Shown here piece after piece: positions 1 to 64,000 of a stretch of 64,000 nucleotides of DNA; within the stretch, counting starts at the first letter, position 1, and each line of letters opens with the position of its first letter. Both the position numbers and the translations under genes were made by a program. Source of the stretch: Nocardia sp. NBC_00565 (lineage in GTDB: Bacteria > Actinomycetota > Actinomycetes > Mycobacteriales > Mycobacteriaceae). The notes under the pieces are model-generated. The model was not told the DNA's origin and did not search any database. It saw only the letters and a list, made by a program, of their open reading frames with translations. Location: NCBI RefSeq assembly GCF_036345915.1, contig NZ_CP107785.1, positions 7,130,001 to 7,194,000 on the forward strand. The letters run 5' to 3'.

Positions 1-303
1 GCCGCCCGTTCCGGTCACCCAGGTCAGCTCGACCAACTGGTCCGGGTTCAGGCGCAGGAAACGTCCGTAGTGTGGGCTGCGCATGCCCTGGTAGTCGGTT
101 TCGAAGAAGAACGGCTCGTTCACCGCGGGACGCATGAGCACCGAGCCGGGAGCCGCGAACCAGTGGTCGAACTGCTCGGTCCAGGCCCGGTACAGCACCG
201 GCGCCGATGCGACCATCATGCGCTCGACTTCGAGCCCATAGGGCCGCGACGACAGATCTGGTACCCGCACTGGTTCGACCATATTTCGGACTGTACCGCG
301 CAT
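1..303 (-). CDS. SRPBCC / AHSA1-type protein (3' part cut by window edge)
   Basis: The minus-strand frame opens at ATG 303, which has a GGAG-type ribosome site, and runs off the left edge after about 100 codons. The translation has the look of the START/Bet v1-like AHSA1 group: a segment around residues 36-44 reading APVLYRAWT followed by [11 protein letters not shown], then a first strand pattern rich in F, Y and R. Such proteins bind hydrophobic ligands or act as Hsp90-ATPase-activator homologues; the ligand cannot be read here. It follows the SMR gene with only 2 bp between stop and start, so the two are probably co-transcribed. The family call is from sequence character only, and the C-terminal helix is missing. 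Confidence 0.6.
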
Positions 304-305
304 AC

Positions 306-626
306 TCACTCCGGATTGGTGACGCGCGCCAGCACGATGCCGCCGAGTATCAGCGACAGCGACAGCAGCCGACCCGCACTCATCGGATCCTTGTTGACTA
401 CGATGCCGAGGCCGATGGCGCCGACCGCGCCGATACCGGTGAAGATCGCGTAGGCGGTGCCGACCGGCAGCGTCTGCATCGCCCGCGACAGCAGGTACAC
501 CGAGACCGCGCCGAGCACGAAGCAGATGACGGTGGGGATGAGACGGGTGAAGTTCTCCGTCGGCTTGATGCTCTGCGACCAGATGATCTCCACCAGCCCG
601 GCGAGGCCGAGGACGATCCAATTCAT
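306..626 (-). CDS. SMR-family small multidrug/guanidinium exporter (SugE/Gdx-like)
   Basis: A 106-residue protein with four predicted membrane helices, the normal size of small multidrug resistance transporters, which work as antiparallel dimers exchanging cations for protons. The essential glutamate is present at position 13 in the first helix, followed by Lys21 and a GF-like turn. The family signature [16 protein letters not shown] lies near residues 54-69. SugE/Gdx and EmrE types differ by few residues; the SIKPTENF segment resembles the SugE/Gdx side more, but substrate assignment is inference. The ATG at 626 has GGAG seven bases upstream. It is followed at once by the SRPBCC gene and preceded by a dispersed hairpin repeat. 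Confidence 0.85.
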
Positions 627-653
627 CTAAGTACTCCGATCATGTCGCTAGCG

Positions 654-689
654 GATCATTTCGAGCGACCTGCAAGCAGTCGCTAGCGG
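654..689. repeat. Dispersed hairpin repeat R2, copy between azoR and the SMR gene
   Basis: The core reads GATCATTTCGAGCGACC then TGCAAGCAGTCGCTAGCGG. It matches the 36-bp units found three times in tandem at 18560-18667 and once at 46614-46649. The inner part folds as GCGAC(C)TGC-AA-GCAGTCGC with one bulged base. The azoR stop codon (683-685) lies inside it. A partial second copy (GTCGCTAGCGG) lies just to its left. Confidence 0.85.
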
Positions 690-1327
690 TGGGCCAGCCT
701 ACGGACGGATTCCATTGCGGCGGAGTAGGACTCGTCGTGCTTGCCGCGCAGCTGCGCGAGCGCCGGGTCCTGCCTGGCATTGGCGAGTTCCACATTGACG
801 AAAACGGTGTCGGTGACGGCGAAGTTGCCCGCGAAGAAGTCCCGCAGGTAGCGCTCCTGGTAGTCGAAGGCGGCCTTGGGCGCACCGGGCGAGTACGCCC
901 CACCGCGCGCGGTGACGACAACGAATCGCCTGTCTCCCAGGGACATTCGCGGAAAAGTCACCTGATCGAGCCAGGCCTTGAGCGCGGCCGGAATCGAATA
1001 GTTGTACATCGGGGTACCGATCAGGATCACCTCGGCGGCCAGCACCTCGGCCAGCAGTGGCCGCACGATCGCCCAAGCGGCGGCTTGTTCAGGGGTGCGG
1101 ACCAGTTCGGCGAGGCGGCTCAGGTCGGTCGTCGGCTGCGCGAGTGCGGCGTCACACAGTTCGGTCCACGCCTCGTCGATGAAGGGCACCGGCTGGGCCG
1201 CCAGATCGCGGTAGATGTAGCCGCCCGCCGGATTCTCGGCGCGCCACGCCTCGCCGAATTCGGCACTCAGTTCCCGGCTGATGGAACGGCTCCGGGCGCT
1301 GGCATCCAGGTGCAACAACGTGCTCAT
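683..1327 (-). CDS. azoR: FMN-dependent NADH:quinone oxidoreductase / azoreductase
   Basis: 214 residues starting at ATG 1327, which has AGAAGAGG upstream; a longer frame to 1411 would run through the operator. The protein is flavodoxin-like: an N-terminal LLHLDASAR strand-loop that binds the FMN phosphate, and the family motif GTPMYNYSIPAALKAW near residues 95-110. Such enzymes reduce quinones and azo compounds by two-electron transfer from NAD(P)H in the cytosol. It is divergent from a TetR regulator with two copies of one palindrome in between, so it is very likely repressed by that protein and induced by an electrophile or quinone. The 3' end runs into repeat R2. Confidence 0.9.
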   Translation of the reverse strand: MSTLLHLDASARSRSISRELSAEFGEAWRAENPAGGYIYRDLAAQPVPFIDEAWTELCDAALAQPTTDLSRLAELVRTPEQAAAWAIVRPLLAEVLAAEVILIGTPMYNYSIPAALKAWLDQVTFPRMSLGDRRFVVVTARGGAYSPGAPKAAFDYQERYLRDFFAGNFAVTDTVFVNVELANARQDPALAQLRGKHDESYSAAMESVRRLAHR

Positions 1328-1364
1328 GATCGGCCTCTTCTGATAGCGACAGCAGGTCTCGCAT

Positions 1365-1385
1365 AAGTGGACATTACGTCCACTT
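1365..1385. promoter_or_regulatory. TetR-family operator, copy 1
   Basis: Perfect palindrome AAGTGGAC-ATTAC-GTCCACTT with 8-bp arms in the azoR/TetR intergenic region, nearer azoR. Its half-sites recur in copy 2, which supports a shared regulator. Confidence 0.8.
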
Positions 1386-1409
1386 GTCGATGAGATCGAC
1401 TCTAGCGAC

Positions 1410-1430
1410 AACCGGACACAATGTCCATTT
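1410..1430. promoter_or_regulatory. TetR-family operator, copy 2
   Basis: Read on the minus strand this is AAATGGACATTGTGTCCGGTT, matching copy 1 at 16 of 21 positions with the same GGACATT core. It lies 28 bp before the regulator's start and so probably gives autoregulation. Confidence 0.75.
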
Positions 1431-1458
1431 ACCTCGGAAATCGAGTACAGTCGGGACC

Positions 1459-2064
1459 ATGAACAGCGATATGGACCTGCTCAGCGGGCATTCGACGGCG
1501 GAATCCGCGGCGCCGGCCGAGCGCGCTGACGCGGCCCGCAACCGGGCCAAGGTGCTCGCCGCGGCCGCCGAACTGTTCGCTACCCGGGATCCGCGCACCG
1601 TCACGATGGACGACATCGCCAAGGCGGCGGGGGTCGGGCGCGGCACGCTGTATCGCCGCTATCCGGATAAGAATTCGATCGCCGTCGCACTACTGGACGA
1701 ACACGAACGCGCCCTGCAGGAGAAGTTGCTGCGCGGTGCGCCGCCGCTCGGCCCCGGCGCCGCACCCGCCGAGCGGCTGGCCGCTTTCTACGCCGCGATG
1801 GTCGAATTGCTGGACGGGCACGCGGATCTGGTGCTCGGCGCGGAGACCGGCGGTGCGCGGTTCGCGACCGGCGCGTACGGATTCTGGTATCTGCACGTGC
1901 GATCGCTACTGGTGGCCGCGGATGTCGAGGAGCCGGACGCGATGGTCGATCCGTTGCTCGCACCGCTGGCCGCCGAGGTCTACCAGCAGCAGCGCGAACG
2001 GGGACTCACCTCCGCACAGATCACGGCGGCCCTGACCGGGATGGCCCGTGCCGTACTGCGATGA
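1459..2064 (+). CDS. TetR-family transcriptional regulator of the azoreductase
   Basis: 201 residues from ATG 1459. The N-terminal helix-turn-helix region is clear: residues 19-65 contain NRAKVLAAAAELF, then TMDDIAKAAGVGRGTLYRRY, the usual TetR DNA-recognition segment. The C-terminal ligand domain is not recognisable. It is transcribed away from azoR across a gap holding two near-identical palindromes, the usual layout of a repressor of a divergent detoxification gene plus itself. An in-frame upstream start at 1384 would place coding sequence over the operators and is not preferred. A long-armed inverted repeat follows the gene. Confidence 0.9.
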   Translation: MNSDMDLLSGHSTAESAAPAERADAARNRAKVLAAAAELFATRDPRTVTMDDIAKAAGVGRGTLYRRYPDKNSIAVALLDEHERALQEKLLRGAPPLGPGAAPAERLAAFYAAMVELLDGHADLVLGAETGGARFATGAYGFWYLHVRSLLVAADVEEPDAMVDPLLAPLAAEVYQQQRERGLTSAQITAALTGMARAVLR

Positions 2065-2077
2065 GCGAACGCAAGAG

Positions 2078-2121
2078 CACCGAAACCGCTGACGAACTGT
2101 TGTCCACCAACGGTTTCGGTG
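2078..2121. terminator. Bidirectional terminator-like inverted repeat
   Basis: Arms CACCGAAACCG and CGGTTTCGGTG are perfectly complementary over 11 bp around a 22-base loop. It lies between two convergent genes, the TetR regulator (plus) and the ABC permease (minus). No U-tract is present. Confidence 0.55.
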
Positions 2122-2130
2122 TCCCGGGTG

Positions 2131-2994
2131 TCAGACGATATCGCGCCGCCGCACCAGCCACATCGTGGCCGCCACGAAGAGCGCGACGTAGGCCACCAGC
2201 GCGATGAGCGACTGTGTCCGCGACAAGATGTCCAGCACCCCCGGCGTCGATGGCCCCTCCACCGTCCGCATCGCCCCGGCCATCGAGCCCGCCGCGGTGC
2301 CGGGCAGATGATCGGTGATCACCTTGATCGGACTGAAGATCGCCGCCACGCCGCGCAACAGGTTCTCCACCACCAGCACCCAGACCAGACCGAGGCCGAC
2401 GGCCAGTGCCGGACCGCGGGCGATCGCCCCGATCAGCGCACCCGCCAGCGTCCACATTCCGAGAATCGCTGTGCCGGTGATGATTCCGTTCGCCGCCTGG
2501 CCCAATCCCGGCAATGCGAGAGACTGCGATTGCGTGGTCGCGATGATCGAGGCGACGCCGATATCGGCCACGAACGCGACGCCCACCAGCGCGACAACCG
2601 TGAGCGCCAGGCTGATCAGCGCACCGCTGATCGCAGTGGTCCGCGACGGCCCCTGGGTGAGCACGGTTTTCCAAGTGCCCCAGCCATATCCGCTGCCGAT
2701 GGTCAGCGCGCCGAGAATGAGCATCAGCGCACCACCGAACATCGCCATGCCCTGAGTGAATACCTCCGGCACCGCCGCAGGCAGCATCTGGTGCAGCAGA
2801 ACGTCTTTCGGCAAACCATTGGACATCGTCTTCATATCGCCCGAGGAGTAGGCGAGGTAATTGAAGAGGTAGGAGAACGTCAGATTCAACAGAATCCAGG
2901 TTCCGAGAATGATCCAGAACGCCGGCCACTTACGCAGTCGCAGCATTTCCGCTTTCGTGCTCGCCATCAGGTCTTTCATTGTCTGCCCGTTCAT
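2131..2994 (-). CDS. ABC transporter permease (ABC-2 type)
   Basis: 287 residues with about six hydrophobic segments: near residues 25-50 after a basic RLRKWPAFW stretch, then around 95-125, 145-170, 185-205, 210-230 and 255-280. It has the pattern of ABC-2-type permeases that work with a single DRR/CcmA-like ATPase. The start ATG overlaps the ATPase stop by four bases (ATGA), so translation is coupled and the two form one exporter. The substrate is unknown. The pair sits beside a two-component system in the opposite direction, an arrangement common for exporters of peptides or drugs controlled by DesK/NarL systems, but control here is only inferred. Confidence 0.85.
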   Translation of the reverse strand: MNGQTMKDLMASTKAEMLRLRKWPAFWIILGTWILLNLTFSYLFNYLAYSSGDMKTMSNGLPKDVLLHQMLPAAVPEVFTQGMAMFGGALMLILGALTIGSGYGWGTWKTVLTQGPSRTTAISGALISLALTVVALVGVAFVADIGVASIIATTQSQSLALPGLGQAANGIITGTAILGMWTLAGALIGAIARGPALAVGLGLVWVLVVENLLRGVAAIFSPIKVITDHLPGTAAGSMAGAMRTVEGPSTPGVLDILSRTQSLIALVAYVALFVAATMWLVRRRDIV

Positions 2995-3893
2995 TTCACC
3001 GGCTCCAGTTGGGTCATTTCGAAGAACACTTCTTCCAGGGACTTCTCATCGGTCCGCAGTTCCAGCAGATCCGCGCCGGATTCGACGACCGCGCGGGCGA
3101 CCATCGGGGCGGTGGCCGCACCGGCCTCGATCCGAATACCGCCCGCGGTCAACATCGCCGAACGCTCGCCGACCACGCGGCGCACTGCGGGGAATGCCAC
3201 CTCCAGCGGTTCGGCCCGGAGCAAAAGCGAAGAGGCGCCGCGCAATTCGGCGACAGTGGATTCGGTCAGCAGCTTGCCACCGGAAATAACGCCGACGCGA
3301 TCGCAGATCTCCTGCACCTCGCTCAGCATGTGGCTGGACAGCAATACCGTATGGCCATCACTGGCGAGAGTCGTGATGAGCTCACGCATTTCGGCCATGC
3401 CCTGCGGGTCGAGGCCGTTGGTCGGCTCGTCCAGGATCAGCAGATCGGGATGGCCGAGCAGGGCCGCGCCGACACCTAGGCGCTGCTTCATGCCAAGGGA
3501 ATAAGTGCGGAACTTGTCGTCGGCGCGGTTGGCGAGGCCGACACGATCGAGCGCCTCCTCGACGTCGGCGCGGTCGAGGCCGCGGTACTTCGCGAGTACC
3601 CGCAGGTTGTCGCGGCCGGAGAGGTAGGGGTAGAAGCCCGGCCCCTCGATGAGGACACCGATGCGGCGCACTACCGCCGGATCGCCCGGGGTATGCCCCA
3701 GCACGGTGGCGGTGCCGGCACTGGGCCGGATCAACCCGACCAGCATGCGCAGCGTGGTCGTCTTGCCCGCTCCGTTCGGACCGAGGAAGCCGTAGATCTC
3801 GCCGCGCGCGACGTTCATGTGCACGCCCTCGACGGCGGTGTGGGTGCCGTAGCGTTTGGTCAGCCCTGCGGTGACCACGATGGAATCTGTCAT
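2991..3893 (-). CDS. ABC transporter ATP-binding protein
   Basis: 300 residues from ATG 3893. It shows the Walker A motif GPNGAGKTTTLRML near residues 39-52, the signature LGMKQRLGVGAALL, Walker B LLILDEPTNGLDPQGM, and the switch histidine in LLSSHMLSEV. The C-terminal 80 residues have the DUF4162-like ending (TDEKSLEEVFFEMT) of drug/lipid exporter ATPases. It powers the permease encoded just downstream with an ATGA overlap. A longer frame to 4160 exists but lacks similarity and would overlap the divergent kinase start, so 3893 is preferred. Confidence 0.92.
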   Translation of the reverse strand: MTDSIVVTAGLTKRYGTHTAVEGVHMNVARGEIYGFLGPNGAGKTTTLRMLVGLIRPSAGTATVLGHTPGDPAVVRRIGVLIEGPGFYPYLSGRDNLRVLAKYRGLDRADVEEALDRVGLANRADDKFRTYSLGMKQRLGVGAALLGHPDLLILDEPTNGLDPQGMAEMRELITTLASDGHTVLLSSHMLSEVQEICDRVGVISGGKLLTESTVAELRGASSLLLRAEPLEVAFPAVRRVVGERSAMLTAGGIRIEAGAATAPMVARAVVESGADLLELRTDEKSLEEVFFEMTQLEPVK

Positions 3894-4037
3894 GCACCGA
3901 GAATCCGCCCCGACCAGGGCTGACACATCCGTCGCGCGGCGACGTTCGACATACGCACACAGGACTACGTGCATCGACTTCCACACATACGTAGCGCGGC
4001 GGACGTCTGGCGGCGTTGCGGCTAATAGGCTGCATGT

Positions 4038-5348
4038 GTGACAGCGCCAGGGGAATCGAAACGTGGCCCGGTCGTTCAGGACTGGGTCCTCGCGTTCGTC
4101 GTCGGGGTGATCCAGGTCGCCGGGGGGCGCGGCGCCAATCTGAGCCAGACCGGAGTGCACTCGCTCGACGTGTTCGGCTACGTGCTGTTGCTGGTCGGTC
4201 CGATGGCGTTGCCGCTACGCCGCCCGTACCCGCTGCCGGTCCTGCTCGTGACGATCACGTCCTGCGCGGTGTACCTGCTGCGCGGCTACGGCTACGGCCC
4301 GATCTTCGTATCGCTGGTGATCGCCTTCCTCACCGCCGCGATCGTCGGATCACGCTGGTGGACCTATCCACTCGCGCCGATCGGCTATCTCGCACTGGTC
4401 TGGCCACTGCCGACCATGATCGGGCACCCGGCCGACCCACGGCTCGCATTCGGCATGATCGCCTGGCTCGGTGTGCTCGTCGCGATCGCCGAGGGCATCC
4501 GCCAGCGCAAGGCGGCACTGGTGGCGCGCAGGCAGCGGGCCGAGGCGGCACGCCGCGACGAGGAGGCACAGCGCGAGCGGCGGGCCAGCGAGGAGCGGCT
4601 CGCGATAGCGCGCGAGTTGCACGACGTGCTGGCGCATAGCCTTTCGCTGATCAACGTGCAGTCCTCGGTGGCGCTCGAGCTCTTCGACAAAAAGCCGGAA
4701 CAGGCCGAATCCGCGCTTGCCGCGATCAAATCGGCGAGCAAGGACGCGCTGGCCGAAGTGCATACGCTGCTGCACGCGATCCGCAGCGGCAGCCCGACGC
4801 CCGTCGCGCCGGACGAGCCGGCCGTTGACGCCGAGCGCACCCCCGAATCCACCACCGACCGCCGAGATTCCGAACGGACCCAAGACAATTCGGTAGTCGC
4901 CGAGGCACCGCCGCGACCCGCCGCCCCGCGGAGCCCGGCGCCGAGCATCGAGGATCTGGACGCACTGCTCCAGCGCGCCCGCGCGGCCGGCCTCACCGTC
5001 GACACCCGCGTCATCGGCACCGCACACAAACTGCCCAGCGTCGTCGATGTGGCGGCGGCGCGCATCATCCAGGAGTCGCTGACCAACGTGGTGCGCCACG
5101 CGCCCGGCGCCCCCGCCGCGGTGACCGTGCGCTACGCCGCGGACTCGGTCGAGATCACCATCGACAACGCCCGCAGCCCCGGGACACAATCGAAGTCCGG
5201 ACCGGGCGGCGGCAATGGCATCCTCGGCATGCGCGAGCGCGCGCACGCCCTCGGCGGCCAGCTCATCGCGGGTCCGCGGCCCAGCGGCGGGTTCCGGGTG
5301 GTGGCTCGGCTACCGTCCCAGGTGGGGGCTCAGGAGGAGGCCAGATGA
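4038..5348 (+). CDS. Two-component sensor histidine kinase (DesK / HisKA_3 type)
   Basis: 436 residues from GTG 4038. The first 150 residues form about five membrane helices. A charged coiled region follows (residues 155-190), then the HisKA_3 dimerisation box RELHDVLAHSL with the phospho-acceptor His195. After an acidic, low-complexity insert of about 60 residues (approximately 255-315), the ATPase domain has the N-box (IIQESLTNVVRHA) and a GGGNGILGMRERA G-box. The stop overlaps the response regulator start by four bases. The insert between HisKA_3 and HATPase is longer than usual. Its likely target is the ABC exporter transcribed divergently; the 144-bp gap would hold both promoters. Confidence 0.9.
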   Translation: MTAPGESKRGPVVQDWVLAFVVGVIQVAGGRGANLSQTGVHSLDVFGYVLLLVGPMALPLRRPYPLPVLLVTITSCAVYLLRGYGYGPIFVSLVIAFLTAAIVGSRWWTYPLAPIGYLALVWPLPTMIGHPADPRLAFGMIAWLGVLVAIAEGIRQRKAALVARRQRAEAARRDEEAQRERRASEERLAIARELHDVLAHSLSLINVQSSVALELFDKKPEQAESALAAIKSASKDALAEVHTLLHAIRSGSPTPVAPDEPAVDAERTPESTTDRRDSERTQDNSVVAEAPPRPAAPRSPAPSIEDLDALLQRARAAGLTVDTRVIGTAHKLPSVVDVAAARIIQESLTNVVRHAPGAPAAVTVRYAADSVEITIDNARSPGTQSKSGPGGGNGILGMRERAHALGGQLIAGPRPSGGFRVVARLPSQVGAQEEAR

Positions 5349-5401
5349 ATACAGGATCGCAAGGCGATTCGATGCGGGGTGGCGGCCGGGAGACGGGCGG
5401 G
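5345..5401 (+). repeat. Repeat R3, copy 1: 19-codon leader at an ATGA junction
   Basis: From ATG onward the first 57 nt of the response regulator closely match the first 57 nt of folB (minus strand, 23193-23137). The last 38 nt share GCGATTCGAT, then GGGGTGGCGGCCGGGAG with a few changes. Both copies encode [17 protein letters not shown] peptides (GDSMRGGGRETGG here), and both begin exactly at a four-base stop/start overlap. Confidence 0.75.
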
Positions 5402-6058
5402 CTCCGAGTATTGGTTGCCGACGATCAAGCCTTGGTGCGCGGCGGGTTCGTCGCGCTGCTCGACGCACAGGACGGCATCGAAGTGGTCGGCGAGGCCGAT
5501 AATGGCGAGCAGGCCGTCCGGATGACCCGCAGCCTGACCCCCGATGTGGTCCTGATGGATATCAGAATGCCGGTCCTGGACGGCCTGGCCGCCACCAGGA
5601 TGATCGCCGAGGATCCGAAACTCGCCGAGGTCAAGGTGGTCGTCCTGACCACCTTCGAACTGGACGAATACGTCTTCGAGGCAATGCGCGCCGGCGCGAC
5701 GGGTTTCCTGGTCAAACACACCGAACCAGCCGACCTCGTGCGCGCCATCCGGGTGGTCGCCGCGGGCGACGCGCTGCTCTCCCCCGGCGTCACCCGCCGC
5801 CTCATCGCCGAATTCTCCGCCCACGCCAAACAACCCCCGCCCGCCGCGTTCACCGAACTCACCGACCGCGAACGCGAGGTGATGGCCCTCGTCGCCGAGG
5901 GCCTCACCAACGCCGAAATCGGCGAACGCCTCTTCATGAGCCCCGCCACCGCCCGCACCCACGTCAGCCGCATCCTGATGAAACTCGACGCCCGCGACCG
6001 CACCCAGTTGGTCGTGATGGCCTACGAATCCGGCCTGGTCCGCCCCGGCTGGCAGTAG
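5345..6058 (+). CDS. NarL/LuxR-type response regulator
   Basis: 237 residues. The receiver domain spans roughly residues 20-140 with the acidic pair D26-D27, phospho-acceptor Asp72 in VVLMDIRMP, the switch threonine in VVVLTTF and Lys in FLVKHTEP. The C-terminal LuxR helix-turn-helix spans about 165-230 (ELTDREREVMALVAEGLTNAEI and TARTHVSRILMKL). The first 19 codons are not part of the receiver fold and match the start of folB at DNA level (repeat R3). The start overlaps the kinase stop as ATGA. It probably controls the neighbouring ABC exporter. Confidence 0.92.
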   Translation: MNTGSQGDSMRGGGRETGGLRVLVADDQALVRGGFVALLDAQDGIEVVGEADNGEQAVRMTRSLTPDVVLMDIRMPVLDGLAATRMIAEDPKLAEVKVVVLTTFELDEYVFEAMRAGATGFLVKHTEPADLVRAIRVVAAGDALLSPGVTRRLIAEFSAHAKQPPPAAFTELTDREREVMALVAEGLTNAEIGERLFMSPATARTHVSRILMKLDARDRTQLVVMAYESGLVRPGWQ

Positions 6059-6306
6059 CACTCGAGCACGCGGCAAGTCTGCTCGCGCGGTGATTCGGTC
6101 GGCGCTCGTCACACCTCGCAACCTCGTGCGAGAACCTAGGTAGTGAGCCTGCGGCCACGGCAAGCGGCCATACGCACGCACCGGCAATAATTCAGAAAAC
6201 GATGTTGGGTGAGCCGCGTCACCGAGTAGCAAATATCGAGTAGACGGCATTCGCTGCACCCATCACCTACGCATGCAGGCGTAGGGCGAATATCGTCGAG
6301 AGGCCG

Positions 6307-7170
6307 ATGCCCGGAAAGGCTCACAACGAGCATGGTTGGGGCATGAACATTTTCACACAGCCCGCGGCCATGACCTTCGGAATCGTCATCACACCGCGTT
6401 CGGGCGCCGAATGGGCCCGTGCGGCACAGGATGCCGAGCAGCAGGGCTATCGGACGATCCTGCTTCCGGACACACTGAACACGCCATCGCCGTTCCCGGC
6501 GCTGGCGGCCGCGGCGGCGGTCACCACCATGGTGCGGGTGCGGCCGAACGTGCTGGCCGCTCCGCTGCGCAATCCGGCCGTCACCGTGCGGGAAACCGCT
6601 GCGCTGCAACTGCTTTCGGATGGACGATTCGAGCTCGGCATCGGGTCGGGGCGTCCCGATGCGAGTTCGGAGGCCGAACGGCTAGGGATGCCATGGGGTT
6701 CGGCGGCGCAGCGTCGCGAACAGCTGATAGCCACCGTACAAGCCGTTCGCGCACAGGTCGATCCGGTACCACCGGTCGTCGTTGCCGCCAACGGACCCCG
6801 AATGCTCGCCGTCGCAGCGGGTTTCGCCGATCGCATCCTGCTGGCGGCCGGACCCGAGGCCACCGAGACCGACCTTGCCGAAATGGTGCGGGTGGTGCGG
6901 GACAACACCGATCGCGATGTGCGCTTCACCCATCAGCTGGTCGGCATCGGTGACGAGCTGCCGTGCTGGCTGAGCAAGCGACTCGGCCTCACCGCGGACG
7001 GACTGCGGGCGGCCGGATCGGCGGGTGTGCTGGACGCCGATCCGATGGTTGTCGCCGAGGTGCTGGAATATCGCCGGGAGAAGTACGGGATCGATGAACT
7101 GATCGTCCCCGGCGAACTGGCCCGCGCCTTCGCCCCGGCACTGGCCCGGTTCACGAACCCGCCTGCCTGA
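6307..7170 (+). CDS. LLM-class (luciferase-like) flavin-dependent oxidoreductase
   Basis: 287 residues if started at ATG 6307 (GAGAGG close upstream), or 275 from ATG 6343. It has the TIM-barrel luciferase-like pattern: FGIVITPRSGAEWAR at the first strand, VRPNVLAAPLRNPAVTVRETAALQLLSDGRFELGIG in two steps in the middle, and GSGRPDASSEAERLGMPW after it. Relatives use FMN or F420 to oxidise small organic substrates; the cofactor cannot be decided here. It stands alone between a response regulator and a convergent vWA gene, with a strong hairpin after the stop. The roughly 250-bp gap before it holds its promoter region and nothing else I recognise. Confidence 0.85.
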   Translation: MPGKAHNEHGWGMNIFTQPAAMTFGIVITPRSGAEWARAAQDAEQQGYRTILLPDTLNTPSPFPALAAAAAVTTMVRVRPNVLAAPLRNPAVTVRETAALQLLSDGRFELGIGSGRPDASSEAERLGMPWGSAAQRREQLIATVQAVRAQVDPVPPVVVAANGPRMLAVAAGFADRILLAAGPEATETDLAEMVRVVRDNTDRDVRFTHQLVGIGDELPCWLSKRLGLTADGLRAAGSAGVLDADPMVVAEVLEYRREKYGIDELIVPGELARAFAPALARFTNPPA

Positions 7171-7183
7171 TCCGGAAACGAGA

Positions 7184-7218
7184 AATGCCGCGGTCGCGCC
7201 CCTCGCGACCGCGACATT
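7184..7218. terminator. Bidirectional hairpin terminator
   Basis: Stem CGCGGTCGCG/CGCGACCGCG around a CCCCT loop, extended past one mismatch by AATG/CATT. It lies between the convergent LLM oxidoreductase and vWA genes. Confidence 0.75.
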
Positions 7219-7231
7219 CCGGTTGGAAGAA

Positions 7232-7879
7232 CTACTTCCCGTCCGGATTGGCCGCCTTCCGCTCGGCATCGGTGAATCCATCCACAGCCTGTCCCGGCGC
7301 GGCCATGCTGCGCCGCGCCGAATATGCCGCGGCCGAAGCGAATACACCGGCGGCACCCGCGGGTGTCGCGCCATAGGTGAGCGAACGGCGTGGGTCGAAG
7401 CCCAGTGCGGAACCTACGGCCACAGCATCCATATTCGCGCCGAGGAATACGAAGTCCCAGGAGTAACTCTCCTGCTGCTGGGTGATCAGCGCCTTCACCG
7501 CCGGATGCGTCCACTCCCGACTGGAATTCTCATGCCCGTCGGTGAGCACCACGACGATCACCGTGCCGGGCCGCTCGTGCTCGGGACGCGCGGCGAGTTC
7601 GCTGCCGACGTCGGTGACGAGCCGCCCCACCGCGTCATACAGCGCCGTGCCGCCGCGCGGCTGCAGGCTCAGCGGCGGCACCGCACCGATCGGCCGATTC
7701 GCGTAGACCAGTTCGTACTCGGTATCGAACTGAGCCAACGTCACCAGCGTCGTCTTCGGCACCTTGCGCTGTTCCTCGACGTAGGCGTCGAAGCCGCCCT
7801 CGGTATCGGATTTGATCGATTGCATGGACCCCGAGCGATCCAGCAATACGGCAATCAGCGTCAGATCTGAATTCGTCAC
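7232..7879 (-). CDS. von Willebrand factor type A domain protein
   Basis: 215 residues, essentially one vWA domain. The metal-ion-dependent adhesion site is complete: DRSGSMQS with Asp14, Ser16 and Ser18, then Thr78 in PRGGTALYD and Asp114 in VVLTDGHE. No signal peptide or membrane helix, so it is probably cytosolic. The C-terminal 40 residues are alanine- and serine-rich and look disordered. Such stand-alone vWA proteins are common in actinomycetes and bind protein partners in a metal-dependent way; no partner gene (for example a MoxR ATPase) is nearby, so the role stays open. Confidence 0.85.
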   Translation of the reverse strand: MTNSDLTLIAVLLDRSGSMQSIKSDTEGGFDAYVEEQRKVPKTTLVTLAQFDTEYELVYANRPIGAVPPLSLQPRGGTALYDAVGRLVTDVGSELAARPEHERPGTVIVVVLTDGHENSSREWTHPAVKALITQQQESYSWDFVFLGANMDAVAVGSALGFDPRRSLTYGATPAGAAGVFASAAAYSARRSMAAPGQAVDGFTDAERKAANPDGK

Positions 7880-7953
7880 CTAGCACCCCCGTGTCGGAAA
7901 TTCGATGAACGCTCCCCACGGTACGCCGCTGCTCACACCGCGGGCACGAACGA

Positions 7954-7990
7954 AAAATGCCGCCCACCGGAAATTGGTGGGCGGCATTTT
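7954..7990 (-). terminator. Rho-independent terminator of clpC1 (works both ways)
   Basis: Perfect 15-bp arms AAAATGCCGCCCACC/GGTGGGCGGCATTTT with a 7-base loop, 14 bp past the clpC1 stop. A/T runs flank the stem on both sides, so it ends transcription on the minus strand with a U-run. Confidence 0.9.
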
Positions 7991-8003
7991 CGAGCCGTGA
8001 GAC

Positions 8004-10562
8004 TTACTCGCCGGCGGCCTCGGCCACGGTGCCTTCACCCGCACCCGTGAGCACGACCTCGGGCTTCTCGTCCGTCGCGGGCTCCTTGGTCAGCTTCGCC
8101 TTAGCGGTGAAGGTGAACTTGGCGTCCTCGCCGGAGCCCTCGCCGTCCCAGCCCTCGACATCGACCACGATGGTCTGACCCGCACCGATTTCGCCGAAGA
8201 GGATCTTCTCCGACAACTGGTCCTCGATCTCGCGCTGGATGGTCCGACGCAGCGGCCGAGCACCGAGCACCGGATCGAAGCCGCGCTTGGCCAGCAGCGC
8301 CTTGCCCTGCGGGGCGAGCTCGATCTCCATGTCCTTGTTCTTCAACTGCTTGGCGACGCGGCCGATCATCAGATCCACCATCTCCACGATCTGATCCGTG
8401 GTGAGCTGGTGGAAGACGATGACATCGTCGATACGGTTGAGGAACTCGGGCCGGAAGTGCTTCTTCAGCTCGTCGTTGACCTTGAGCTTCATCCGCTCGT
8501 AGTTCGAGCCCTCGGCATTGCTCTGGGTGAAGCCCAGACCAACGGCCTTGGAGATATCCGAGGTGCCCAGGTTCGAGGTGAAGATCAGCACGGTGTTCTT
8601 GAAGTCGACCGTACGACCCTGGCCGTCGGTGAGACGACCGTCCTCGAGGACCTGCAACAGGGTGTTGTAGATCTCCTGGTGTGCCTTTTCGATCTCGTCG
8701 AACAAAACGACCGAGAACGGCTTGCGGCGCACCTTTTCGGTGAGCTGGCCGCCCTCTTCGTAGCCCACGTACCCGGGAGGGGCACCGAAGAGCCGCGATG
8801 CGGTGAAGCGGTCGTGGAACTCGCCCATATCGATCTGGATGAGCGCGTCGTCGTCGCCGAACAGGAAGTTCGCCAGCGCCTTGGACAGCTCGGTCTTACC
8901 GACACCGGACGGACCGGCGAAGATGAACGAGCCCGACGGACGCTTCGGATCCTTCAGACCGGCACGAGTACGGCGGATCGCCTTGGAGACCGCCCTGACG
9001 GCATCCTCCTGGCCGATGATCCGCTTGTGGATCTCGTCCTCCATACGGAGCAGACGGGTGGTCTCCTCCTCGGTGAGCTTGAAGACGGGGATACCGGTCC
9101 AGTTGGCCAGCACCTCCGCGATCTGCTCGTCGTCGACCTCGGCCACGACGTCGAGATCACCGGAGCGCCATTGCTTTTCGCGCTCGGCCCGCTTGGCGAC
9201 CAGCTGCTTTTCCTTATCGCGCAGTCGCGCCGCCTTCTCGAAGTCCTGCGCGTCGATCGCGCTTTCCTTCTCCCGGCGCGCATCGGCGATCTTGTCGTCG
9301 AATTCGCGCAGGTCCGGCGGAGCGGTCATGCGACGGATGCGCATGCGCGCACCGGCCTCGTCGATAAGGTCGATCGCCTTGTCCGGCAGGAACCGGTCGT
9401 TGATGTAGCGATCGGCCAGCGTCGCCGCGGCCACCAGCGCGCCATCGGTGATGGAGACCCGGTGGTGCGCCTCGTAGCGGTCGCGCAGACCCTTGAGGAT
9501 GTTGATGGTGTGCTCGACCGTCGGCTCGCCGACCTGCACCGGCTGGAACCGGCGCTCGAGTGCGGCGTCCTTCTCGATGTACTTGCGGTACTCGTCGAGG
9601 GTGGTCGCACCGATGGTCTGCAGCTCGCCACGGGCCAGCTTCGGCTTCAGGATCGAGGCCGCGTCGATCGCGCCCTCGGCGGCACCGGCACCGACGAGTG
9701 TGTGCAGCTCGTCGATGAACAGGATGATGTCGCCGCGGGTGTTGATCTCCTTGAGCACCTTCTTCAGGCGCTCTTCGAAGTCACCGCGGTAGCGGCTGCC
9801 CGCGACCAGGGAACCCAGGTCGAGGGTGTAGAGCTGCTTATCCTTCAGCGTCTCCGGGACCTCGCCGTTGACGATGGCCTGGGCCAGGCCCTCGACCACC
9901 GCTGTCTTACCGACACCGGGCTCGCCGATGAGGACCGGGTTGTTCTTGGTGCGGCGGCTCAACACCTGCATGACGCGCTCGATTTCCTTCGAGCGGCCGA
10001 TGACCGGGTCGAGCTTGCCTTCGAGGGCGGCCTGGGTCAGATTGCGGCCGAACTGGTCGAGCACCAGCGAGGTGGACGGAGTCCCGGCCTCGCCGCGTGA
10101 ACCGGATTCGACCGGCTCTTTGCCCTGGTATCCGGACAAAAGCTGGATGACCTGCTGGCGCACCCGGTTGAGATCGGCACCCAGCTTCACCAGCACCTGC
10201 GCCGCGACACCCTCACCTTCACGGATCAGGCCGAGCAGGATGTGCTCGGTGCCGATGTAGTTGTGGCCGAGCTGCAGCGCCTCGCGCAGACTCAGTTCCA
10301 GCACCTTCTTGGCACGCGGGGTGAACGGGATGTGACCGGACGGGGCCTGCTGGCCCTGGCCGATGATCTCCTCCACCTGGCTGCGCACACCCTCCAGCGA
10401 AATACCAAGGGACTCCAGCGACTTCGCCGCTACGCCCTCGCCCTCGTGGATCAACCCAAGCAGGATGTGCTCGGTGCCGATGTAGTTGTGGTTGAGCATC
10501 CGGGCCTCTTCTTGGGCCAGGACAACGACACGCCTCGCGCGGTCGGTGAACCTCTCGAACAT
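8004..10562 (-). CDS. clpC1: ATP-dependent protease ATP-binding subunit ClpC1
   Basis: AAA+ unfoldase that feeds substrates to ClpP1P2; essential in mycobacteria. It holds two N-terminal repeats ([13 protein letters not shown] occurs twice), a first AAA module with GEPGVGKT and IDELHTLVG, the UVR-like middle domain ([18 protein letters not shown]), and a second AAA module with GPSGVGKT, the ClpP loop region and the C-terminal D2-small domain. I place the start at ATG 10562 ([15 protein letters not shown], 852 residues, as in known ClpC1) because GAGGGAG precedes it; an ATG nine codons upstream lacks a ribosome site. The tail after residue 810 is variable and acidic. A strong terminator follows. 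Confidence 0.98.
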
Positions 10563-10757
10563 CGCTCCCTCACTCTCCTGCTCCGACATTCTGGCGTCCG
10601 ACGCTTCTGTGGCGTCAGCCTGCCATGAAGCCCGGGGGTTGCGGCCCCGACCTCCACTCTAGTTGGCAGGGGATTACGCCGCCTCCAGTCCACCCTATTG
10701 GGGACCGGCGACAGCACGGTCATTCACTCATAACGTGCTCGTTGCGGGATACGTTTC

Positions 10758-10779
10758 CGCTCAGGTTTTGCCCTGAGCG
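10758..10779. terminator. Hairpin between lipase gene and clpC1
   Basis: CGCTCAGG-TTTTGC-CCTGAGCG, 8-bp stem, about 30 bp past the lipase stop and about 200 bp upstream of clpC1. A third CGCTCAG follows at 10787. It could terminate the lipase transcript or be a regulatory palindrome for clpC1. The other sequence of the 249-bp gap (10563-10811) shows no gene. Confidence 0.45.
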
Positions 10780-10811
10780 AAATCGCCGCTCAGCGCTTCC
10801 CAACCATGGTG

Positions 10812-11750
10812 TTACCCGGTGAACGGCGGCACGAACTCGCACGGCACCGCACGCGCGTGCGCCGGATCGAGGGCATTCAGGACGAAGCGAGCGGTGCGCG
10901 GACTGCCCGCGATGGCCAGATGTTCGGAGAAGTCCGACGCGCAGCCGTCCTGTACGACAATGTTGGTCGCGTTCGGTCCGGTGACGAAACCCGAGCTGTA
11001 GGGGACGACGATCTCGTCGAGACCGGCCATGATGTTGGTGTAGGTGATGCCGGGGACGTAGACGCCGTCGCTGTTGAGGTCTTTCAGGAACGCGGAATCG
11101 CGCAACAACTCGGTACAGGCCTGGCACAGCGAACCGACCGCAGCCTGGAAGAAGGGCCCGGCCCCGAGGCGATCGGCAAATGCCGCCATGTCCGCACCGC
11201 CGCCCGCGTTGGAGCCCTGCCAGGCCGGTGCGATCGATACATATTTATCGATCTTGTCCGCGCCGCCGAGGCGCTTCGCGTAATAGTTCGGCATGACCGT
11301 GCCCTGCGAATGCCCGACCACATCCACCTTGTTCGCACCGGTCGCCGCCAGCACCTGATCCACGAACGCGCCGAACTGCACCGCGCTCTGCTCGATCGGC
11401 AGCATGCCGCCCACCGCGGAGATCGGCCACGGCAGGTCGTAGGCGCCGTAGGTCAGTGAGAAGACGCAGTAACCCTCGTTGGCCAGCAACGGTGCGTAGA
11501 GGCCCCAATTGGTCTGCGCACCACCACCGGTGCCGTGCGCCAGCACAACCGGATCGGGATGCTCGGCACTCGGCTTACACGACCAGTCATTCGAGCCCGG
11601 CAGCGAACCACCATGGTTGATCAGCTCATTCGGAATCCCCGCGAAGAAGTTGTAGTCGACCGGATACTCGGCCCGCGCCGGCCCCGCCGCACCGACCCAC
11701 AGCGCGGCGAGCACGCCGATGACGAGCGCGACCCCTGGAACACCCCGCAT
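10812..11750 (-). CDS. Secreted alpha/beta-hydrolase lipase/esterase (Lipase_2-like)
   Basis: 312 residues from ATG 11750, chosen because GGAGGT stands ideally before it; an upstream in-frame ATG at 11834 has none. A clear signal peptide (MRGVPGVAL... ending GPARA, cleavage near 27) predicts export. The mature part has the oxyanion stretch LAHGTGGG (70-77), nucleophile elbow GHSQG with Ser148, and later Asp and His candidates in LDEIVVP and DFSEHLAI. Cys58, Cys95 and a later CQAC suggest disulfides. The fold and elbow match actinobacterial secreted triacylglycerol lipases. A KstR-like palindrome lies directly upstream, linking expression to sterol or lipid use by inference. Confidence 0.88.
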   Translation of the reverse strand: MRGVPGVALVIGVLAALWVGAAGPARAEYPVDYNFFAGIPNELINHGGSLPGSNDWSCKPSAEHPDPVVLAHGTGGGAQTNWGLYAPLLANEGYCVFSLTYGAYDLPWPISAVGGMLPIEQSAVQFGAFVDQVLAATGANKVDVVGHSQGTVMPNYYAKRLGGADKIDKYVSIAPAWQGSNAGGGADMAAFADRLGAGPFFQAAVGSLCQACTELLRDSAFLKDLNSDGVYVPGITYTNIMAGLDEIVVPYSSGFVTGPNATNIVVQDGCASDFSEHLAIAGSPRTARFVLNALDPAHARAVPCEFVPPFTG

Positions 11751-11764
11751 GGCGACCTCCAAAA

Positions 11765-11782
11765 TCTGGAACGTGTTCCAGA
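11765..11782. promoter_or_regulatory. KstR-like operator palindrome upstream of the lipase
   Basis: TCTGGAAC-GT-GTTCCAGA, perfect 8-bp arms. It fits the published KstR consensus TNNAACNNGTTNNA (recalled from work on mycobacterial cholesterol regulators). It sits 15 bp before the lipase start, just upstream of its ribosome site, where a repressor would block transcription. Confidence 0.6.
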
Positions 11783-12026
11783 ACGTAGCGCAACTTATGG
11801 CCGCCATGGAGGTGGTTCGTCGAAGTCCCCGCACGAATCATCGCGACCCGCATTCGAGGCGGCCGCAGGGACGCCGTTTTCGGCGCGTAGATCGGCCTCA
11901 GGCGCGTTCTCCCGGTCGTGGCGGCATCGTTGCCCACCCCGCCCGTGACGGTCGCCAGAACGACGAAATCGGGCGTCGCGAGAACGATCGCCGACGTATC
12001 GGATTCGGAGTTGCTATCCCCAAAAA
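11783..12026. other. Non-coding gap between DUF1772 gene and lipase
   Basis: The 332-bp gap 11751-12082 holds the lipase ribosome site and operator on the left and the DUF1772 terminator on the right. The middle has no frame with a start, ribosome site and recognisable product; I see only the lipase promoter region there. Confidence 0.5.
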
Positions 12027-12069
12027 CCGCCGTCGGCGAGTCGATCAGTGATCGACCCGCCGACGGCGG
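12027..12069 (-). terminator. Rho-independent terminator of the DUF1772 gene
   Basis: A 20-base arm pair (CCGCCGTCGGCG-A-GTCGATC / GATCGAC-C-CGCCGACGGCGG) with one mismatch and a 3-base loop. On the minus strand it is followed by TTTTTG. Confidence 0.9.
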
Positions 12070-12082
12070 CACAGATAACCCC

Positions 12083-12763
12083 CTAACCGAGGTAGCGGCC
12101 CCCGGTCGCGGGCGAACCATACTGCGCGGTAGCGGGCCGAAATGCGAACTGCTGAGCCATGATCGGCGCCTGGTGCGGCTGACCAGCGGTCGGCGCGCCG
12201 AACTGCGCCGCCGGCCGATCCTGCGAAACCTGCTGCGCACCAGCTGAACCCGAGGCCTGCGTGCGACCGTGCTGGATGCCGACCACGAACAGCGCGCCGC
12301 ACAGCACCAGGAAGGCCAGCGTATGGATGATCGCGCGGATGATATTCCAACGGACCCAAGCGGATTCGAAATCGGCGCGCACCTTGACCAGGTCACCGAT
12401 CTGCGCCGGATCACCCGCGGCCGCCAGTTGATCGTTCAGCGGCACATTCAATCCGGAGGTCACCGCGAACGCGATCACATTGAGCACCAGGGCGACACCG
12501 AGCCAGATCAACGTGGTGCGGTGATCCTTGCCCAAATGCAGTGCGGCCGCGACGACGGTGAAACCGACGGTGCCGAGGAACCCGATCATGAACCACGGGT
12601 TGATGATCACCACATTGATCTTCTGCATCACATCGATCATCGTGCGATCACCGGTGCGGTTCAGCGCGGGCATCACCGATATCGCATAAGCGTAGAAAAC
12701 GCCCGCGATCAGGCCGGTTGCGAGGGTGGCTGCCACCAGCGCGGCGAGTCGTAGCGCGAACAT
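12083..12763 (-). CDS. DUF1772 (anthrone-oxygenase-like) membrane protein
   Basis: 226 residues with four membrane helices (about 5-27, 55-78, 84-105, 138-160). The region LNVPLNDQL ... FESAWVRWNIIRAIIHTLAFL is the usual DUF1772 pattern; this Pfam family also contains anthrone oxygenases, but bacterial members are mostly uncharacterised. The last 65 residues (from about 165) are a glutamine/alanine/proline-rich tail not typical of the family core and probably disordered. It is monocistronic: an FHA gene ends 147 bp upstream and a strong terminator follows. Confidence 0.8.
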   Translation of the reverse strand: MFALRLAALVAATLATGLIAGVFYAYAISVMPALNRTGDRTMIDVMQKINVVIINPWFMIGFLGTVGFTVVAAALHLGKDHRTTLIWLGVALVLNVIAFAVTSGLNVPLNDQLAAAGDPAQIGDLVKVRADFESAWVRWNIIRAIIHTLAFLVLCGALFVVGIQHGRTQASGSAGAQQVSQDRPAAQFGAPTAGQPHQAPIMAQQFAFRPATAQYGSPATGGRYLG

Positions 12764-12909
12764 GAATTTCTCCTGCCTCGAAACCCGGACCTGGTCCGAT
12801 TTATTCGGTCCGGCGATGAGTCAAGTACACCGGTTACCGTCCGGACCATCCATGGTTGAGGCGCTCGGCTACCTAAGCCACCGTCCACAGTTGGCACCAG
12901 GGGGTGGAC

Positions 12910-13533
12910 TCACAAGTCCCGATCAGAGATCAGCCCGCTCTGCATGGCCAAACCGGCCAGTCGGACCCTTTTCTGATTCTGCGGCAGATTTTCCACACCG
13001 AACTTGGCGAACAGCGCGCGCAGATGGGTCTTGATCGCGTCGACACTGAGGAACAATTCCTCGGCGATCTGCTGATTAGAGGCCGGGGTCGCGAAACCTG
13101 CCCCGTTCTTATACGGACGGCACAGTGCGATCAGCACCGAGCGCTGGGTGTCGGTCAGCGAGCGCAGCGTGGGAATCGTGCCGGTCGAGGTTCGAGTCGC
13201 GTCATCGGCCACACCACCGAAATCGTGGAACGACACCAGCGAGGTGCCGACCCGGATCCGATCGCCCGCCATCAGCCTGCGCCGGCCGACGAGTCGCTCG
13301 CCGTTGACGAAAGTGCCGTTGCGGGAAAGGCCGTCATCGACGATGGTCCAGTGTGCGCCGAGGTATTCGATCGCGGCATGCAGGCGCGAGACCTCCGCGT
13401 CCCAGCGCAACGCCACATCGGCGTGCGGGGAACGCCCGATGGTGACGCGCTCCTGGTCCGCGGTGAGCATGAACTCCTGCTGACGGCCCTCGTCATCGGT
13501 GAACCGCAACAACGATCCGACGAAACCAGTCAC
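12910..13533 (-). CDS. FHA-domain protein with C-terminal winged HTH
   Basis: 207 residues. The N-terminal FHA domain (about 25-105) shows ERVTIGRSPHADVAL, VSRLHAAI and LSRNGTFVNG, the residues that contact phosphothreonine. The C-terminal part (about 120-205) reads SLTDTQRSVLIALCRPY ... NQQIAEELFLSVDAIKTHLRALF, a LuxR-like helix-turn-helix. This architecture is common in actinobacteria and suggests that a Ser/Thr kinase signal is read by phosphopeptide binding and passed to DNA. A partner kinase is not adjacent; the kinase pair near 37-41 kb is a candidate only by inference. Confidence 0.88.
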   Translation of the reverse strand: MTGFVGSLLRFTDDEGRQQEFMLTADQERVTIGRSPHADVALRWDAEVSRLHAAIEYLGAHWTIVDDGLSRNGTFVNGERLVGRRRLMAGDRIRVGTSLVSFHDFGGVADDATRTSTGTIPTLRSLTDTQRSVLIALCRPYKNGAGFATPASNQQIAEELFLSVDAIKTHLRALFAKFGVENLPQNQKRVRLAGLAMQSGLISDRDL

Positions 13534-13679
13534 CGCGCCGATACCTCATCTCTCCATACCGCCAGTGACACCCTTCGCACAGTTCCATGGTGCCGCTTCC
13601 TGGTACCGCGAGCAAGATCAGTCAACGAGATCCCCGACCCCCGGCCTTCCTCATATCGAAGGCGTATCGCAAACGAGCC

Positions 13680-13713
13680 GCCGCCCGGGCGTCGCACGAT
13701 TCGCCCGGGCGGC
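13680..13713. terminator. Hairpin downstream of lsr2
   Basis: GCCGCCCGGGCG / CGCCCGGGCGGC, perfect 12-bp arms around a 10-base loop, 20 bp past the lsr2 stop. An A7 run lies on the gene side of the stem, not after it, so it is not a textbook U-tailed terminator on the minus strand. Confidence 0.65.
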
Positions 13714-13732
13714 AGCCCAATAAAAAAAGAAC

Positions 13733-14095
13733 TCAGCCCTTCGCGGCCTTGTTGTACGCGTCGGTGATGTCGGCGGAGATACGACCCCGCGCGGAGACCT
13801 TGTGTCCATTCCGGCGCGCCCAGTCGCGAATTGCGGCGCTTTGTTCACGATCGATCGAGACCCGGCTCTTCGGGCTCGTAGCAGCCGCACCGACCGCGGC
13901 CTTGACCCGGCGTCGGCCACTCACGCGCCGAGCACTCGAAACCCACTGTTCCAGTCCGTCGCGCAGCTGTGCAGCATTTGCCGACGACAGGTCGATCTCG
14001 TACGACACACCGTCGATCGCAAACTCAATGGTCTCGTCCGCGATGGACTCACCATCGACATCGTCGATCAGGCTAACGGTGACCTTCTTTGCCAT
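13733..14095 (-). CDS. lsr2: Nucleoid-associated protein Lsr2
   Basis: 120 residues from ATG 14095 ([15 protein letters not shown]); the frame continues 12 codons upstream without similarity, and GAGAGGAC lies before ATG 14095. The N-terminal half is the dimerisation domain ([14 protein letters not shown]). The C-terminal DNA-binding domain has the AT-hook-like core with [13 protein letters not shown]; in characterised Lsr2 an RGR tripeptide inserts in the minor groove of AT-rich DNA. It is an H-NS-like silencer of horizontally acquired genes. It lies downstream of lysS as in mycobacteria but with a 114-bp gap that can hold its own promoter. Confidence 0.97.
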
Positions 14096-14209
14096 GAGAT
14101 GAACGTCCTCTCGAAATCGTGCGACCCGCATACTAGGCCGATTACCCGACGTAAGAATACCCCGAATTCCGAAAATTCCAACCCGAGCCTCTGATGTGCA
14201 ATCCGATCG

Positions 14210-15778
14210 TCAGCGCGTGACTGGACGCACAATTGGGAACAGTATCGTTTCCCGGATTCCCAAACCCGTCAGTGCCATCAACAACCGATCGATTCCCATA
14301 CCCGTACCCGTTGTCGGCGGCATGCCGTGCTCCATCGCGGCGAGGAAGTCCTCATCGAGCACCATCGCCTCGTCATCACCCTGTGCGGCCAGCCGCGCCT
14401 GATCGACGAACCGCTCGCGTTGGATCACCGGATCGACCAACTCCGAATAGCCAGTTGCCAACTCGAAGCCGCGCACATAGAGGTCCCACTTCTCGGTAAC
14501 TCCGGGCTTGCTGCGATGCTGTCTGGTCAGCGGTGATGTCTCGACCGGGAAGTCGCGGACGAAAGTCGGCGCGTAGAGCTTGTCACCGTACTGGTGCTCC
14601 CACAGTTCTTCGACCAGTTTGCCGTGGCCATAGCCCTTGTCCTCGGGAATTTCGAGACCGACCCGATCTGCCAGCGCGCGTAATTCCTCGATCGAAGTTT
14701 CCGGAGTCACCGAGACGCCGAGTGCATCGGACAGCGAAGGGTACATCTCGACCGTTGCCCACTCGCCCCGGAGATCGTATTCGGTGCCATCGGCAAGGGT
14801 CACCACCTGCGTGCCGAACACCTCCTCGGCAACTTCCTGCACCAATTCCCGAACCATCCGCGCGGAGTCATCGTAGGTGCCGTATGCCTGATACGTTTCC
14901 AGCATTGCGAACTCCGGCGAATGCGTGGAGTCGGCGCCCTCGTTGCGGAAGTTCCGGTTGATCTCGAAGACCTGTTCCAGGCCGCCGACCACACATCTCT
15001 TGAGGAACAGTTCGGGCGCAATTCGCAGGTAGAGATCCATATCGAGGGCGTTGGAATGGGTACGGAACGGCCGCGCCGCGGCACCGCCGTGCAGCGTCTG
15101 CAGCATCGGGGTCTCCACCTCGAGGAAGCCGCGGTGCTCGAGCGCATTGCGCATCGCGCGCACCACCGCGACCCTGGTCCTGGCCATTTCCCTGGCCTCG
15201 GGACGCACGATCAGATCGACATAGCGCTGCCGGACCCGCGACTCCTCGTTCATCTCCTTGTGCGCCACCGGCAACGGCCGCAGGGCCTTGGCCGACATCG
15301 ACCAGGAATCGGCCATGACGCTCAATTCACCGGTCCGCGAAGAGATCACCTCGCCGTGCACGAATACGAAGTCACCGAGGTCGACATCGGCCTTCCAGGC
15401 CGCCAGCGCGTCGGCGCCGACACCATTGAGGCTGATCATCGCCTGCAACTTGGTGCCGTCGCCCTCCTGCAGCGTCGCGAAACACAGCTTGCCGGTATTA
15501 CGCAGGAAAATGACGCGGCCGACGACACCGGCACTCAGACCGGTCCGAGTGTCGGGCTCGAGGTCCGGATAGGCGGTCCGAATTTCGCCGAGAGTATGCG
15601 TGCGCGGCACCACCACCGGATACGCGTCACCGCCGTCTGCGATCAGCCGCTCGCGCTTCTCGCGCCGAATCCGCATCTGCTCCGGGACGTCATCCGCTTC
15701 GACGGCGGGACGGTTGGATTGCCCCGCGGGAACCGAGCCCGAGGAGCGACCGGACGAGGGCGTGTTCGGGGTGCTCAC
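14210..15778 (-). CDS. lysS: Lysyl-tRNA synthetase, class II
   Basis: 522 residues, GTG start at 15778. It joins lysine to tRNA(Lys). The N-terminal OB-fold anticodon domain covers about 75-190 ([20 protein letters not shown]), followed by the class II catalytic domain: motif 2 with [17 protein letters not shown], the adenylate region, and motif 3 with [17 protein letters not shown] near the C-terminus. The first 35 residues ([13 protein letters not shown]) are low-complexity and not needed for the fold. The start overlaps the stop of an R1 micro-ORF as GTGA, and the R1 element supplies GCGAGG as the ribosome site, so lysS translation is probably coupled to it. Confidence 0.97.
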
Positions 15779-15855
15779 GACTGCGCCTCGCTGACGCTCG
15801 GCTCCGTCGCGAGCATTGCTGCTGTGCTGATGGTTCGCTCGCTTCGCTCACTCAC
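15775..15855 (-). CDS. R1 micro-ORF (26 codons) coupled to lysS
   Basis: GTG-initiated frame encoding [15 protein letters not shown] followed by [11 protein letters not shown] and a TGA that overlaps the lysS GTG by four bases. Near-identical frames precede the SDR (32749-32829) and the flavin reductase (59180-59260) with the same overlap. The last 14 nt hold GCGAGG seven or so bases from the lysS start, acting as its ribosome site. The peptide has no known function; the element may serve as a leader or translational coupler. A longer reading of the frame to 16008 is possible but lacks support. Confidence 0.55.
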
Positions 15856-16060
15856 GTCCGACAACACTAGCGGGCACCAAAAACCGTTTTGCGAGCCGCC
15901 CGGCCACTGTCCACCAGTAACGAGCCGACATCGGCCCGAACCCGGCAAAACACCCCGCATTCCGGGCTTCGCGCGCACGCCGAATATCGGACGCGTTCCG
16001 GCAATCAACCGAAAGCCATTGCACGCCCGTATGTTTCGAGATGGAAGTGGTTCGGCCTAA

Positions 16061-16492
16061 TTACAGTGTGGCGAGCGCCTCGACCTCACGGGCGAAGTGC
16101 GGCGCCCGAACTCCGACGGCGAGCAGGCCGGCCGCCTTCAATGCCTGGTAGCCGCCGATCACATCGGTGGCCCGGTGCAGACCGAGTTCCTGCAACGCGG
16201 CAGCGGCGAGACTGGAGGTATAGCCCTCCGAGCAGACAACGATCCATTCCACCTCGTGATCGGTGGCCAGCGCCAACCGAGCTGAACTCGACGGATCCAA
16301 ACGCCATTCCAGGACATTCCGTTCGATCACCAGCGCGCCGGGCAGTGCGCCCTCGCGAGCGCGTTGCGCCTGCGGCCGGATGTCCACCAGAATCGCGCCC
16401 CGGTCGATCGCCTTCGGTGTTTCGAAGGCATAGATCCGCTTCAGGCGGGCCCGTGCGTTCTCGAGCATCTGATCGATGGTCAAACGGGTCAT
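16061..16492 (-). CDS. Rhodanese-like sulfurtransferase
   Basis: 143 residues, one rhodanese domain. Active-site Cys87 lies in IVVCSEGYTSSLAA, the six-residue loop that binds the persulfide; the CDC25-like entry VDIRPQAQRAREGALPGA and the exit IGGYQALKAAG frame the domain. Its ATG shares one base with the dioxygenase stop (TAATG), so translation is coupled. Paired with cysteine dioxygenase it likely handles sulfite or persulfide made during cysteine breakdown. A downstream partner gene is absent; a gap of 205 bp separates it from the R1 micro-ORF and lysS. Confidence 0.88.
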   Translation of the reverse strand: MTRLTIDQMLENARARLKRIYAFETPKAIDRGAILVDIRPQAQRAREGALPGALVIERNVLEWRLDPSSSARLALATDHEVEWIVVCSEGYTSSLAAAALQELGLHRATDVIGGYQALKAAGLLAVGVRAPHFAREVEALATL

Positions 16493-17088
16493 TACATATC
16501 ACCTTCGGGCTGGTCGGTGAGGACGGTTCGGGAGCGCCGCAGTGTGCCGTGTCCGGTGACCTCGTAATAGGACATGGCGGTGAGCGGCGGAGAATAGGCG
16601 TGCACGCTGAGCGTCGGATCCAGCGGTCCCGCGGATTCAATGGCGGCGGGCGCACGCATCACGTCGTGCACCCAACCGATCGGGAACGAGGCCTGGTCGC
16701 CCGCGGTCAGCGTGCGGCGGCGCAATTCCGTTCCGTTCCAGCGGAATTCCGAGAGCGCGCCACTGAGCACAGTCAGTGCGCCGAGTGATCCGGCGTGGTC
16801 GTGCAATTCGGTGGACTTGCCCGGCGTCCAACTGATCAGCCAGACATCGACTTCGTCGTCGGCGAGCAACCGGGTCGCCCAGCGCTCATCGGCGGGCCAA
16901 ATTCCATTGGCGGGCAACAGATGGTCGTAGCGCCCCGCGAGCACGTCTTCGGCGCCCTCGTCGGTCAGCCGGAGCAGATCGGCGGGACGCAGGCGGGTGG
17001 GTAATGCGGAGGAGATCGCACGATCGAGCGGCGGGGTGGCCGACAAGGCGCTACGTGCCGAATTGATGGAAAGAACAGAAGAACGCAT
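16492..17088 (-). CDS. Cysteine dioxygenase (type I, cupin)
   Basis: 198 residues. A non-haem iron enzyme oxidising L-cysteine to cysteine sulfinate. The 3-His site is visible: H96 and H98 in ELHDHAGSLGA and H141 in IGWVHDVMR; the cupin core runs about 80-190. The context with a rhodanese and a Cys-Cys leader peptide supports cysteine as substrate. The ribosome site is GGAG, eight bases before ATG 17088, and part of it can pair with sequence inside the leader ORF (ACTCCTGG in the leader strand against CCAGGAGT). The first 30 residues are variable. It starts the two-gene sulfur operon. Confidence 0.88.
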   Translation of the reverse strand: MRSSVLSINSARSALSATPPLDRAISSALPTRLRPADLLRLTDEGAEDVLAGRYDHLLPANGIWPADERWATRLLADDEVDVWLISWTPGKSTELHDHAGSLGALTVLSGALSEFRWNGTELRRRTLTAGDQASFPIGWVHDVMRAPAAIESAGPLDPTLSVHAYSPPLTAMSYYEVTGHGTLRRSRTVLTDQPEGDM

Positions 17089-17094
17089 GAGCGA

Positions 17095-17194
17095 ATCTCC
17101 AGGAGTATGTCGACGGTCGAGGGACTAGGTCAGCCTCGAACGGTCGAGGCAGTCAGCCTCGACAACACTCCTGGGTGCTCACGCGGAAATACAT
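17095..17194 (-). promoter_or_regulatory. Cysteine-responsive leader/attenuator region of the dioxygenase operon
   Basis: On the transcript, the leader segment CCAGGAGT (plus 17174-17167) can pair perfectly with ACTCCTGG (plus 17106-17099), which includes the first two bases of the dioxygenase GGAG. Between them lie CGAGGC-TGACT-GCCTCG and an alternative CGAGG...CCTCG stem made from two direct copies of TCGAGGCTGAC. Ribosomes pausing at the two Cys codons would decide which helix forms. The direction of control is not readable without experiment. Confidence 0.65.
17153..17194 (-). CDS. Cys-Cys leader peptide (13 codons)
   Basis: The frame is MYFRVSTQECCRG then TGA. Two adjacent cysteine codons near the end are the hallmark of cysteine-responsive leader ORFs described in mycobacteria. 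No ribosome site precedes the ATG; instead a TGC-TACACT extended -10 box ends seven bases upstream, which predicts a leaderless transcript starting at the A of ATG. Confidence 0.75.
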   Translation of the reverse strand: MYFRVSTQECCRG

Positions 17195-17201
17195 GGACGC
17201 G

Positions 17202-17207
17202 AGTGTA
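17202..17207 (-). promoter_or_regulatory. -10 element for the leaderless Cys leader transcript
   Basis: TACACT with an upstream TGC (extended -10), seven bases before the leader ATG. Confidence 0.6.
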
Positions 17208-17266
17208 GCAGTGCATAAACCGGCGGCAAAGTGTCCGGCCATCAGCGCGCACCCACGGTAGGCATA

Positions 17267-18061
17267 TCAAGCACCCTTGCGACGCTGATTACGCTCGTAG
17301 ACCAGGCGTAATCCGGTCAACGTGAGATGCGGCTCATGGTGGTCGATGGTCTCCGATTCCGGCACTATCAGCGGTGCGGTGGCACCGGTCGCGACCACCG
17401 CGACATCGTCACCGGCGAAGGTGTCGAATTCATCGCGAATCCGATCGATCAGTCCGTCTACCAAACCGGCGAAGCCGAAAATCGCCCCGGATTGGATGGC
17501 CTCCACAGTGTTCTTGCCGACCACCGAACGCGGCCGGGCCAACTCCACCCGGCGCAATGCGGCCCGCTCGATCAGCGCTTCGCTGGAGATCTCCACACCC
17601 GGCGCGAGCACTCCACCGAGAAACTCACCCTTCGCCGACACCAGATCAACGGTGGTGGCGGTACCGAAATCCACGACAATCGCGGCCGTGCCGAAACGAT
17701 GATGTGCGGCAAGGGTGTTCACGATGCGGTCCGCGCCGATTTCCTTGGGATTGTCGACCAGCAGTGGAATACCGGTTCGCACACCGGGTTCCACCACCAC
17801 ATGCGGTACCTGATCCCAATAGCGAGTGAGCATCGATCGGATCTCACGCAGTATCGGCGGCACGGTGGACAGCGCCGAAACTCCGACGATCTGTGCCACG
17901 TCTTCGCCGACCAACCCGCGCACCTGCATGGCGAATTCGTCGGCGGTCAGCAGCGGATTGGTATGCATCCGCCAGTGCCGCACCAGCTTCGCGTGATCAC
18001 CACTGCCCGAGAACAATCCGAGCTCGATGCTGGTATTGCGGACATCGATGGCCAGCAGCAT
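17267..18061 (-). CDS. coaX: Type III pantothenate kinase
   Basis: 264 residues, normal for CoaX. It phosphorylates pantothenate, the first step of CoA synthesis. The ASKHA fold shows [14 protein letters not shown] at the N-terminus (phosphate 1), the pantothenate-binding [16 protein letters not shown] near residues 108-123, phosphate 2 motif [13 protein letters not shown] and the C-terminal [11 protein letters not shown]. The ATG shares a base with the panD stop (TGATG), so it ends a panC-panD-coaX operon that makes pantothenate and then uses it. The gap after it before the Cys leader promoter is short. Confidence 0.95.
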
Positions 18062-18480
18062 CAGACAGTGGTCAGCGAGCGCGGAGTGACCAGACCGGAA
18101 CCCGCCGGCGCGTGCGCCGGATCGGAACCGAGATCGATCGGGCGATTGCGCTCGTCGACGAAGACGACCTTCGGCGCGTATTCCGTCAGCTCCCGCTCGT
18201 CCATCATGCCGTAGGCGATCAGGATGACCAGATCGCCCGGGTGCACGAGATGGGCGGCGGCGCCGTTGATCCCGATGACACCGGAACCACGCTCACCGGC
18301 GATCACGTAGGTCTCCAGGCGGGCGCCGTTGTCGATATCGACGATGCAGACCTGCTCGCCCTCGAGCAGATCGGCGGCGTCGAGCAGATCCTGGTCGACG
18401 GTCACCGAACCGACGTAGTGCAGGTCGGCGTGGGTCACCGTGGCGCGGTGGATCTTCGACTTCATCATGGTGCGCAACAT
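18061..18480 (-). CDS. panD: Aspartate 1-decarboxylase
   Basis: 139 residues. It makes beta-alanine from aspartate. The protein self-cleaves between Gly24 and Ser25 in HYVGSVTVD, Ser25 becoming the pyruvoyl group; Lys9 and Tyr58 regions ([28 protein letters not shown]) are intact. The ribosome site is GGAAAGG before ATG 18480. Its stop overlaps coaX, and panC ends 14 bp upstream. The C-terminal 20 residues ([12 protein letters not shown]) are an extension beyond the fold, as also seen in mycobacterial PanD. Confidence 0.96.
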
Positions 18481-18494
18481 CGCTGTCGCCTTTC

Positions 18495-19556
18495 CTAAAT
18501 GTTGGCCTGAGCAGGCTGGGAGTCGCTCGCGGCGGCGCGCGAGCCGGGGAGTGTCGGGCCGCTGGCGACTGCTTGCGGGTCGCTCGAAACGACACCGCTA
18601 GCGACTGCTTGCAGGTCGCTCGAAACGACACCGCTAGCGACTGCTTGCAGGTCGCTCGAAACGACACCGCCGCCGTCGACCGGCGCGCCGAGTGCGACGG
18701 CGGTGTTGTCGATCAGGCGGGTGACGCCGACCTTGGCCGCGACGAGCAGCCGCGCATTGCCGTTCGCGGGGGACGGGCCGAGCGTGGCGGAACGCAATTC
18801 GAGGTAATCGACATCGACGCCGGGGGTGGCGTCGAACACCGCGCGCGCCGCAGCGAGCACGGCCTCCGCGCCCAACGCGCCCGCATGCCGACCAGCGGCC
18901 AATGCCGCCGACAGGGCCAGCGCCGATTCGCGCTGCGCCGCATCGAGATACCGATTGCGCGACGACAGTGCCAGACCGTCGGGTTCGCGGACCGTCGGCA
19001 GCGCAACGATCTTCACGTCCATATTGAGGTCGCGGACCATCTGCCGGATCAGCGTGAGCTGCTGGTAGTCCTTTTCGCCGAAGAACGCCTCGGTCGGGCG
19101 CGCGATATTCAGCAGCTTCGCCACCACGGTCAGCATGCCCGCGAAATGCGTCGGCCGACTGGCGCCTTCGAGTTCGGCGCCGATCGGGCCCGGATGCACA
19201 GTGGTGCGCGGGCCTTCCGGGTACATATCGGCCGCGCTCGGCGCGAATACCAGCTCGACGCCCTCGTTGCGCAGCAGTTCGACATCGGCGTCGAGGGTGC
19301 GCGGATACTTGTCCAGATCCTCGTTCGCACCGAACTGCAAGGGGTTCACGAAGATCGAGACGATGACGACCTGATTCGTCCGCTTGGCCCGGCGCACGAT
19401 CTCGAGGTGCCCCTCGTGCAGCGCGCCCATCGTCGGCACCAGTCCGACGGTGCGGCCGACGCCGCGCAGCGCCTTGGAGACCGCGGCGATCACCTCGGGA
19501 TCGTGGTGCACGGTCAACTCACCGCGCCGGTACGCGTTGGACAATGTCGGATCCAT
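18495..19556 (-). CDS. panC: Pantothenate synthetase with repeat-encoded C-terminal tail
   Basis: 353 residues, about 60 longer than typical PanC. It condenses pantoate and beta-alanine with ATP. Core motifs: [15 protein letters not shown] (41-55), [10 protein letters not shown] and LSSRNRYL. The catalytic part ends near residue 297 ([16 protein letters not shown]). The remaining tail holds three 12-residue units of the [12 protein letters not shown] type, encoded by the tandem 36-bp R2 repeats, then an alanine-rich end. The tail is almost certainly not part of the fold. The ATG overlaps the DUF2520 stop (TAATG). Confidence 0.95.
18560..18667 (-). repeat. Repeat R2, three tandem 36-bp units inside panC
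   Basis: Three consecutive 36-bp units, for instance CGCTAGCGACTGCTTGCAGG then TCGCTCGAAACGACAC. Units 2 and 3 are identical and unit 1 has two changes. The same unit, inverted, is at 654-689 and 46614-46649. Because 36 is a multiple of three, the units read through as 12-residue peptide repeats in panC. Confidence 0.95.
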
Positions 19557-20503
19557 TATCGGCCTCCTTCCAGCAGCTCGATCAGAGCCGGATCGGCCTT
19601 CGCGCGCTCGGCCGTGCGCAGCGACATGGCGCGGTAGCCCGCGGCCAGGCGGGTATCGACCGCCACCAGCGCCGCCAGATGCGCGGCGACGGCATCCGCG
19701 TCCCCGCGCGCCACCGGACCGGTCAGCGCGGCCGGACCGCGGCGCAGTGCGTTGTCGAGCGCGGCCGAGGCCAAGGGCGCGAGCAGACGCTCGGCCAAAC
19801 CATTGGGCTGATCGTCGATGATCTGCTGGCCGAGCAGGCCGGGGCCGACCAGCGCCGCGCGCAACGCCTCGACCGCATCCAGGATCACCGTGACCAGGTG
19901 ATTACTGCCGTGCGCGAGCGCGGCGTGATAGAGCTGGCGGTTTTCTTCGCGCACCTTGACCGGCTCGCCACCCATCTCGATCACCAGCGATTGCGCGATG
20001 GCGAAACCGATCTCGTCGGCGGCGGTGATGCCGAAGCAGGCATTGCCGAGGCGGGCGACGTCCTCGTCGTGTCCGGTGAAGGTCATGGCCGGATGGATGG
20101 CCAGGGGTAGTGCACCGCGCTCGGCCAGCGGGGCGAGCACGCCGACGCCATTCGCGCCGGAGGTGTGCGCGACGATCGTGCCGGGCCGGACCACGCCGGC
20201 CGAGGCCAACCCGCGCACCAGTCCGGGCAGTTCGGCATCGGGAACCGCCAGCAGCAACAGTTCACTGCGTGCGGCGATTTGTTCGACGGGCAGGATCTCG
20301 GAATCGGGTAGTCGAGTGCGCGCCCGGTGCACGGAGGCATCGGAAATCGCAGCGACGCCGAACACCACATGTCCGGCTCGCTCGAGTGCCACGCCGAGTG
20401 CGGAGCCGACGCGTCCCGCCGAGACGATTCCGATCGTCAGACGTGCGGGCGCGGGGTCATAACCCGAAGCAGCGTTGTCAGGGTTGACGCTTCTCGAGGT
20501 CAA
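19556..20503 (-). CDS. Rossmann-fold / DUF2520 protein of the pan operon
   Basis: 315 residues from TTG 20503, chosen because GAGAGG lies six bases upstream; an open frame extends to 20575 without a site. The N-terminal NAD(P)-binding part reads [24 protein letters not shown], and the C-terminal DUF2520 region (from about 155) has [26 protein letters not shown] and [17 protein letters not shown], resembling ketopantoate- or prephenate-type dehydrogenases. In actinobacteria this gene nearly always sits before panC and may take part in pantoate supply, but the reaction is unproven. Stop overlaps the panC start. Confidence 0.85.
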
Positions 20504-20635
20504 CGTTGTCCTCTCGATGTCGTTCCAGTCCCGGCAAGCGGGTACCAGACGTTCAGTCCGAGGATATCGGGCCACAGTTCGCCGATGCCACGGGGCACCT
20601 GCGTGATTTACAACGCACCTCGGGCGTGCCGAAGG

Positions 20636-21682
20636 TTATCTGCGGCCGTTTTCCTCCGACTGGAGGTTGGCCATGATCTCGGCTACCGAGAGGCGGCGGG
20701 AGGAGTTGCCGGAATCGGCGTCGGGGTCGACCCGGCGACGCCGACGGGAGCTGGCGGTGCCGACGGGCGGGACCGAGGTCGTCGGGCGTGGGGCGGGTTC
20801 GGGACGCGGGGGCTCCGGTGTCGAGAGATCGATGAATGACGGCTCGGGCGGGGCCAGCGGCGGCGGGGTCTCGTCCAGTGGGGCCAGCCGTGGCGGAACC
20901 GGGGACTTATCGGGGTCCTCGGTGAACGCGTCCGCCCAGCCGCCGGACGTCGAGCCGAGCGATTCGGTGTAGTGCCGGTCGTCGATATCGACGTCGGTGA
21001 TCTCGGCATCGTCGAGATCGTCGAGATCGTCGATGGATACCACGGCGGTCTCCGCGGTCACCGGATCGTCGAAGGGGCTGGCGAACAGCGGGGCCTGCGG
21101 ATGATCGGCCTCGAAGACCGGGGTGACGGTGCTGTGTGATTGCTGGGATGCGGCATACAACCAACCGTCGGCATTCGCCGAGCTATCGTTGGACGAATTT
21201 CCGAATGCGCTCGGCAACTCCTGAATACGGGTCGCATCGGCACGTAGGGCGGGTTGATCCATTGGTAGATCGCCGTCGAAGAGCCGCTGCAGACTCTGCC
21301 GGAGCACGGTGAGTTCGGCTCGCAGCGCGGCCATTTCGCCCGCTTCGGCCCCGACTTCCTCGCGCACCCGCGCCTCGACGCCGAGTTCGTATTCCCGCCG
21401 CGCGGTGACCTCGCGCTCCAATTGGAGCTCATAGACCGTCTGCAGGTCACGGACCTTGGCCTTATCGATCGTGGCTTCCTTGCGATACCGCGTCGCGGCC
21501 AATGCGCCGATAACGGCGGCCCACAGCGCCGCCACCAAGCCGATCCGAACAAACTGCACACTGTCGCTGAAAACCAGGAAAACGCTGGCAACCAGACCGA
21601 GCAGAATCAATACGCCGATGAACAATTTTCCCGCGTCGTCCCGCCGTCGACGAGAGGTGCTGCTACGGGAGGGTGAAACCAT
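20636..21682 (-). CDS. Membrane protein with coiled coil and acidic tail (DUF6779-like)
   Basis: 348 residues. Two adjacent membrane helices (about 20-39 and 44-63) follow a basic, serine-rich start (SRSSTSRRRRDDAGK). A charged helical region (about 65-135, ATIDKAKVRDLQTVYELQLEREV) looks like a coiled coil. The remaining 200 residues are acidic then proline-rich and probably disordered, ending in a short conserved block RRLSVAEIMANLQSEENGRR. Position between DUF3180 and DUF2520 is conserved in mycolic actinomycetes. The DUF name is from memory. A role in envelope biogenesis would be a guess. Confidence 0.7.
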   Translation of the reverse strand: MVSPSRSSTSRRRRDDAGKLFIGVLILLGLVASVFLVFSDSVQFVRIGLVAALWAAVIGALAATRYRKEATIDKAKVRDLQTVYELQLEREVTARREYELGVEARVREEVGAEAGEMAALRAELTVLRQSLQRLFDGDLPMDQPALRADATRIQELPSAFGNSSNDSSANADGWLYAASQQSHSTVTPVFEADHPQAPLFASPFDDPVTAETAVVSIDDLDDLDDAEITDVDIDDRHYTESLGSTSGGWADAFTEDPDKSPVPPRLAPLDETPPPLAPPEPSFIDLSTPEPPRPEPAPRPTTSVPPVGTASSRRRRRVDPDADSGNSSRRLSVAEIMANLQSEENGRR

Positions 21683-21752
21683 GCACGCCAGGGTAGCTTG
21701 ATCAGCCAGCCGCGCCCAGATTACCGTGCAACGATTCCGGACAGATTATTTG

Positions 21753-22229
21753 CTATGTAGTTGCCGGATCGTCCGAAGGGTCCTCTGGAGCCCGGCAGCA
21801 GTACTCCAGCCATAACGCTGCAGCAACCAAAGCCACCCCCGCCAGCATCCCGACGATGGCGCCGGGACTGTCCGCCCCCGCCGCGTTCAAGGTGCCGCGC
21901 TGTGGAAAGACCCAGAAAAGGAAGCCCAGCCAGACACCGGCGGCGAGCGAACCGACCTGTGCCGAGGCCTTCGCCAGCGCGACCGCGCGGGCGGCGGTGA
22001 TCGGATGCAACTGGTGACTGCCATCACCGATCTGATGATCGTTCACCCGCGAGCGGATCACGAATCCGAGCGCCACCTCGATCGCGGCCACCGGATACAG
22101 CGAGGCGCCCGCGTAGATCGAGATCGGTGGGAAACTGCCGTAGGCGATGCGAGTGAGCAGCCATGCGATGGCGGCCGCGACGACGACATTCGCGACGAGG
22201 TCGAGGATTCGGGTCGGCTTCAGCTTCAC
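21753..22229 (-). CDS. DUF3180 membrane protein of the folate operon
   Basis: 158 residues, four membrane helices (about 10-28, 38-58, 82-106, 126-148). GTG start at 22229 overlaps the folK stop (GTGA). This family follows folK in most Corynebacteriales and Streptomyces folate operons; no activity is known. Conserved-looking features are the basic start [11 protein letters not shown], the segment RSRVNDHQIGDGSHQLHPITAARAVALAK in the middle loop, and the final ECC-type tail. The middle loop lies between the second and third helix. Confidence 0.8.
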   Translation of the reverse strand: MKLKPTRILDLVANVVVAAAIAWLLTRIAYGSFPPISIYAGASLYPVAAIEVALGFVIRSRVNDHQIGDGSHQLHPITAARAVALAKASAQVGSLAAGVWLGFLFWVFPQRGTLNAAGADSPGAIVGMLAGVALVAAALWLEYCCRAPEDPSDDPATT

Positions 22230-22771
22230 GACACCGATCCCTCCGCGGCCCGTTCGGATCCGGGCAGCGTGAATTCAGTCGGCCGGACACCCGCACGTTC
22301 CCCCGCATCGAGTTCGGCGAGCAACGAGCGCACCGGCCGTGCGATCCCGTCGACCTCGAGCTCCGCGTCCGGCTGCACATCCAGCCATGGGATCAGCACG
22401 AAGGCCCGGTTGTGCGCCTGCGGATGCGGCAGGGTCAATTCCGGGTCGGCGCTGCGGCAGACCTGCCCGCCCTCGGCACACCAGACCACATCGACATCGA
22501 GGGTGCGCGCGCCCCAGCGCACCTCGCGTACCCGCCCGGCCGCCTGTTCCAATTGCTGGCCGACGCGCAGCCAGTCGCAGGCGCCGAATTCCGGATCATC
22601 GGCCAGCACAATGGCATTGAGATAGTCGTCCTGTTCGACACCGCCCCACGGCGCGGTCGAGTACACCGGCGATACCGCGACCACCCGGTGCCCGAGGCCA
22701 TCGACGACACCGCGCAGCTGCGCGAGCCGGTCGCCCAGGTTGGAGCCGATCGACAGCACGGCGCGGGTCAT
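22226..22771 (-). CDS. folK: HPPK: hydroxymethyldihydropterin pyrophosphokinase
   Basis: 181 residues. It transfers pyrophosphate from ATP to 6-hydroxymethyl-7,8-dihydropterin, the step before dihydropteroate synthase. Motifs: [14 protein letters not shown] at the N-terminus, [14 protein letters not shown] (metal-binding DxD) near residues 86-98, and [19 protein letters not shown] (115-133). It overlaps folB upstream by ATGA and DUF3180 downstream by GTGA, so translation of folB, folK and DUF3180 is coupled. The last 20 residues are variable. Confidence 0.95.
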
Positions 22772-23193
22772 GCCACCGACCCCCGCTGCCGCGAGGTGAC
22801 CACGCGGACATCGGCGAAGGTGTGCGGGATCGGCGCGGACGGCTTGTGCACCACGACCTCGACCGCCTGGACGCGTGGATCGGTCATCACATCGTCGGCG
22901 ATCTCGGAGACCACCTTCTCGATGAGATTGCGCGGCGGACCCTGAATGATCTGCACGGCGCGCTCGGCGAGACCGCCGTAGTCGATGGTGGTCGCGAGAT
23001 CATCGGTGGCCGCCGCGGCGGCGAAATCGGCCCACACCGTCAGATCGACCACGAACTCCTGACCGTCGCGGCGTTCGTAGTCGAAGCAGCCGTGATAGCC
23101 GTAGGCGCGCAGGCCGCGCAGCTCGATCCGGTCAGGCCCACCCGCCTCCCGGCCGCCACCCCTTATCGAATCGCTGCTCGATGCTGCCTTCAT
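22768..23193 (-). CDS. folB: Dihydroneopterin aldolase
   Basis: 141 residues from ATG 23193. It converts dihydroneopterin to hydroxymethyldihydropterin and glycolaldehyde. The core begins at [15 protein letters not shown] (about residue 21) with the active-site glutamate in [12 protein letters not shown] and the lysine in [17 protein letters not shown]. The first 19 codons ([18 protein letters not shown]) are an extra leader matching the response regulator start at 5345 (repeat R3); the usual FolB would begin right after it. The start overlaps the folP stop (ATGA). Confidence 0.95.
23137..23193 (-). repeat. Repeat R3, copy 2: 19-codon leader of folB
   Basis: First 57 nt of folB, homologous to 5345-5401. 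Both copies begin at the ATG of an ATGA overlap and encode a glycine/arginine-rich leader fused in frame to an unrelated protein. Confidence 0.75.
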
Positions 23194-24065
23194 GGCGCGG
23201 CTCCTTGCGTGCGGTGCCGGGCACGCTGCCAGGCATCGGTGACGGCGATGGCATCCAGCGAGGCGCGCACGTCGTGGACCCGGACACCCCAGGCCCCGTA
23301 CAGCGCGGCCAGCGCCGATACCGTCGCGGTGGCCGTCTCGCGGCCGTCCGGCGGGCGGGGCCCCGCGGCGTCGGCGAGCAAGGCGCCGAGAAAACGTTTG
23401 CGGGAGGCGCCGATGAGTATCGGCAGCCCATGGCCGACCAGTTCGGGCAGCGCACCCAGCAGCGCCCAATTGTGTTCGGCGTTCTTGGCGAAACCCAGAC
23501 CGGGATCGAGCACGAGTCGGGATCGGTCGACACCGGCCGCGATGGCCAGCTCCACCTGCGCGGTCAACTCGGCGAGCACCTCGGCGACGACATCGTCGTA
23601 ATGATCCGCCGGACCGGTGTGCCGGTAGTCCGCACCCGCCCGCCAGTGCATGAGGATCCACGGGACCTCGGCCGCCGCAACGACTTTCACCATATCTGGG
23701 TCGGCGCGCCCGCCGGAGACATCGTTGACGACGCGGACACCGGCCCCGATCGCCGCCTCCGCGACACTGGCCCGCATGGTGTCCACACTGGTCGGCACAC
23801 CCGCGGCTACCAAGCCGCGAATGACCGGAACCACCCGCGCGGCTTCGGTTTCGGGATCGATCCGCGCCGCGCCGGGCCGGGTCGACTCGCCACCGATATC
23901 GATGATGTCGGCGCCCGCCGCATACAGCTCGATGCCGTGTGCAATGGCCAGGCTCGGATCGAGGTAGCGGCCGCCGTCGGAGAACGAGTCGCTGGTGACG
24001 TTCACGACGCCCATCACCACGCAGGAGCGTCCGTCGCGCGGTGCGACGTTGCCAGAACCCGACAC
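23190..24065 (-). CDS. folP: Dihydropteroate synthase
   Basis: 291 residues. It joins p-aminobenzoate to the pterin pyrophosphate; the target of sulfonamides. All family blocks are present: [13 protein letters not shown] (20-32), [13 protein letters not shown] (54-66), the SVDTMR strand, [12 protein letters not shown], the [13 protein letters not shown] loop and [10 protein letters not shown] (loop 6). Lys/Arg/His residues of the PABA site look normal, so no resistance insertion is evident. It starts with GTG at 24065 after GAGG and overlaps folB; folE ends 11 bp upstream. Confidence 0.96.
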
Positions 24066-24076
24066 CGCGCGCTACC

Positions 24077-24769
24077 TCACTTCCGCAGGATCAGATCGAG
24101 GGCCTCGGCGCGCGAGGCGGCGTTGGACTGCAGCATGCCGCGCACGGCGGAGGTGGTGGTGCTCGCGCCGGGCTTGCGGATTCCGCGCATGGCCATACAC
24201 AGATGCTCGGCCTCGACCACCACAATGGCGCCGCGCGGATCCAGCTTGCGCATGATGGCATCGGCGATCTGGCTGGTCAGCCGCTCCTGGACCTGCGGAC
24301 GCTTAGCGTAGAGGTCGACCAGCCTGGCCAGTTTGGACAGTCCGGTGACCCGGCCGTGCGGGCCGGGGATGTAGCCGACGTGCGCGACACCGTGGAAGGA
24401 CACCAGATGGTGTTCACAGGTCGAGTACATCGGGATATCGCGCACCAGCACCAGCTCCTGGTGGCCCTCGTCGAAGGTGGTGTTCAGCACCGAATCCGGC
24501 TCGATGTACAGCCCGGCGAACATCTCCCGATAGGCGCGGGCGACCCGCGAGGGCGTGTCGATCAAGCCGGGGCGGTCCGGATTCTCACCGACCGCGATCA
24601 GCAACTCCCGGATCGCCGCCTCGGCGCGGTCCTGATCGAATGGGCTGCCGGTCTCCAGTGCCACCAGATCCGGCTTGGCCGGGCCCGAACCGTTGCGCTG
24701 GGCCTTATCCGCTTCGTCGACGGCAGCGTTGCCGCTGCCATGGCCGCCGACGTGATTGTTGGCCGACAA
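24077..24769 (-). CDS. folE: GTP cyclohydrolase I
   Basis: 230 residues from TTG 24769. The TTG is preferred because GGAGGTG stands seven bases upstream; a longer frame from 24814 has no site. The enzyme opens the imidazole ring of GTP to begin folate synthesis. The zinc ligands are visible: Cys in [14 protein letters not shown] with His, and a second Cys in [24 protein letters not shown] closes the protein. The first 35 residues are low complexity ([17 protein letters not shown]). ftsH ends 146 bp upstream, so folE may start its own transcript. Confidence 0.95.
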
Positions 24770-24915
24770 GCGAGAACACCTCCAAAATCTCGGGTACCGG
24801 CAATCACCCGGCACCCAGATGGTCGAGCCTAATCGTCACTGGCCCGCGTACGAACGACGGGCCCGGAGGCGGTGACTCGCGTGACCACAGGGGCATCGCG
24901 AATCCCGCCACCGTT

Positions 24916-27291
<2,376 letters not shown>

Positions 27292-27571
27292 AGAGCGTAG
27301 GCCGGGCGGCCAGTCCTTTCCGGTTTCTCCGGTGCATGCCTAGCGTGGCGTCGGGCGCGTCCCGTCCGGTGGTTCGGATGCGGACATGCCACGTTACCGC
27401 GTACGGTCTAGTCGATACATCGCGCAGTTCGGCAGCTGGTGTAGTTCGACAGGTAAACGGACGGGGAACGTCGGTGGTTCCCGAGGTCTCCGGTCGGGGT
27501 TACTCCAAGTGGTCACAATCATGGCATGTTCGGCCTATCGTGAGCGACGACACAATAAGAGCGCAGGGGGT

Positions 27572-28519
27572 ATGGACATAGTCGAGCTACGGACACCCAC
27601 AGCGATAGTGCGGCACGGACGCGGGCGGTTGATCGTTCTGCGGCCGGGCAGCGAAGGCGAGCGCGTACTCGATGTGCCGGTCACCGACCTATTGAAAGTG
27701 CGGCTGAATCGGCGTGCCGACGATGCTGTTGTCATCGAGATCTACCTGCGCTACCCGACGCCCGTGCTCACGGGCGTGCCCGCCGACCGCACTCCCCTAC
27801 CAGTTCTCATTGCCGAACACGACTTCCCCGCCGCGAGCGAGATCGTCGATCGCATCAACGACCAGATCCTGGCCGGGCAGCGCATCGATGTCGCCGCCCC
27901 CGATTTACAGCCGCCCGCCCCGACCTGGGGCAAATCCGGACCGACCCGAGCCGATGTGGATCGCGCCGTCCGGCGGATGGCGCCCAAGCGCGAGGCCAAA
28001 TCGGCGATAGCCGCACTGCATCGCTACGTCACCGCCGACGAATACGTGCTGGAGACCGCGATCGCGATCGCGCACCCACCCGCGGGCAGCGGGCCGGGCC
28101 TGCTGGCCGCGACGACGGGGCGGCTGTTGTTCATCTCCATCGGCACCGACGAGAAGTACGCGCACGAGCTACCCATTCCCGCCGTCATGTGGGCGCGCAC
28201 CACCGAGGGTGCGGCCACGGCGCCGGGTGAAATCGGCTCGGTGCGCGGCGAGGCCGGTATCGATGTGCACGACGGAAACGTCACGTTGCATTTCATCGGC
28301 ACCGATCGGGCCGATACCGAGCGCGTCACCTGCGCGGTGAATTTCGCCGTCCGGCGCGATTGCGGCGACGGCGCGGCGGGCGCGGCCGATCCCGGTGTCG
28401 CCCAGCTCTACTCCGAGTGGGAGTTACTGGTGGAGCGCCATTCCCTCGGCATGGTGGACGACGGGCAGTTCCAGCGCTACGGCCGCGGGATCCTGCGCTC
28501 ACTCCCCGACGGAAACTGA
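27572..28519 (+). CDS. Uncharacterised protein with PH-like and SHOCT-like segments
   Basis: 315 residues from ATG 27572 after AGGGGGT. I do not recognise a named family. The middle (about 145-190, DEYVLETAIAIA ... GLLAATTGRLLFISIG) has the strand pattern of bacterial PH domains that begin with VLxTDRRLLF-like repeats. The end (YSEWELLVERHSLGMVDDGQFQRYGRGIL) resembles short SHOCT-like helices. No signal peptide or helix. It overlaps the convergent DUF1266 gene by 21 bp. The 280-bp gap before it, shared with ftsH, holds both divergent promoters and nothing else I recognise. Confidence 0.7.
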   Translation: MDIVELRTPTAIVRHGRGRLIVLRPGSEGERVLDVPVTDLLKVRLNRRADDAVVIEIYLRYPTPVLTGVPADRTPLPVLIAEHDFPAASEIVDRINDQILAGQRIDVAAPDLQPPAPTWGKSGPTRADVDRAVRRMAPKREAKSAIAALHRYVTADEYVLETAIAIAHPPAGSGPGLLAATTGRLLFISIGTDEKYAHELPIPAVMWARTTEGAATAPGEIGSVRGEAGIDVHDGNVTLHFIGTDRADTERVTCAVNFAVRRDCGDGAAGAADPGVAQLYSEWELLVERHSLGMVDDGQFQRYGRGILRSLPDGN

Positions 28520-29332
28520 TTGCAGGTCGATCCGCCGCCACGGGCTGGTCGGCCGGGTCCACAGGCGCAGTAACTCCATGCGCCGATCCACGCCGCCGTT
28601 CTTCAGTTCGGCCAGATCCTCACATGCCTGCCAGTAGGTCCAGCCGGTCAGGTAGGCATCGCCGAATTGGCGCCAGTTCTGATACTTGCGCTGTGCCAGC
28701 GGCAGTGCCCGCATCAGATAGTCCCAGGCCATCTCTGCGTCGAGATAACCTGCGGTGAAAGCCATTCGGGCCACCGCGACCACCCGGGCCAGATCCCAGG
28801 CGTGGATATCGCTGGGCAGCGGCCGGGCCAAATGATCGGTGAAACCGATCTTGATCGCCTGCGACCAGATGTCGTAGTCGCGGACCAGCGCCTCCGGGTT
28901 GTCCATACCTCGGAACGAGCCGACCTGACGCAGAAACGCCCGGTGCCGATCGGCCCGCTCGCCGAAGCGGTCGCGTTCGCTGGCATTGATCGACGCCATC
29001 ACCAGCGGATGCACCATCGCGTACAGCGGCGCGTGCATGCCCTCGAGCAACTGTTCCATCGACGCCCGCGCCTCGGTGCTGTCGGTGATGCCCCAGGCGC
29101 CGGTCAGTGTGTCGATGGCCAGTTCGCGGCGGTCGCCGAGCGGATGGTCGCGTTCGGGGCCGAGCAGCAGCGCATCGTGAAAGGCGTCCCAGCGGGCCGA
29201 ATAGAAGCCGCCGAGCGCCAGGGCGCGCAACTCGTCATCGGATACCGCGGCCCCCGACCAATGGTCTTCTTCCCGCTTGTCCAGCTCGTCGTACGGAAAA
29301 GTGGTCAGGGTGGGTACACCGCGGGCAGGCAT
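28499..29332 (-). CDS. DUF1266 domain protein
   Basis: 277 residues, cytosolic. The family pattern of tryptophan and aromatic positions is visible: ALGGFYSARWDAFH, AWDLARVVAVARMAFTAGYLD, MAWDYLMRALPLAQRKYQNWRQFGDAYLTGW. DUF1266 proteins are found in bacteria near polymorphic toxins or in isolation, and no activity is established. It starts at ATG 29332 and faces a DUF2277 gene across 76 bp. The 3' end overlaps the PH-like gene from the other strand, so the two transcripts are antisense to each other for at least 21 bp. Confidence 0.75.
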   Translation of the reverse strand: MPARGVPTLTTFPYDELDKREEDHWSGAAVSDDELRALALGGFYSARWDAFHDALLLGPERDHPLGDRRELAIDTLTGAWGITDSTEARASMEQLLEGMHAPLYAMVHPLVMASINASERDRFGERADRHRAFLRQVGSFRGMDNPEALVRDYDIWSQAIKIGFTDHLARPLPSDIHAWDLARVVAVARMAFTAGYLDAEMAWDYLMRALPLAQRKYQNWRQFGDAYLTGWTYWQACEDLAELKNGGVDRRMELLRLWTRPTSPWRRIDLQSVSVGE

Positions 29333-29408
29333 GGCTCGAGTCTAACGATTTTCCCGTCCGAATTTGCTTGTACTGCCGAGCCCCACCGCCGGGCAGTAGT
29401 GTGCACGC

Positions 29409-29672
29409 ATGAGTAGCAACATCACCCTCCTTCGTGGCCTGGAGCCTGCGCCTACCGAGCAGGAAATCTATGCTGCCGCACTGCAGTACGTGCGTACGGT
29501 CGGTGGCGTGTCCGGCCTGAGCTCCACCACCAAGGCAGCCGTCGACAAGGCCGTCAACGCCATCGCGGCCGCGACCACGCAATTGCTCGCGGATCTACCG
29601 GATGTGCGGGTCGCACCGGCCACCACCGAACCGCCGCCGCCCCGCGACCGTGCGGTCGCCGAGGCAGAGTAG
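29409..29672 (+). CDS. DUF2277 family protein
   Basis: 87 residues. The N-terminal pattern NITLLRGLEPAPTEQEIYAAALQYVRTVGGVSG with a central AVDKAVNAIAAATTQLLADL helix is that of DUF2277, a small helical family with no known role; the first half usually begins MCRNI, here MSSNI, so the usual cysteine is absent. The last 20 residues are proline-rich. It is a single gene between divergent DUF1266 and convergent PucR, whose stop is 12 bp away. Confidence 0.8.
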   Translation: MSSNITLLRGLEPAPTEQEIYAAALQYVRTVGGVSGLSSTTKAAVDKAVNAIAAATTQLLADLPDVRVAPATTEPPPPRDRAVAEAE

Positions 29673-29683
29673 TTCGTAGTAGT

Positions 29684-30982
29684 TCAAGGTAGGGCGTCCG
29701 CACCATAGGTGGCGACGCAGGCCAGTGCGATCTCCAGCGGCAGGCTACGCGCTTCGATCGAATGGCCGAGCAGTTCCTCGATCCGCTGGATCCGGTAGCG
29801 GACCGTGTTCTTGTGCACACCCAGCAGTTTCGCCGTGGCCTCCGGGCTGCGATGGCTCTTCAGATACGCGTGCAGCGTCTCGCGCAGGCGTGTGGCATTG
29901 GCATCACGGCCCGCCACCGCGCGCAACTCGCGCCCGATCAGAGCGCGCATGGCCGCGTCGTCGGCGCCCGCCAAGTAGGCGATCTCCACCTCGCGATACC
30001 CGGTGATCCGCGCCCCACCGCGTTCGGCCACCTGCCTGGCCGCGACCGCTTCGCGATGACTGTTGCGGAATCCGGCGACCTGTCCCGCGGGTACACCGAA
30101 GGCGACCCGCATCGGCGGCTCCACCGATCCGGCCGCCAGCCGTTCCAGCCGACCGGGTTCGGTCAAATCCGCCGCATCGTCCAGGCCGACCCAGGCCCAC
30201 ATGCCACTCGCACCGGACGGGACCGTCAGCACTCGAGTGCTGCCGAGTGCGGCAGCCAAGCGCGCCGCGACCCGATCCAACTGTCCGCTCATCTCGGCGT
30301 CGCTCGAGTCGTCCGCCCACAGCACGAACGCCACATGGTGTTGGGCGAGGCGATATCCGAGCCGGATGGAAGCCTGGTCGATATCCAATTCGTCGTCGGC
30401 CAGTAGTGCGCGGACGGTTTCGGTGCGGCGAGTGAGATCGGCGCGCAGAATCCGCTCACGCTCCTCCATGTAGGTGTCGGTCAGCGCCTCCACCGAATTG
30501 CCGACCCATCTGGTCGATCGCTCGAACAGCCGCAGCATGACCGCGCGCTCGATCTGCTGCGGCGGGCGGCGCTCCTCGATGGCATCGGTCATGTAGTCGA
30601 GCACGGCCTCCTGCCCGACGTGATAGGTCCGCAACAACAGGCGCAACTGAAAGCCACGCCGGGCGATCGTGCGCGCGAAGGCATGCACCTCGTCGGGCAG
30701 CGTGACATCGAAGGTGTCGCTGGTGAGTCCGCTCAGCACGACCCTGGCGTGCGCCCTGGTGCTGGCCGCGAGATCGCGGCGGATATCGCGATCGGCGAGT
30801 TCCGGGATGCGGGCGATGATGGCGTTGTCGAGCCGGTCCACGATCTGCTCCAGCGTCTGGGTTCGCATCGTCTCGTAGACGTATTCGGCCAGCCAGTCGC
30901 GCACGATCTCGACGTTCGGATCCGAATCCGTCCGCAGCGGGGGCTCCGCGGGCACCGGGCGACCGGTCGAGGCAGCGACCAC
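29684..30982 (-). CDS. PucR/CdaR-type transcriptional regulator
   Basis: 432 residues from GTG 30982, chosen for GGAGG just upstream; a TTG frame to 31012 is possible. The N-terminal 180 residues are a helical sensor region, a GGDEF-like central region follows, and the C-terminal PucR helix-turn-helix is clear: LRETLHAYLKSHRSPEATAKLLGVHKNTVRYRI and QRIEELLG. Regulators of this group control purine, amino-acid or aldehyde catabolism. It is divergent from an aldehyde dehydrogenase across 162 bp containing an inverted repeat, so that operon is the likely target. Confidence 0.88.
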   Translation of the reverse strand: MVAASTGRPVPAEPPLRTDSDPNVEIVRDWLAEYVYETMRTQTLEQIVDRLDNAIIARIPELADRDIRRDLAASTRAHARVVLSGLTSDTFDVTLPDEVHAFARTIARRGFQLRLLLRTYHVGQEAVLDYMTDAIEERRPPQQIERAVMLRLFERSTRWVGNSVEALTDTYMEERERILRADLTRRTETVRALLADDELDIDQASIRLGYRLAQHHVAFVLWADDSSDAEMSGQLDRVAARLAAALGSTRVLTVPSGASGMWAWVGLDDAADLTEPGRLERLAAGSVEPPMRVAFGVPAGQVAGFRNSHREAVAARQVAERGGARITGYREVEIAYLAGADDAAMRALIGRELRAVAGRDANATRLRETLHAYLKSHRSPEATAKLLGVHKNTVRYRIQRIEELLGHSIEARSLPLEIALACVATYGADALP

Positions 30983-31080
30983 GATACCTCCGAAGTTGTG
31001 CTCTGAGTACAAATACTGCCGCGTCCATTGACAGATCGACCCAAGACAGTAGCGTCATCTTGTGCCACGATCATAGGTCA

Positions 31081-31094
31081 GTGAACTGATTCAC
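31081..31094. promoter_or_regulatory. Inverted repeat in the PucR / ALDH intergenic region
   Basis: GTGAA-CTGA-TTCAC, perfect 5-bp arms, about 50 bp before the ALDH start; a second TTCAC lies at 31114-31118. Candidate regulator site. Confidence 0.5.
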
Positions 31095-31144
31095 AGTAGT
31101 CAGCTTCCAGCGGTTCACAGCACAACGTCAGTGGGAGAACAGCA

Positions 31145-32752
31145 GTGACCAACACCGAATCGGTGCCCGGCGCGGCCAAGAAGACGACAGCGCGCAAGAC
31201 GACGGCGAAGAAGGCGGACCCCGAAATAATCGAGGTACGCAATCCGGGTACCGGCGAGGTCGTCGGCACCGTGCCGAACGAGAGCACGGAAGCGGTCGCG
31301 GCCAAGATCCGTGAACTGCGCCTGTACCAGCCGGAATGGGAGGCCATCGGCCCCGACGGCCGCAAGGAATGGCTGCTGAAACTGCAGGACTGGATCATCG
31401 ACAACACCGAACACCTCGCCGATGTGCTGCAGGCCGAGGCGGGCAAGCCCAGGGTGGACGCGCTGATCGACCCGGCTTTCTCCACCGACCTGATCGGCTA
31501 CTACGCGCGCCGAGCCGCGAAGTTCCTCGCCGACGACCACCCGTCGCCGCACAGCCCGCTGGCCCGGGTGAAGAAGCTGACCACGGTGTACAAGCCGTAT
31601 CCGGTGGTCGGGGTGATCACGCCGTGGAATTTCCCGCTGGCCATGCCGGTGATCGATGTGATCCCGGCGCTGGCCGCCGGTGCGGCGGTGGTTCTCAAGC
31701 CGTCCGAGGTAACCCCGCTCTCGGCGGTCGAATTGGCAAGGGCCTGGGCCGAAATCGGTGCGCCGCCGGTGCTCGCCGTGGTCACCGGCGCGGGTGCGAC
31801 CGGCGCCGCGGTGGTGGACAACGCCGACTACATCCAGTTCACCGGCTCGACGGCGACCGGCCGCAAGATCGCCGCCGCCTGCGTCGAGCGGTTGATCCCC
31901 TACAGCCTGGAGTTGGGTGGTAAGGATCCGGCCATCGTGCTGGCCGACGCCGATCTGGATCGGGCCGCGCACGGCATCGCCTTCGGTGGCATGTTCAACT
32001 CTGGCCAGGTCTGCATTTCGGTGGAGCGGGTCTACGTCGAGGCGCCGGTGTACGACGAGTTCGTCGCCAAGCTGACCGATGCGGTCCAGAATCTGCGCCA
32101 GGGCCTCGACGGTCGCGAGCCCGAATACGATGTCGGCGCGCTGGCCAACGAGAACCAGGTCCAGATCGTGCAGCGGCACGTCGAGGAGGCCATCGCGGCG
32201 GGCGCCAAGGTGACCACCGGCGGCAAGCGGACCGGTGTCGGCACCCTGTTCGAACCGACCGTGCTCATCGATGTCGACCACACCATGTCCTGCATCACCG
32301 AGGAGACCTTCGGCCCGACCCTGCCGGTGATCAAGGTCGACGACGAGGCGGAAGCCGTTCGGCTGGCCAATGATTCGATCTACGGACTGTCCGCCTCGGT
32401 CTGGACCGGGGACAAGGAGCGCGGCGAGCGGGTGGCGCGCGAACTCGATGCCGGCGCGGTGAATATCAACGACGTCTTCGTCAACCTGTTCAGCTTCGCG
32501 CTGCCGATGGGCGGCTGGGGCCAATCCGGTGTCGGCGCGCGCTGGGGCGGCCCGAACGGCGTCCGCAAATACTGCAGGCAAAAGGCGATCACCACGCCGA
32601 TCCTGCCGACCCAGCAGAAGGAACTGCTCTGGTTCCCATATCAGATGCCGAAGGTGCTTTTCGGGCTCGGCGCGATGCGCGCGGCGGGGGCCCGCGGTCT
32701 GCGCCGGATCGATATCCCGGCAATTCTGAAACTCAAGGGCGGGAACAAGTGA
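31145..32752 (+). CDS. NAD(P)-dependent aldehyde dehydrogenase (succinate-semialdehyde-like)
   Basis: 535 residues from GTG 31145 after GGGAG. Catalytic residues are present: Asn162 (TPWNFPLAM), Lys185, Glu256 (LELGGK) and nucleophile Cys290 (SGQVCISVERVY). The GQVCIS/ERVYVE stretch and the C-terminal extension past the catalytic fold (about 490-535) resemble the GabD2 type of mycobacteria. The first 25 residues are a lysine/threonine/alanine-rich repeat (KKTTARKTTAKKA) outside the fold. It is followed through an R1 micro-ORF by an SDR with four-base overlaps at both ends. The substrate aldehyde is unknown. Confidence 0.93.
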   Translation: MTNTESVPGAAKKTTARKTTAKKADPEIIEVRNPGTGEVVGTVPNESTEAVAAKIRELRLYQPEWEAIGPDGRKEWLLKLQDWIIDNTEHLADVLQAEAGKPRVDALIDPAFSTDLIGYYARRAAKFLADDHPSPHSPLARVKKLTTVYKPYPVVGVITPWNFPLAMPVIDVIPALAAGAAVVLKPSEVTPLSAVELARAWAEIGAPPVLAVVTGAGATGAAVVDNADYIQFTGSTATGRKIAAACVERLIPYSLELGGKDPAIVLADADLDRAAHGIAFGGMFNSGQVCISVERVYVEAPVYDEFVAKLTDAVQNLRQGLDGREPEYDVGALANENQVQIVQRHVEEAIAAGAKVTTGGKRTGVGTLFEPTVLIDVDHTMSCITEETFGPTLPVIKVDDEAEAVRLANDSIYGLSASVWTGDKERGERVARELDAGAVNINDVFVNLFSFALPMGGWGQSGVGARWGGPNGVRKYCRQKAITTPILPTQQKELLWFPYQMPKVLFGLGAMRAAGARGLRRIDIPAILKLKGGNK

Positions 32753-32829
32753 GCGAGCACAGCGAGCGAGCCATCGACACAGCACGCCCCGTCGTGACGG
32801 AGCCGAGCGCCAGCGAGGCGCAGTCATGA
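32749..32829 (+). CDS. R1 micro-ORF joining ALDH and SDR genes
   Basis: GTG start overlaps the ALDH stop (GTGA) and the TGA stop overlaps the SDR start (ATGA). It encodes VSEHSERAIDTARPV then VTEPSASEAQS. Its 3' end holds GCGAGG seven bases or so before the SDR ATG. It fits exactly between the two genes, as if inserted at a stop/start junction. No protein function is claimed. Confidence 0.6.
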   Translation: MSEHSERAIDTARPVVTEPSASEAQS

Positions 32830-33659
32830 CGGACGCGGCGAGAATTCGCGGCAAGGTCGTCGTCATCACCGGTGGCGCGCGCGGCATCGGGCTGGCCACG
32901 GCGACCGCATTGCAGGCGCTCGGTGCCAAGATCGCGATCGGCGATATCGACCAGACCACGGTCAAGGAGTCGGGCACCGCCCGCGATTTCGAGCTGTACG
33001 GCAAGCTCGATGTCACCGATCCCACCTCGTTCGAAAACTTCCTCGACGAGGTCGAGCGCACGGTCGGCCCGATCGATGTACTGATCAACAATGCGGGCAT
33101 CATGCCGACCGGCAAATTCGCCGATGAACCGGACCAGATCACTCGCCGAATCCTCGATATCAATGTCTACGGCGTGATTCTGGGCTCCAAGCTGGGCCTG
33201 GCTCGCATGTTGCCGCGCGGGCGCGGGCACGTCATCAATATCGCCTCACTCGCCGGGGAGACGCATATTCCGGGCCTGGCGACCTATAACGCCAGCAAGC
33301 ACGCGGTGCTCGGCTTCACCGACACCCTGCGTGCGGAGTACCGGGGTTCGGGCGTCGCGTTCTCCTCGGTGCTGCCGACGCTCACCAATACCGAGCTCGG
33401 ATCCGGGGTGAGCGGACCGAAGCTGCTGCGCCCGGCCGAACCGGAAGAGATCGCCGACGCCATCGTCGGCCTGATCGCCGCGCCGAAGTCCAAGGTCCGG
33501 GTGACCGCGGTGGCCGGATTCCTCTCGCAGCTGGTCAATCTGCTGCCCGAACCGGTGGCCGACGGCCTGGCCAGGGCGTTGGGGTCGAGCAACGCCTTCC
33601 TCGATGATGTGGACGCGGCCAAGCGCAAGGCCTATGAGGAGCGGGCGCGCAGCCTCTGA
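32826..33659 (+). CDS. Short-chain dehydrogenase/reductase
   Basis: 277 residues. Classical SDR: cofactor motif TGGARGIG (15-22), NNAG (88-91), catalytic Ser141, Tyr154 and Lys158 (YNASK). An Asp at position 40 after the second strand favours NAD(H). The C-terminal 60 residues (FLSQLVNLLPEPVADGLARALG) are longer than the core and hydrophobic, a feature of actinobacterial SDRs that may touch membranes. It is coupled to the ALDH through the R1 micro-ORF, suggesting alcohol-to-aldehyde-to-acid oxidation of a shared but unknown substrate. A terminator follows. Confidence 0.92.
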   Translation: MTDAARIRGKVVVITGGARGIGLATATALQALGAKIAIGDIDQTTVKESGTARDFELYGKLDVTDPTSFENFLDEVERTVGPIDVLINNAGIMPTGKFADEPDQITRRILDINVYGVILGSKLGLARMLPRGRGHVINIASLAGETHIPGLATYNASKHAVLGFTDTLRAEYRGSGVAFSSVLPTLTNTELGSGVSGPKLLRPAEPEEIADAIVGLIAAPKSKVRVTAVAGFLSQLVNLLPEPVADGLARALGSSNAFLDDVDAAKRKAYEERARSL

Positions 33660-33667
33660 GCAAGTGC

Positions 33668-33710
33668 CGAAGGCGCCGTGGTCGCGGATATTGCGACCGC
33701 GGCGCCTTCG
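33668..33710. terminator. Hairpin terminator after the SDR gene
   Basis: CGAAGGCGCCG-T-GGTCGC / GCGACC-G-CGGCGCCTTCG, 18-bp stem with one T-G pair and a 7-base loop, eight bp past the SDR stop. Confidence 0.85.
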
Positions 33711-33787
33711 CGTATTTCGGATACGCCGACCGGGTCGAAAACCGCTGCACGGCGGCGGCCGTTGACCCACTCGAACGAGATCACAAA

Positions 33788-33808
33788 CACAATTGTGATG
33801 AATATCAC
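33788..33808. promoter_or_regulatory. Two overlapping palindromes in an AT-rich stretch
   Basis: CACAATTGTG (33788-33797) is a perfect palindrome and GTGAT-GAAT-ATCAC (33795-33808) a perfect inverted repeat sharing GTG. They are followed by CACTATAAATAG. This is among the most AT-rich stretches of the window and lies about 310 bp before the LysR gene. The rest of the 33711-34119 gap has no gene I can support; it would also hold the LysR promoter, with GACAG...CTGTC at about 34008-34026. Confidence 0.5.
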
Positions 33809-34119
33809 TATAAATAGCCGCTGCAGCCCCTGATCCGTTGCGGGCCGGTTTCTGGGCGGTGACCGGCCACACTGTGACACCTTCGAAACGGGTGCGCCAT
33901 CGCCCCCCGAACCGCATCGTTGCTGGTCATACGCCCAATTAACTTGCGCACGGGACCTCGGGTCGCGAGTGCCGGATATTCGCACACTCGATGGTGCAAA
34001 TGACCATGACAGGCAATATGCTGTCTCTAACAAACCTGCCGACTGTTTCGGCTGCCGTATCCGAACTTTCCGGCCTCATAAGGCTGGAAATTCAGGACTG
34101 ATTCTGATAGCAAGGGGCT

Positions 34120-35016
34120 ATGGACCCGCATTTGCGCGACCTGCGGTATTTCGTCGCCGTCGCTGAGGAACTGCACTTCACCAACGCCGCGCAACGGCTG
34201 CACATCGCTCAACCCACCCTGTCGCGTCAGATTCGTCAGCTGGAACGCCAGCTCGACGTGGTCCTGTTCGACCGCAACCAGCGCAGTGTCGCGCTGACCG
34301 TCGCGGGCAAGGAACTACTCGAAGGCGCCCGCAAGATCCTGGAGCTGTGGGAAGTCACCCATGTCTCGCTGCAGGAGGCGGGCGAGGTGCTGCGCGTCGG
34401 CATCCAGTCCGCGCTCGGCCGCGGACTGCTCAATGACTTGGAGAGCGCGAGCGGGCACCGGCTCGCCCTGCACGCCGCCTCCTGGACCGACCCGTCCAGT
34501 GGGCTCGCGGGCAGGCAGGCCGACTTGGCGCTGGTTTGGCTGCCGCTACCGGATCCCAACCGGTACCGCTGGCAGGTGCTGCGCACCGAGCCGCGCTGGG
34601 TGCTGCTGCCGGAGAACCACCCGCTGGCCGATAACGACACGATCGACTTCGCCGACCTGCTCGACGAGCCGTTTATCGCACTGCCCACCGAAGCGGGTGC
34701 GGTGCGCGACTTCTGGCTGGGCAACGACGCCCGCAACGGCCGCCAGCCCAAGATCGGCGCCGAGGCGGCTACCCCCGAGGACAAACTGGAGGCCGTGAGC
34801 CTCGGCCTCGGCGTCTGCCTGCTCGCGGAGAACAATGTGCCGATGTATCGCTGGCCGGGCCTGACCGCCCGCCCGCTCAACGGCCTCGCCCCGTGCGAAC
34901 TCGCGGTCGCCTGGCGCGCCGACGACAACCGGCCGACCATCCTCGAATTCGCCGGCCGCGCGACAGCCGGCGGCTTCTCGGTTCAGCAGCAGCACCAACC
35001 CGCGGTCGCTAGCTAG
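34120..35016 (+). CDS. LysR-family transcriptional regulator
   Basis: 298 residues. The N-terminal winged HTH reads LRYFVAVAEELHFTNAAQRLHIAQPTLSRQI and LERQLDVVLFDRN. The C-terminal periplasmic-binding-like effector domain follows (LRVGIQSALGRGLLNDL ... DEPFIALP). No divergent target gene is present; upstream is a long AT-rich gap after the SDR terminator, and downstream a convergent amidase overlaps it by 4 bp. The target could be itself or a distant operon. The last 15 residues are glutamine-rich. Confidence 0.9.
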   Translation: MDPHLRDLRYFVAVAEELHFTNAAQRLHIAQPTLSRQIRQLERQLDVVLFDRNQRSVALTVAGKELLEGARKILELWEVTHVSLQEAGEVLRVGIQSALGRGLLNDLESASGHRLALHAASWTDPSSGLAGRQADLALVWLPLPDPNRYRWQVLRTEPRWVLLPENHPLADNDTIDFADLLDEPFIALPTEAGAVRDFWLGNDARNGRQPKIGAEAATPEDKLEAVSLGLGVCLLAENNVPMYRWPGLTARPLNGLAPCELAVAWRADDNRPTILEFAGRATAGGFSVQQQHQPAVAS

Positions 35017-36530
35017 TCGCTGACCGTTCGTTTCCAGGGGTGGATCGACTCGAGTTGCGCGGACAGGCGCAGCAGGGTCGATTCACTGCCGGGCGGGCCT
35101 GCGAGCTGGGCGGCGACCGGGGTCTTGGATCCCGGGTGCATACCCATCGGGATCGATGCGGCGGGCCAGCCGACCATATTCCACAGCGGCGTGAACGGTG
35201 AATAGCGGGTGCTCGTAATAACATTCGCGAGCCAGCCCAACGTATGCCAGGCCCTGGCCCGGGGCGGCGGAGCGGCGAGCGTGGGGGTGATCACCACGTC
35301 GTAGCGCTCGAAGAATTCCAAAAGTCGCGCCTCCACCCGGTCCACCTGGGCCGGGCGCACCAGGCGCAGACGTCGGACGATCCGGCCGAGAGCGAGGTGT
35401 CGGCGGGTGCGCGGCTGCAGTCGTTCGGGGCGCACGAGCGTCGCGGCCTCGCGCGCGCCGAACGCCAACCAGCGCAGACCGACCGAGATGATCGATTCGC
35501 CGTAGGGCAGTGTCGCCGGTTCGACGACGTGTCCGGCCGCGATGGCGGCCGAGGCGGCGGTGTGAGCTGCCGCGGTCCAGTGCCGATCGACCCGGAACAA
35601 ACGCGACGGTGGTGCTAGGGCTAGTCCGATCCGTAGTCGGCCCGGTGGATCCAACTCGGCTAGGTCCGGGCGCGCGGCCAGCACCGACAGCGCGAGCGCC
35701 GCATCGCCGACCGTCGTTGCGAGCACACCGTTTTCGACCATCCCGGACCAGGAATCGACGCCTACCTCGGCAGGCACGGTATGCCGCCCCGGCTTGATAC
35801 CGAACACGCCGCAGCAGGCCGCGGGGATGCGCACCGAACCGAGCCCATCGTTACCGTGCGCCACCGGCACCAGCCCGGCCGCGACCGCCGCTGCCGAACC
35901 GCCGGATGAGCCGCCGGTGCTGCGTGCGGAATTCCACGGGTTCCGGCTGATCCGGCCCTCACTCTCGGTCGTGCCCCACAGCCCCAATTCGGGAACCGCG
36001 GTCAATCCGACGACAATCGCGCCCGCGGCCCGCAGCCTGCGTACCACCGGATGGTCGGCGGCGGCCGGACTGGTGTCGGTGGCCGTGGAACCGGCCAGCG
36101 TCGCCTCGCCCTCGACCGCGATGTTGTGTTTTATCCCGATCGGCACACCGGCCAGCGGCAGCACATCCAAATCGGAGCGCTGCGCCAGCGCGAGTGCCTC
36201 GGCCCGCGCCTTGGCCGAGCGAACGACGGTGAACGCGTTCGTCTTCCGGTTTCCGGCCGCGATCCGGTCCAGTGCGGCCTCGACCGTCTCGATCGGCGTC
36301 AGTGAGCCGTCGCGCACACCGGCCGCGATCGCCGAAGCCGGGCCGCGTGACAAGCCGGATTCACGTGGCATGCTTGGTTCCATCGAACTTTTCATGGCAT
36401 CGGTCGCGCCCACGGACTCGTCCTGGGCGGCCCTCGACTCCGGGGCCTCGGCCACCGGAGTGATCGAATCCGGCACGGACGAATCCGTTGCCGCGAAGCC
36501 CTCTGCCACCGCTATCGCTTCTTTACGCAT
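35013..36530 (-). CDS. Amidase-signature enzyme
   Basis: 505 residues from ATG 36530 (GGGGAAG upstream); a longer frame to 36653 has no site. The Ser-cisSer-Lys triad of the amidase signature family is complete: Lys134 (GVPIGIKHN), cis-Ser208/209 ([16 protein letters not shown]) and Ser232 ([13 protein letters not shown]). It hydrolyses amides; substrate unknown. The first 60 residues are low-complexity and acidic-serine rich and not part of the fold, so translation might start later (ATG 36395), though no ribosome site is visible there. The 180-bp gap before the kinase operon holds divergent promoters. Convergent with LysR. Confidence 0.88.
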
Positions 36531-36710
36531 GTGCTGGTGCTTCCCCGTCGCATTGTTGTCGAAATCGGGTGATCCGCTGTTGAGGCGCAAGTTATCATTT
36601 GGATTACTGCTCGGGGGACGATGTCGTCGGGTGTGGCGGAAATTCTCCGGCACATCTACTGACCGACCAGTGTGGATTCTCCGACATCCGCTGAGCAGCT
36701 AGGTCCCAGA

Positions 36711-39311
36711 ATGAGTGCTGAACCCGAAAATAGTTACCGATCCGGTCTTGGTTCCGATCCGACTCGAGGCTGGGGCGGTCCATTGCTACGTACTGAGAAC
36801 GACGTTGTCGCGGCCTTCTCGACCGCATGGGAATCGGCGGCCTGGGAATCGACCCCGCACCCGCCGGAGATCGCCGACTTTCTGCCCGACGCGCACGCCC
36901 TGCGCCAGGCGGCGCTGATCGAATTGATCCGCGTCGACCTGCGACATCGGTGGATCCGGCGGACCACCACCGCGACGCCGCGCAAGCGCCTTTTCGACTA
37001 CTGCGCCGAGTTCTCCGAACTCGAACCGGGCGGTATTCCGGCGGGTTTGGTGTACGAAGAGTTCGTCATCCGCAGGCAAAGCGGCGAACATGTCGACCCG
37101 CGGGATTGTCTGCGCGAATATCCGGAACAAGCGGCGGAATTGCGAGCGCTGCTCAATGCCGATGATGTCGATCAGAGCACCCGACGGGCCGCGCTCGAGG
37201 ATTCGGTGCTGACCGAGTTCGCCAAGACTCGCGCGGCGGCCGAACGCAGTCGGACCATCCAGGTGAACGAAAACACCGACCTGACCGAAACGGCCCAGCT
37301 GAACCAAACCCTGGGGTCCTTTCGTAATACTGACGTGACTCGCACAACCGTCGAACCCACCGAGACGGCGACCGCCCTTCCGACCACGGTCGGAACCGGT
37401 CCGGGACACTTCGATGCACTCGACCGGATCGAGATCGGCCAGTCCATCGATGATTTCGATCTGCTCACCGGACTCGGCAGCGGCGCCTTCGCCCGGGTCT
37501 TCCTGGCCAGGCAGCGGTCGTTGCAGCGACTGGTCGCGGTGAAGATCTCCGCCGATCACGGCACCGAACCGCAGACCCTGGCCCAGCTCGACCACGACTA
37601 CATCGTGCGCGTCTTCGACCAGCGGCTACTCGGTTCGGATCACGCGACCGACCCGTCCAAGCGCCGACTCCGGTTGCTGTATATGCAGTTCCTGCCGGGC
37701 GGCACACTGCTCAGCGTGCTGCGCTGGGTGCGCGCGACCCCACCCGCCGAACGCAGCGGACAACTGCTGCTCGACGCGGTCGACGCGGCCATGGAGGAGA
37801 AGGGCGAGATCCGGCCGACCGATTCCAGTGTGCGCACCGAGATCGCCGGGCTCAGCTGGCCCGAAACCGTGGCCTGGCTCGGCCGCAGAGTGGCCGAGGC
37901 GCTCGAATATGCCTCGGACAACGGCGTGCTGCACCGCGATGTGAAACCGGCCAATATCCTGCTCACCGCCGAGGCGGTGCCGAAGCTGGCCGATTTCAAT
38001 ATCAGCTTCAGCCGCAATGTGGCGGGCACCAGTCCGGTCGCCTATTTCGGCGGATCGCTGGCGTACATGTCGCCCGAGCAATTGGAGGCCTGCCATCCGG
38101 GCCGCGATCGCACCGCCGAAGATCTGGACACCCGCTCCGATATCTACTCCCTCGGAGTGGTGCTGTGGGAATTGCTGACCGGCGCGAAACCGTTTGATGA
38201 TTCCACCGCGACCGCGACCGACCACGGCGACGATACGGCGCTGGAGGGCATGCTGGAACGCCGCACCGCCGGAGTGGACGACGCCAGCCTGCAACGCGTT
38301 CCGGCGAACTGCCCGGCGGCGCTGCTGCGCGTATTGCTGACCTGTCTGGAATCCGATCGCACCCGGCGCTGGTCCAACGGCGCGATGCTGGCCAAACAAC
38401 TGGATCTGTGCATGGACGCCAGGGCCAGAGATCTGGTCGACCCGCCGCCCGGCAGTTGGCGGCTGCGGATGCGGTCGTGGCGACTCGCGGTCCTCGCGCT
38501 GGCAATCGGTATTCCGAATATCCTGGCCTCGATATACAACATCCAGCACAACCAGCATCTGATCGTGGACCGGCTCCCCAAGGATGCCGGGAACAACTTC
38601 ATGATCATCACCACCGTGGTGAACGGGATCTTTTTCCCACTCGGTTCGGCACTGATCCTGTACATGGCCAGAAGAGTCCTCATGGTGCCGCACGGGCTGA
38701 AACGCCACCGACGTTACGACGCCGAGACGCTGCGGCTGGCCAGGGCGGATACCCTGCTGATCTGTGATCGGGCGGTGCTGGTGGTCTTCTCACTGTGGGT
38801 ACTGGCCGGATTCACCTTCCCGATCGCGCTCGAAGTGGCGGCCGGGGACGTGCCGGCACGGGCAGTGGTGCACTTCCTCACCTCGATCGTGGTGTGCGGT
38901 GCGATCGCGGTGGCGTACCCGTTCTTCCTGGTGTGCTTCTACATGGTCCGCTGCATCTATCCGGTCTTCCTGCGGCACGGGGAGATCAGCACCGAGGACG
39001 CGGTGTGGCTGCGCGGGCTGGACCGCCGCGCCAACGGCTATCTGGCGTTGGCGGCCTCGGTGCCGCTGCTGGCGGTGGCCGGGGTGACCTTCCTGCCACC
39101 CACCGATATTCCGATGGTGATCGGTGCGGTCCGGGTGCTCTGTGTCGGCGGCATCATCGCGTTCATCGGCTCCTACCTGCTCTTCCGGGCACTGGAAGCG
39201 GATCTGCGGGCACTGGAGCGGGTGGTCGCGCCACAGGATTCCCTGGACCGGGAACGCGTTTCGGCGGGACGGGAACGAGCTGTGCCCGCCGCGGCGGAGC
39301 GGCGCTCGTGA
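36711..39311 (+). CDS. Membrane Ser/Thr protein kinase with N-terminal RFP-like domain
   Basis: 866 residues from ATG 36711 (AGG-type site); a GTG 13 codons upstream has none. Three parts. N-terminal (about 30-150): a helical region with ALIELIRVDLRHRWIR and a final DCLREYPEQAAEL, like the extension before many planctomycete kinases. Middle (about 245-570): kinase with glycine loop GSGAFARVF (256-264), Lys278 (VAVKIS), HRD at 408-410 with Asn415, DFN instead of DFG at 428-430, and SPEQ/DIYSLG. C-terminal: about six helices (590-825). HRD and Lys are intact, so it is probably active. GTGA overlap to the paralogue. Confidence 0.88.
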   Translation: MSAEPENSYRSGLGSDPTRGWGGPLLRTENDVVAAFSTAWESAAWESTPHPPEIADFLPDAHALRQAALIELIRVDLRHRWIRRTTTATPRKRLFDYCAEFSELEPGGIPAGLVYEEFVIRRQSGEHVDPRDCLREYPEQAAELRALLNADDVDQSTRRAALEDSVLTEFAKTRAAAERSRTIQVNENTDLTETAQLNQTLGSFRNTDVTRTTVEPTETATALPTTVGTGPGHFDALDRIEIGQSIDDFDLLTGLGSGAFARVFLARQRSLQRLVAVKISADHGTEPQTLAQLDHDYIVRVFDQRLLGSDHATDPSKRRLRLLYMQFLPGGTLLSVLRWVRATPPAERSGQLLLDAVDAAMEEKGEIRPTDSSVRTEIAGLSWPETVAWLGRRVAEALEYASDNGVLHRDVKPANILLTAEAVPKLADFNISFSRNVAGTSPVAYFGGSLAYMSPEQLEACHPGRDRTAEDLDTRSDIYSLGVVLWELLTGAKPFDDSTATATDHGDDTALEGMLERRTAGVDDASLQRVPANCPAALLRVLLTCLESDRTRRWSNGAMLAKQLDLCMDARARDLVDPPPGSWRLRMRSWRLAVLALAIGIPNILASIYNIQHNQHLIVDRLPKDAGNNFMIITTVVNGIFFPLGSALILYMARRVLMVPHGLKRHRRYDAETLRLARADTLLICDRAVLVVFSLWVLAGFTFPIALEVAAGDVPARAVVHFLTSIVVCGAIAVAYPFFLVCFYMVRCIYPVFLRHGEISTEDAVWLRGLDRRANGYLALAASVPLLAVAGVTFLPPTDIPMVIGAVRVLCVGGIIAFIGSYLLFRALEADLRALERVVAPQDSLDRERVSAGRERAVPAAAERRS

Positions 39312-41539
39312 CATCTGCCAATTTCGCGGATCACGGCAAGATCGACGCCATCATCAGATTCACCGAAGATTGGCAGCGCTGCCTGCGCGACGACCGGACC
39401 GAACCACCTCCGATAGCGGAATACGTCCCCGACGGCGCTCGGGTGCGGCTGGCGGTGCTCACCGATCTCGTCCGGATCGACCTGCGCCATCGCTGGGACC
39501 GAGCCGGTCTCGGCAAACGTATTGCCGAATACCGCAAGGAATTCCCCGAGGTCGAGCACAGTGCGGACTTGGTCGATCTGATCTGCGAGGAGTTTCTGGC
39601 CCGGCGCGGCCACGGTCCGCTCGAGCTGACCGATTTCCTCAGCGAATATCCGGAGTTCGCCGAGGACGTCCGCGCACGGCTGGCCGAATTCGCGACCGAC
39701 GACGACACCGTCGCCGATACCGAGCGCGCCGCCGCCTTGGTCGCCGAGCTGACACCTGGCCGCCGGATCGACGACTTCGACCTGATCACCGATCTGGGCA
39801 CCGGCACCCTCGGCCGGGTCTTCCTCGCCAGGCAGCGTTCCATGCAACGCCTTGTCGCCGTGCGACTCTCGGCGGGCCGGGGTGCGGGCGGGCACGGTAT
39901 GGCGCGACTGGATCACCCGCATCTGGTGCGGGTTTTCGATCAGCGACTGATCACCGACAAGTCGGCGACGGCCACCCGGCTGGTCTACATGCAGTACCTC
40001 CCCGGCGGCACGGCGGCCGGGGTGCTCGCGCAACGTGGGTGGCTCCAGGAACCCGACGGCGGCGCCCTGCTGCTGCGCGCCATCGATACCGCTATGGAGG
40101 CCAAGGGCGAGATCCGGCCGACGGATTCGAGTGTGCGTGCCGAGATCGCCGCGCTCAGTTGGCCGGAGACGGTGGCCTGGGTCGGCAGGCGACTGGCGGA
40201 CGCGCTCGATTACGCCGAGCACAACGGCGTGCTGCACCGCAATATCAAGCCGGCGAATGTGCTGTTCACCGCCGAGGGCATTCCGAAGCTGGCCGATTTC
40301 GCCGTCCGCGCGGCGGCACCGCGATCGGTGGCGAATCCGGAGGCGGTCGAACCGGATTCGCTGCCCTACCGCTCCCCCGAACAACTGGCCGAACTCCTCG
40401 ATCCGGCCGCACCCGCACCCGGTCCACCCAGCGATATCTACTCCCTGGGCGCGCTGCTGTGGGAATTGCTCACCGGCGCGATCCCTTTCGACGATCCGCC
40501 GATGCCCGCCGATCCGGACGCCCGCGCCGAAACCTTCGCGACCATGGTGCGCCTGCGCGAGCGCGGGATCACCGAGGCAACGCTCGCGCGGCTGCCCCCG
40601 GACACCCCGAGCACGCTGCGGCGGGTGCTGCTCGAATGTCTGCGTGCCGATCCGAAACGACGCTGGCGCAACGGCGCCGAACTCGCCGCGCAACTCGACC
40701 TGTGCCTCGACGCGCGCGCCAGGGAACTGGTCGATCCGGCGCCGACCAGCCTGGCGTACCGGTCGCGCGGCTGGCTGATGCCGATCCTCGGATTGTGCGT
40801 CGGCGTACCGAATGTGCTGGCCAGTCTCTACAACATCAACCTGAACGAATCGCTGATCATCGATCGGATGACGCTCGCCGAGCAGGAGCGATACTCCGCG
40901 GTGGGACTGATCAACAACCTGATCGCCTTCCCGATCGCCGGACTGCTACTGCTGTTCCTGACCCGCCGACCGCTGACCATCGGATTCCGTTTGGCCCGCG
41001 GTCGCGAGTACTCCCCGCGCACGCTGGCCGCCGCGCGGCGCGACACGCTGCACATGGGTGACTGGGCGGTCTGGGTGCCGTTCGCCTTCTGGCTGATCGC
41101 GGGCGTGGGGTGGCCGTTGGCGGTGGCCTTCACCGGTGTCGATCTGCCGCGCCAGACCTTCCTGCATTTCTTTACCGCACAGCTGGTCTGTGCCGCGATC
41201 GCGCTCGCGTATCCGTTCTTCCCGCTCATGGTCTACGCGGTGCGGTCGGTATATCCGCAACTGCTGGTGCGCGGCGGCATCGGCGTCGAGGATGAACGGC
41301 AACTGCGCAAGGTCGCCGGGCGGGCCAACTTCTATCTCGGCGTCGCCGCGGCGGTGCCGCTGCTCGGGGTGGCCTTTGCGACCTTCGTCGCCGCCGCCGA
41401 CCTGGATTTGGTGATCGTTCCGGTCCGGGTGCTCAGCGTGGGTGGGATCCTGGCATTCGTGCTCACCTACCGGTTGTTTCGGATGCTCGAAGCCGATCTG
41501 CTGGCCCTCGAGCGGGCCATTCCGCAACGGACGCGATGA
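39308..41539 (+). CDS. Membrane Ser/Thr pseudokinase, tandem paralogue
   Basis: 743 residues from GTG 39308, overlapping the kinase stop. Same layout: helical N-terminal region (LTDLVRIDLRHRWDR, FLSEYPEFAEDV), kinase fold (about 155-450), six helices at the C-terminus. The catalytic positions are lost: Arg186 replaces the beta-3 lysine (VAVRLS), HRN (310-312) replaces HRD, and DFA (330-332) replaces DFG; the glycine loop is GTGTLGRVF. Yet structural motifs such as KPANVL and SDIYSLGALLWELLTG stay. It is thus likely a pseudokinase that partners with the active kinase. ATGA overlap with the cyclase gene. Confidence 0.88.
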   Translation: MTSANFADHGKIDAIIRFTEDWQRCLRDDRTEPPPIAEYVPDGARVRLAVLTDLVRIDLRHRWDRAGLGKRIAEYRKEFPEVEHSADLVDLICEEFLARRGHGPLELTDFLSEYPEFAEDVRARLAEFATDDDTVADTERAAALVAELTPGRRIDDFDLITDLGTGTLGRVFLARQRSMQRLVAVRLSAGRGAGGHGMARLDHPHLVRVFDQRLITDKSATATRLVYMQYLPGGTAAGVLAQRGWLQEPDGGALLLRAIDTAMEAKGEIRPTDSSVRAEIAALSWPETVAWVGRRLADALDYAEHNGVLHRNIKPANVLFTAEGIPKLADFAVRAAAPRSVANPEAVEPDSLPYRSPEQLAELLDPAAPAPGPPSDIYSLGALLWELLTGAIPFDDPPMPADPDARAETFATMVRLRERGITEATLARLPPDTPSTLRRVLLECLRADPKRRWRNGAELAAQLDLCLDARARELVDPAPTSLAYRSRGWLMPILGLCVGVPNVLASLYNINLNESLIIDRMTLAEQERYSAVGLINNLIAFPIAGLLLLFLTRRPLTIGFRLARGREYSPRTLAAARRDTLHMGDWAVWVPFAFWLIAGVGWPLAVAFTGVDLPRQTFLHFFTAQLVCAAIALAYPFFPLMVYAVRSVYPQLLVRGGIGVEDERQLRKVAGRANFYLGVAAAVPLLGVAFATFVAAADLDLVIVPVRVLSVGGILAFVLTYRLFRMLEADLLALERAIPQRTR

Positions 41540-42258
41540 CCGTCCCGTCCGCACCGCCGCCGTTCGGGCGGCTGGTCAGCCTGTCCCACGTGCAGGATCC
41601 GGCGACGACACCGCTGTTCCCTGGTGACCCCGAATTCCGGACCGATATCGTCGCGACGGTCGCCGACGACGGCTACTACCTGCGCTATATCCAGCAGGGT
41701 GAGCACACCGGAACCCATTGGGGCGCACCGATTCACTTCCACGCCGACGGGCTGGCCGCGGACGAACTGGATCTCGAGGACCTCCTGCTGCCCGCGGTGA
41801 AGATCGATGTGCGCGACCAGTGCGCCCATGATCGGGATTATCCGATCGGCGTCGATGATCTGCGGCAATGGGAAACTCGGCACGGGCGGATACCCGATGG
41901 GTCGGCGGTGATCGCCTGGACCGGGTGGGATGCGAAGTGGGGGACGCCGGAGTTCATCGGCGCCGGCGAAGATGCCGATCACCAGCCGGGATTCGCGGTC
42001 GAGACGGTCGAATGGTTATTGCGGACCGGCAGAATCGGGCGGCGCGGCGCGCTCGGGATCGATACCTTCGGGCCGGACCTCGGGACCGATGAGAGCTATG
42101 CGGTCTCGAAGCTGCTGTATCGCGAGCACCGGATCAGTCTGGAGTGTCTGGCGAATCTGGCCGAATTACCCGCGACGGGGGCATGGGTGTTGGTCGGCGG
42201 GGCGCTCTATCGCGGCGGGTCCGGTTCGCCCGCAACGATTTTCGCGCTGCTGCCCTGA
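41536..42258 (+). CDS. Cyclase-family (kynurenine-formamidase-like) metal hydrolase
   Basis: 240 residues. The family metal motif is HTGTHWGAPIHF (about 54-65), matching HxGTHxxxPxH; later Glu/His candidates lie in the middle (GAGEDADHQPGF). Members include kynurenine formamidase and isatin hydrolase, zinc or manganese enzymes. It is translationally coupled to the pseudokinase (ATGA), which is odd for a metabolic enzyme. No other tryptophan genes are near, so the substrate is open. Its TGA directly abuts the hpt stop on the other strand with no space for a terminator. Confidence 0.85.
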   Translation: MTVPSAPPPFGRLVSLSHVQDPATTPLFPGDPEFRTDIVATVADDGYYLRYIQQGEHTGTHWGAPIHFHADGLAADELDLEDLLLPAVKIDVRDQCAHDRDYPIGVDDLRQWETRHGRIPDGSAVIAWTGWDAKWGTPEFIGAGEDADHQPGFAVETVEWLLRTGRIGRRGALGIDTFGPDLGTDESYAVSKLLYREHRISLECLANLAELPATGAWVLVGGALYRGGSGSPATIFALLP

Positions 42259-42888
42259 TCAGCCGCCGTAGACCTTGGGCTCGAGCGTGCCGATATAGGG
42301 CAGATCGCGGTAACGCTCTGCATAGTCCAGACCGTAGCCGACCACGAATTCGTTCGGGATATCGAAGCCGACGTGCGCGACGTCCACATGGGTGCGTAGC
42401 GCATCCGGCTTGCGTAGCAAGGTGACGACCTCGAGCGAGGCCGGGTTGCGGGTGGACAGATTGCGCTTGAGCCAGGACAGCGTGAGACCGGAGTCGATGA
42501 TGTCCTCGACGATCAGCACATTGCGGCCCGCGATGTCCTTGTCCAGATCCTTCATGATGCGCACCACGCCCGAGGACGAGGTGGACGAACCATAGGAGGA
42601 AACGGCCATGAACTCCATCTGAGTGGGAATCGGCAGCGCCTTCGCCAAATCGGTCATGAAGAAGATCGCGCCCTTGAGCACGCCGACCAGCAACAGATCA
42701 CCCTCGGGGGCGCCGACCGGATAACGCTTGGCAATGAGCTCGGCCAGCTCCAGCGTCTTGGCCGCAATCTCTTCCTCGGTGATCAACACCGACGCGATAT
42801 CGCCCTCGTACACGTCAGTTGGTTTCCCTTCCCTAGTGTCGATCCCGATCCGGCCGCCATACCCATCGACAAAAGCATTATGTGTCAT
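42259..42888 (-). CDS. hpt: Hypoxanthine phosphoribosyltransferase
   Basis: 209 residues from ATG 42888; the open frame to 42993 is an artefact over tilS. It salvages hypoxanthine/guanine with PRPP. The PRPP motif [17 protein letters not shown] (about 122-138) and the lysine of [16 protein letters not shown] are present, with the flexible-loop [15 protein letters not shown] between. The first 20 residues are an actinobacterial extension. The ATG shares a base with the tilS stop (TGATG), so both are coupled, as in mycobacteria. Its stop abuts the cyclase stop. Confidence 0.95.
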
Positions 42889-43961
42889 CAGCCGGTGCGC
42901 GGACGCAAAGTCAGCCTGCCATGTTCGCGCGCCGCGACCAACCTGCTGCCCGGGCCTCCGCCGCCGACGGCGACGCCGCCCTGGCCGCGCCATGCGGTAA
43001 CCAGTTCGTCGACCGCCTGTAAATGCTTGTTGGTCAGTGCTTTAGCACCACCGGCGAGCAGCCAGGCACGGATCGCGCGTCGACGCAAGGCCGCGGGGGC
43101 AGTGGCGAGTGTCTCGATCGAGAGGGTTGGGCCATTACTCGCCGCGCCATCGGTGTGGCTCGTCGCATCCGCACGCGTTCTCGCGCTCGTCTGGTCAGTA
43201 CTCGCCGCGCGCAACAGTTCGTCGGCGAGCACGTCCAGTACCGCACCATCGGCACGCAACTGCTCGGCGGTACGCGCCAGCGCCCCGGCAACCCCACCGC
43301 CGAGCACGTCCTCCAGCAATGGCAGCACCTCGTTGCGCAACCGCACCCGGGTGAACTCCGGTGCGGAATTGTGCGGATCCTCATGTGGTGCCAATCCGAG
43401 ATCGGTACACATTTGCCTGGTCACCGCCCGTCGCACGCCGAGCAGTGGCCTGCCCCACGGATCGGCGAAGGCGGCCATCCCCTGGATCGATCGCCCACCC
43501 GAACCGCGTGCGAGCCCGAGCAGCACGGTTTCGGCCTGGTCATCAAGGGTGTGCCCGAGCAGCACCGGCAATTCACCCCGTGCCGCGTCCAATGCCGCGT
43601 ACCGCGCCTGCCGCGCGGCGGCCTCCAATCCGCCGTTACTGCCGACGTCGACCGGCAGCACGTGCGCCGAACGACAGCCCAACGCCAACGCTGTCGCCGC
43701 GGCCTCGGCAGCTACCCTGCCGGATCCGGATTGCAGCCGATGATCGACTACCAATGCGTCGACCTGACCGGCCTCCACAACCGTGGCAGCGGTCAGCGCC
43801 AGCGAATCCGCACCGCCGGACAGCGCGACCGCGACACCTCGCGCGGCATCCGGCGCGTACTCGGCCAGCCAGCCGCGCACCGCGTGCCGCACTACCAGCA
43901 CGGCCTCGGTCTCGGGGAGTCGCCGCGGATTTCCGGGCGTCGCTCCTGCCGCACGGCTCAT
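42888..43961 (-). CDS. tilS: tRNA(Ile)-lysidine synthetase
   Basis: 357 residues. It modifies C34 of the CAU-anticodon isoleucine tRNA with lysine, an essential step for AUA decoding. The N-type ATP pyrophosphatase loop is [13 protein letters not shown] (46-58), then [26 protein letters not shown], and the C-terminal part with [13 protein letters not shown]. It overlaps hpt by one base downstream; the DUF2342 protease ends 43 bp upstream. A short alanine/threonine-rich linker ([18 protein letters not shown]) splits the C-terminal half. Confidence 0.95.
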
Positions 43962-44004
43962 ACCGGGAGACTACCGACCGCCGCATCCCCCGCCTCGTCA
44001 TCCC

Positions 44005-45120
44005 CTATCCGAGCACCCGGGCGACCCAGCGCTGCGGATCCTCGATTTCGGCTGGGCGGGGAAGGGTTTCGGCGTTGGTCCAGACGGTGTTGAACTGTGC
44101 CATTCCGACGCGCTCCACGACGGCGTCGACGAACGCCTTGCCGCGGACGTACTGGGCGACCTTCGCGTCCACCCCGAGCAGTGCGCGCAGAATGCGCTGC
44201 AGCGGGTTGGTGGGGCGCTTGCGGCGTTGGTCGAAGGCGGCGCGGATGTGTTCGACCGTGGGGATGACGGCCGGACCGACGGCGTCCATCACATGGTCGG
44301 CATGGCCCTCCAGCAGTGTGCCGAGCATCAGCAGCCGGTCCAGCGCCTCGCGCTGCGGTGGCGCCTGGGTGGCGCGCAGCAGACCGACCACACCGCGCGA
44401 ATTCGGATCGTCGGCGCCGCCGCGGCGACGGTCGCGGACCTCCTCGACAAGTCGGCCGAGCATATCGGCCAGCGGTTCGTCACCGGCCTCGCCGAGAGTC
44501 TCGACATTGGCGCGCATGTAGTCGGCCAGCCACGGTGCGGAGGAGAACTGCACTCGGTGGGTCACCTCGTGCAGGCAGACCCAGAAGCGGAAGTCGGCGG
44601 GCGCGACGCCCAGTGCGCGTTCCACGGCCATGATGTTGGGCGCCACCAGCAGCAACGTGCCGTCGGGCCCGGTGAACGGGTCGTACTGGCCGAGGATCGC
44701 GGTGGACAGGAACGCCAGCATCGCGCCCGCCTGCACACCCGCGGGTTTGCCGGACAGCAGGCCCTTGTCGGTCGACTCCGCGCCGGTGCCGGTCAGCTGC
44801 GACATCGAGTCGGCGGCCGCGCTGATCCAGCCGGGCCGATCCACCACGCGGGCCGACGGCACCGGTTGGTCATCGAGCAGACCGCTCACCTCGCGAACCG
44901 GGCCCTCCGCCCGCACCGACGCATCGGCGAGTTCGCCGACCACCTGCTCGGCCGAATAGCGTGAGGTCCGCGGGCCGGGCGGCACCAGGGCCGCACCGGT
45001 GCGCGCGGCAAGTCGCCAGTCGACGGCACCGGAGAATCCGGAGCGTCTCCGCTCGGCCGCAGGCTCCGCGGCCGAATCGACCGCGGGCGCATCGGCCCGT
45101 TTATCAACGCCTTCGAACAT
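44005..45120 (-). CDS. Zinc-dependent metalloprotease (DUF2342, F420-associated type)
   Basis: 371 residues from ATG 45120; the frame extends nine codons further into dacB. The zinc motif HEVTH (184-188) in FWVCLHEVTHRVQF and the downstream Glu/His in LLEGHADHVMDAVG are present. The family (often annotated as coenzyme F420 biosynthesis-associated) sits between dacB and tilS in mycolic actinomycetes. No signal peptide. The role is not established; the F420 link is by annotation tradition only. The long variable region 1-35 is disordered. The same operon order is seen in M. tuberculosis (Rv3625c-Rv3627c), from memory. Confidence 0.85.
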   Translation of the reverse strand: MFEGVDKRADAPAVDSAAEPAAERRRSGFSGAVDWRLAARTGAALVPPGPRTSRYSAEQVVGELADASVRAEGPVREVSGLLDDQPVPSARVVDRPGWISAAADSMSQLTGTGAESTDKGLLSGKPAGVQAGAMLAFLSTAILGQYDPFTGPDGTLLLVAPNIMAVERALGVAPADFRFWVCLHEVTHRVQFSSAPWLADYMRANVETLGEAGDEPLADMLGRLVEEVRDRRRGGADDPNSRGVVGLLRATQAPPQREALDRLLMLGTLLEGHADHVMDAVGPAVIPTVEHIRAAFDQRRKRPTNPLQRILRALLGVDAKVAQYVRGKAFVDAVVERVGMAQFNTVWTNAETLPRPAEIEDPQRWVARVLG

Positions 45121-45133
45121 GGTCAACCACCCG

Positions 45134-46597
45134 TCACGAGCATCCACAATTACGCAGCGTGCCGGCGATGGCGTCCAATGCGGGCCGACTCAGCTCCGGT
45201 GGCCGATCGTTCGACATCAATGCGAAGGTCAATACCCGCCCGTCGCTGTCCAGCACATAACCGACCAACGTGCTCGCCACCGAGAGAGTTCCGGTCTTGG
45301 CCCGCACCCAGCCCGCACCGCCTCGGTTCTGCGTGACATAGCGGCTGCTCAGCGAACCAGTCGCACCGGCGATCGGCAGATCGTCGAGCAACGGCGCCAA
45401 AGTGACCGCGAGCCGGTCGGTTTCGGGCCTGGCCTTGGTATTGCTCGGCTGCACCGCGCTGGCGCCGCTGGGCTTCGCGGCGGTCGCGAGGACCTTGTCG
45501 AGCAACCGGGCGGGCACCCGGTCCTCGGTCGAGAGTCCGCTGTTGTCCTGCATCGACAGCCCGGTGATATCGAATCCGGCCTTGCCGAGCGCGCCGGAGA
45601 GTGCGGTGACGGCGCCGGTGAACGATGCCTCGTTACCGGTCGCCTCCGCGATCTCCCGGCCGATGGCCTCGGCAAGCACATTGTCGGAGTAGACCATCGT
45701 GTCGCGCAGCCGGTCCCGCAGCGGCGCGGATTGCACGCTGGCGACCTCGGTCGCGCCCGCGCCTGCCGTGCCGAGCCGGACCTTCGCCGGATCCAGGCCG
45801 AGGTCGGTGGCCAGCCGCTGCCCGGTGGCCAGGGCCGGGGTCGGGGTGCGCGGGGAGTACTCGACCAGCGGATCGATGCGGCCACCGTCGAGCATCACCG
45901 GGTCCATCGGCGCGATGGAGCCCTGGCCGATATCGACCGGATCCCAGCCGGGAGCCATGCTCGGCCCGGAGTAGGCGGAGGTGTCCACGACGATGGTGTC
46001 GGCCGTGCGGCCGGAGGATTTGATCTGCGCCACCAGATCCGCGATCCGAGGCCCATTGGGGTAGTACCCCTTGCCGTCGGGCTGCGCGGTCAGCGTGGGA
46101 TCGCCGCCGCCGACCAGCACCAGCTCGTTCGGGGCGGCACCGGTGACGACGCGGGTGGTGACCCGGTGATCCGACGGCAGCGTCAGCAGCGCCGCCGCGG
46201 TGGTCAGGATCTTCGCGGTGGAGGACGGGATCATCGGTTTATCGGATTCGGCGCTCCACAACACGGTCGCGGAGTCGGCGTCGGTGACCTCACCGGCGAA
46301 CGCGCCGAGATCGGGATTGGTGACCACTGGCCCGAGCGCGGCCGCGATACCGGCCGCAGTGGGTGCGGGGGCGTTCGACGGCGCGGGCGCGACCTGCGCA
46401 GACGGTTCGACCGGCGCGGGCGCCTCGGCGATGCTCAGCCCGCCGTGCCGGAATCCCGGGGTCCACGGCTTGACCACCACCAGTGCGCCGCCCCCGGCAC
46501 CGACCAGCACCGACAGCACGAAGGCGACGCCGATCCACACATTGCGGCGTCGCTTGGCGGTCGAGCCACCGTTATTCCTGTTGCTGCCACCCACCAC
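45134..46597 (-). CDS. dacB: D-alanyl-D-alanine carboxypeptidase / endopeptidase (PBP4, S13)
   Basis: 487 residues. One N-terminal membrane anchor (about 20-42, after KRRRNV) then an extracytoplasmic S13 domain with all three signatures: SxxK (S126-K129 in PMIPSSTAKILTTA), SDN in VYSDNVLAEAIG and KTG in VRAKTGTLSVAS. It trims peptidoglycan peptides. A proline/alanine-rich linker (55-85) separates anchor and catalytic domain. The 242-bp gap upstream, shared with the divergent ppa, holds repeat R2 and both promoters. Confidence 0.94.
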   Translation of the reverse strand: MVGGSNRNNGGSTAKRRRNVWIGVAFVLSVLVGAGGGALVVVKPWTPGFRHGGLSIAEAPAPVEPSAQVAPAPSNAPAPTAAGIAAALGPVVTNPDLGAFAGEVTDADSATVLWSAESDKPMIPSSTAKILTTAAALLTLPSDHRVTTRVVTGAAPNELVLVGGGDPTLTAQPDGKGYYPNGPRIADLVAQIKSSGRTADTIVVDTSAYSGPSMAPGWDPVDIGQGSIAPMDPVMLDGGRIDPLVEYSPRTPTPALATGQRLATDLGLDPAKVRLGTAGAGATEVASVQSAPLRDRLRDTMVYSDNVLAEAIGREIAEATGNEASFTGAVTALSGALGKAGFDITGLSMQDNSGLSTEDRVPARLLDKVLATAAKPSGASAVQPSNTKARPETDRLAVTLAPLLDDLPIAGATGSLSSRYVTQNRGGAGWVRAKTGTLSVASTLVGYVLDSDGRVLTFALMSNDRPPELSRPALDAIAGTLRNCGCS

Positions 46598-46613
46598 GTG
46601 CCCGCCGTCTCCT

Positions 46614-46649
46614 GATCATTTCGAGCGACCGGCAAGCAGTCGCTAGCGG
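46614..46649. repeat. Dispersed repeat R2 between dacB and ppa
   Basis: GATCATTTCGAGCGACC then GGCAAGCAGTCGCTAGCGG, one base different from the copy at 654-689; the following GTATCGTTCCGA continues as a diverged second unit. Confidence 0.85.
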
Positions 46650-46839
46650 TATCGTTCCGACCGGCCACCTGCTGTCGCCGGGGCCACCCACCTACCGCAC
46701 CCAAGTGCCCGCGGACCACACTATCCTCGTTCCGGCACCGTTCCCCCGAACACCTGTCGAGTCGGCGTTCCGACGCCGCTGCCGACTGCGCGCAGCTCGC
46801 TCGACAGTCACATACATAGGCACCGAGTAAGGAGATGGC

Positions 46840-47331
46840 GTGGAGTTCGACGTCACCATCGAGATTCCCAAGGGTTCTCGGAACAAGTACGAGGTCGATC
46901 ACGAGACCGGCCGGGTCCGGCTCGACCGGTTCCTCTACACGTCCATGGTCTACCCGGCCGATTACGGCTACATCGAGAACACCCTCGGCGAGGACGGCGA
47001 CCCGCTCGACGTGCTGGTCCTGCTGCCCGAACCGGTGTTCCCCGGCTGTCTGATCGAGGTGCGCCCGGTCGCCATGTACAAGATGGTCGACGAGAAGGGC
47101 GGCGACGACAAGGTCCTCGCCGTGCCCGCGGGCGACCCGCGCTGGGATCACATCCAAGATCTGGCCGATGTGCCGGAGTTCGAGCTGGCCGCGATCAAGC
47201 ACTTCTTCGAGCGCTACAAGGATCTCGAGCCGGGCAAGTTCGTCAAGGGTTCGGAATGGGTCGGTCGCGCCGAGGCCGAGGCCGAGGTGGAGGCTTCCAT
47301 CAAGCGGCTGCAGGAGAACGGCGGCCACTGA
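46840..47331 (+). CDS. ppa: Inorganic pyrophosphatase (family I)
   Basis: 163 residues from GTG 46840 (AAGGAG five bases before). It hydrolyses pyrophosphate. The signature DGDPLD (52-57) in [12 protein letters not shown] and the Lys/Tyr/Asp contacts ([27 protein letters not shown]) are complete. Another frame begins at ATG 46834 but is a shadow. It is divergent from dacB and followed by a strong terminator, so it is monocistronic. Confidence 0.97.
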
Positions 47332-47375
47332 GTCCTGTTGGGCTGGGTAGCTGATTCGGTTACCAGACCGACAAC

Positions 47376-47414
47376 GAAAGCGGGAAGTCCGGTGCGTTCG
47401 GACTTCCCGCTTTC
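47376..47414. terminator. Terminator after ppa
   Basis: Perfect 16-bp stem GAAAGCGGGAAGTCCG / CGGACTTCCCGCTTTC, 7-base loop, 45 bp past the ppa stop, followed by TATTG. Confidence 0.88.
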
Positions 47415-47502
47415 TATTGCTCACCGGAAGGACATCCGCGACCGAAGGTCCCTTTTCGAATTCGATTACGGTGCGGTGCCACCGCTTTCGATCAGCCGCG
47501 GA

Positions 47503-47721
47503 TCAGTTGTAGAGGTAGAGATCCCAGCCGCTATAGGTTTGGACGCACTGCCAGTAGTTGCCGCCGGTCTTGGGCGACGCGCCGTCGGCGGCACACGCGT
47601 TGTAGGTCGCGTAGGTGCGGTAGTAGTAGCCCGTGGCGGCCGACGCGGTTGCTGACGCCGACACCCCGGCGACGACTGCGGTAGTAAGAAGGCCGGCCGC
47701 GATGAGAGATTTGATTCGCAT
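47503..47721 (-). CDS. Small secreted protein
   Basis: 72 residues. A signal peptide ([19 protein letters not shown], then SASATASAA) with an AxA site near 29 predicts secretion, leaving a mature peptide of about 43 residues. That part is rich in Tyr and Trp and has two Cys (TYNACAADG and YWQCVQTY) that can form one disulfide. It resembles small secreted actinomycete peptides with a YYYRTYATY start, but I know no function. Convergent with ppa. Confidence 0.7.
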
Positions 47722-48121
47722 TCCACTGCTCCTGAAAGCGAGGGTTGATTGATTACCCCGCTAACGGTAGGAACAGCAAACATTTAGCACAGCCGACCCT
47801 AGGGCTAGAACAACCGCCACCTGGGGGAATACCACCTTCTCCACCCTGCGTGCCCGCGCCGAAGATTTCGGCACACCCCTTGTTACCACTGCGCGCGCTT
47901 TACAGCGAGGGGGTGTGCAGCCTGCCTCGACCGCCGATTCGTGGCGGCTGCTCGATCCGTTCGGCGGCCGACTGTTCGAGGGCTTTTCGGGAGGCGTGCC
48001 TGCCCGTCCTCACGACCTGGCTGGAGCGCATCAAATTCTGACCGGCGCCCCACCCGCGCAAGGAAAAGCCCTGTGCGGTACGAGGATTCGGTCGGACCGG
48101 GCAGCTGTACGATCTCGCCGC
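47722..48121. other. Gap without a supported gene
   Basis: 400 bp between the start of the small secreted protein and the end of the epimerase gene. It must hold the promoter of the secreted protein. A plus frame (47745-48041) is open but has no ribosome site and a composition unlike a protein, so it is left out. Confidence 0.5.
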
Positions 48122-49027
48122 TCATTGTTCGAAGTAGTGGCCTTCTTCGATGTCTGCGATCAGGCCAGGGTGCGTTGGCAGCCAGCCGAGGCGTGCTCGG
48201 GTCAGAGTGCTCGAGGTCGGGCTGTCGATCGAGACCAACGGGGCAAGAAAACTGAAGTGCGAGCTTGCCTGCTCGGCCGTCAGGCTGATGGCTGGGAGCT
48301 CGAGCCGGCGGCCGATGGTCGTTGCGATGTCCCGGAACGGCACACCCTCCTCGGCGACCGCGTGCAGTCGCGTACCGGCCGGGGCTGATTCCACGGCCAG
48401 CCGGAACAGGGTCGCCGCGTCGAGCCGGTGTACGGCGGGCCAGCTGTTCGATCCGTCACCGATATAGGCCGACACACCCTTTTCCCGTGCGATACCGATC
48501 AGGGTCGAGATGAATCCGCGGGTGTCCCCGTGGCCGTGCACGGTCGGCGCCAGCCGTACCGAGGATGAGCGCACGCCACGTTCGCTCATGGCGATGACGG
48601 ACTTCTCGACTGGGAGCCGCGGGGCCGTGAGTGCACTGGGAACGTCGGGGGTCTGTTCGGTGAGCAGGCGTCCCGGCGTGCGGCCGATGACCCCCGAGGT
48701 GACCACGAAGGGCTTATCAGTTCCTGCCAGCTCCGAGCCGATCACCGCGACCGCGTTCAGCTCGGCCTGTGCGCGCGCAACCGGGTCGGTGGTTTCGGAA
48801 ATGTGCTTGTTCGCGGCGTAGATCACGCCGTCCGCGGCGGCGGCTCCGGCACACAAGCTGCCGAGGTCTTCGATGTCACCACGGTGCACATCGGCACCGA
48901 CCCTCGTCAAAGCCGCGGCGGAGGTATCGGAGCGGGCCAGACCCACCACCTTGTGCCCCGCTTCGAGCAACTCGCGGACGACGGCCGATCCGACGTATCC
49001 AGTTGCCCCGGCCACGAATACGCGCAT
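48122..49027 (-). CDS. NAD(P)-binding epimerase/dehydratase-like protein
   Basis: 301 residues from ATG 49027. Extended SDR: MRVFVAGATGYVGSAVV at the N-terminus with GxxGxxG, ARSDTSAAALTRVGADVHRGDIED as the cofactor-specificity region. The usual YxxxK is replaced by PRLPVEKSVIAM at about 150-160, so Lys is present but Tyr is missing, as in atypical SDRs. The substrate is unknown. It is divergent from a LysR gene and is probably controlled by it. Confidence 0.85.
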   Translation of the reverse strand: MRVFVAGATGYVGSAVVRELLEAGHKVVGLARSDTSAAALTRVGADVHRGDIEDLGSLCAGAAAADGVIYAANKHISETTDPVARAQAELNAVAVIGSELAGTDKPFVVTSGVIGRTPGRLLTEQTPDVPSALTAPRLPVEKSVIAMSERGVRSSSVRLAPTVHGHGDTRGFISTLIGIAREKGVSAYIGDGSNSWPAVHRLDAATLFRLAVESAPAGTRLHAVAEEGVPFRDIATTIGRRLELPAISLTAEQASSHFSFLAPLVSIDSPTSSTLTRARLGWLPTHPGLIADIEEGHYFEQ

Positions 49028-49138
49028 GGTGAATATCCCTTGGTTGTTTCGAGTCGACCCGGCGTCAGAAAGGCTGCGGGTTCGTGCCTCAACGCTAAGG
49101 ACGGGAGGTGCGCCGCGTCCAAGACCCGTTTCGCGCAA

Positions 49139-49161
49139 CGTGATACGGAACGGGCATCACG
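49139..49161. promoter_or_regulatory. LysR-type box (T-N11-A)
   Basis: CGTGAT-N11-ATCACG, perfect 6-bp arms, 15 bp before the LysR start and about 110 bp before the epimerase start. Confidence 0.7.
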
Positions 49162-49175
49162 AGTAGAGTGCCGGA

Positions 49176-50075
49176 GTGCCCAGCGTTCCCGCATCCCCGG
49201 TGGACTTCGATCTGCGCCTGGTGCGGTATTTCACGGTCGTGGCCGAGCACGGCAACTTCCACCGCGCGGCGGCCGCGCTGCATATCGCGCAACCGTCGCT
49301 GAGCCGACAGATCAAGCGCCTCGAAGAGCGGCTGGGAGTCCGCCTGCTCGATCGCACGACCCAGGGCAGCCGCCTAACCGAGGCGGGACAGGCCTTCCTG
49401 CCTCGAGCCGAAGCGCTGCTGCACTCCGCTGCGCAGGCCGCCGCGGACGCGCGCGCGGCCGCCGTACCCGGCACCGTCACGATCGGGTACGTGGGCGGCC
49501 TCATCGTTACCGCCGCAGTGCGCGAGCTACGCGGCCGCCATCCCGACGCAGAGGTGCGCACCCGACATCTCGACTGGCGCGATGTGCGTCCGGCCCTGCT
49601 GGAACACCGCGTGGACGCAGTCATCGCCCGGGAGCCGTTCCCGACCGACCAACTGCGGGTGACCATCCTGTACGACGAGCCCCGAGTGCTCTTGGTGCCC
49701 ACGACACATCGCCTTGCGGGCAAGCAGTCGATCAGACTCGCCGACTTCGCCGACGAACCCCTCGTCCGCTACGCAGACGCCGCATACGACGCTTTCTGGC
49801 GAATCGACCCGCGCCCGGACGGCCGCCCAGCACCCGACGGCCCGCTCGTCGAGACGCCTGCGGACAAGCTCGAATCCGTCGCCGACGGCCGGGCGCTCGC
49901 CCTTGCCCCGGCAGGCGGCGGGAACAGCACTGTCCGGCGTGATCTCACGGCCATTCCGGTCGAAGGGATCGAGCCGTGCAAAGTCGTGATCGTGACCCGC
50001 GCCCGCGAGCGCAGTCACCTGGTCACAGCCTTCCGCGAATCAGCCCGCTCTTCATCCCACCGCTTGCGATTCTGA
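49176..50075 (+). CDS. LysR-family regulator of the divergent epimerase-like gene
   Basis: 299 residues from GTG 49176. The HTH reads LVRYFTVVAEHGNFHRAAAALHIAQPSLSRQI and LEERLGVRLLDRT; the effector domain follows from about 95 (GTVTIGYVGGLIVTAAV). A symmetrical T-N11-A box lies in the gap to the divergent epimerase-like gene. It has the classic LysR/target layout, so auto- and divergent control are likely. Confidence 0.9.
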   Translation: MPSVPASPVDFDLRLVRYFTVVAEHGNFHRAAAALHIAQPSLSRQIKRLEERLGVRLLDRTTQGSRLTEAGQAFLPRAEALLHSAAQAAADARAAAVPGTVTIGYVGGLIVTAAVRELRGRHPDAEVRTRHLDWRDVRPALLEHRVDAVIAREPFPTDQLRVTILYDEPRVLLVPTTHRLAGKQSIRLADFADEPLVRYADAAYDAFWRIDPRPDGRPAPDGPLVETPADKLESVADGRALALAPAGGGNSTVRRDLTAIPVEGIEPCKVVIVTRARERSHLVTAFRESARSSSHRLRF

Positions 50076-50081
50076 ACAGCC

Positions 50082-50160
50082 TCAGCGGCAGACGAATTGA
50101 CCGTTAGCGACGCCCTTGGTGAATGCATCCCATTCGTCGGGAGCGAACGAGCGCGAGACC
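50082..50160 (-). pseudogene. Remnant of a DUF397 gene
   Basis: The minus strand reads RSFAPDEWDAFTKGV then ANGQFVCR and a stop at 50082-50084, the usual end of DUF397 proteins. Upstream the frame meets a TAG, and the preceding part continues in another frame as VASPQSRDRSR, like the VRDSKD segment. It looks like a frameshifted, truncated copy. No helix-turn-helix partner is adjacent. Confidence 0.55.
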
Positions 50161-50347
50161 TATCTCTTGACTGGGGTGACGCGACATCAAAATGTCACCA
50201 GTCGGCGTTGCTTTCGGGACCAGCGAAAGGGCCGCACCGCGCGGAAATAGCTTTACGCTATGAACGGCCGCGCACTCGCCCATGAGTGCCCGGCCCTTCT
50301 CAGTCCAGTGAATCCACGTGTCAATCGACCAGTCGAGGAGCAGGACG

Positions 50348-51592
50348 ATGCCTGTTGTGAACATCTGGGGTTCGCTCAGTCCCGCGGCGCGCACCGCATA
50401 TCCCACGCCGCAGGAGCCAGACGATGAGTGGCCCCTCCACGGTGGGACCGCATGGGTCTACTACAGCCCGCTGAACCGGCGGCAACTCGTCAAACCGGTC
50501 ATCCTCGCCGACGGGTTCTCACTGGGTGCGAGTGACCTCGGCGAGCTCTGGGCCGGTCTGGAGAATAACGGGAGATACCGCTTCATCAGCGAGTTGCACG
50601 CGATAGGCCGGGATGTGATCGTGCTGGGCTACGACAACCGGACAGCGTCGATTCTGGACAACGCGAACACCGCCATCGAGTGCATCCAGACCGCTATTCG
50701 CAAGCGTGCCGGTAAGGCGAAACTGGCGGTGGGTGGTTTCAGTATGGGCGGGATGGTGACCCGCTACGCGTTGGCCAAGATGCAGCACGATCCGGAACTG
50801 CCCGACCCCGAGACAAGCGTGTACCTGTCCTACGACACCCCGCATCACGGTGCATGGCTACCGATCTCGATGCAGGCTTTCGCGCATTTCCTCAAGGACA
50901 AGTGGGGTGCGACATCGCCCATCTTCGGCCAGTTCTCCGACCTGATCAACAGCCCGGCCGCGCGGCAGATGTCTCGCTGGCACCTCGGCAAGGTCGGCGA
51001 CAAGCCGGACCAGGCGTCGGAACGACGCACCTTCCTGCAGCAGTTGGATGCGGTGGGCGGATGGCCGCAGGGCATCCGCAGGATCGGTGTCGCCAACGGG
51101 GTCAGGACCGGTGCCGGAAACGGGATCGGTCCCGCGCTGACGGCGGTGAGCGGTCGCGGCGAACTGCTGCTCGACGGCACACTGCGCACCCAGGCACAGG
51201 GTGAGCAGGTCGTGGCCACCCTGCACGCGGCAGAACAACCCCCGATCGAGGTCCACACCGACGGACTACCCGATATCGATGGCGCCCCCGGCGGCCTGTT
51301 CCCCGAGAACCCGGCGCTGCCGGGAAACCCAGCAAGTTTCGGGATGGCCGCTGTGCTCATGGGGTTGCTCGGCTCCGGGGTCGAGTTGCAGTTCAACACC
51401 TCCTGTTTCATTCCCGCCATCAGCGCCGTCGCCACAGGCGAGATCGACAACCGTGACGCGCTGTACAGCGAGATCCGCGACGGCGACAGCGAACTCGACG
51501 CTTTCGCCTGCGCCAGCAAGAACGAGGGACACACCACTATGACTCGGGAACTGGGCGCATGGCTCGTGAACGAGATCGGCGCCAACTCCTGA
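50348..51592 (+). CDS. Alpha/beta hydrolase, lipase-like
   Basis: 414 residues from ATG 50348, with GAGGAGCAGGA upstream. The nucleophile elbow is AVGGFSMGGMVTRYAL with Ser132; VILADGFSLGASD holds the oxyanion turn; a catalytic His candidate lies in SKNEGHTTMTREL near the end. No signal peptide. The size and the large middle region (DTPHHGAWLPISMQAFAHF) resemble PGAP1-like or esterase-type hydrolases. Substrate unknown. The gene stands alone; Pfam placement beyond the fold is uncertain. Confidence 0.75.
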   Translation: MPVVNIWGSLSPAARTAYPTPQEPDDEWPLHGGTAWVYYSPLNRRQLVKPVILADGFSLGASDLGELWAGLENNGRYRFISELHAIGRDVIVLGYDNRTASILDNANTAIECIQTAIRKRAGKAKLAVGGFSMGGMVTRYALAKMQHDPELPDPETSVYLSYDTPHHGAWLPISMQAFAHFLKDKWGATSPIFGQFSDLINSPAARQMSRWHLGKVGDKPDQASERRTFLQQLDAVGGWPQGIRRIGVANGVRTGAGNGIGPALTAVSGRGELLLDGTLRTQAQGEQVVATLHAAEQPPIEVHTDGLPDIDGAPGGLFPENPALPGNPASFGMAAVLMGLLGSGVELQFNTSCFIPAISAVATGEIDNRDALYSEIRDGDSELDAFACASKNEGHTTMTRELGAWLVNEIGANS

Positions 51593-51897
51593 GCACACGG
51601 TGAGCAGATCCACCCACCGCTGAACGTGGCAGCCGCACCGATACGCGTCACGGTGCGGCTGCTCCGTCTCCGCCGCCATGGGTTCGACGATCGATCGACC
51701 ACAGCGTGTTGTTCGTCCCGAGACGTGACGAATCCGGCAGATTCCCAGGCCCGGAATGCCGCTGAACAGCGCTGGGGCTCAGCCGAATACGGCCGATATG
51801 GTCCGCCTGGATACACCAACCGCCGCCGAGTGCCGGTGTCATGGATGGTCGGTAAAGTGAGTTCGACCGCTATCCAGGCTGTACCAGGAGGCATTCG
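51593..51897. other. Gap without a supported gene
   Basis: About 305 bp between the hydrolase and the nitroreductase-like gene. I see a ribosome site AGGAGG at the right end for the downstream gene and no other coding or structured signal. Confidence 0.5.
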
Positions 51898-52242
51898 GTG
51901 AATGCGAAATCTTTCGTGAACGGCTTCAACTCGGTGACGCTGACCTTGACGAATGCACCCGTGGTGGGGTCGCTCATGCGCAAGAGCTTCGTCGAGATCA
52001 GTTACGTGGGCCGCCGTTCCGGCAAAACCTTCAGTACGCCCGTGAACTACCGCCGTTCCGGCGATTCGATCGTCATCGGGGTTGCACTCCCGGATCGAAA
52101 GAGTTGGTGGCGCAACTTCACCGATGAAGGCGGCCCGATCACGCTGCACCTCGAGGGCGGCGACCGGCATGGTCACGCGCTCGCAGATCGTGACGAGCGC
52201 GGGCGGGTCACGGTCCGTGTTCGCCTGGACGATTCGCACTGA
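51898..52242 (+). CDS. Deazaflavin (F420)-dependent nitroreductase-like protein
   Basis: 114 residues from GTG 51898 with a perfect AGGAGG. The split-barrel Ddn/DUF385 pattern is seen: VEISYVGRRSGKTFSTPVNY, then RSGDSIVIGVALPDRKSWWRNF and GPITLHLEGG. Such proteins bind F420H2 and reduce quinones or nitro compounds; this one is slightly short, ending right after the last strand. A single gene, neighbours unrelated. Confidence 0.82.
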   Translation: MNAKSFVNGFNSVTLTLTNAPVVGSLMRKSFVEISYVGRRSGKTFSTPVNYRRSGDSIVIGVALPDRKSWWRNFTDEGGPITLHLEGGDRHGHALADRDERGRVTVRVRLDDSH

Positions 52243-52413
52243 CCAACCCGAACCCTCCTGCCCCCGAACGCAACTGGCGAAGATCATTCATCAACCGGGC
52301 CATCGGAGGGGCCGGAATCTCAGTTCCGTGGCATTTCTTCAGTTTTGTCGTCTCAATGCGTCAGCGGCGAGCTGGTGCCATGGGTGGCCCTCGTCTGGTC
52401 CCCCGGCCGCGCG

Positions 52414-53094
52414 TCAGCTCGAGATGCGGGCTTCGATGCCGTCGAGGAGGAAGTCGAGGCCGGTCCGGAAGGTCTGGTCGGCGTCCAGGTGGGGGCCATC
52501 GTGGACGAGCGAGGCCAGCGCGGGAAATCGGCCGGTGGCGAAGGTTCTCCGCAGATAGGGCCCGAAGGTGGCCTGCCACTGCGTCTGGTCCATCCCGGAG
52601 GCTCGCTCGGCGCGTCGCTCGGTGATCTCCCGGCGTACCGCGCCGATCACGTACGCATTGACCGCGGCGACCGCCGGCACGACGGTGTCCAGGTCGACGC
52701 CGCCCAATGCGGCCAGCACGGCCTCTCCGCTGGCCAGCGTGTTCGGCCCGAGCTGGGGCCGCCCGCCGAGCAGGTCAGCGAGCCATTCGTGCTGGTGAAC
52801 AGCCTGCCGGGTGGTTTCGGCAAGGGAGCGCAGCCCCTCGCGCCAACCGTCTCCGACCGGCCGGATCTCCGCGTGGACCGCATCGACCATCAGGTCGAGC
52901 AACTCCTCTTTGGTGGCGATGTAGCCATACAGCCGCATCGGTCCGACGTCCAGCGCCGCGGCGACCTTGCGCAGTGACACCGCGTCCAGGCCGTCCGCAT
53001 CGGCGAGTTGGATCGCCGCTCGCACGATCCGCTCCCGGCTCAGCGGGGCCAGCACCGGGCGATCGGGCGGCTCCGGCCGCTCCCACACCAACAT
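52414..53094 (-). CDS. TetR-family repressor (TetR_C type) divergent from TetX-like gene
   Basis: 226 residues. The HTH lies after a short leader: LSRERIVRAAIQLADADGLDAVSLRKVAAAL and MRLYGYIATKEELL. The C-terminal region (WREGLRSLAETTRQAVHQHEWLADLLGG onward) is of the tetracycline-repressor C-terminal type. It is divergent from a TetX-like monooxygenase with two palindromes between, so it probably represses that gene and itself. Ligand is unproven; a tetracycline-like or aromatic compound is a reasonable inference. Confidence 0.88.
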   Translation of the reverse strand: MLVWERPEPPDRPVLAPLSRERIVRAAIQLADADGLDAVSLRKVAAALDVGPMRLYGYIATKEELLDLMVDAVHAEIRPVGDGWREGLRSLAETTRQAVHQHEWLADLLGGRPQLGPNTLASGEAVLAALGGVDLDTVVPAVAAVNAYVIGAVRREITERRAERASGMDQTQWQATFGPYLRRTFATGRFPALASLVHDGPHLDADQTFRTGLDFLLDGIEARISS

Positions 53095-53120
53095 GCACCT
53101 GACAGTACATCGCCTGGCGC

Positions 53121-53150
53121 GATACGCTGTATTGAAAGATACGGTGTATC
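53121..53150. promoter_or_regulatory. Tandem operator of the TetR/TetX-like pair
   Basis: GATAC-GCT-GTATT at 53121-53133 and GATAC-GGT-GTATC at 53138-53150; the second is a perfect palindrome and the first differs by one base in its outer arm. They are direct copies spaced by 4 bp and stand next to the AAAGGAG ribosome site. Confidence 0.8.
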
Positions 53151-53162
53151 AAAGGAGAACGC

Positions 53163-54272
53163 ATGACCATCGCCATAGTCGGAGCCGGCTTGGGCGGCTT
53201 GGCCCTTGCCCGGGTCCTGCACGTGAACGCCATCGACGCCGTGGTGTACGAACGTGAATCGTCGCGTGGTGCGCGCGGTCAGGGCGGCATGCTCGACATC
53301 CACTCCGGGCAGCGGGCGCTGCGCGAGGCCGGTCTGATCGACCAGTTCTACGCGATTGCCCGTGGTGAGGGCCAGGACATGCGGCTTCTAGAATCGGACG
53401 GCACCCTGCTGCTGCAGGAGGACACGCCCGAGGACGCCCCGCTTTTGCGACCCGAGGTGGATCGTGCCGATCTGCGTGACCTGCTGCTGGACTCTCTTCC
53501 TGAACACGCGGTGCGCTGGGGGCACGCGTTCGAGTCCGCTGACAACGGCGTGCTGCACTTCGCCGACGGCAGCAGTGCGACGTATGACCTGCTGGTCGGC
53601 GCCGACGGCGCGCAGTCCCGGGTCCGCGCGCTGCTCACCGACGCCCGCCCGGCGCATATCGGCCAGAACGTCGTCGAGGTCGGTATTCCCGACATCGACC
53701 GCACCCACCCCGACCTCGCGGCGATGGTCGGGCGCGGCAACTACTGGGTGCTCGGCAACGGAAAATCGTTGGCGGCGCAGCGCAACGGCGATGGCCGCGT
53801 TCGCATCGGCCTCAGCTTCTACAACACCGCCGAGGACTGGTTCGCCACCAGCGGGATCCCGTTCGACGACCCAGCTGCCGCCCGGGCGCGGCTGATCGAG
53901 CTGTTCGCCGGCTGGGAAGCACGGTTCACCGCACTGATCGCAGCCTGCGACGACACGATCCTGCCCCGGTCGCTCACCACGCTCCCGGTCGGCCTGACCT
54001 GGCCATCGACACCAAGCGTCACACTGCTCGGCGATGCCGCGCACCTGATGCCGCCGGTGGGGGAAGGCGCCAACATGGCGCTGCTCGACGGCGCCCTGCT
54101 CGGCCTCGCACTGGCCGCGCACCCGGACGACTATCCCGCCGCCGTCAAAGAATACGAACGCGAGATGTTCGAACGCACCAGCGCTGCCGCCCGGATGTCC
54201 GCGGACATGCAGGAATTGCTGATGTCGCCGGACGCCAGCCGGAGAATGCTCGAGTTCTTCCAACCGGGCTGA
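53163..54272 (+). CDS. FAD-dependent monooxygenase of the TetX-like group
   Basis: 369 residues from ATG 53163. FAD motif IVGAGLGGLALARVL (5-19), then GQGGMLDIHSGQRALREAGL, which matches the same region of TetX (GQGG-LD-H-GSGQ-A), a mid-domain DLLVGADGAQSRVR, and GDAAHLMPPVGEGANMALLDG. The group hydroxylates tetracyclines or other aromatic polyketides. It is divergent from a tetracycline-repressor-type TetR. Whether it inactivates tetracyclines cannot be read from sequence. Confidence 0.85.
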   Translation: MTIAIVGAGLGGLALARVLHVNAIDAVVYERESSRGARGQGGMLDIHSGQRALREAGLIDQFYAIARGEGQDMRLLESDGTLLLQEDTPEDAPLLRPEVDRADLRDLLLDSLPEHAVRWGHAFESADNGVLHFADGSSATYDLLVGADGAQSRVRALLTDARPAHIGQNVVEVGIPDIDRTHPDLAAMVGRGNYWVLGNGKSLAAQRNGDGRVRIGLSFYNTAEDWFATSGIPFDDPAAARARLIELFAGWEARFTALIAACDDTILPRSLTTLPVGLTWPSTPSVTLLGDAAHLMPPVGEGANMALLDGALLGLALAAHPDDYPAAVKEYEREMFERTSAAARMSADMQELLMSPDASRRMLEFFQPG

Positions 54273-54338
54273 AGGTGACTGAACACGACCAAGCAACCGG
54301 TCGCCCAGCCAGGATCACCCGCGGTTCGGGTCCCCCGG

Positions 54339-54527
54339 TTGTCTCACGGGACGTCACGCGACATGGGTCTCAGCATGGCCTGGGCGCACCTGGTCGACGG
54401 CCGGATCACCGCGCATACCGGAACCATTGACGCGATTGTTCCCGGCGGCTGCCCGTGGATCGGCACCCGCGTAGTGGACGACCGCGCCGACTTCGGTATC
54501 CGGGTGACCTCACCGGAGACACCGTGA
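54339..54527 (+). CDS. Small hypothetical protein, possibly 5'-frameshifted
   Basis: Up to 62 residues (start uncertain; ATG 54363 or 54375 also possible), ending in ITAHTGTIDAIVPGGC and a stop that overlaps the next small gene (TGATG). In another frame a GTG at 54277 with GGTGA context opens VTEHDQATGRPARITRGSGP that runs toward this frame, so the two may be halves of one gene broken by a frameshift. No family recognised. The overlap with the next gene argues that the end is real. Confidence 0.35.
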   Translation: MSHGTSRDMGLSMAWAHLVDGRITAHTGTIDAIVPGGCPWIGTRVVDDRADFGIRVTSPETP

Positions 54528-54745
54528 TGAGCGCTACCGCGTCTCCACGGCCGGACGAGTCCGACGTACACCTGAGCGTGTACCTGCACGGCGCGCGGTT
54601 CGACTTCGCCGCCTGCGTCACCGCCGCATTGATCTTCATCCTCGAACACCAGGCACGCCACTACCTCGGCGCGGTACAGATCATCCCCGGCGACCCCACC
54701 GGACTACCCAGGCTGCCCGGCGAACGCCTCTACCTGGTGCCATGA
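54527..54745 (+). CDS. Small hypothetical protein coupled to the preceding frame
   Basis: 72 residues from ATG 54527. The sequence SVYLHGARFDFAACVTAALIFILEHQAR suggests a short mixed strand-helix fold; no helix is long enough for a membrane anchor with certainty. I recognise no family. The start shares a base with the preceding stop. The stop-codon region is duplicated in tandem just after. It may be a remnant of a mobile or plasmid-like insertion, but that is only inference. Confidence 0.4.
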   Translation: MSATASPRPDESDVHLSVYLHGARFDFAACVTAALIFILEHQARHYLGAVQIIPGDPTGLPRLPGERLYLVP

Positions 54746-54782
54746 AGTCGGGTCGCGCTAGTGCCATGAAGTCGGGTCGCGC
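54737..54782 (+). repeat. Tandem direct repeat at the end of the small gene
   Basis: GTGCCATGAAGTCGGGTCGC GC occurs at 54737-54758 and 54761-54782, a 22-bp exact repeat with a 24-bp period that includes the stop codon of the small gene. Confidence 0.9.
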
Positions 54783-54812
54783 CCGGCCCGGCAAGTGCCG
54801 GGACCGGGCGCG
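54778..54812. terminator. Bidirectional hairpin terminator
   Basis: CGCGCCCGG-CCCGGC / GCCGGG-A-CCGGGCGCG, about 15 paired bases and a small loop, between the small genes and the convergent MFS gene. Confidence 0.75.
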
Positions 54813-54824
54813 ATTCGAACAGTT

Positions 54825-56660
54825 TCACGCGGAACTGGCACCGCCAGACCTCGCACCGTTGGTCGAACCGGCCGTGCCATTCGCGGAGTTCGCCAGCACA
54901 TCCAATGCATCCTCGGACGGACTCAGCATTTCGCCGCCCGCGGTCAACAGACCCGTGCGCTCCACGACATCCGGCCCGGCACCATTCGCCGCCGCGTCAC
55001 CTTTGGCCGCCGCGTCCTTGGCCGCCTCGATTCCGCCGACCGTCCGCAGCGGCACTTCCTTCCAGAACAGCACCAGGATCAGCCCGAGCAGCGCGAGACC
55101 GGCCACAAAAAGGAACACCGTCGACATCGACTCGGCGAAACCGACCTGGAACGGCCGCGCCAGCACCGGATTCAGCTGCTGCACGATCGAGCTGTCCTTC
55201 AGCACCCCGCTGGCCGCCGAAGTATCCTGCGCGAGTAGGCCTTTCGCGAGCGCGGCATCAGCGGGATTGCTGCTGTTCGCGGCCTCGACCACGGCATGCT
55301 GGAATGCCGGATCGGTGGCCGCGGCCTTCATCTCGCTGGAGATATTCGGCGTCAGCTGCGCGAAGAGAATCGAGAGGAATACCGCGACACCCATCGTGCC
55401 GCCGATCTGCCGGAAGAAGGTGGCCGCGGCGGTGGAGACGCCCATATCCTTGGGCGGCAACGCATTCTGCACCGCTATGGTGAGCGGCTGCATGAGATTG
55501 CCGAGTCCGAATCCGGTGCAGGCCATGAAGATCATCGCGAGCCACAGTGGGCTGTCGGCATTCACGAAGTGCAGCAGGAACAGGCCGAGCGTCAACATGG
55601 TCGCGCCGATGAGCGGGAAGATCCGGTAACGACCGGTACGCGAGATCAGCTGGCCGGATACGACCGAACCGGTCATCATCCCGAGCACCATCGGCAGCAT
55701 CTGCAGACCCGCCAGCGTCGGACTGGACCCGCGCACCACCTGCAGGTACTGCGGCAGCAGTGAAATACCGCCGAACATCGCCGAGCCGACCACGACCGAG
55801 ATCACCACGCCGAGCGCGAAGGTCTTGTTGGCGAACATCCGCAGCGGAATCAGCGCCTTATCCCGCATTGCCTTCTCGACCAGCACGAACCCGATGACAC
55901 CGAGCACACCGATCACATAGCAGAGGAGGGATCGTCCACTGCCCCAACCCCATTCGCGCCCCTGCTCGGCGACGATGAGCAGCGGCACCAGGCCGATCGC
56001 GAGCACCAGCACACCCCACCAGTCGACTCGATCAGTGGAATGCGGCCGCTTCGGCAGTTTGAGCACCTTGGAGACGACGCCGAGCGCGATCAGGCCGATC
56101 GGCACATTGACGAGGAAGACCCAGCGCCAGCCGCTGACCCCGAGAATGGTGTCCTGACCGGCGAGCACACCGCCGAGCACCGGACCGATCACGCTGGAGG
56201 TGCCGAACACTGCCAGAAAGTAACCCTGGTACTTGGCGCGCTCCCGCGGACTGACGATATCGCCGAGGATGGTCAGCGCCAGCGACATCAAGCCGCCCGC
56301 GCCGAGTCCCTGGAACGCACGGAACGCCGCGAGCTCGTACATCGACTGCGCGATCGTGCACAGCAGCGAACCGACCACGAAGATCGTGATCGCCGCCATG
56401 AAGAACGGCTTGCGGCCGAACATATCGGACAACTTGCCGTACAGCGGCGTCGCGAGGGTCGCGGTGATCAGGTAGGCCGTGGTCGCCCAGGCCTGCATCG
56501 AATAGCCGTCGAGATCATCGGCGATGGTGCGGATCGCGGTGGAGACAATCGTCTGGTCCAGCGCCGCGAGCAACATGCCGAGCATCAGACCACTGAGAAT
56601 GGTCAGGATCTGGCGGTGGGTGAAACCCGTGGACTCCTCCACGGTGGCCGGTGCGGTCAC
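54825..56660 (-). CDS. DHA2-family MFS drug exporter (EmrB/QacA type)
   Basis: 611 residues, about 14 membrane helices. Motifs: LLAALDQTIVSTAIRTIA (D1 motif of DHA2), GKLSDMFGRKP (motif A), and GPVLGGVLAGQ (motif C, antiporter). A large extracytoplasmic loop (about 445-520, ISSEMKAAATDPAFQHAVV) lies before the last helix, followed by an alanine-rich cytosolic tail of 75 residues. It expels hydrophobic drugs by proton exchange. It is translated with the MarR regulator (ATGA overlap), which likely controls both. Confidence 0.93.
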   Translation of the reverse strand: MTAPATVEESTGFTHRQILTILSGLMLGMLLAALDQTIVSTAIRTIADDLDGYSMQAWATTAYLITATLATPLYGKLSDMFGRKPFFMAAITIFVVGSLLCTIAQSMYELAAFRAFQGLGAGGLMSLALTILGDIVSPRERAKYQGYFLAVFGTSSVIGPVLGGVLAGQDTILGVSGWRWVFLVNVPIGLIALGVVSKVLKLPKRPHSTDRVDWWGVLVLAIGLVPLLIVAEQGREWGWGSGRSLLCYVIGVLGVIGFVLVEKAMRDKALIPLRMFANKTFALGVVISVVVGSAMFGGISLLPQYLQVVRGSSPTLAGLQMLPMVLGMMTGSVVSGQLISRTGRYRIFPLIGATMLTLGLFLLHFVNADSPLWLAMIFMACTGFGLGNLMQPLTIAVQNALPPKDMGVSTAAATFFRQIGGTMGVAVFLSILFAQLTPNISSEMKAAATDPAFQHAVVEAANSSNPADAALAKGLLAQDTSAASGVLKDSSIVQQLNPVLARPFQVGFAESMSTVFLFVAGLALLGLILVLFWKEVPLRTVGGIEAAKDAAAKGDAAANGAGPDVVERTGLLTAGGEMLSPSEDALDVLANSANGTAGSTNGARSGGASSA

Positions 56661-57163
56661 GAATTGTTCTCCGTCTCGATGTCGTACAGGTTCTGGTCCG
56701 CGCGGATGGCCGCGACCATGGCGGGCTTGGCCCGCTCGAAGTCGTCGACGAACTGCCGCAGCAGCCCGGCGAAGGCGGCCCGATCCTGCGGCGTCCAGGC
56801 CGCCATCACCCGGGTCAGGTTCTCGTGCCTGCGCCTGCGGATCCGCTCGGCGACCTCGCGACCGCGCTCGGTGACGACCAGCACGGTGGCGCGGCCGTCG
56901 TTGCGGTCGGCCTGCCGTTCGACCAGATGCCGCTCGACCAGGTGCGCGACGTGCCGGCTGATCGTCGACGCGTCGGAATGCACGGCGTCGGCGAGGGCGC
57001 CCGAGCGCATCGGCCCGTCGCAGAGCAATCGGAACAGGATCGCGAACGCCGCGGGGTCCACGCCGTCCTTCATCCGCAGCTGCCCCGCGGTCCGCTCCCG
57101 GATCCGCTGCAGCCGGGTGAGCTGAATCGCGATCACGTCGACCGACAGCTCGTCCTCATCCAC
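56657..57163 (-). CDS. MarR-family regulator of the MFS exporter
   Basis: 168 residues. Winged HTH: MRSGALADAVHSDASTISRHVAHLVERHLVERQADRNDGRATV in pieces matches the MarR recognition helix and wing. It overlaps the exporter start by four bases and lies first in the transcript, so it is the likely ligand-responsive repressor. A candidate operator is in the AT-rich gap just upstream. Confidence 0.9.
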   Translation of the reverse strand: MDEDELSVDVIAIQLTRLQRIRERTAGQLRMKDGVDPAAFAILFRLLCDGPMRSGALADAVHSDASTISRHVAHLVERHLVERQADRNDGRATVLVVTERGREVAERIRRRRHENLTRVMAAWTPQDRAAFAGLLRQFVDDFERAKPAMVAAIRADQNLYDIETENNS

Positions 57164-57177
57164 TCATCTCACCCTTT

Positions 57178-57211
57178 ACTTGCGTCAATCAATTAGTTGC
57201 GTGATACAAGT
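57178..57211. promoter_or_regulatory. Candidate MarR operator
   Basis: ACTTG (57178-57182) and CAAGT (57207-57211) bracket an AT-rich core with two TTGCGT copies 15 bp apart. It is 15 bp before the MarR start and also near the end of the crotonase gene. Confidence 0.5.
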
Positions 57212-57253
57212 ATGTGGGCAAGCCAACAGCTAGGGCAAGCGTTTTACCGGCCT

Positions 57254-58075
57254 TTACCGGCCCTTGAACTCCGGTTCCCGCTTCTCGAATACGGCCTGGA
57301 TGGCCTCGGTCAGGTCCTCCGAGGGCAGGAATGCGGCGTTCCATGCGGAGACGTAGCGCAGCCCGACGGCCACCTGATCCTTGGTGCGCTGCTCGAGCAC
57401 ATCCTTCGCACCCTGCACCACCAGCGGCGGGTTCGCGGCGATCTCGCGGGCGATGGCGTGCGCCGCGTCCAATGTCGCGTCCTGATCGGCGAAGACGTCG
57501 TTGACCAGGCCGATCTTCTCGGCACGCGCGGCGTCGATGTCCTTACCGGTGTACGCGAGTTCGCGCAGATGGCCCTCGCCGATGATGCCGGGCAGCCGAT
57601 GCAGCGAACCGATATCGGCGATGATCGCCACCTTCGCCTCGCGCAGACTGAACTTCGCATCCGCGCTCGCGTAGCGGATATCGGCGGCGGCGATGAGATC
57701 CAGCCCGCCGCCGATGCACCAACCGGCGACCGCGGCGATGACCGGCTTGCGGCAGTCGGCCACGGCAGTTACCGCGGCCTGCATGCGGCGCAACTCAATG
57801 AGGAAGTCGGTGCGCGGCGCGGCCTGGGCCTTATCGGCCAGCAGCGGACCGAACATCCCGGACATCGCAGGCAGATCGAGCCCGTAGGAGAAATGTTTGC
57901 CGGAACCGGTGAGCACAATCGCACGAACCTCGGTATCGGCATCGAGCCCGCGGAAAATCTCCGGCAACTCCCGCCAGAAATCCGGACCCATGGCATTGCC
58001 CTTACCGGGACCGATCAGGGTCACCTGCGCGACGTGGTCCTTGGTTTCAACGGTGAAAGCCTGCCAATCAGTCAT
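57254..58075 (-). CDS. Crotonase-family protein, dienoyl-CoA isomerase-like
   Basis: 273 residues. Crotonase fold with oxyanion-hole segments HFSYGLDL (61-68) and AGWCIGGGLDLIAAADI (117-133). Glu146 and Asp154 are eight residues apart in SLREAKVAIIADIGSLHRLP, the same spacing as the acid pair E196/D204 of rat delta(3,5)-delta(2,4)-dienoyl-CoA isomerase, so isomerase rather than hydratase activity is likely. Single gene, possibly used in unsaturated fatty-acid or sterol side-chain breakdown. Confidence 0.85.
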   Translation of the reverse strand: MTDWQAFTVETKDHVAQVTLIGPGKGNAMGPDFWRELPEIFRGLDADTEVRAIVLTGSGKHFSYGLDLPAMSGMFGPLLADKAQAAPRTDFLIELRRMQAAVTAVADCRKPVIAAVAGWCIGGGLDLIAAADIRYASADAKFSLREAKVAIIADIGSLHRLPGIIGEGHLRELAYTGKDIDAARAEKIGLVNDVFADQDATLDAAHAIAREIAANPPLVVQGAKDVLEQRTKDQVAVGLRYVSAWNAAFLPSEDLTEAIQAVFEKREPEFKGR

Positions 58076-58232
58076 TCGTCCAGCGTAAAGCAGGTGTGAG
58101 CAAGTCGGCCGACCAGTCCGCCCACCATGTAAATCCTGTGCAAAAGTTGGTGTGGCGCACTGGTTCCCGCATCGGTGCGGACCGCATCATGGTCGAGTCA
58201 GCAAACCCGCATCACCGGGCTGGGAGGCCATC

Positions 58233-58553
58233 ATGCTGATGCATCGAGGAATAGGGCTGGACCGCTTCAATGCGATGACGCACAGTCGTGCCGTACACGC
58301 GCTGTTCGAAGCCTGCTGCAATGTCACCTGGGCGGCCAAGATCGCCGCTGACCGCCCGTACGCGGATCGGGACGCGCTGCTTGCCAAGGCGGATATCGAA
58401 TTGCTCGCGCTGTCCCAATCCGATCTCGATCGCGCCTTCGATGCGTTTGTGCACGAACAGGTCTCGCAGCGGAGTGTGACCGAACTCGCGCGGGTGGTGC
58501 GCGACCGGATCGACCGAATGCTAGGCCCCGCCGAGGGATACCCCGAATACTGA
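58233..58553 (+). CDS. Shortened OHCU-decarboxylase-like protein
   Basis: 106 residues from ATG 58233 (GGGAGG upstream). The first 70 residues (GLDRFNAMTHSRAVHALFEACCNVTWAAKIA) match the start of 2-oxo-4-hydroxy-4-carboxy-5-ureidoimidazoline decarboxylase, a urate-pathway enzyme of about 165 residues. After LSQSDLDRAFDAF it jumps to TELARVVRDRIDRML, which resembles the last helix; the middle with the HPRIG motif is missing. So it is an internally deleted paralogue, possibly inactive or with a new role. No urate genes are near. Confidence 0.65.
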   Translation: MLMHRGIGLDRFNAMTHSRAVHALFEACCNVTWAAKIAADRPYADRDALLAKADIELLALSQSDLDRAFDAFVHEQVSQRSVTELARVVRDRIDRMLGPAEGYPEY

Positions 58554-58602
58554 CCGGCGAACTCACCCGGCGTACCGCCCGCAATCCCTCTACCCTGGTG
58601 GG

Positions 58603-59076
58603 ATGCGCAGGTCACTTCCACCAGTCGCATGCCGGGTCGCGGATACCCTGATCGCGCGCGGCCACCACGGTGTCATCGTCACTCAGCCCGCTCCCACGCC
58701 GACCGCAGCCGATGCCGCGCGGGCACTCGGCATCGATGTGGGCGCCATCACGAAATCACTGGTGTTCCTGCTCGACGACGATCCGGTGCTGCTGCTGGTC
58801 TCCGGCGCACATCAGGTGGATCTCGAGCACACCGGCGCCCGGCTCGAGGGCAAGCTCACCAAGGCGTCCGCCGAGATGGTGCGGGCGGTGACCGGTCAGC
58901 CGATCGGCGGCATCGCACCGGTCGGGCATCCGACCAACCTGCCGACCTGGGTGGACACCGCACTGTCCACGCATCGCGAGGTGTGGGCCGCGGGCGGACA
59001 TCCGAATACCGTATTCCGCACCTCGTTTCGGGAATTGGTGCGCATCACCGCTGGACTTCCGATCGACGTGGATTGA
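58603..59076 (+). CDS. YbaK/EbsC-type aminoacyl-tRNA deacylase
   Basis: 157 residues. YbaK/ProX domain: HGVIVTQPAPTPTAADAARALG, the lysine in GAITKSLVFLLDD, and the C-terminal AAGGHPNTVFRTSFRELVRITAG. It clears mischarged tRNAs, typically Cys-tRNA(Pro) or Ala-tRNA(Pro). Single gene 49 bp after the OHCU-like frame, in the same direction. Confidence 0.9.
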   Translation: MRRSLPPVACRVADTLIARGHHGVIVTQPAPTPTAADAARALGIDVGAITKSLVFLLDDDPVLLLVSGAHQVDLEHTGARLEGKLTKASAEMVRAVTGQPIGGIAPVGHPTNLPTWVDTALSTHREVWAAGGHPNTVFRTSFRELVRITAGLPIDVD

Positions 59077-59179
59077 ATTCCCCGCCCCGCCGCGCGAGCA
59101 GCGCAAAGCGCGAAATGGAGATCAATCCAACATCTGGGCGGCGGACCATTGCCGACAAACCCGGCGTAGTTTCGGTCAT

Positions 59180-59260
59180 GTGAGCGAGCGGAGCGAGAGA
59201 ACCATCAACACAGCACCGACGGTCGCGGCGGAGCCGAGCGCTAGCGAGGCGGAGCTGTGA
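59180..59260 (+). CDS. R1 micro-ORF before the flavin reductase
   Basis: GTG-start, [15 protein letters not shown] then [11 protein letters not shown] and a TGA overlapping the flavin reductase GTG (GTGA). Same length and layout as the copies at 15775-15855 and 32749-32829. It is not preceded by a coding stop overlap; 103 bp separate it from ybaK. Its 3' GCGAGG acts as ribosome site. Confidence 0.55.
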
Positions 59261-59808
59261 CCGAAGCTCAACCGCCCGCCACCGACATCCGGATTCCCGA
59301 TGATCTGAGCGGTATCACCGCCGAGCAGTACCGCGCCTCCATGCGGCACTATCCGGCGGGCGTCACCGTGGTCACCCTCGGCTCCGCGAACGGTCCGATC
59401 GGTTTCACCGCGACCTCGTTCGCGTCGCTATCCCTCGAGCCTCCACTGGTCTCCTTCAATATCGCGCACACGTCATCGAGCCTGACCGCACTACGGGCGG
59501 CCGACTCCGTGGTGATCCACTTCCTCGGCGAACATCAACACGATCTCGCGCAGCGCTTCGCCCGCACGGCCGACGAGCGCTTCACCGACCGTTCGCTGTG
59601 GACCACGCTGGAAACCGGCGAGCCGGTATTGCACGGCACGCCCATCTGGATCCGCGCCACCATCCACCAACTCATCACCATCGGCGACCACGACTTCGTC
59701 GTCGGTCTCGTCACGCGGGTGCACGACGACACCGATGAAAGACCCGCCGCCGCCCCGCTGCTCTATTACCGCGGCCGGTACTACCGCCCGACCTCGCTCG
59801 AGGGCTGA
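59257..59808 (+). CDS. Flavin reductase (FMN-binding split barrel)
   Basis: 183 residues from GTG 59257. The flavin_reduct domain reads [31 protein letters not shown] and [21 protein letters not shown], then GIWI-like [12 protein letters not shown] and the final [11 protein letters not shown]. It supplies reduced FMN to a monooxygenase, none of which is next door. The start is in the GTGA overlap with the R1 micro-ORF. Confidence 0.9.
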
Positions 59809-60127
59809 GCAGGCCGAGCGGCAGTCGAATTCAGCTGGGCAGATTCGGCTGGGCGGCAACCGAAATCGATCGCTGGAGATCCACTGATGGGCCGGTGCGC
59901 ACCTCGATGTGGAAGGTGTCGCCCGATCCGGCCGACGGCGGCCGCCGGGCGAATCTCCTTGGTGCGCCGCTGGATTCGCAGGTAGATCGATATTCGGGCC
60001 CATCCGTGCTCCGATTCCGCGAGACACCGCGGAGATCGCTCGGGAATGGGCGTTTAGTGCAATAGGCGCGCACAGCTCGGGGGTGCGTCTATCGCTATCC
60101 GGACGGAGCACCAGGGGATCAGCCCAA
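59809..60127. other. Gap without a supported gene
   Basis: About 319 bp between convergent flavin reductase and desulfurase-like genes. A minus frame (59831-60073) has no ribosome site and no recognised family; I see no hairpin of note. Confidence 0.45.
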
Positions 60128-61450
60128 CTAGCCGATCAGGCAGGGTGCGGCACCATCGGTGGAGTTGGGGCTGGTGAAGGGGCGGGTCTCCGGGGTCGGG
60201 TTCCACAGACCGTCGGTGCTGGCGTAGTTCCAGGTAGTGCCGTTGGCGACGAGCGTCGCAATGGCCTCGACCAACCGATCCACATCGGCGGAGCTGGTGC
60301 CCAGACCGATACTGGCGCGCAGCGCACCGTCGAGTCCGAGCCGCTCGAGCAGCGGGTGAGCACAGAAACGGCCGTCGCGGATGCCGATGCCGTATTCGGC
60401 GGAGAGATAGGCCGCGACATGGCCGGGGACGAAACCGTCGAGGGTGAACGCGACGATGCCGACGGTGTCGGGGCTGTCGTCCCAGATGCGCAGCAGGTTG
60501 ACGCCGGGGATGGCGGACAAGCCCGCGCGCAGGCGATCGGCGAGCTGTCGCTCGTGGGTGGTGAGAGTTTCCGGATCGATCGCACAGAGCGCGTCACACG
60601 CCGCGGCGAGTGCGGCGGCGCCGAGGACGTTCGGGGACCCGCCCTCATGGCGCTGTGGCGCGGGCGCCCAGTCCGCGTGGGTGGTGGTGACCTCGCGGAC
60701 CGCGCCACCGCCGGCCAGGTACGGCTCGGCGGCATCGAGCCAATCCCGGCGTCCGACAAGGACTCCCGCGCCGAACGGCGCGTAGAGCTTGTGACCGGAA
60801 AACGCGAGGTAGTCGATGCCGGTGTCGCGCAGGCTGATTCGACGATGCGGAGCCAGCTGGGCGGCATCGACCAGAATGCGCGCGCCGCACTGGTGGGCGA
60901 TGGTGGCCAGCCGCTCCAGCGGCAGCACCTCACCGGTCACATTGGAGGCACCCGTGACCGCGAGCAGCGCGGCGGGCTTACTGCACAGTTCGGCGATGAG
61001 CTGGCGAATGGTCTCCTCGACGGTATCCGCGGCCTTGACGACGCGGCGACCGTGCCGAGTCCAGGGCAGGAAGTTGGCGTGGTGCTCGATATCCAGCACG
61101 ACGGTGTCACCGGGCACGCAGGACGCGAGCAGGTTCAGCGAATCAGTGGTGTTGCGGGTGAATACCACGACCTGGTCGTCGGCGGCGTCGAGGAACCGGG
61201 TCACCGAACCGCGGGCCGCCTCGTAGCACTCGGTGGAGATCCGCGAGGCGTAACCGGCGCCGCGGTGCACGCTCGCGTAGTACGGCAGCAACTGCTGCAC
61301 CCAGTCGGCGACCTGCGCCAATGCCGGTGCGCTCGCGGCGTAGTCGAAGTTCGCGTAGGTGGTCGTCCCGCCCTGAACGAGCGGTACCCGCAGATCGTCG
61401 CCGGAGACCCGGGCGAAGGCGGAACAGGTCTGGTCAACTACAGCAGTCAT
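60128..61450 (-). CDS. Class V aminotransferase, cysteine-desulfurase-like
   Basis: 440 residues from ATG 61450 (or GTG 61453). PLP-binding Lys221 in AFSGHKLYAPFGAG, His in DIEHHANFLPW, Asp in ILVDAAQLAPHR. A Cys in GIRDGRFCAHPLLE sits where SufS-type enzymes carry the sulfur-accepting cysteine. It most likely mobilises sulfur or a related group from a cysteine or methionine derivative. It is preceded by a SAM-IV-type riboswitch, so it is turned down when SAM is plentiful. The last 30 residues are a variable tail. Confidence 0.85.
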   Translation of the reverse strand: MTAVVDQTCSAFARVSGDDLRVPLVQGGTTTYANFDYAASAPALAQVADWVQQLLPYYASVHRGAGYASRISTECYEAARGSVTRFLDAADDQVVVFTRNTTDSLNLLASCVPGDTVVLDIEHHANFLPWTRHGRRVVKAADTVEETIRQLIAELCSKPAALLAVTGASNVTGEVLPLERLATIAHQCGARILVDAAQLAPHRRISLRDTGIDYLAFSGHKLYAPFGAGVLVGRRDWLDAAEPYLAGGGAVREVTTTHADWAPAPQRHEGGSPNVLGAAALAAACDALCAIDPETLTTHERQLADRLRAGLSAIPGVNLLRIWDDSPDTVGIVAFTLDGFVPGHVAAYLSAEYGIGIRDGRFCAHPLLERLGLDGALRASIGLGTSSADVDRLVEAIATLVANGTTWNYASTDGLWNPTPETRPFTSPNSTDGAAPCLIG

Positions 61451-61453
61451 CAC

Positions 61454-61474
61454 AAAATCCCATCGGCTGTGGGA
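61454..61474 (-). terminator. Expression-platform hairpin of the riboswitch
   Basis: TCCCA-CAGCCGA-TGGGA followed by TTTT, placed between the aptamer and the start codon. GGGA in its right arm is also the only ribosome-site-like sequence, so it may mask initiation or end transcription. Confidence 0.6.
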
Positions 61475-61492
61475 CCCGTAATCAGGTGATTA

Positions 61493-61610
61493 TCCGAGTC
61501 CGCGCTTGCCGCACCCGGTCGGGCTGCGGCCCGGTCGTCACCCGGAGCACCCCACCGCGGAGGAGGGTTGCCGACCAGCTAGCCGGGGCTTGACGCTGGT
61601 ACTCATGACC
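61493..61610 (-). ncRNA. SAM-IV-type riboswitch
   Basis: The minus strand carries the segments GGTCATGAGTACCAGCGTC, AAGCCCCGGCTAGCTGG, CGGCAACCCTCC, CGCGGTGGGGTGCTCCGGGT and GACGACC, then CCGCA...TGCGG (inner CCCG/CGGG) and GCAAGCGCGGACTC. These are hallmarks of actinobacterial SAM-IV aptamers as I recall them: P1 with GGTC/GACC, the SAM-binding core around CGGCAACC, and the 3' pseudoknot partner. It controls the class V aminotransferase. Confidence 0.85.
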
Positions 61611-61735
61611 TGAAACGAGACTGACAGATGCCAAGTCGCTCTGTCAACCGCCGTTTCCGCCACCCATATCGTGCATATACATGCAATTGAGTAAATAAAC
61701 TTGCACAGCCGGGCGATCTGCGGTCTCATCGAGGG

Positions 61736-62383
61736 GTGACGCTTTCCCTGCTGCTCAGTTTTGTCGGCCTGTGCATCCTACTGTCGATCACGCCGGGACC
61801 GGACTCGTTCCTGGTGCTGCGATTCTCGATCGTGGACGCGCGACCCGGCATCGCCGCGGCGCTCGGATCGGCACTGGGCGGCATCGTCTGGGCAGTGGTG
61901 GTCGCGGCGGGTGTCGCCGCGCTGCTGGAGCAGTCCGCGACGGCCTACCGGACACTCAAGGTCGTCGGCGGAATCTACTTGGTGTACTTGGGAATTCGGG
62001 CGCTGCTCGAGCACCGCAAGCAGCGCAGGACGGCCAACGCGGCGGGCACCGGCCCGCCGGCCGGCCACCTGAGCACCGGCGAACCGACCTCGATTCGCTC
62101 GGCGTTCGCCGCGGGCCTGGTGTCGTGCATGTTCAACCCGAAGGTCGGACTGTTCTACCTGGCGGTGCTGCCGCAATTCCTCACCGACGTCACCTTCCTG
62201 AACACCCTCGCCCTCGGCGCCATCGAATGCACCGTCGCCGCGGTGGAGATGATCCTGCTCGCCGTGCTGGCCTCACGGGCGGTCGCCATGCTGCGCCGCC
62301 CGCAGGTCCGCGACCGGCTCGAGCAGATCAGTGCGGCCATCCTCGCCGCCCTCGGCATCGGCACCGCCGCCTCGGCCGCGTAA
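61736..62383 (+). CDS. LysE/RhtB-family exporter
   Basis: 215 residues, about six membrane helices. The family start SITPGPDSFLVLRFSI, the region GGIYLVYLGIRALLEHRK and FAAGLVSCMFNPKVGLFYLAVLPQF are typical. It exports amino acids or derivatives; which one is unknown. A loop of about 30 residues (TANAAGTGPPAGHLS) is proline/glycine rich. GTG start at 61736. Divergent from the riboswitch-controlled gene; the intergenic strand between them has AT-rich promoter-like sequence. Confidence 0.9.
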   Translation: MTLSLLLSFVGLCILLSITPGPDSFLVLRFSIVDARPGIAAALGSALGGIVWAVVVAAGVAALLEQSATAYRTLKVVGGIYLVYLGIRALLEHRKQRRTANAAGTGPPAGHLSTGEPTSIRSAFAAGLVSCMFNPKVGLFYLAVLPQFLTDVTFLNTLALGAIECTVAAVEMILLAVLASRAVAMLRRPQVRDRLEQISAAILAALGIGTAASAA

Positions 62384-62442
62384 TCCGTTACGCGCCTTGT
62401 CGACAGCCGTCTCCGATCGCCGGCAAGACGCACACAACAGCA

Positions 62443-62592
62443 CTATTTCGGCTGAACCTCCTTGCGCCACAGCAGCAGTGACGCGATCAGCGAGACAACC
62501 GCCGCAGCAGTCAGCCACCAGAAGGCCTGCCGGAACCCGGCATCGGCCGGCAGCCCGGCGTCGGCCGCGCGGTACAGCACCACCGCCAGCAA
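62443..62592 (-). pseudogene. 3' remnant of an MFS transporter gene
   Basis: The minus strand encodes LLAVVLYRAADAGLPADA, FRQAFWWLTAAAVVSLIA and SLLLWRKEVQPK, ending in TAG at 62443-62445; upstream of LL the frame hits a TGA. It is the last helix and tail of an exporter, cut off on its 5' side just before the MarR start, as if the rest of the gene was deleted. Confidence 0.75.
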
Positions 62593-62599
62593 TCACCGA

Positions 62600-63022
62600 A
62601 TGCCCGCCGACCACATTCACCCCCGCGGCCTGCTCCGCTTCCCGACCTACGCGCTCGGCAGGCTGCACAAGGCCGTACACGCCGAGATGGGCACATCACT
62701 GCGCGACCACTGGGTGCTGGTCTGCCTGGAGGAATTCGACGATCTGTCCCAGCAGCAGGTCGCCATCGCCCTCGGCATCGACCGCAGCGAGGTGGTCCGG
62801 CTGATCGACGGCCTGGAGCAGGCCGGTTTCGTGGTCCGCACCCGCGATTCCGTGGACCGCCGCAGGTACCGGCTCTCCATCACCAAGGCCGGACGGGCCG
62901 AGCGCCGCAAGACCGATGAACTCATCGAGCAGGCCGCCGAGCGGGTGCTGCATCGACTCGATGACGAGGAACGGCAAACCCTGCATCGCCTGGCACTAAA
63001 AGCGCTCGGCGAAGACATCTGA
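62600..63022 (+). CDS. MarR-family regulator
   Basis: 140 residues from ATG 62600; the open frame starts earlier over the MFS remnant. HTH and wing: LSQQQVAIALGIDRSEVVRLIDGLEQAGFVVRTRDSVDRRRYRLSI in parts. It likely once regulated the divergent exporter whose 3' end survives next to it, so its own target may now be lost or elsewhere. Confidence 0.88.
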   Translation: MPADHIHPRGLLRFPTYALGRLHKAVHAEMGTSLRDHWVLVCLEEFDDLSQQQVAIALGIDRSEVVRLIDGLEQAGFVVRTRDSVDRRRYRLSITKAGRAERRKTDELIEQAAERVLHRLDDEERQTLHRLALKALGEDI

Positions 63023-63174
63023 GCCTGCCCGCCGCAACCCCCAAAGACCGACCGCCCGGTTCTGTCAGCGACAACAATCCGATACCGCAGGTACCGTAGA
63101 CACTTGGTCACCGTGGCGTTTGCCCATTGGTAACCCTCTTGTGAAACAACTTCGGGGAAGCGTTAGGCAGGTCT

Positions 63175-64000
63175 ATGAGAGGTGGGCAGGACGTGATGCT
63201 GCAGCCGCAGGTCGACGCCGCGGCGGACCAGGACCCGGCAGCCGGGCTCCCGACGTCCGATCCCCTGCTCCGCGCCACCCTCGCGGCGCAGGCCAGGACC
63301 CTCGTCGACATCCTGAACAGCACCGCGACCGCCCATCCCGAGGCGCCCGCGATCGATGACGGCCGGGTGGTGCTCAACTACACCGAATTGCTGGCCGAGA
63401 TCGACGCCGGGGTCGTCCGATTGACCGCGGCCGGAGTGCGGCCGGGCGACCGCGTCGGCGTGCGCCTGCCATCCGGTACGCATGAGCTTTACGTCACTAT
63501 CCTGGCCATCCTGTTCGCCGGTGCGGCCTACGTACCGGTCGACGCGGATGACCCGCAGGAGCGTGCCCGACTGGTCTTCGGCGAAGCCCGAGTTACCGCT
63601 ATCGCAACCGCGGCGGGCATCGAGCCGACGGTGGCCGCCGCCGAGCGGCCCGATGACGAAACCGAACCGGCCACCGACAGCGCCTCGACCGTGCGCCCGA
63701 CGCCCACCGACGACGCCTGGATCATCTTCACCTCCGGCTCCACCGGCACCCCGAAAGGCGTTGCGGTCACCCATCGCAATGCCGCCGCATTCGTCGATGC
63801 CGAGGCGCGGCTGTTCCTGCCGGAGGCTCCGATCGGCCCCGGCGACCGCGTCCTGGCCGGACTCTCGGTCGCCTTCGACGCCTCCTGCGAAGAGATGTGG
63901 CTGGCCTGGCGCAACGGCGCCTGCCTGGTGCCCGCGCCCCGCGCGCTGGTGCGTACCGGCGCGGATCTGGGCCCCTGGCTGGTCCGCCGCGAAATCAGCA
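63175..64000 (+). CDS. Pls/PosA-family non-ribosomal peptide synthetase (5' part)
   Basis: Open to the right edge, at least 275 residues. Adenylation-domain motifs: LNYTELLAEID (A1/A2), FAGAAYVPVD (A2), WIIFTSGSTGTPKGVAVTHRN (A3) and SVAFDASCEEMWLAWRNGACLVPAPRALVR (A5-like). The AFVDAEARLFL ... GPWLVRREIS sequence is characteristic of Pls/PosA-family synthetases, related to epsilon-poly-lysine synthetase. In that group later domains are membrane-embedded condensation-like modules; these are outside the window. Start ATG 63175 or 63196. Confidence 0.88.
   Translation, partial: MRGGQDVMLQPQVDAAADQDPAAGLPTSDPLLRATLAAQARTLVDILNSTATAHPEAPAIDDGRVVLNYTELLAEIDAGVVRLTAAGVRPGDRVGVRLPSGTHELYVTILAILFAGAAYVPVDADDPQERARLVFGEARVTAIATAAGIEPTVAAAERPDDETEPATDSASTVRPTPTDDAWIIFTSGSTGTPKGVAVTHRNAAAFVDAEARLFLPEAPIGPGDRVLAGLSVAFDASCEEMWLAWRNGACLVPAPRALVRTGADLGPWLVRREIS

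Follow-up and report, generated by a model that had tools for sequence, protein, structure and literature searches.

A review (PMC12599244) divides the pseudokinases of bacteria into families and notes that experiments on them are still scarce. ActPs2 is defined there by a place within the Act2 kinase branch, a beta-3 Lys replaced by Arg, an HRD Asp replaced by Asn and a C-terminal membrane region; most members have a deletion in DFG, and about 90% carry two inserts, one of 32 aa from beta3 to alphaC and one of about 250 aa in the activation loop (PMC12599244). The MviN pseudokinase domain (ActPs3), which is membrane-linked and actinobacterial, carries VALT and no DFG, and scaffolding is proposed as its role (PMC12599244).

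We analysed 64,000 nucleotides of the genome of Nocardia sp. NBC_00565 (the window), in which a membrane Ser/Thr kinase (K1), its degenerate paralogue (K2) and a cyclase-family gene follow one another. For the kinase-type domains of both K1 and K2, the closest solved fold is mycobacterial PknB, a kinase of the PASTA type. The sequence evidence set out below suggests that K2 is probably a dedicated non-catalytic regulatory or scaffold subunit of K1.

Anatomy of the kinase pair

36711..39311, + strand: K1, intact-looking membrane Ser/Thr kinase, 866 aa (Pfam, intact catalytic residues)
36792..37160, + strand: helical domain at the N-terminus of K1, roughly residues 28-150 (helices in model; no Pfam family)
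37449..38435, + strand: K1 kinase domain, residues about 247-575 (Pfam, catalytic residues)
37542-37544, 37938-37940 and 37992-38000, + strand: K1 Lys278, HRD Asp410 and DFN, inside the kinase domain
38478..39230, + strand: membrane region of K1 with six helices, roughly residues 590-840 (hydropathy and model)
39308..39311, + strand: GTGA, K2 start over K1 stop by 4 bases (sequence)
39308..41539, + strand: K2, degenerate paralogue or pseudokinase, 743 aa, GTG start (Pfam, residues, model)
39329..39697, + strand: helical domain at the N-terminus of K2, roughly residues 8-130 (model)
39764..40741, + strand: K2 kinase-like domain, residues about 153-478 (residues and model)
39863-39865, 40241-40243 and 40295-40303, + strand: K2 Arg186, HRN Asn312 and DFA, inside the kinase-like domain
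40769..41527, + strand: K2 membrane helices, residues about 488-740 (model, hydropathy)
41536..41539, + strand: ATGA, cyclase start over K2 stop by 4 bases (sequence)
41536..42258, + strand: cyclase-family gene (PF04199), 240 aa (Pfam 1e-35, solved-structure matches)
41704-41736, + strand: HTGTHWGAPIH in the cyclase, Gly63 at the metal-ligand Asp
42118-42120, + strand: cyclase Tyr195, at the position where isatin hydrolase has its catalytic-base His

The four-base overlaps at both junctions are as an earlier, sequence-only reading of this DNA had described them, and so is the tandem paralogy of K1 and K2: GEIRPTDSSVR and WPETVAW occur in both, and the two are 52% identical across the kinase and membrane region. 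A Pfam scan found Pkinase in K1 at 5e-31 and in K2 at 7e-23; in neither protein did the N-terminal part or the membrane part match a family. The model of K2 retains a PknB-like fold (TM-score 0.79 against a PknB chain) and places its C-terminal helices in series over residues 490-737. The layout common to the pair, said to end in six C-terminal helices, stands for K1 with six membrane segments by hydropathy; at the same cut-off K2 has five. Across 246 genomes sampled from the class, the membrane region of K1 had matches solely inside the genus, and kinase matches in the class samples were confined to one family. The layout might conceivably be of planctomycete origin.

K1 contains VAVK Lys278, Glu286, HRD Asp410, Asn415 and DFN428-430, and the five residues concerned (beta-3 Lys, alpha-C Glu, HRD Asp, catalytic-loop Asn and DFG Asp) are present in it and in 120/120 Nocardia relatives. 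DFN had been taken as a departure from an intact kinase, but it is normal here, being found in 120/120 K1, 13/13 active second copies and 33/33 kinases of other genera. K1 looks like a Ser/Thr kinase of the active type that six helices hold in the membrane and that, judging by its residues, would be capable of phosphotransfer. The N-lobe of its structural model is of low confidence, and the model was left out of the mechanism.

Catalytic lesions and constraint in K2

At the corresponding positions K2 reads VAVR Arg186, Gly194 (for Glu), HRN Asn312, Asn317 and DFA330-332. The reading from sequence had K2 losing the beta-3 Lys, the HRD Asp and DFG, and the relatives bear out the first of these: the beta-3 position is Arg in 76/77 readable relatives, Trp in one and Lys in none. 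HRN is found in the window alone, with Asn at this position in 0/77 relatives; the HRD Asp is retained in 56/77 and gone in the other 21. The metal-binding Asp of DFG is not lost, being retained in the window (DFA) and in 74/77 relatives. The alpha-C Glu is gone in 73/75 records with a readable residue and retained in 2/75, the catalytic-loop Asn is retained in 68/77, and the Gly-loop is eroded in several. Two changes together make up the consistent lesion of K2: Arg has replaced the beta-3 Lys, and the alpha-C Glu is gone.

The K2 proteins form one clade (76/77 rows, support 100), and in a second tree 19/20 K2 rows again group together (SH-aLRT 100). The exception is the same in both trees and resembles a chimera, with a K2 front and a K1-like rest. 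The active second kinases found behind K1 at some loci were considered as intact forms of K2 and rejected, since they make up a separate clade nested among K1. Estimates of dN/dS were 0.21-0.30 for the kinase-like domain of K2 (8 comparisons) and 0.18-0.28 for its membrane region, with 0.18-0.30 over all three K2 domains, against 0.08-0.18 for the kinase domain of K1. With the catalytic-triad Lys absent from 77/77 readable relatives, a single clade and purifying selection, K2 qualifies as a pseudokinase. Had homologues of the second kinase kept K/HRD/DFG intact, this would have spoken for recent decay; the K2 clade holds no such copy. The proposed pairing of an active-type kinase with a pseudokinase is supported, the latter being long conserved. 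The duplication may predate the genus, with loss elsewhere, on a root between K2 and the remaining family that is a midpoint and unsure.

Because the DFG Asp and, in most relatives, the HRD Asp are retained, as is the catalytic-loop Asn, K2 could keep some nucleotide binding or catalysis. It might still be an enzyme in which Arg replaces the beta-3 Lys and nucleotide is bound in another way, with slow phosphorylation or transfer of another group; SelO and SidJ are described as pseudokinases with other activities in the available part of PMC12599244. However, the near-universal loss of the alpha-C Glu, the loss of the HRD Asp in 21/77 relatives and the window, the eroded Gly-loop and a constraint weaker than that on the K1 kinase domain make this unlikely, and K2 as a non-catalytic partner of K1 is favoured.

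Distribution of K2, gene overlap and proposed role

Among 120 fetched Nocardia loci with K1, a degenerate K2 lies behind K1 at 77, an intact second kinase at 12 (one of them 7 kb distant) and no second kinase at 31 (one of them at a contig end). At 20 loci of other genera, 33/33 kinases read intact and no degenerate second copy was seen. K1 therefore has no need of K2: some Nocardia have it without a second kinase, and the kinases read in other genera are intact. The notion of the pseudokinase as an obligate subunit is not supported. K2 presence switches at least 9 times along the K1 tree. K2 itself sits directly behind K1 at 60/60 loci picked by their K2 match; one further K2 starts at a contig edge, its upstream side unread, and among fetched loci with a readable upstream side none stands apart from K1. 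A search with K2 in a collection of genome contigs found no relative.

In operons of actinobacteria, a gene often starts within the end of the one before it. Here a candidate K2 start at -4 on the K1 stop is present in 68/77 pairs with a degenerate K2 (relatives in these counts not being independent) versus 0/12 active second copies; in 52 of the 68, it was the sole candidate start looked at. This difference points to coupled production of K1 and K2. Promoter and terminator scans gave no signal above shuffles. K2 could instead work apart from K1, as a membrane receptor or scaffold that has partners of its own and is only co-expressed with K1, as the 31 loci where K1 lacks a second kinase and the faster evolution of the K2 kinase-like domain would allow. 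Its absence away from K1 at the upstream-readable loci, the conserved four-base overlap and the natural K2/K1 chimera, which suggests exchangeable membrane regions, argue against this, and we regard it as improbable.

The third gene matches Cyclase (PF04199) at 1e-35 in the Pfam scan and lies behind 50/77 K1-K2 pairs, 7/31 lone K1 and 0/12 loci with an active second copy, as well as behind K1 at 2/20 loci of other genera. Kynurenine formamidases and isatin hydrolases share the metal motif HxG[T/A]HxDxPxH (PMC6117287, available part). The window cyclase fails it, and the metal-ligand Asp is Gly in 59/59 cyclase genes of the fetched loci. Its best solved-structure sequence matches, 8f9x and isatin hydrolases (5e-39 and 6e-33), retain this Asp where the Nocardia protein has Gly63, and Tyr195 lies opposite the base His of isatin hydrolase; no GLQC/GLAS signature was seen in the cyclase. 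Since the family metal ligand is missing, a role as a small-molecule hydrolase is unproven. The overlapping cyclase gene is there as the sequence-only reading had it, but the tie it drew is weak and constant co-occurrence does not hold.

The three genes could nonetheless be a single unit, with the cyclase-family enzyme under the control of the kinase pair. A candidate cyclase start at -4 relative to the K2 stop is present in 45/50 relatives having both, and the gene also follows K1 at the 2 loci of other genera. Against this, 27/77 K1-K2 pairs have no cyclase, an independent-pairs test on the K1 tree (8 pairs, little power) gave no signal of correlated gain or loss of K2 and cyclase, the metal ligand is missing, and the protein names of close cyclase relatives point to Umezawaea, Saccharothrix and Actinoplanes, whereas kinase matches in the class samples stay within one family. 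A single unit is very improbable; the cyclase is a loose associate of the pair. Least credible is a functionless, decaying K2, for which speak its varying catalytic residues, its repeated switching on the K1 tree and a frame split in two at 2/77 loci (L073, L115), and which we reject as recent decay because of the near-invariant Arg across deep branches, the single clade and purifying selection in all three domains, with the frame open at 75/77 loci.

We propose that a duplication within the K1 kinase family, apparently a single one, gave K2, which would have lost the beta-3 Lys and alpha-C Glu and then been retained as a non-catalytic partner. Through the overlapping genes K2 would be made along with K1, and the two would most likely associate via their homologous membrane and kinase-fold regions. 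K2 may then modulate K1, by allosteric activation or restraint, and/or serve as a phospho-acceptor scaffold of K1 for downstream binders; the cyclase would be a co-expressed passenger or accessory.

Inserts occur in 28/75 K2 proteins, in some of them near the beta4-beta5 loop, and in 19/75 the insert contains a Thr motif (acidic-Thr-Val/Ile-Ala); the 19 are mostly close kin, and the window K2 has no such insert. The motifs presumably resemble kinase/FHA sites. More tentatively, K1-K2 might be a dedicated receptor pair in which coupling sets the ratio and K2 gates K1, and in one species set the beta4-beta5 Thr array, phosphorylated by K1, would dock FHA-type readers, with K2 as both regulator and phospho-scaffold; we hold this doubtful. 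The available parts of PMC4389566, PMC2875399 and PMC5448819 gave no mycobacterial phosphosite consensus with which to compare the Thr motifs.

Comparison with described systems

Unlike PknB, K1 and K2 have an N-terminal helical domain, end in membrane helices and lack PASTA. From the beta-3 Lys up to the LxH motif K1 has 11 residues fewer than PknB, with equal beta3-alphaC spacing in K2, and the K1 family has DFN where PknB has DFG. Assignment to the PknB/Stk1 PASTA kinases was rejected (NF033483, 121 bits for K1 and 90 for K2 against a cut-off of 450; no PASTA in the Pfam scan), as was assignment to the MADS6 / PD-T4-6 anti-phage kinases (NCBIfam MAD6, 101 and 92 bits against 460). In PADLOC the best stretches span the kinase domain, and nothing there matches the cyclase.

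As far as the available descriptions go, K2 resembles ActPs2 in its beta-3 Arg, its C-terminal membrane region and its actinobacterial origin. The change of HRD Asp to Asn is seen in the window protein but in 0/77 relatives, 56 of which keep Asp. It differs in having no DFG deletion, in a beta3-alphaC deletion instead of an insert, and in the absence of a 250-residue activation-loop insert, DFx to SPEQ covering 30 residues in both window kinases; where K2 has inserts, their beta4-beta5 position is unlike the ActPs2 sites. With the DFG Asp kept in 74/77 and no ActPs2 inserts, K2 is set apart by the description of ActPs2 itself, and membership was rejected. Compared with MviN, K2 has another protein context, keeps HxD in 56/77 and the DFG Asp in 74/77, and adjoins an active-type sister kinase.

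For K2 the likely partner is given by genetics, that is, by overlapping neighbour genes and a common architecture, and the genomes offer a natural series in which an active-type kinase occurs by itself, next to a pseudokinase or next to another intact kinase. The effect of a pseudokinase on its catalytic sister is thereby directly testable in bacteria. In eukaryotes, HER3-HER2 and the two JAK domains are kinase/pseudokinase pairs in which a non-catalytic fold regulates a catalytic relative. By analogy, and with a different architecture, K1 and K2 may work in a like manner through an interaction that we infer here.

Gene order and occurrence of the kinase pair

The kinase locus lies in a 9.71-Mb single-contig genome (the window covers its positions 7130001–7194000), with the closest named proteins coming from Nocardia, and comprises three genes:

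36711–39311 (+): K1, an intact-looking membrane Ser/Thr kinase, 866 aa
39308–41539 (+): K2, a degenerate tandem paralogue of K1 (pseudokinase), 743 aa
41536–42258 (+): a cyclase-family gene (PF04199), 240 aa

This layout is as the sequence-only reading described it, with a 4-base overlap at each junction. Elsewhere in the window, a SAM-IV riboswitch was seen on the minus strand at 61497–61610 (110.9 bits).

Conservation was assessed at 120 K1 loci from other Nocardia, 60 picked by a K2 match and 60 by a K1 match. Catalytic residues were read by alignment against the window K1 and K2 proteins, and a copy was called degenerate when it lacked the beta-3 Lys, the HRD Asp or the DFG Asp. K1 is intact at all 120 loci; 77 of them have a degenerate K2 behind it, 12 have an intact second kinase, and 31 have no second kinase, one of these sitting at a contig end. 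At seven of these 31 (L135, L156–L158, L161, L162, L164), a search for flanking genes found none of them, and these seven may therefore represent a different locus. K1 lies directly upstream of K2 at 60/60 loci picked by K2; at locus G019, K2 and the cyclase are at a contig edge and the upstream side is unread. The intact second copies (L109–L111, L120, L121, L123, L124, L129, L136, L137, L139, L140) are adjacent to K1 in 11 loci and 7 kb away in L136. These are independent duplicates of K1, lacking the 4-base overlap. Locus L137 holds a triple array with an intact K1 duplicate.

K1 and K2 belong to one paralogous family. The window's own genome encodes five more full copies (L009–L013), all with the Lys, Glu, HRD, Asn and DFN (the family's DFG-position motif) intact, and a broken member (L014, 2756580–2757430), seen as two separate pieces. 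With paralogues and the window genome included, K1-type matches (E ≤ 1e-180) occur in 128 and K2-type matches (E ≤ 1e-50) in 134 of 148 Nocardia genomes. At E ≤ 1e-70, K1-type matches extend to 63/201 genomes and 13/31 genera of the taxonomic family. In samples of the class, every match fell within that family: 5/296 genomes in one sample and 3/246 in a profile search (in both, scoring was limited to the few best candidates of each genome), and 3/246 with the membrane region alone as query. For other genera, 20 of the 51 matching genomes were fetched, covering 9/12 genera; all 33 fully read kinases at these 20 loci are intact (a record truncated at the stretch end is not counted), and hpt is present at 19 loci and the cyclase at 2. 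At one Nocardia locus, L232, the lone kinase gene is split over two frames and is about half identical to K1 and to K2.

Active site, descent and constraint of K2

Among 77 readable K2 relatives, the beta-3 residue is Arg in 76, Trp in one and Lys in none, and the alpha-C Glu is retained in 2 of 75 readable. The HRD Asp is retained in 56/77 (lost in 21) and the DFG Asp in 74/77. Since Lys and Glu are almost always lost and both Asp residues mostly retained, what the K2 copies have in common is loss of the Lys-Glu pair that anchors ATP rather than of the full triad. In its AlphaFold model (mean pLDDT 86), K2 adopts the PknB fold, with no helix between beta3 and beta4, a stretch of lower confidence. 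K1 and K2 match each other in their short stretch from the Lys to the LxH motif, which is 11 residues longer in PknB, so a reduced alpha-C is common to both.

In a 230-row tree (fragments below 450 residues omitted), 76/77 degenerate copies, window K2 counted, form one clade with support of 100, and 13 active second copies form a separate clade inside K1. In a second tree, built from 84 selected rows, 19/20 degenerate copies again form a clade (SH-aLRT 100), as do 7/7 active second copies. The sole degenerate copy outside the K2 clade, in both trees, is that of locus L144 (L144:6349–8505). Because it is K2-like over approximately its first 200 residues and closer to its own K1 than to K2 over most of the remainder, the data suggest a K2/K1 chimera, probably arising by recombination between the tandem genes.

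Compared pairwise with 8 relatives by a simple counting method, the kinase-like domain, membrane region and N-terminal domain of K2 have dN/dS of 0.21–0.30, 0.18–0.28 and 0.19–0.28, and the kinase domain of K1 has 0.08–0.18. K2 is an old gene under constraint, and its presence requires at least 9 changes on the K1 tree.

Start overlaps, threonine motifs and a proposed partnership

In 68/77 K1–K2 pairs, the second gene has an in-frame candidate start that overlaps the K1 stop by 4 bases (position -4), compared with 0/12 loci with an active second copy; owing to common ancestry the 68 are not independent, but both major branches of the K2 clade are represented among them. In 52 of the 68, it is the sole candidate in the stretch looked at. 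Of the adjacent active second copies, 4/11 are in the -4 frame, yet have no start there. This difference argues for a set K1:K2 ratio.

Most likely, K1 would signal at the membrane with K2 as a putative non-catalytic regulatory or scaffold partner. This reading fits the overlap of the genes, the membrane architecture common to both proteins, the finding of K2 only with K1 but of K1 often without K2, and the constraint on the K2 fold. No description of such a pair was seen among the papers listed on bacterial pseudokinases, including those that also concern Nocardia or PknB heterodimers, and no paper on tandem kinases of Nocardia came up, with most subscription journals outside the scope.

N-lobe inserts of 17–278 residues, probably disordered to judge from composition, are present in 28/75 K2 proteins (window K2 has none), 23 at residues 215–223 (beta4-beta5) and 5 at 237–251 in window-K2 numbering. 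The pattern [DEH][DEHAS]T[VI]A, which we take to resemble kinase or FHA sites, occurs within the insert in 19/75, all of the beta4-beta5 type (L065, L069, L071, L072, L074–L084, L086–L088, L091), with two to five copies per insert in 18 of them. The inserts hold 55 matches in 4311 residues versus shuffle means of 0.67 and 0.54 (two sets of 200; maximum 3), a comparison that is descriptive because the pattern was picked after some inserts had been seen and the carriers are largely close kin. Over whole proteins, 8 matches are found in 121 K1 (shuffled mean 3.8) and none in 13 active second copies, 33 other-genera kinases or the five own-genome paralogues. In window K2, DDDTVAD occurs once, in the linker.

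The cyclase-family gene

For the cyclase, a candidate start at -4 exists relative to the K2 stop in 45/50 cases and relative to the K1 stop in 3/7. No correlated gain or loss of K2 and cyclase was detected on the K1 tree, where informative pairs are few. The metal motif of the family is given as HxG[T/A]HxDxPxH in PMC6117287. Its Asp is replaced by Gly in 59/59 cyclase genes at the fetched loci (Gly63 in the window; motif at 41704–41736). Among the best 120 of 6096 database relatives, Gly likewise stands for Asp in 59/59 closer ones and in 58 of the 61 that follow, three having no motif match; to judge from these 120, the substitution characterises a broader actinobacterial subfamily and not the kinase operon. 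The gene may encode either a modified enzyme or a pseudoenzyme. Among solved structures, the protein is best matched by 8f9x, a member of the cyclase family (5e-39), and by isatin hydrolases, and by alignment its Tyr195 (42118–42120) stands where isatin hydrolase has the catalytic-base His.
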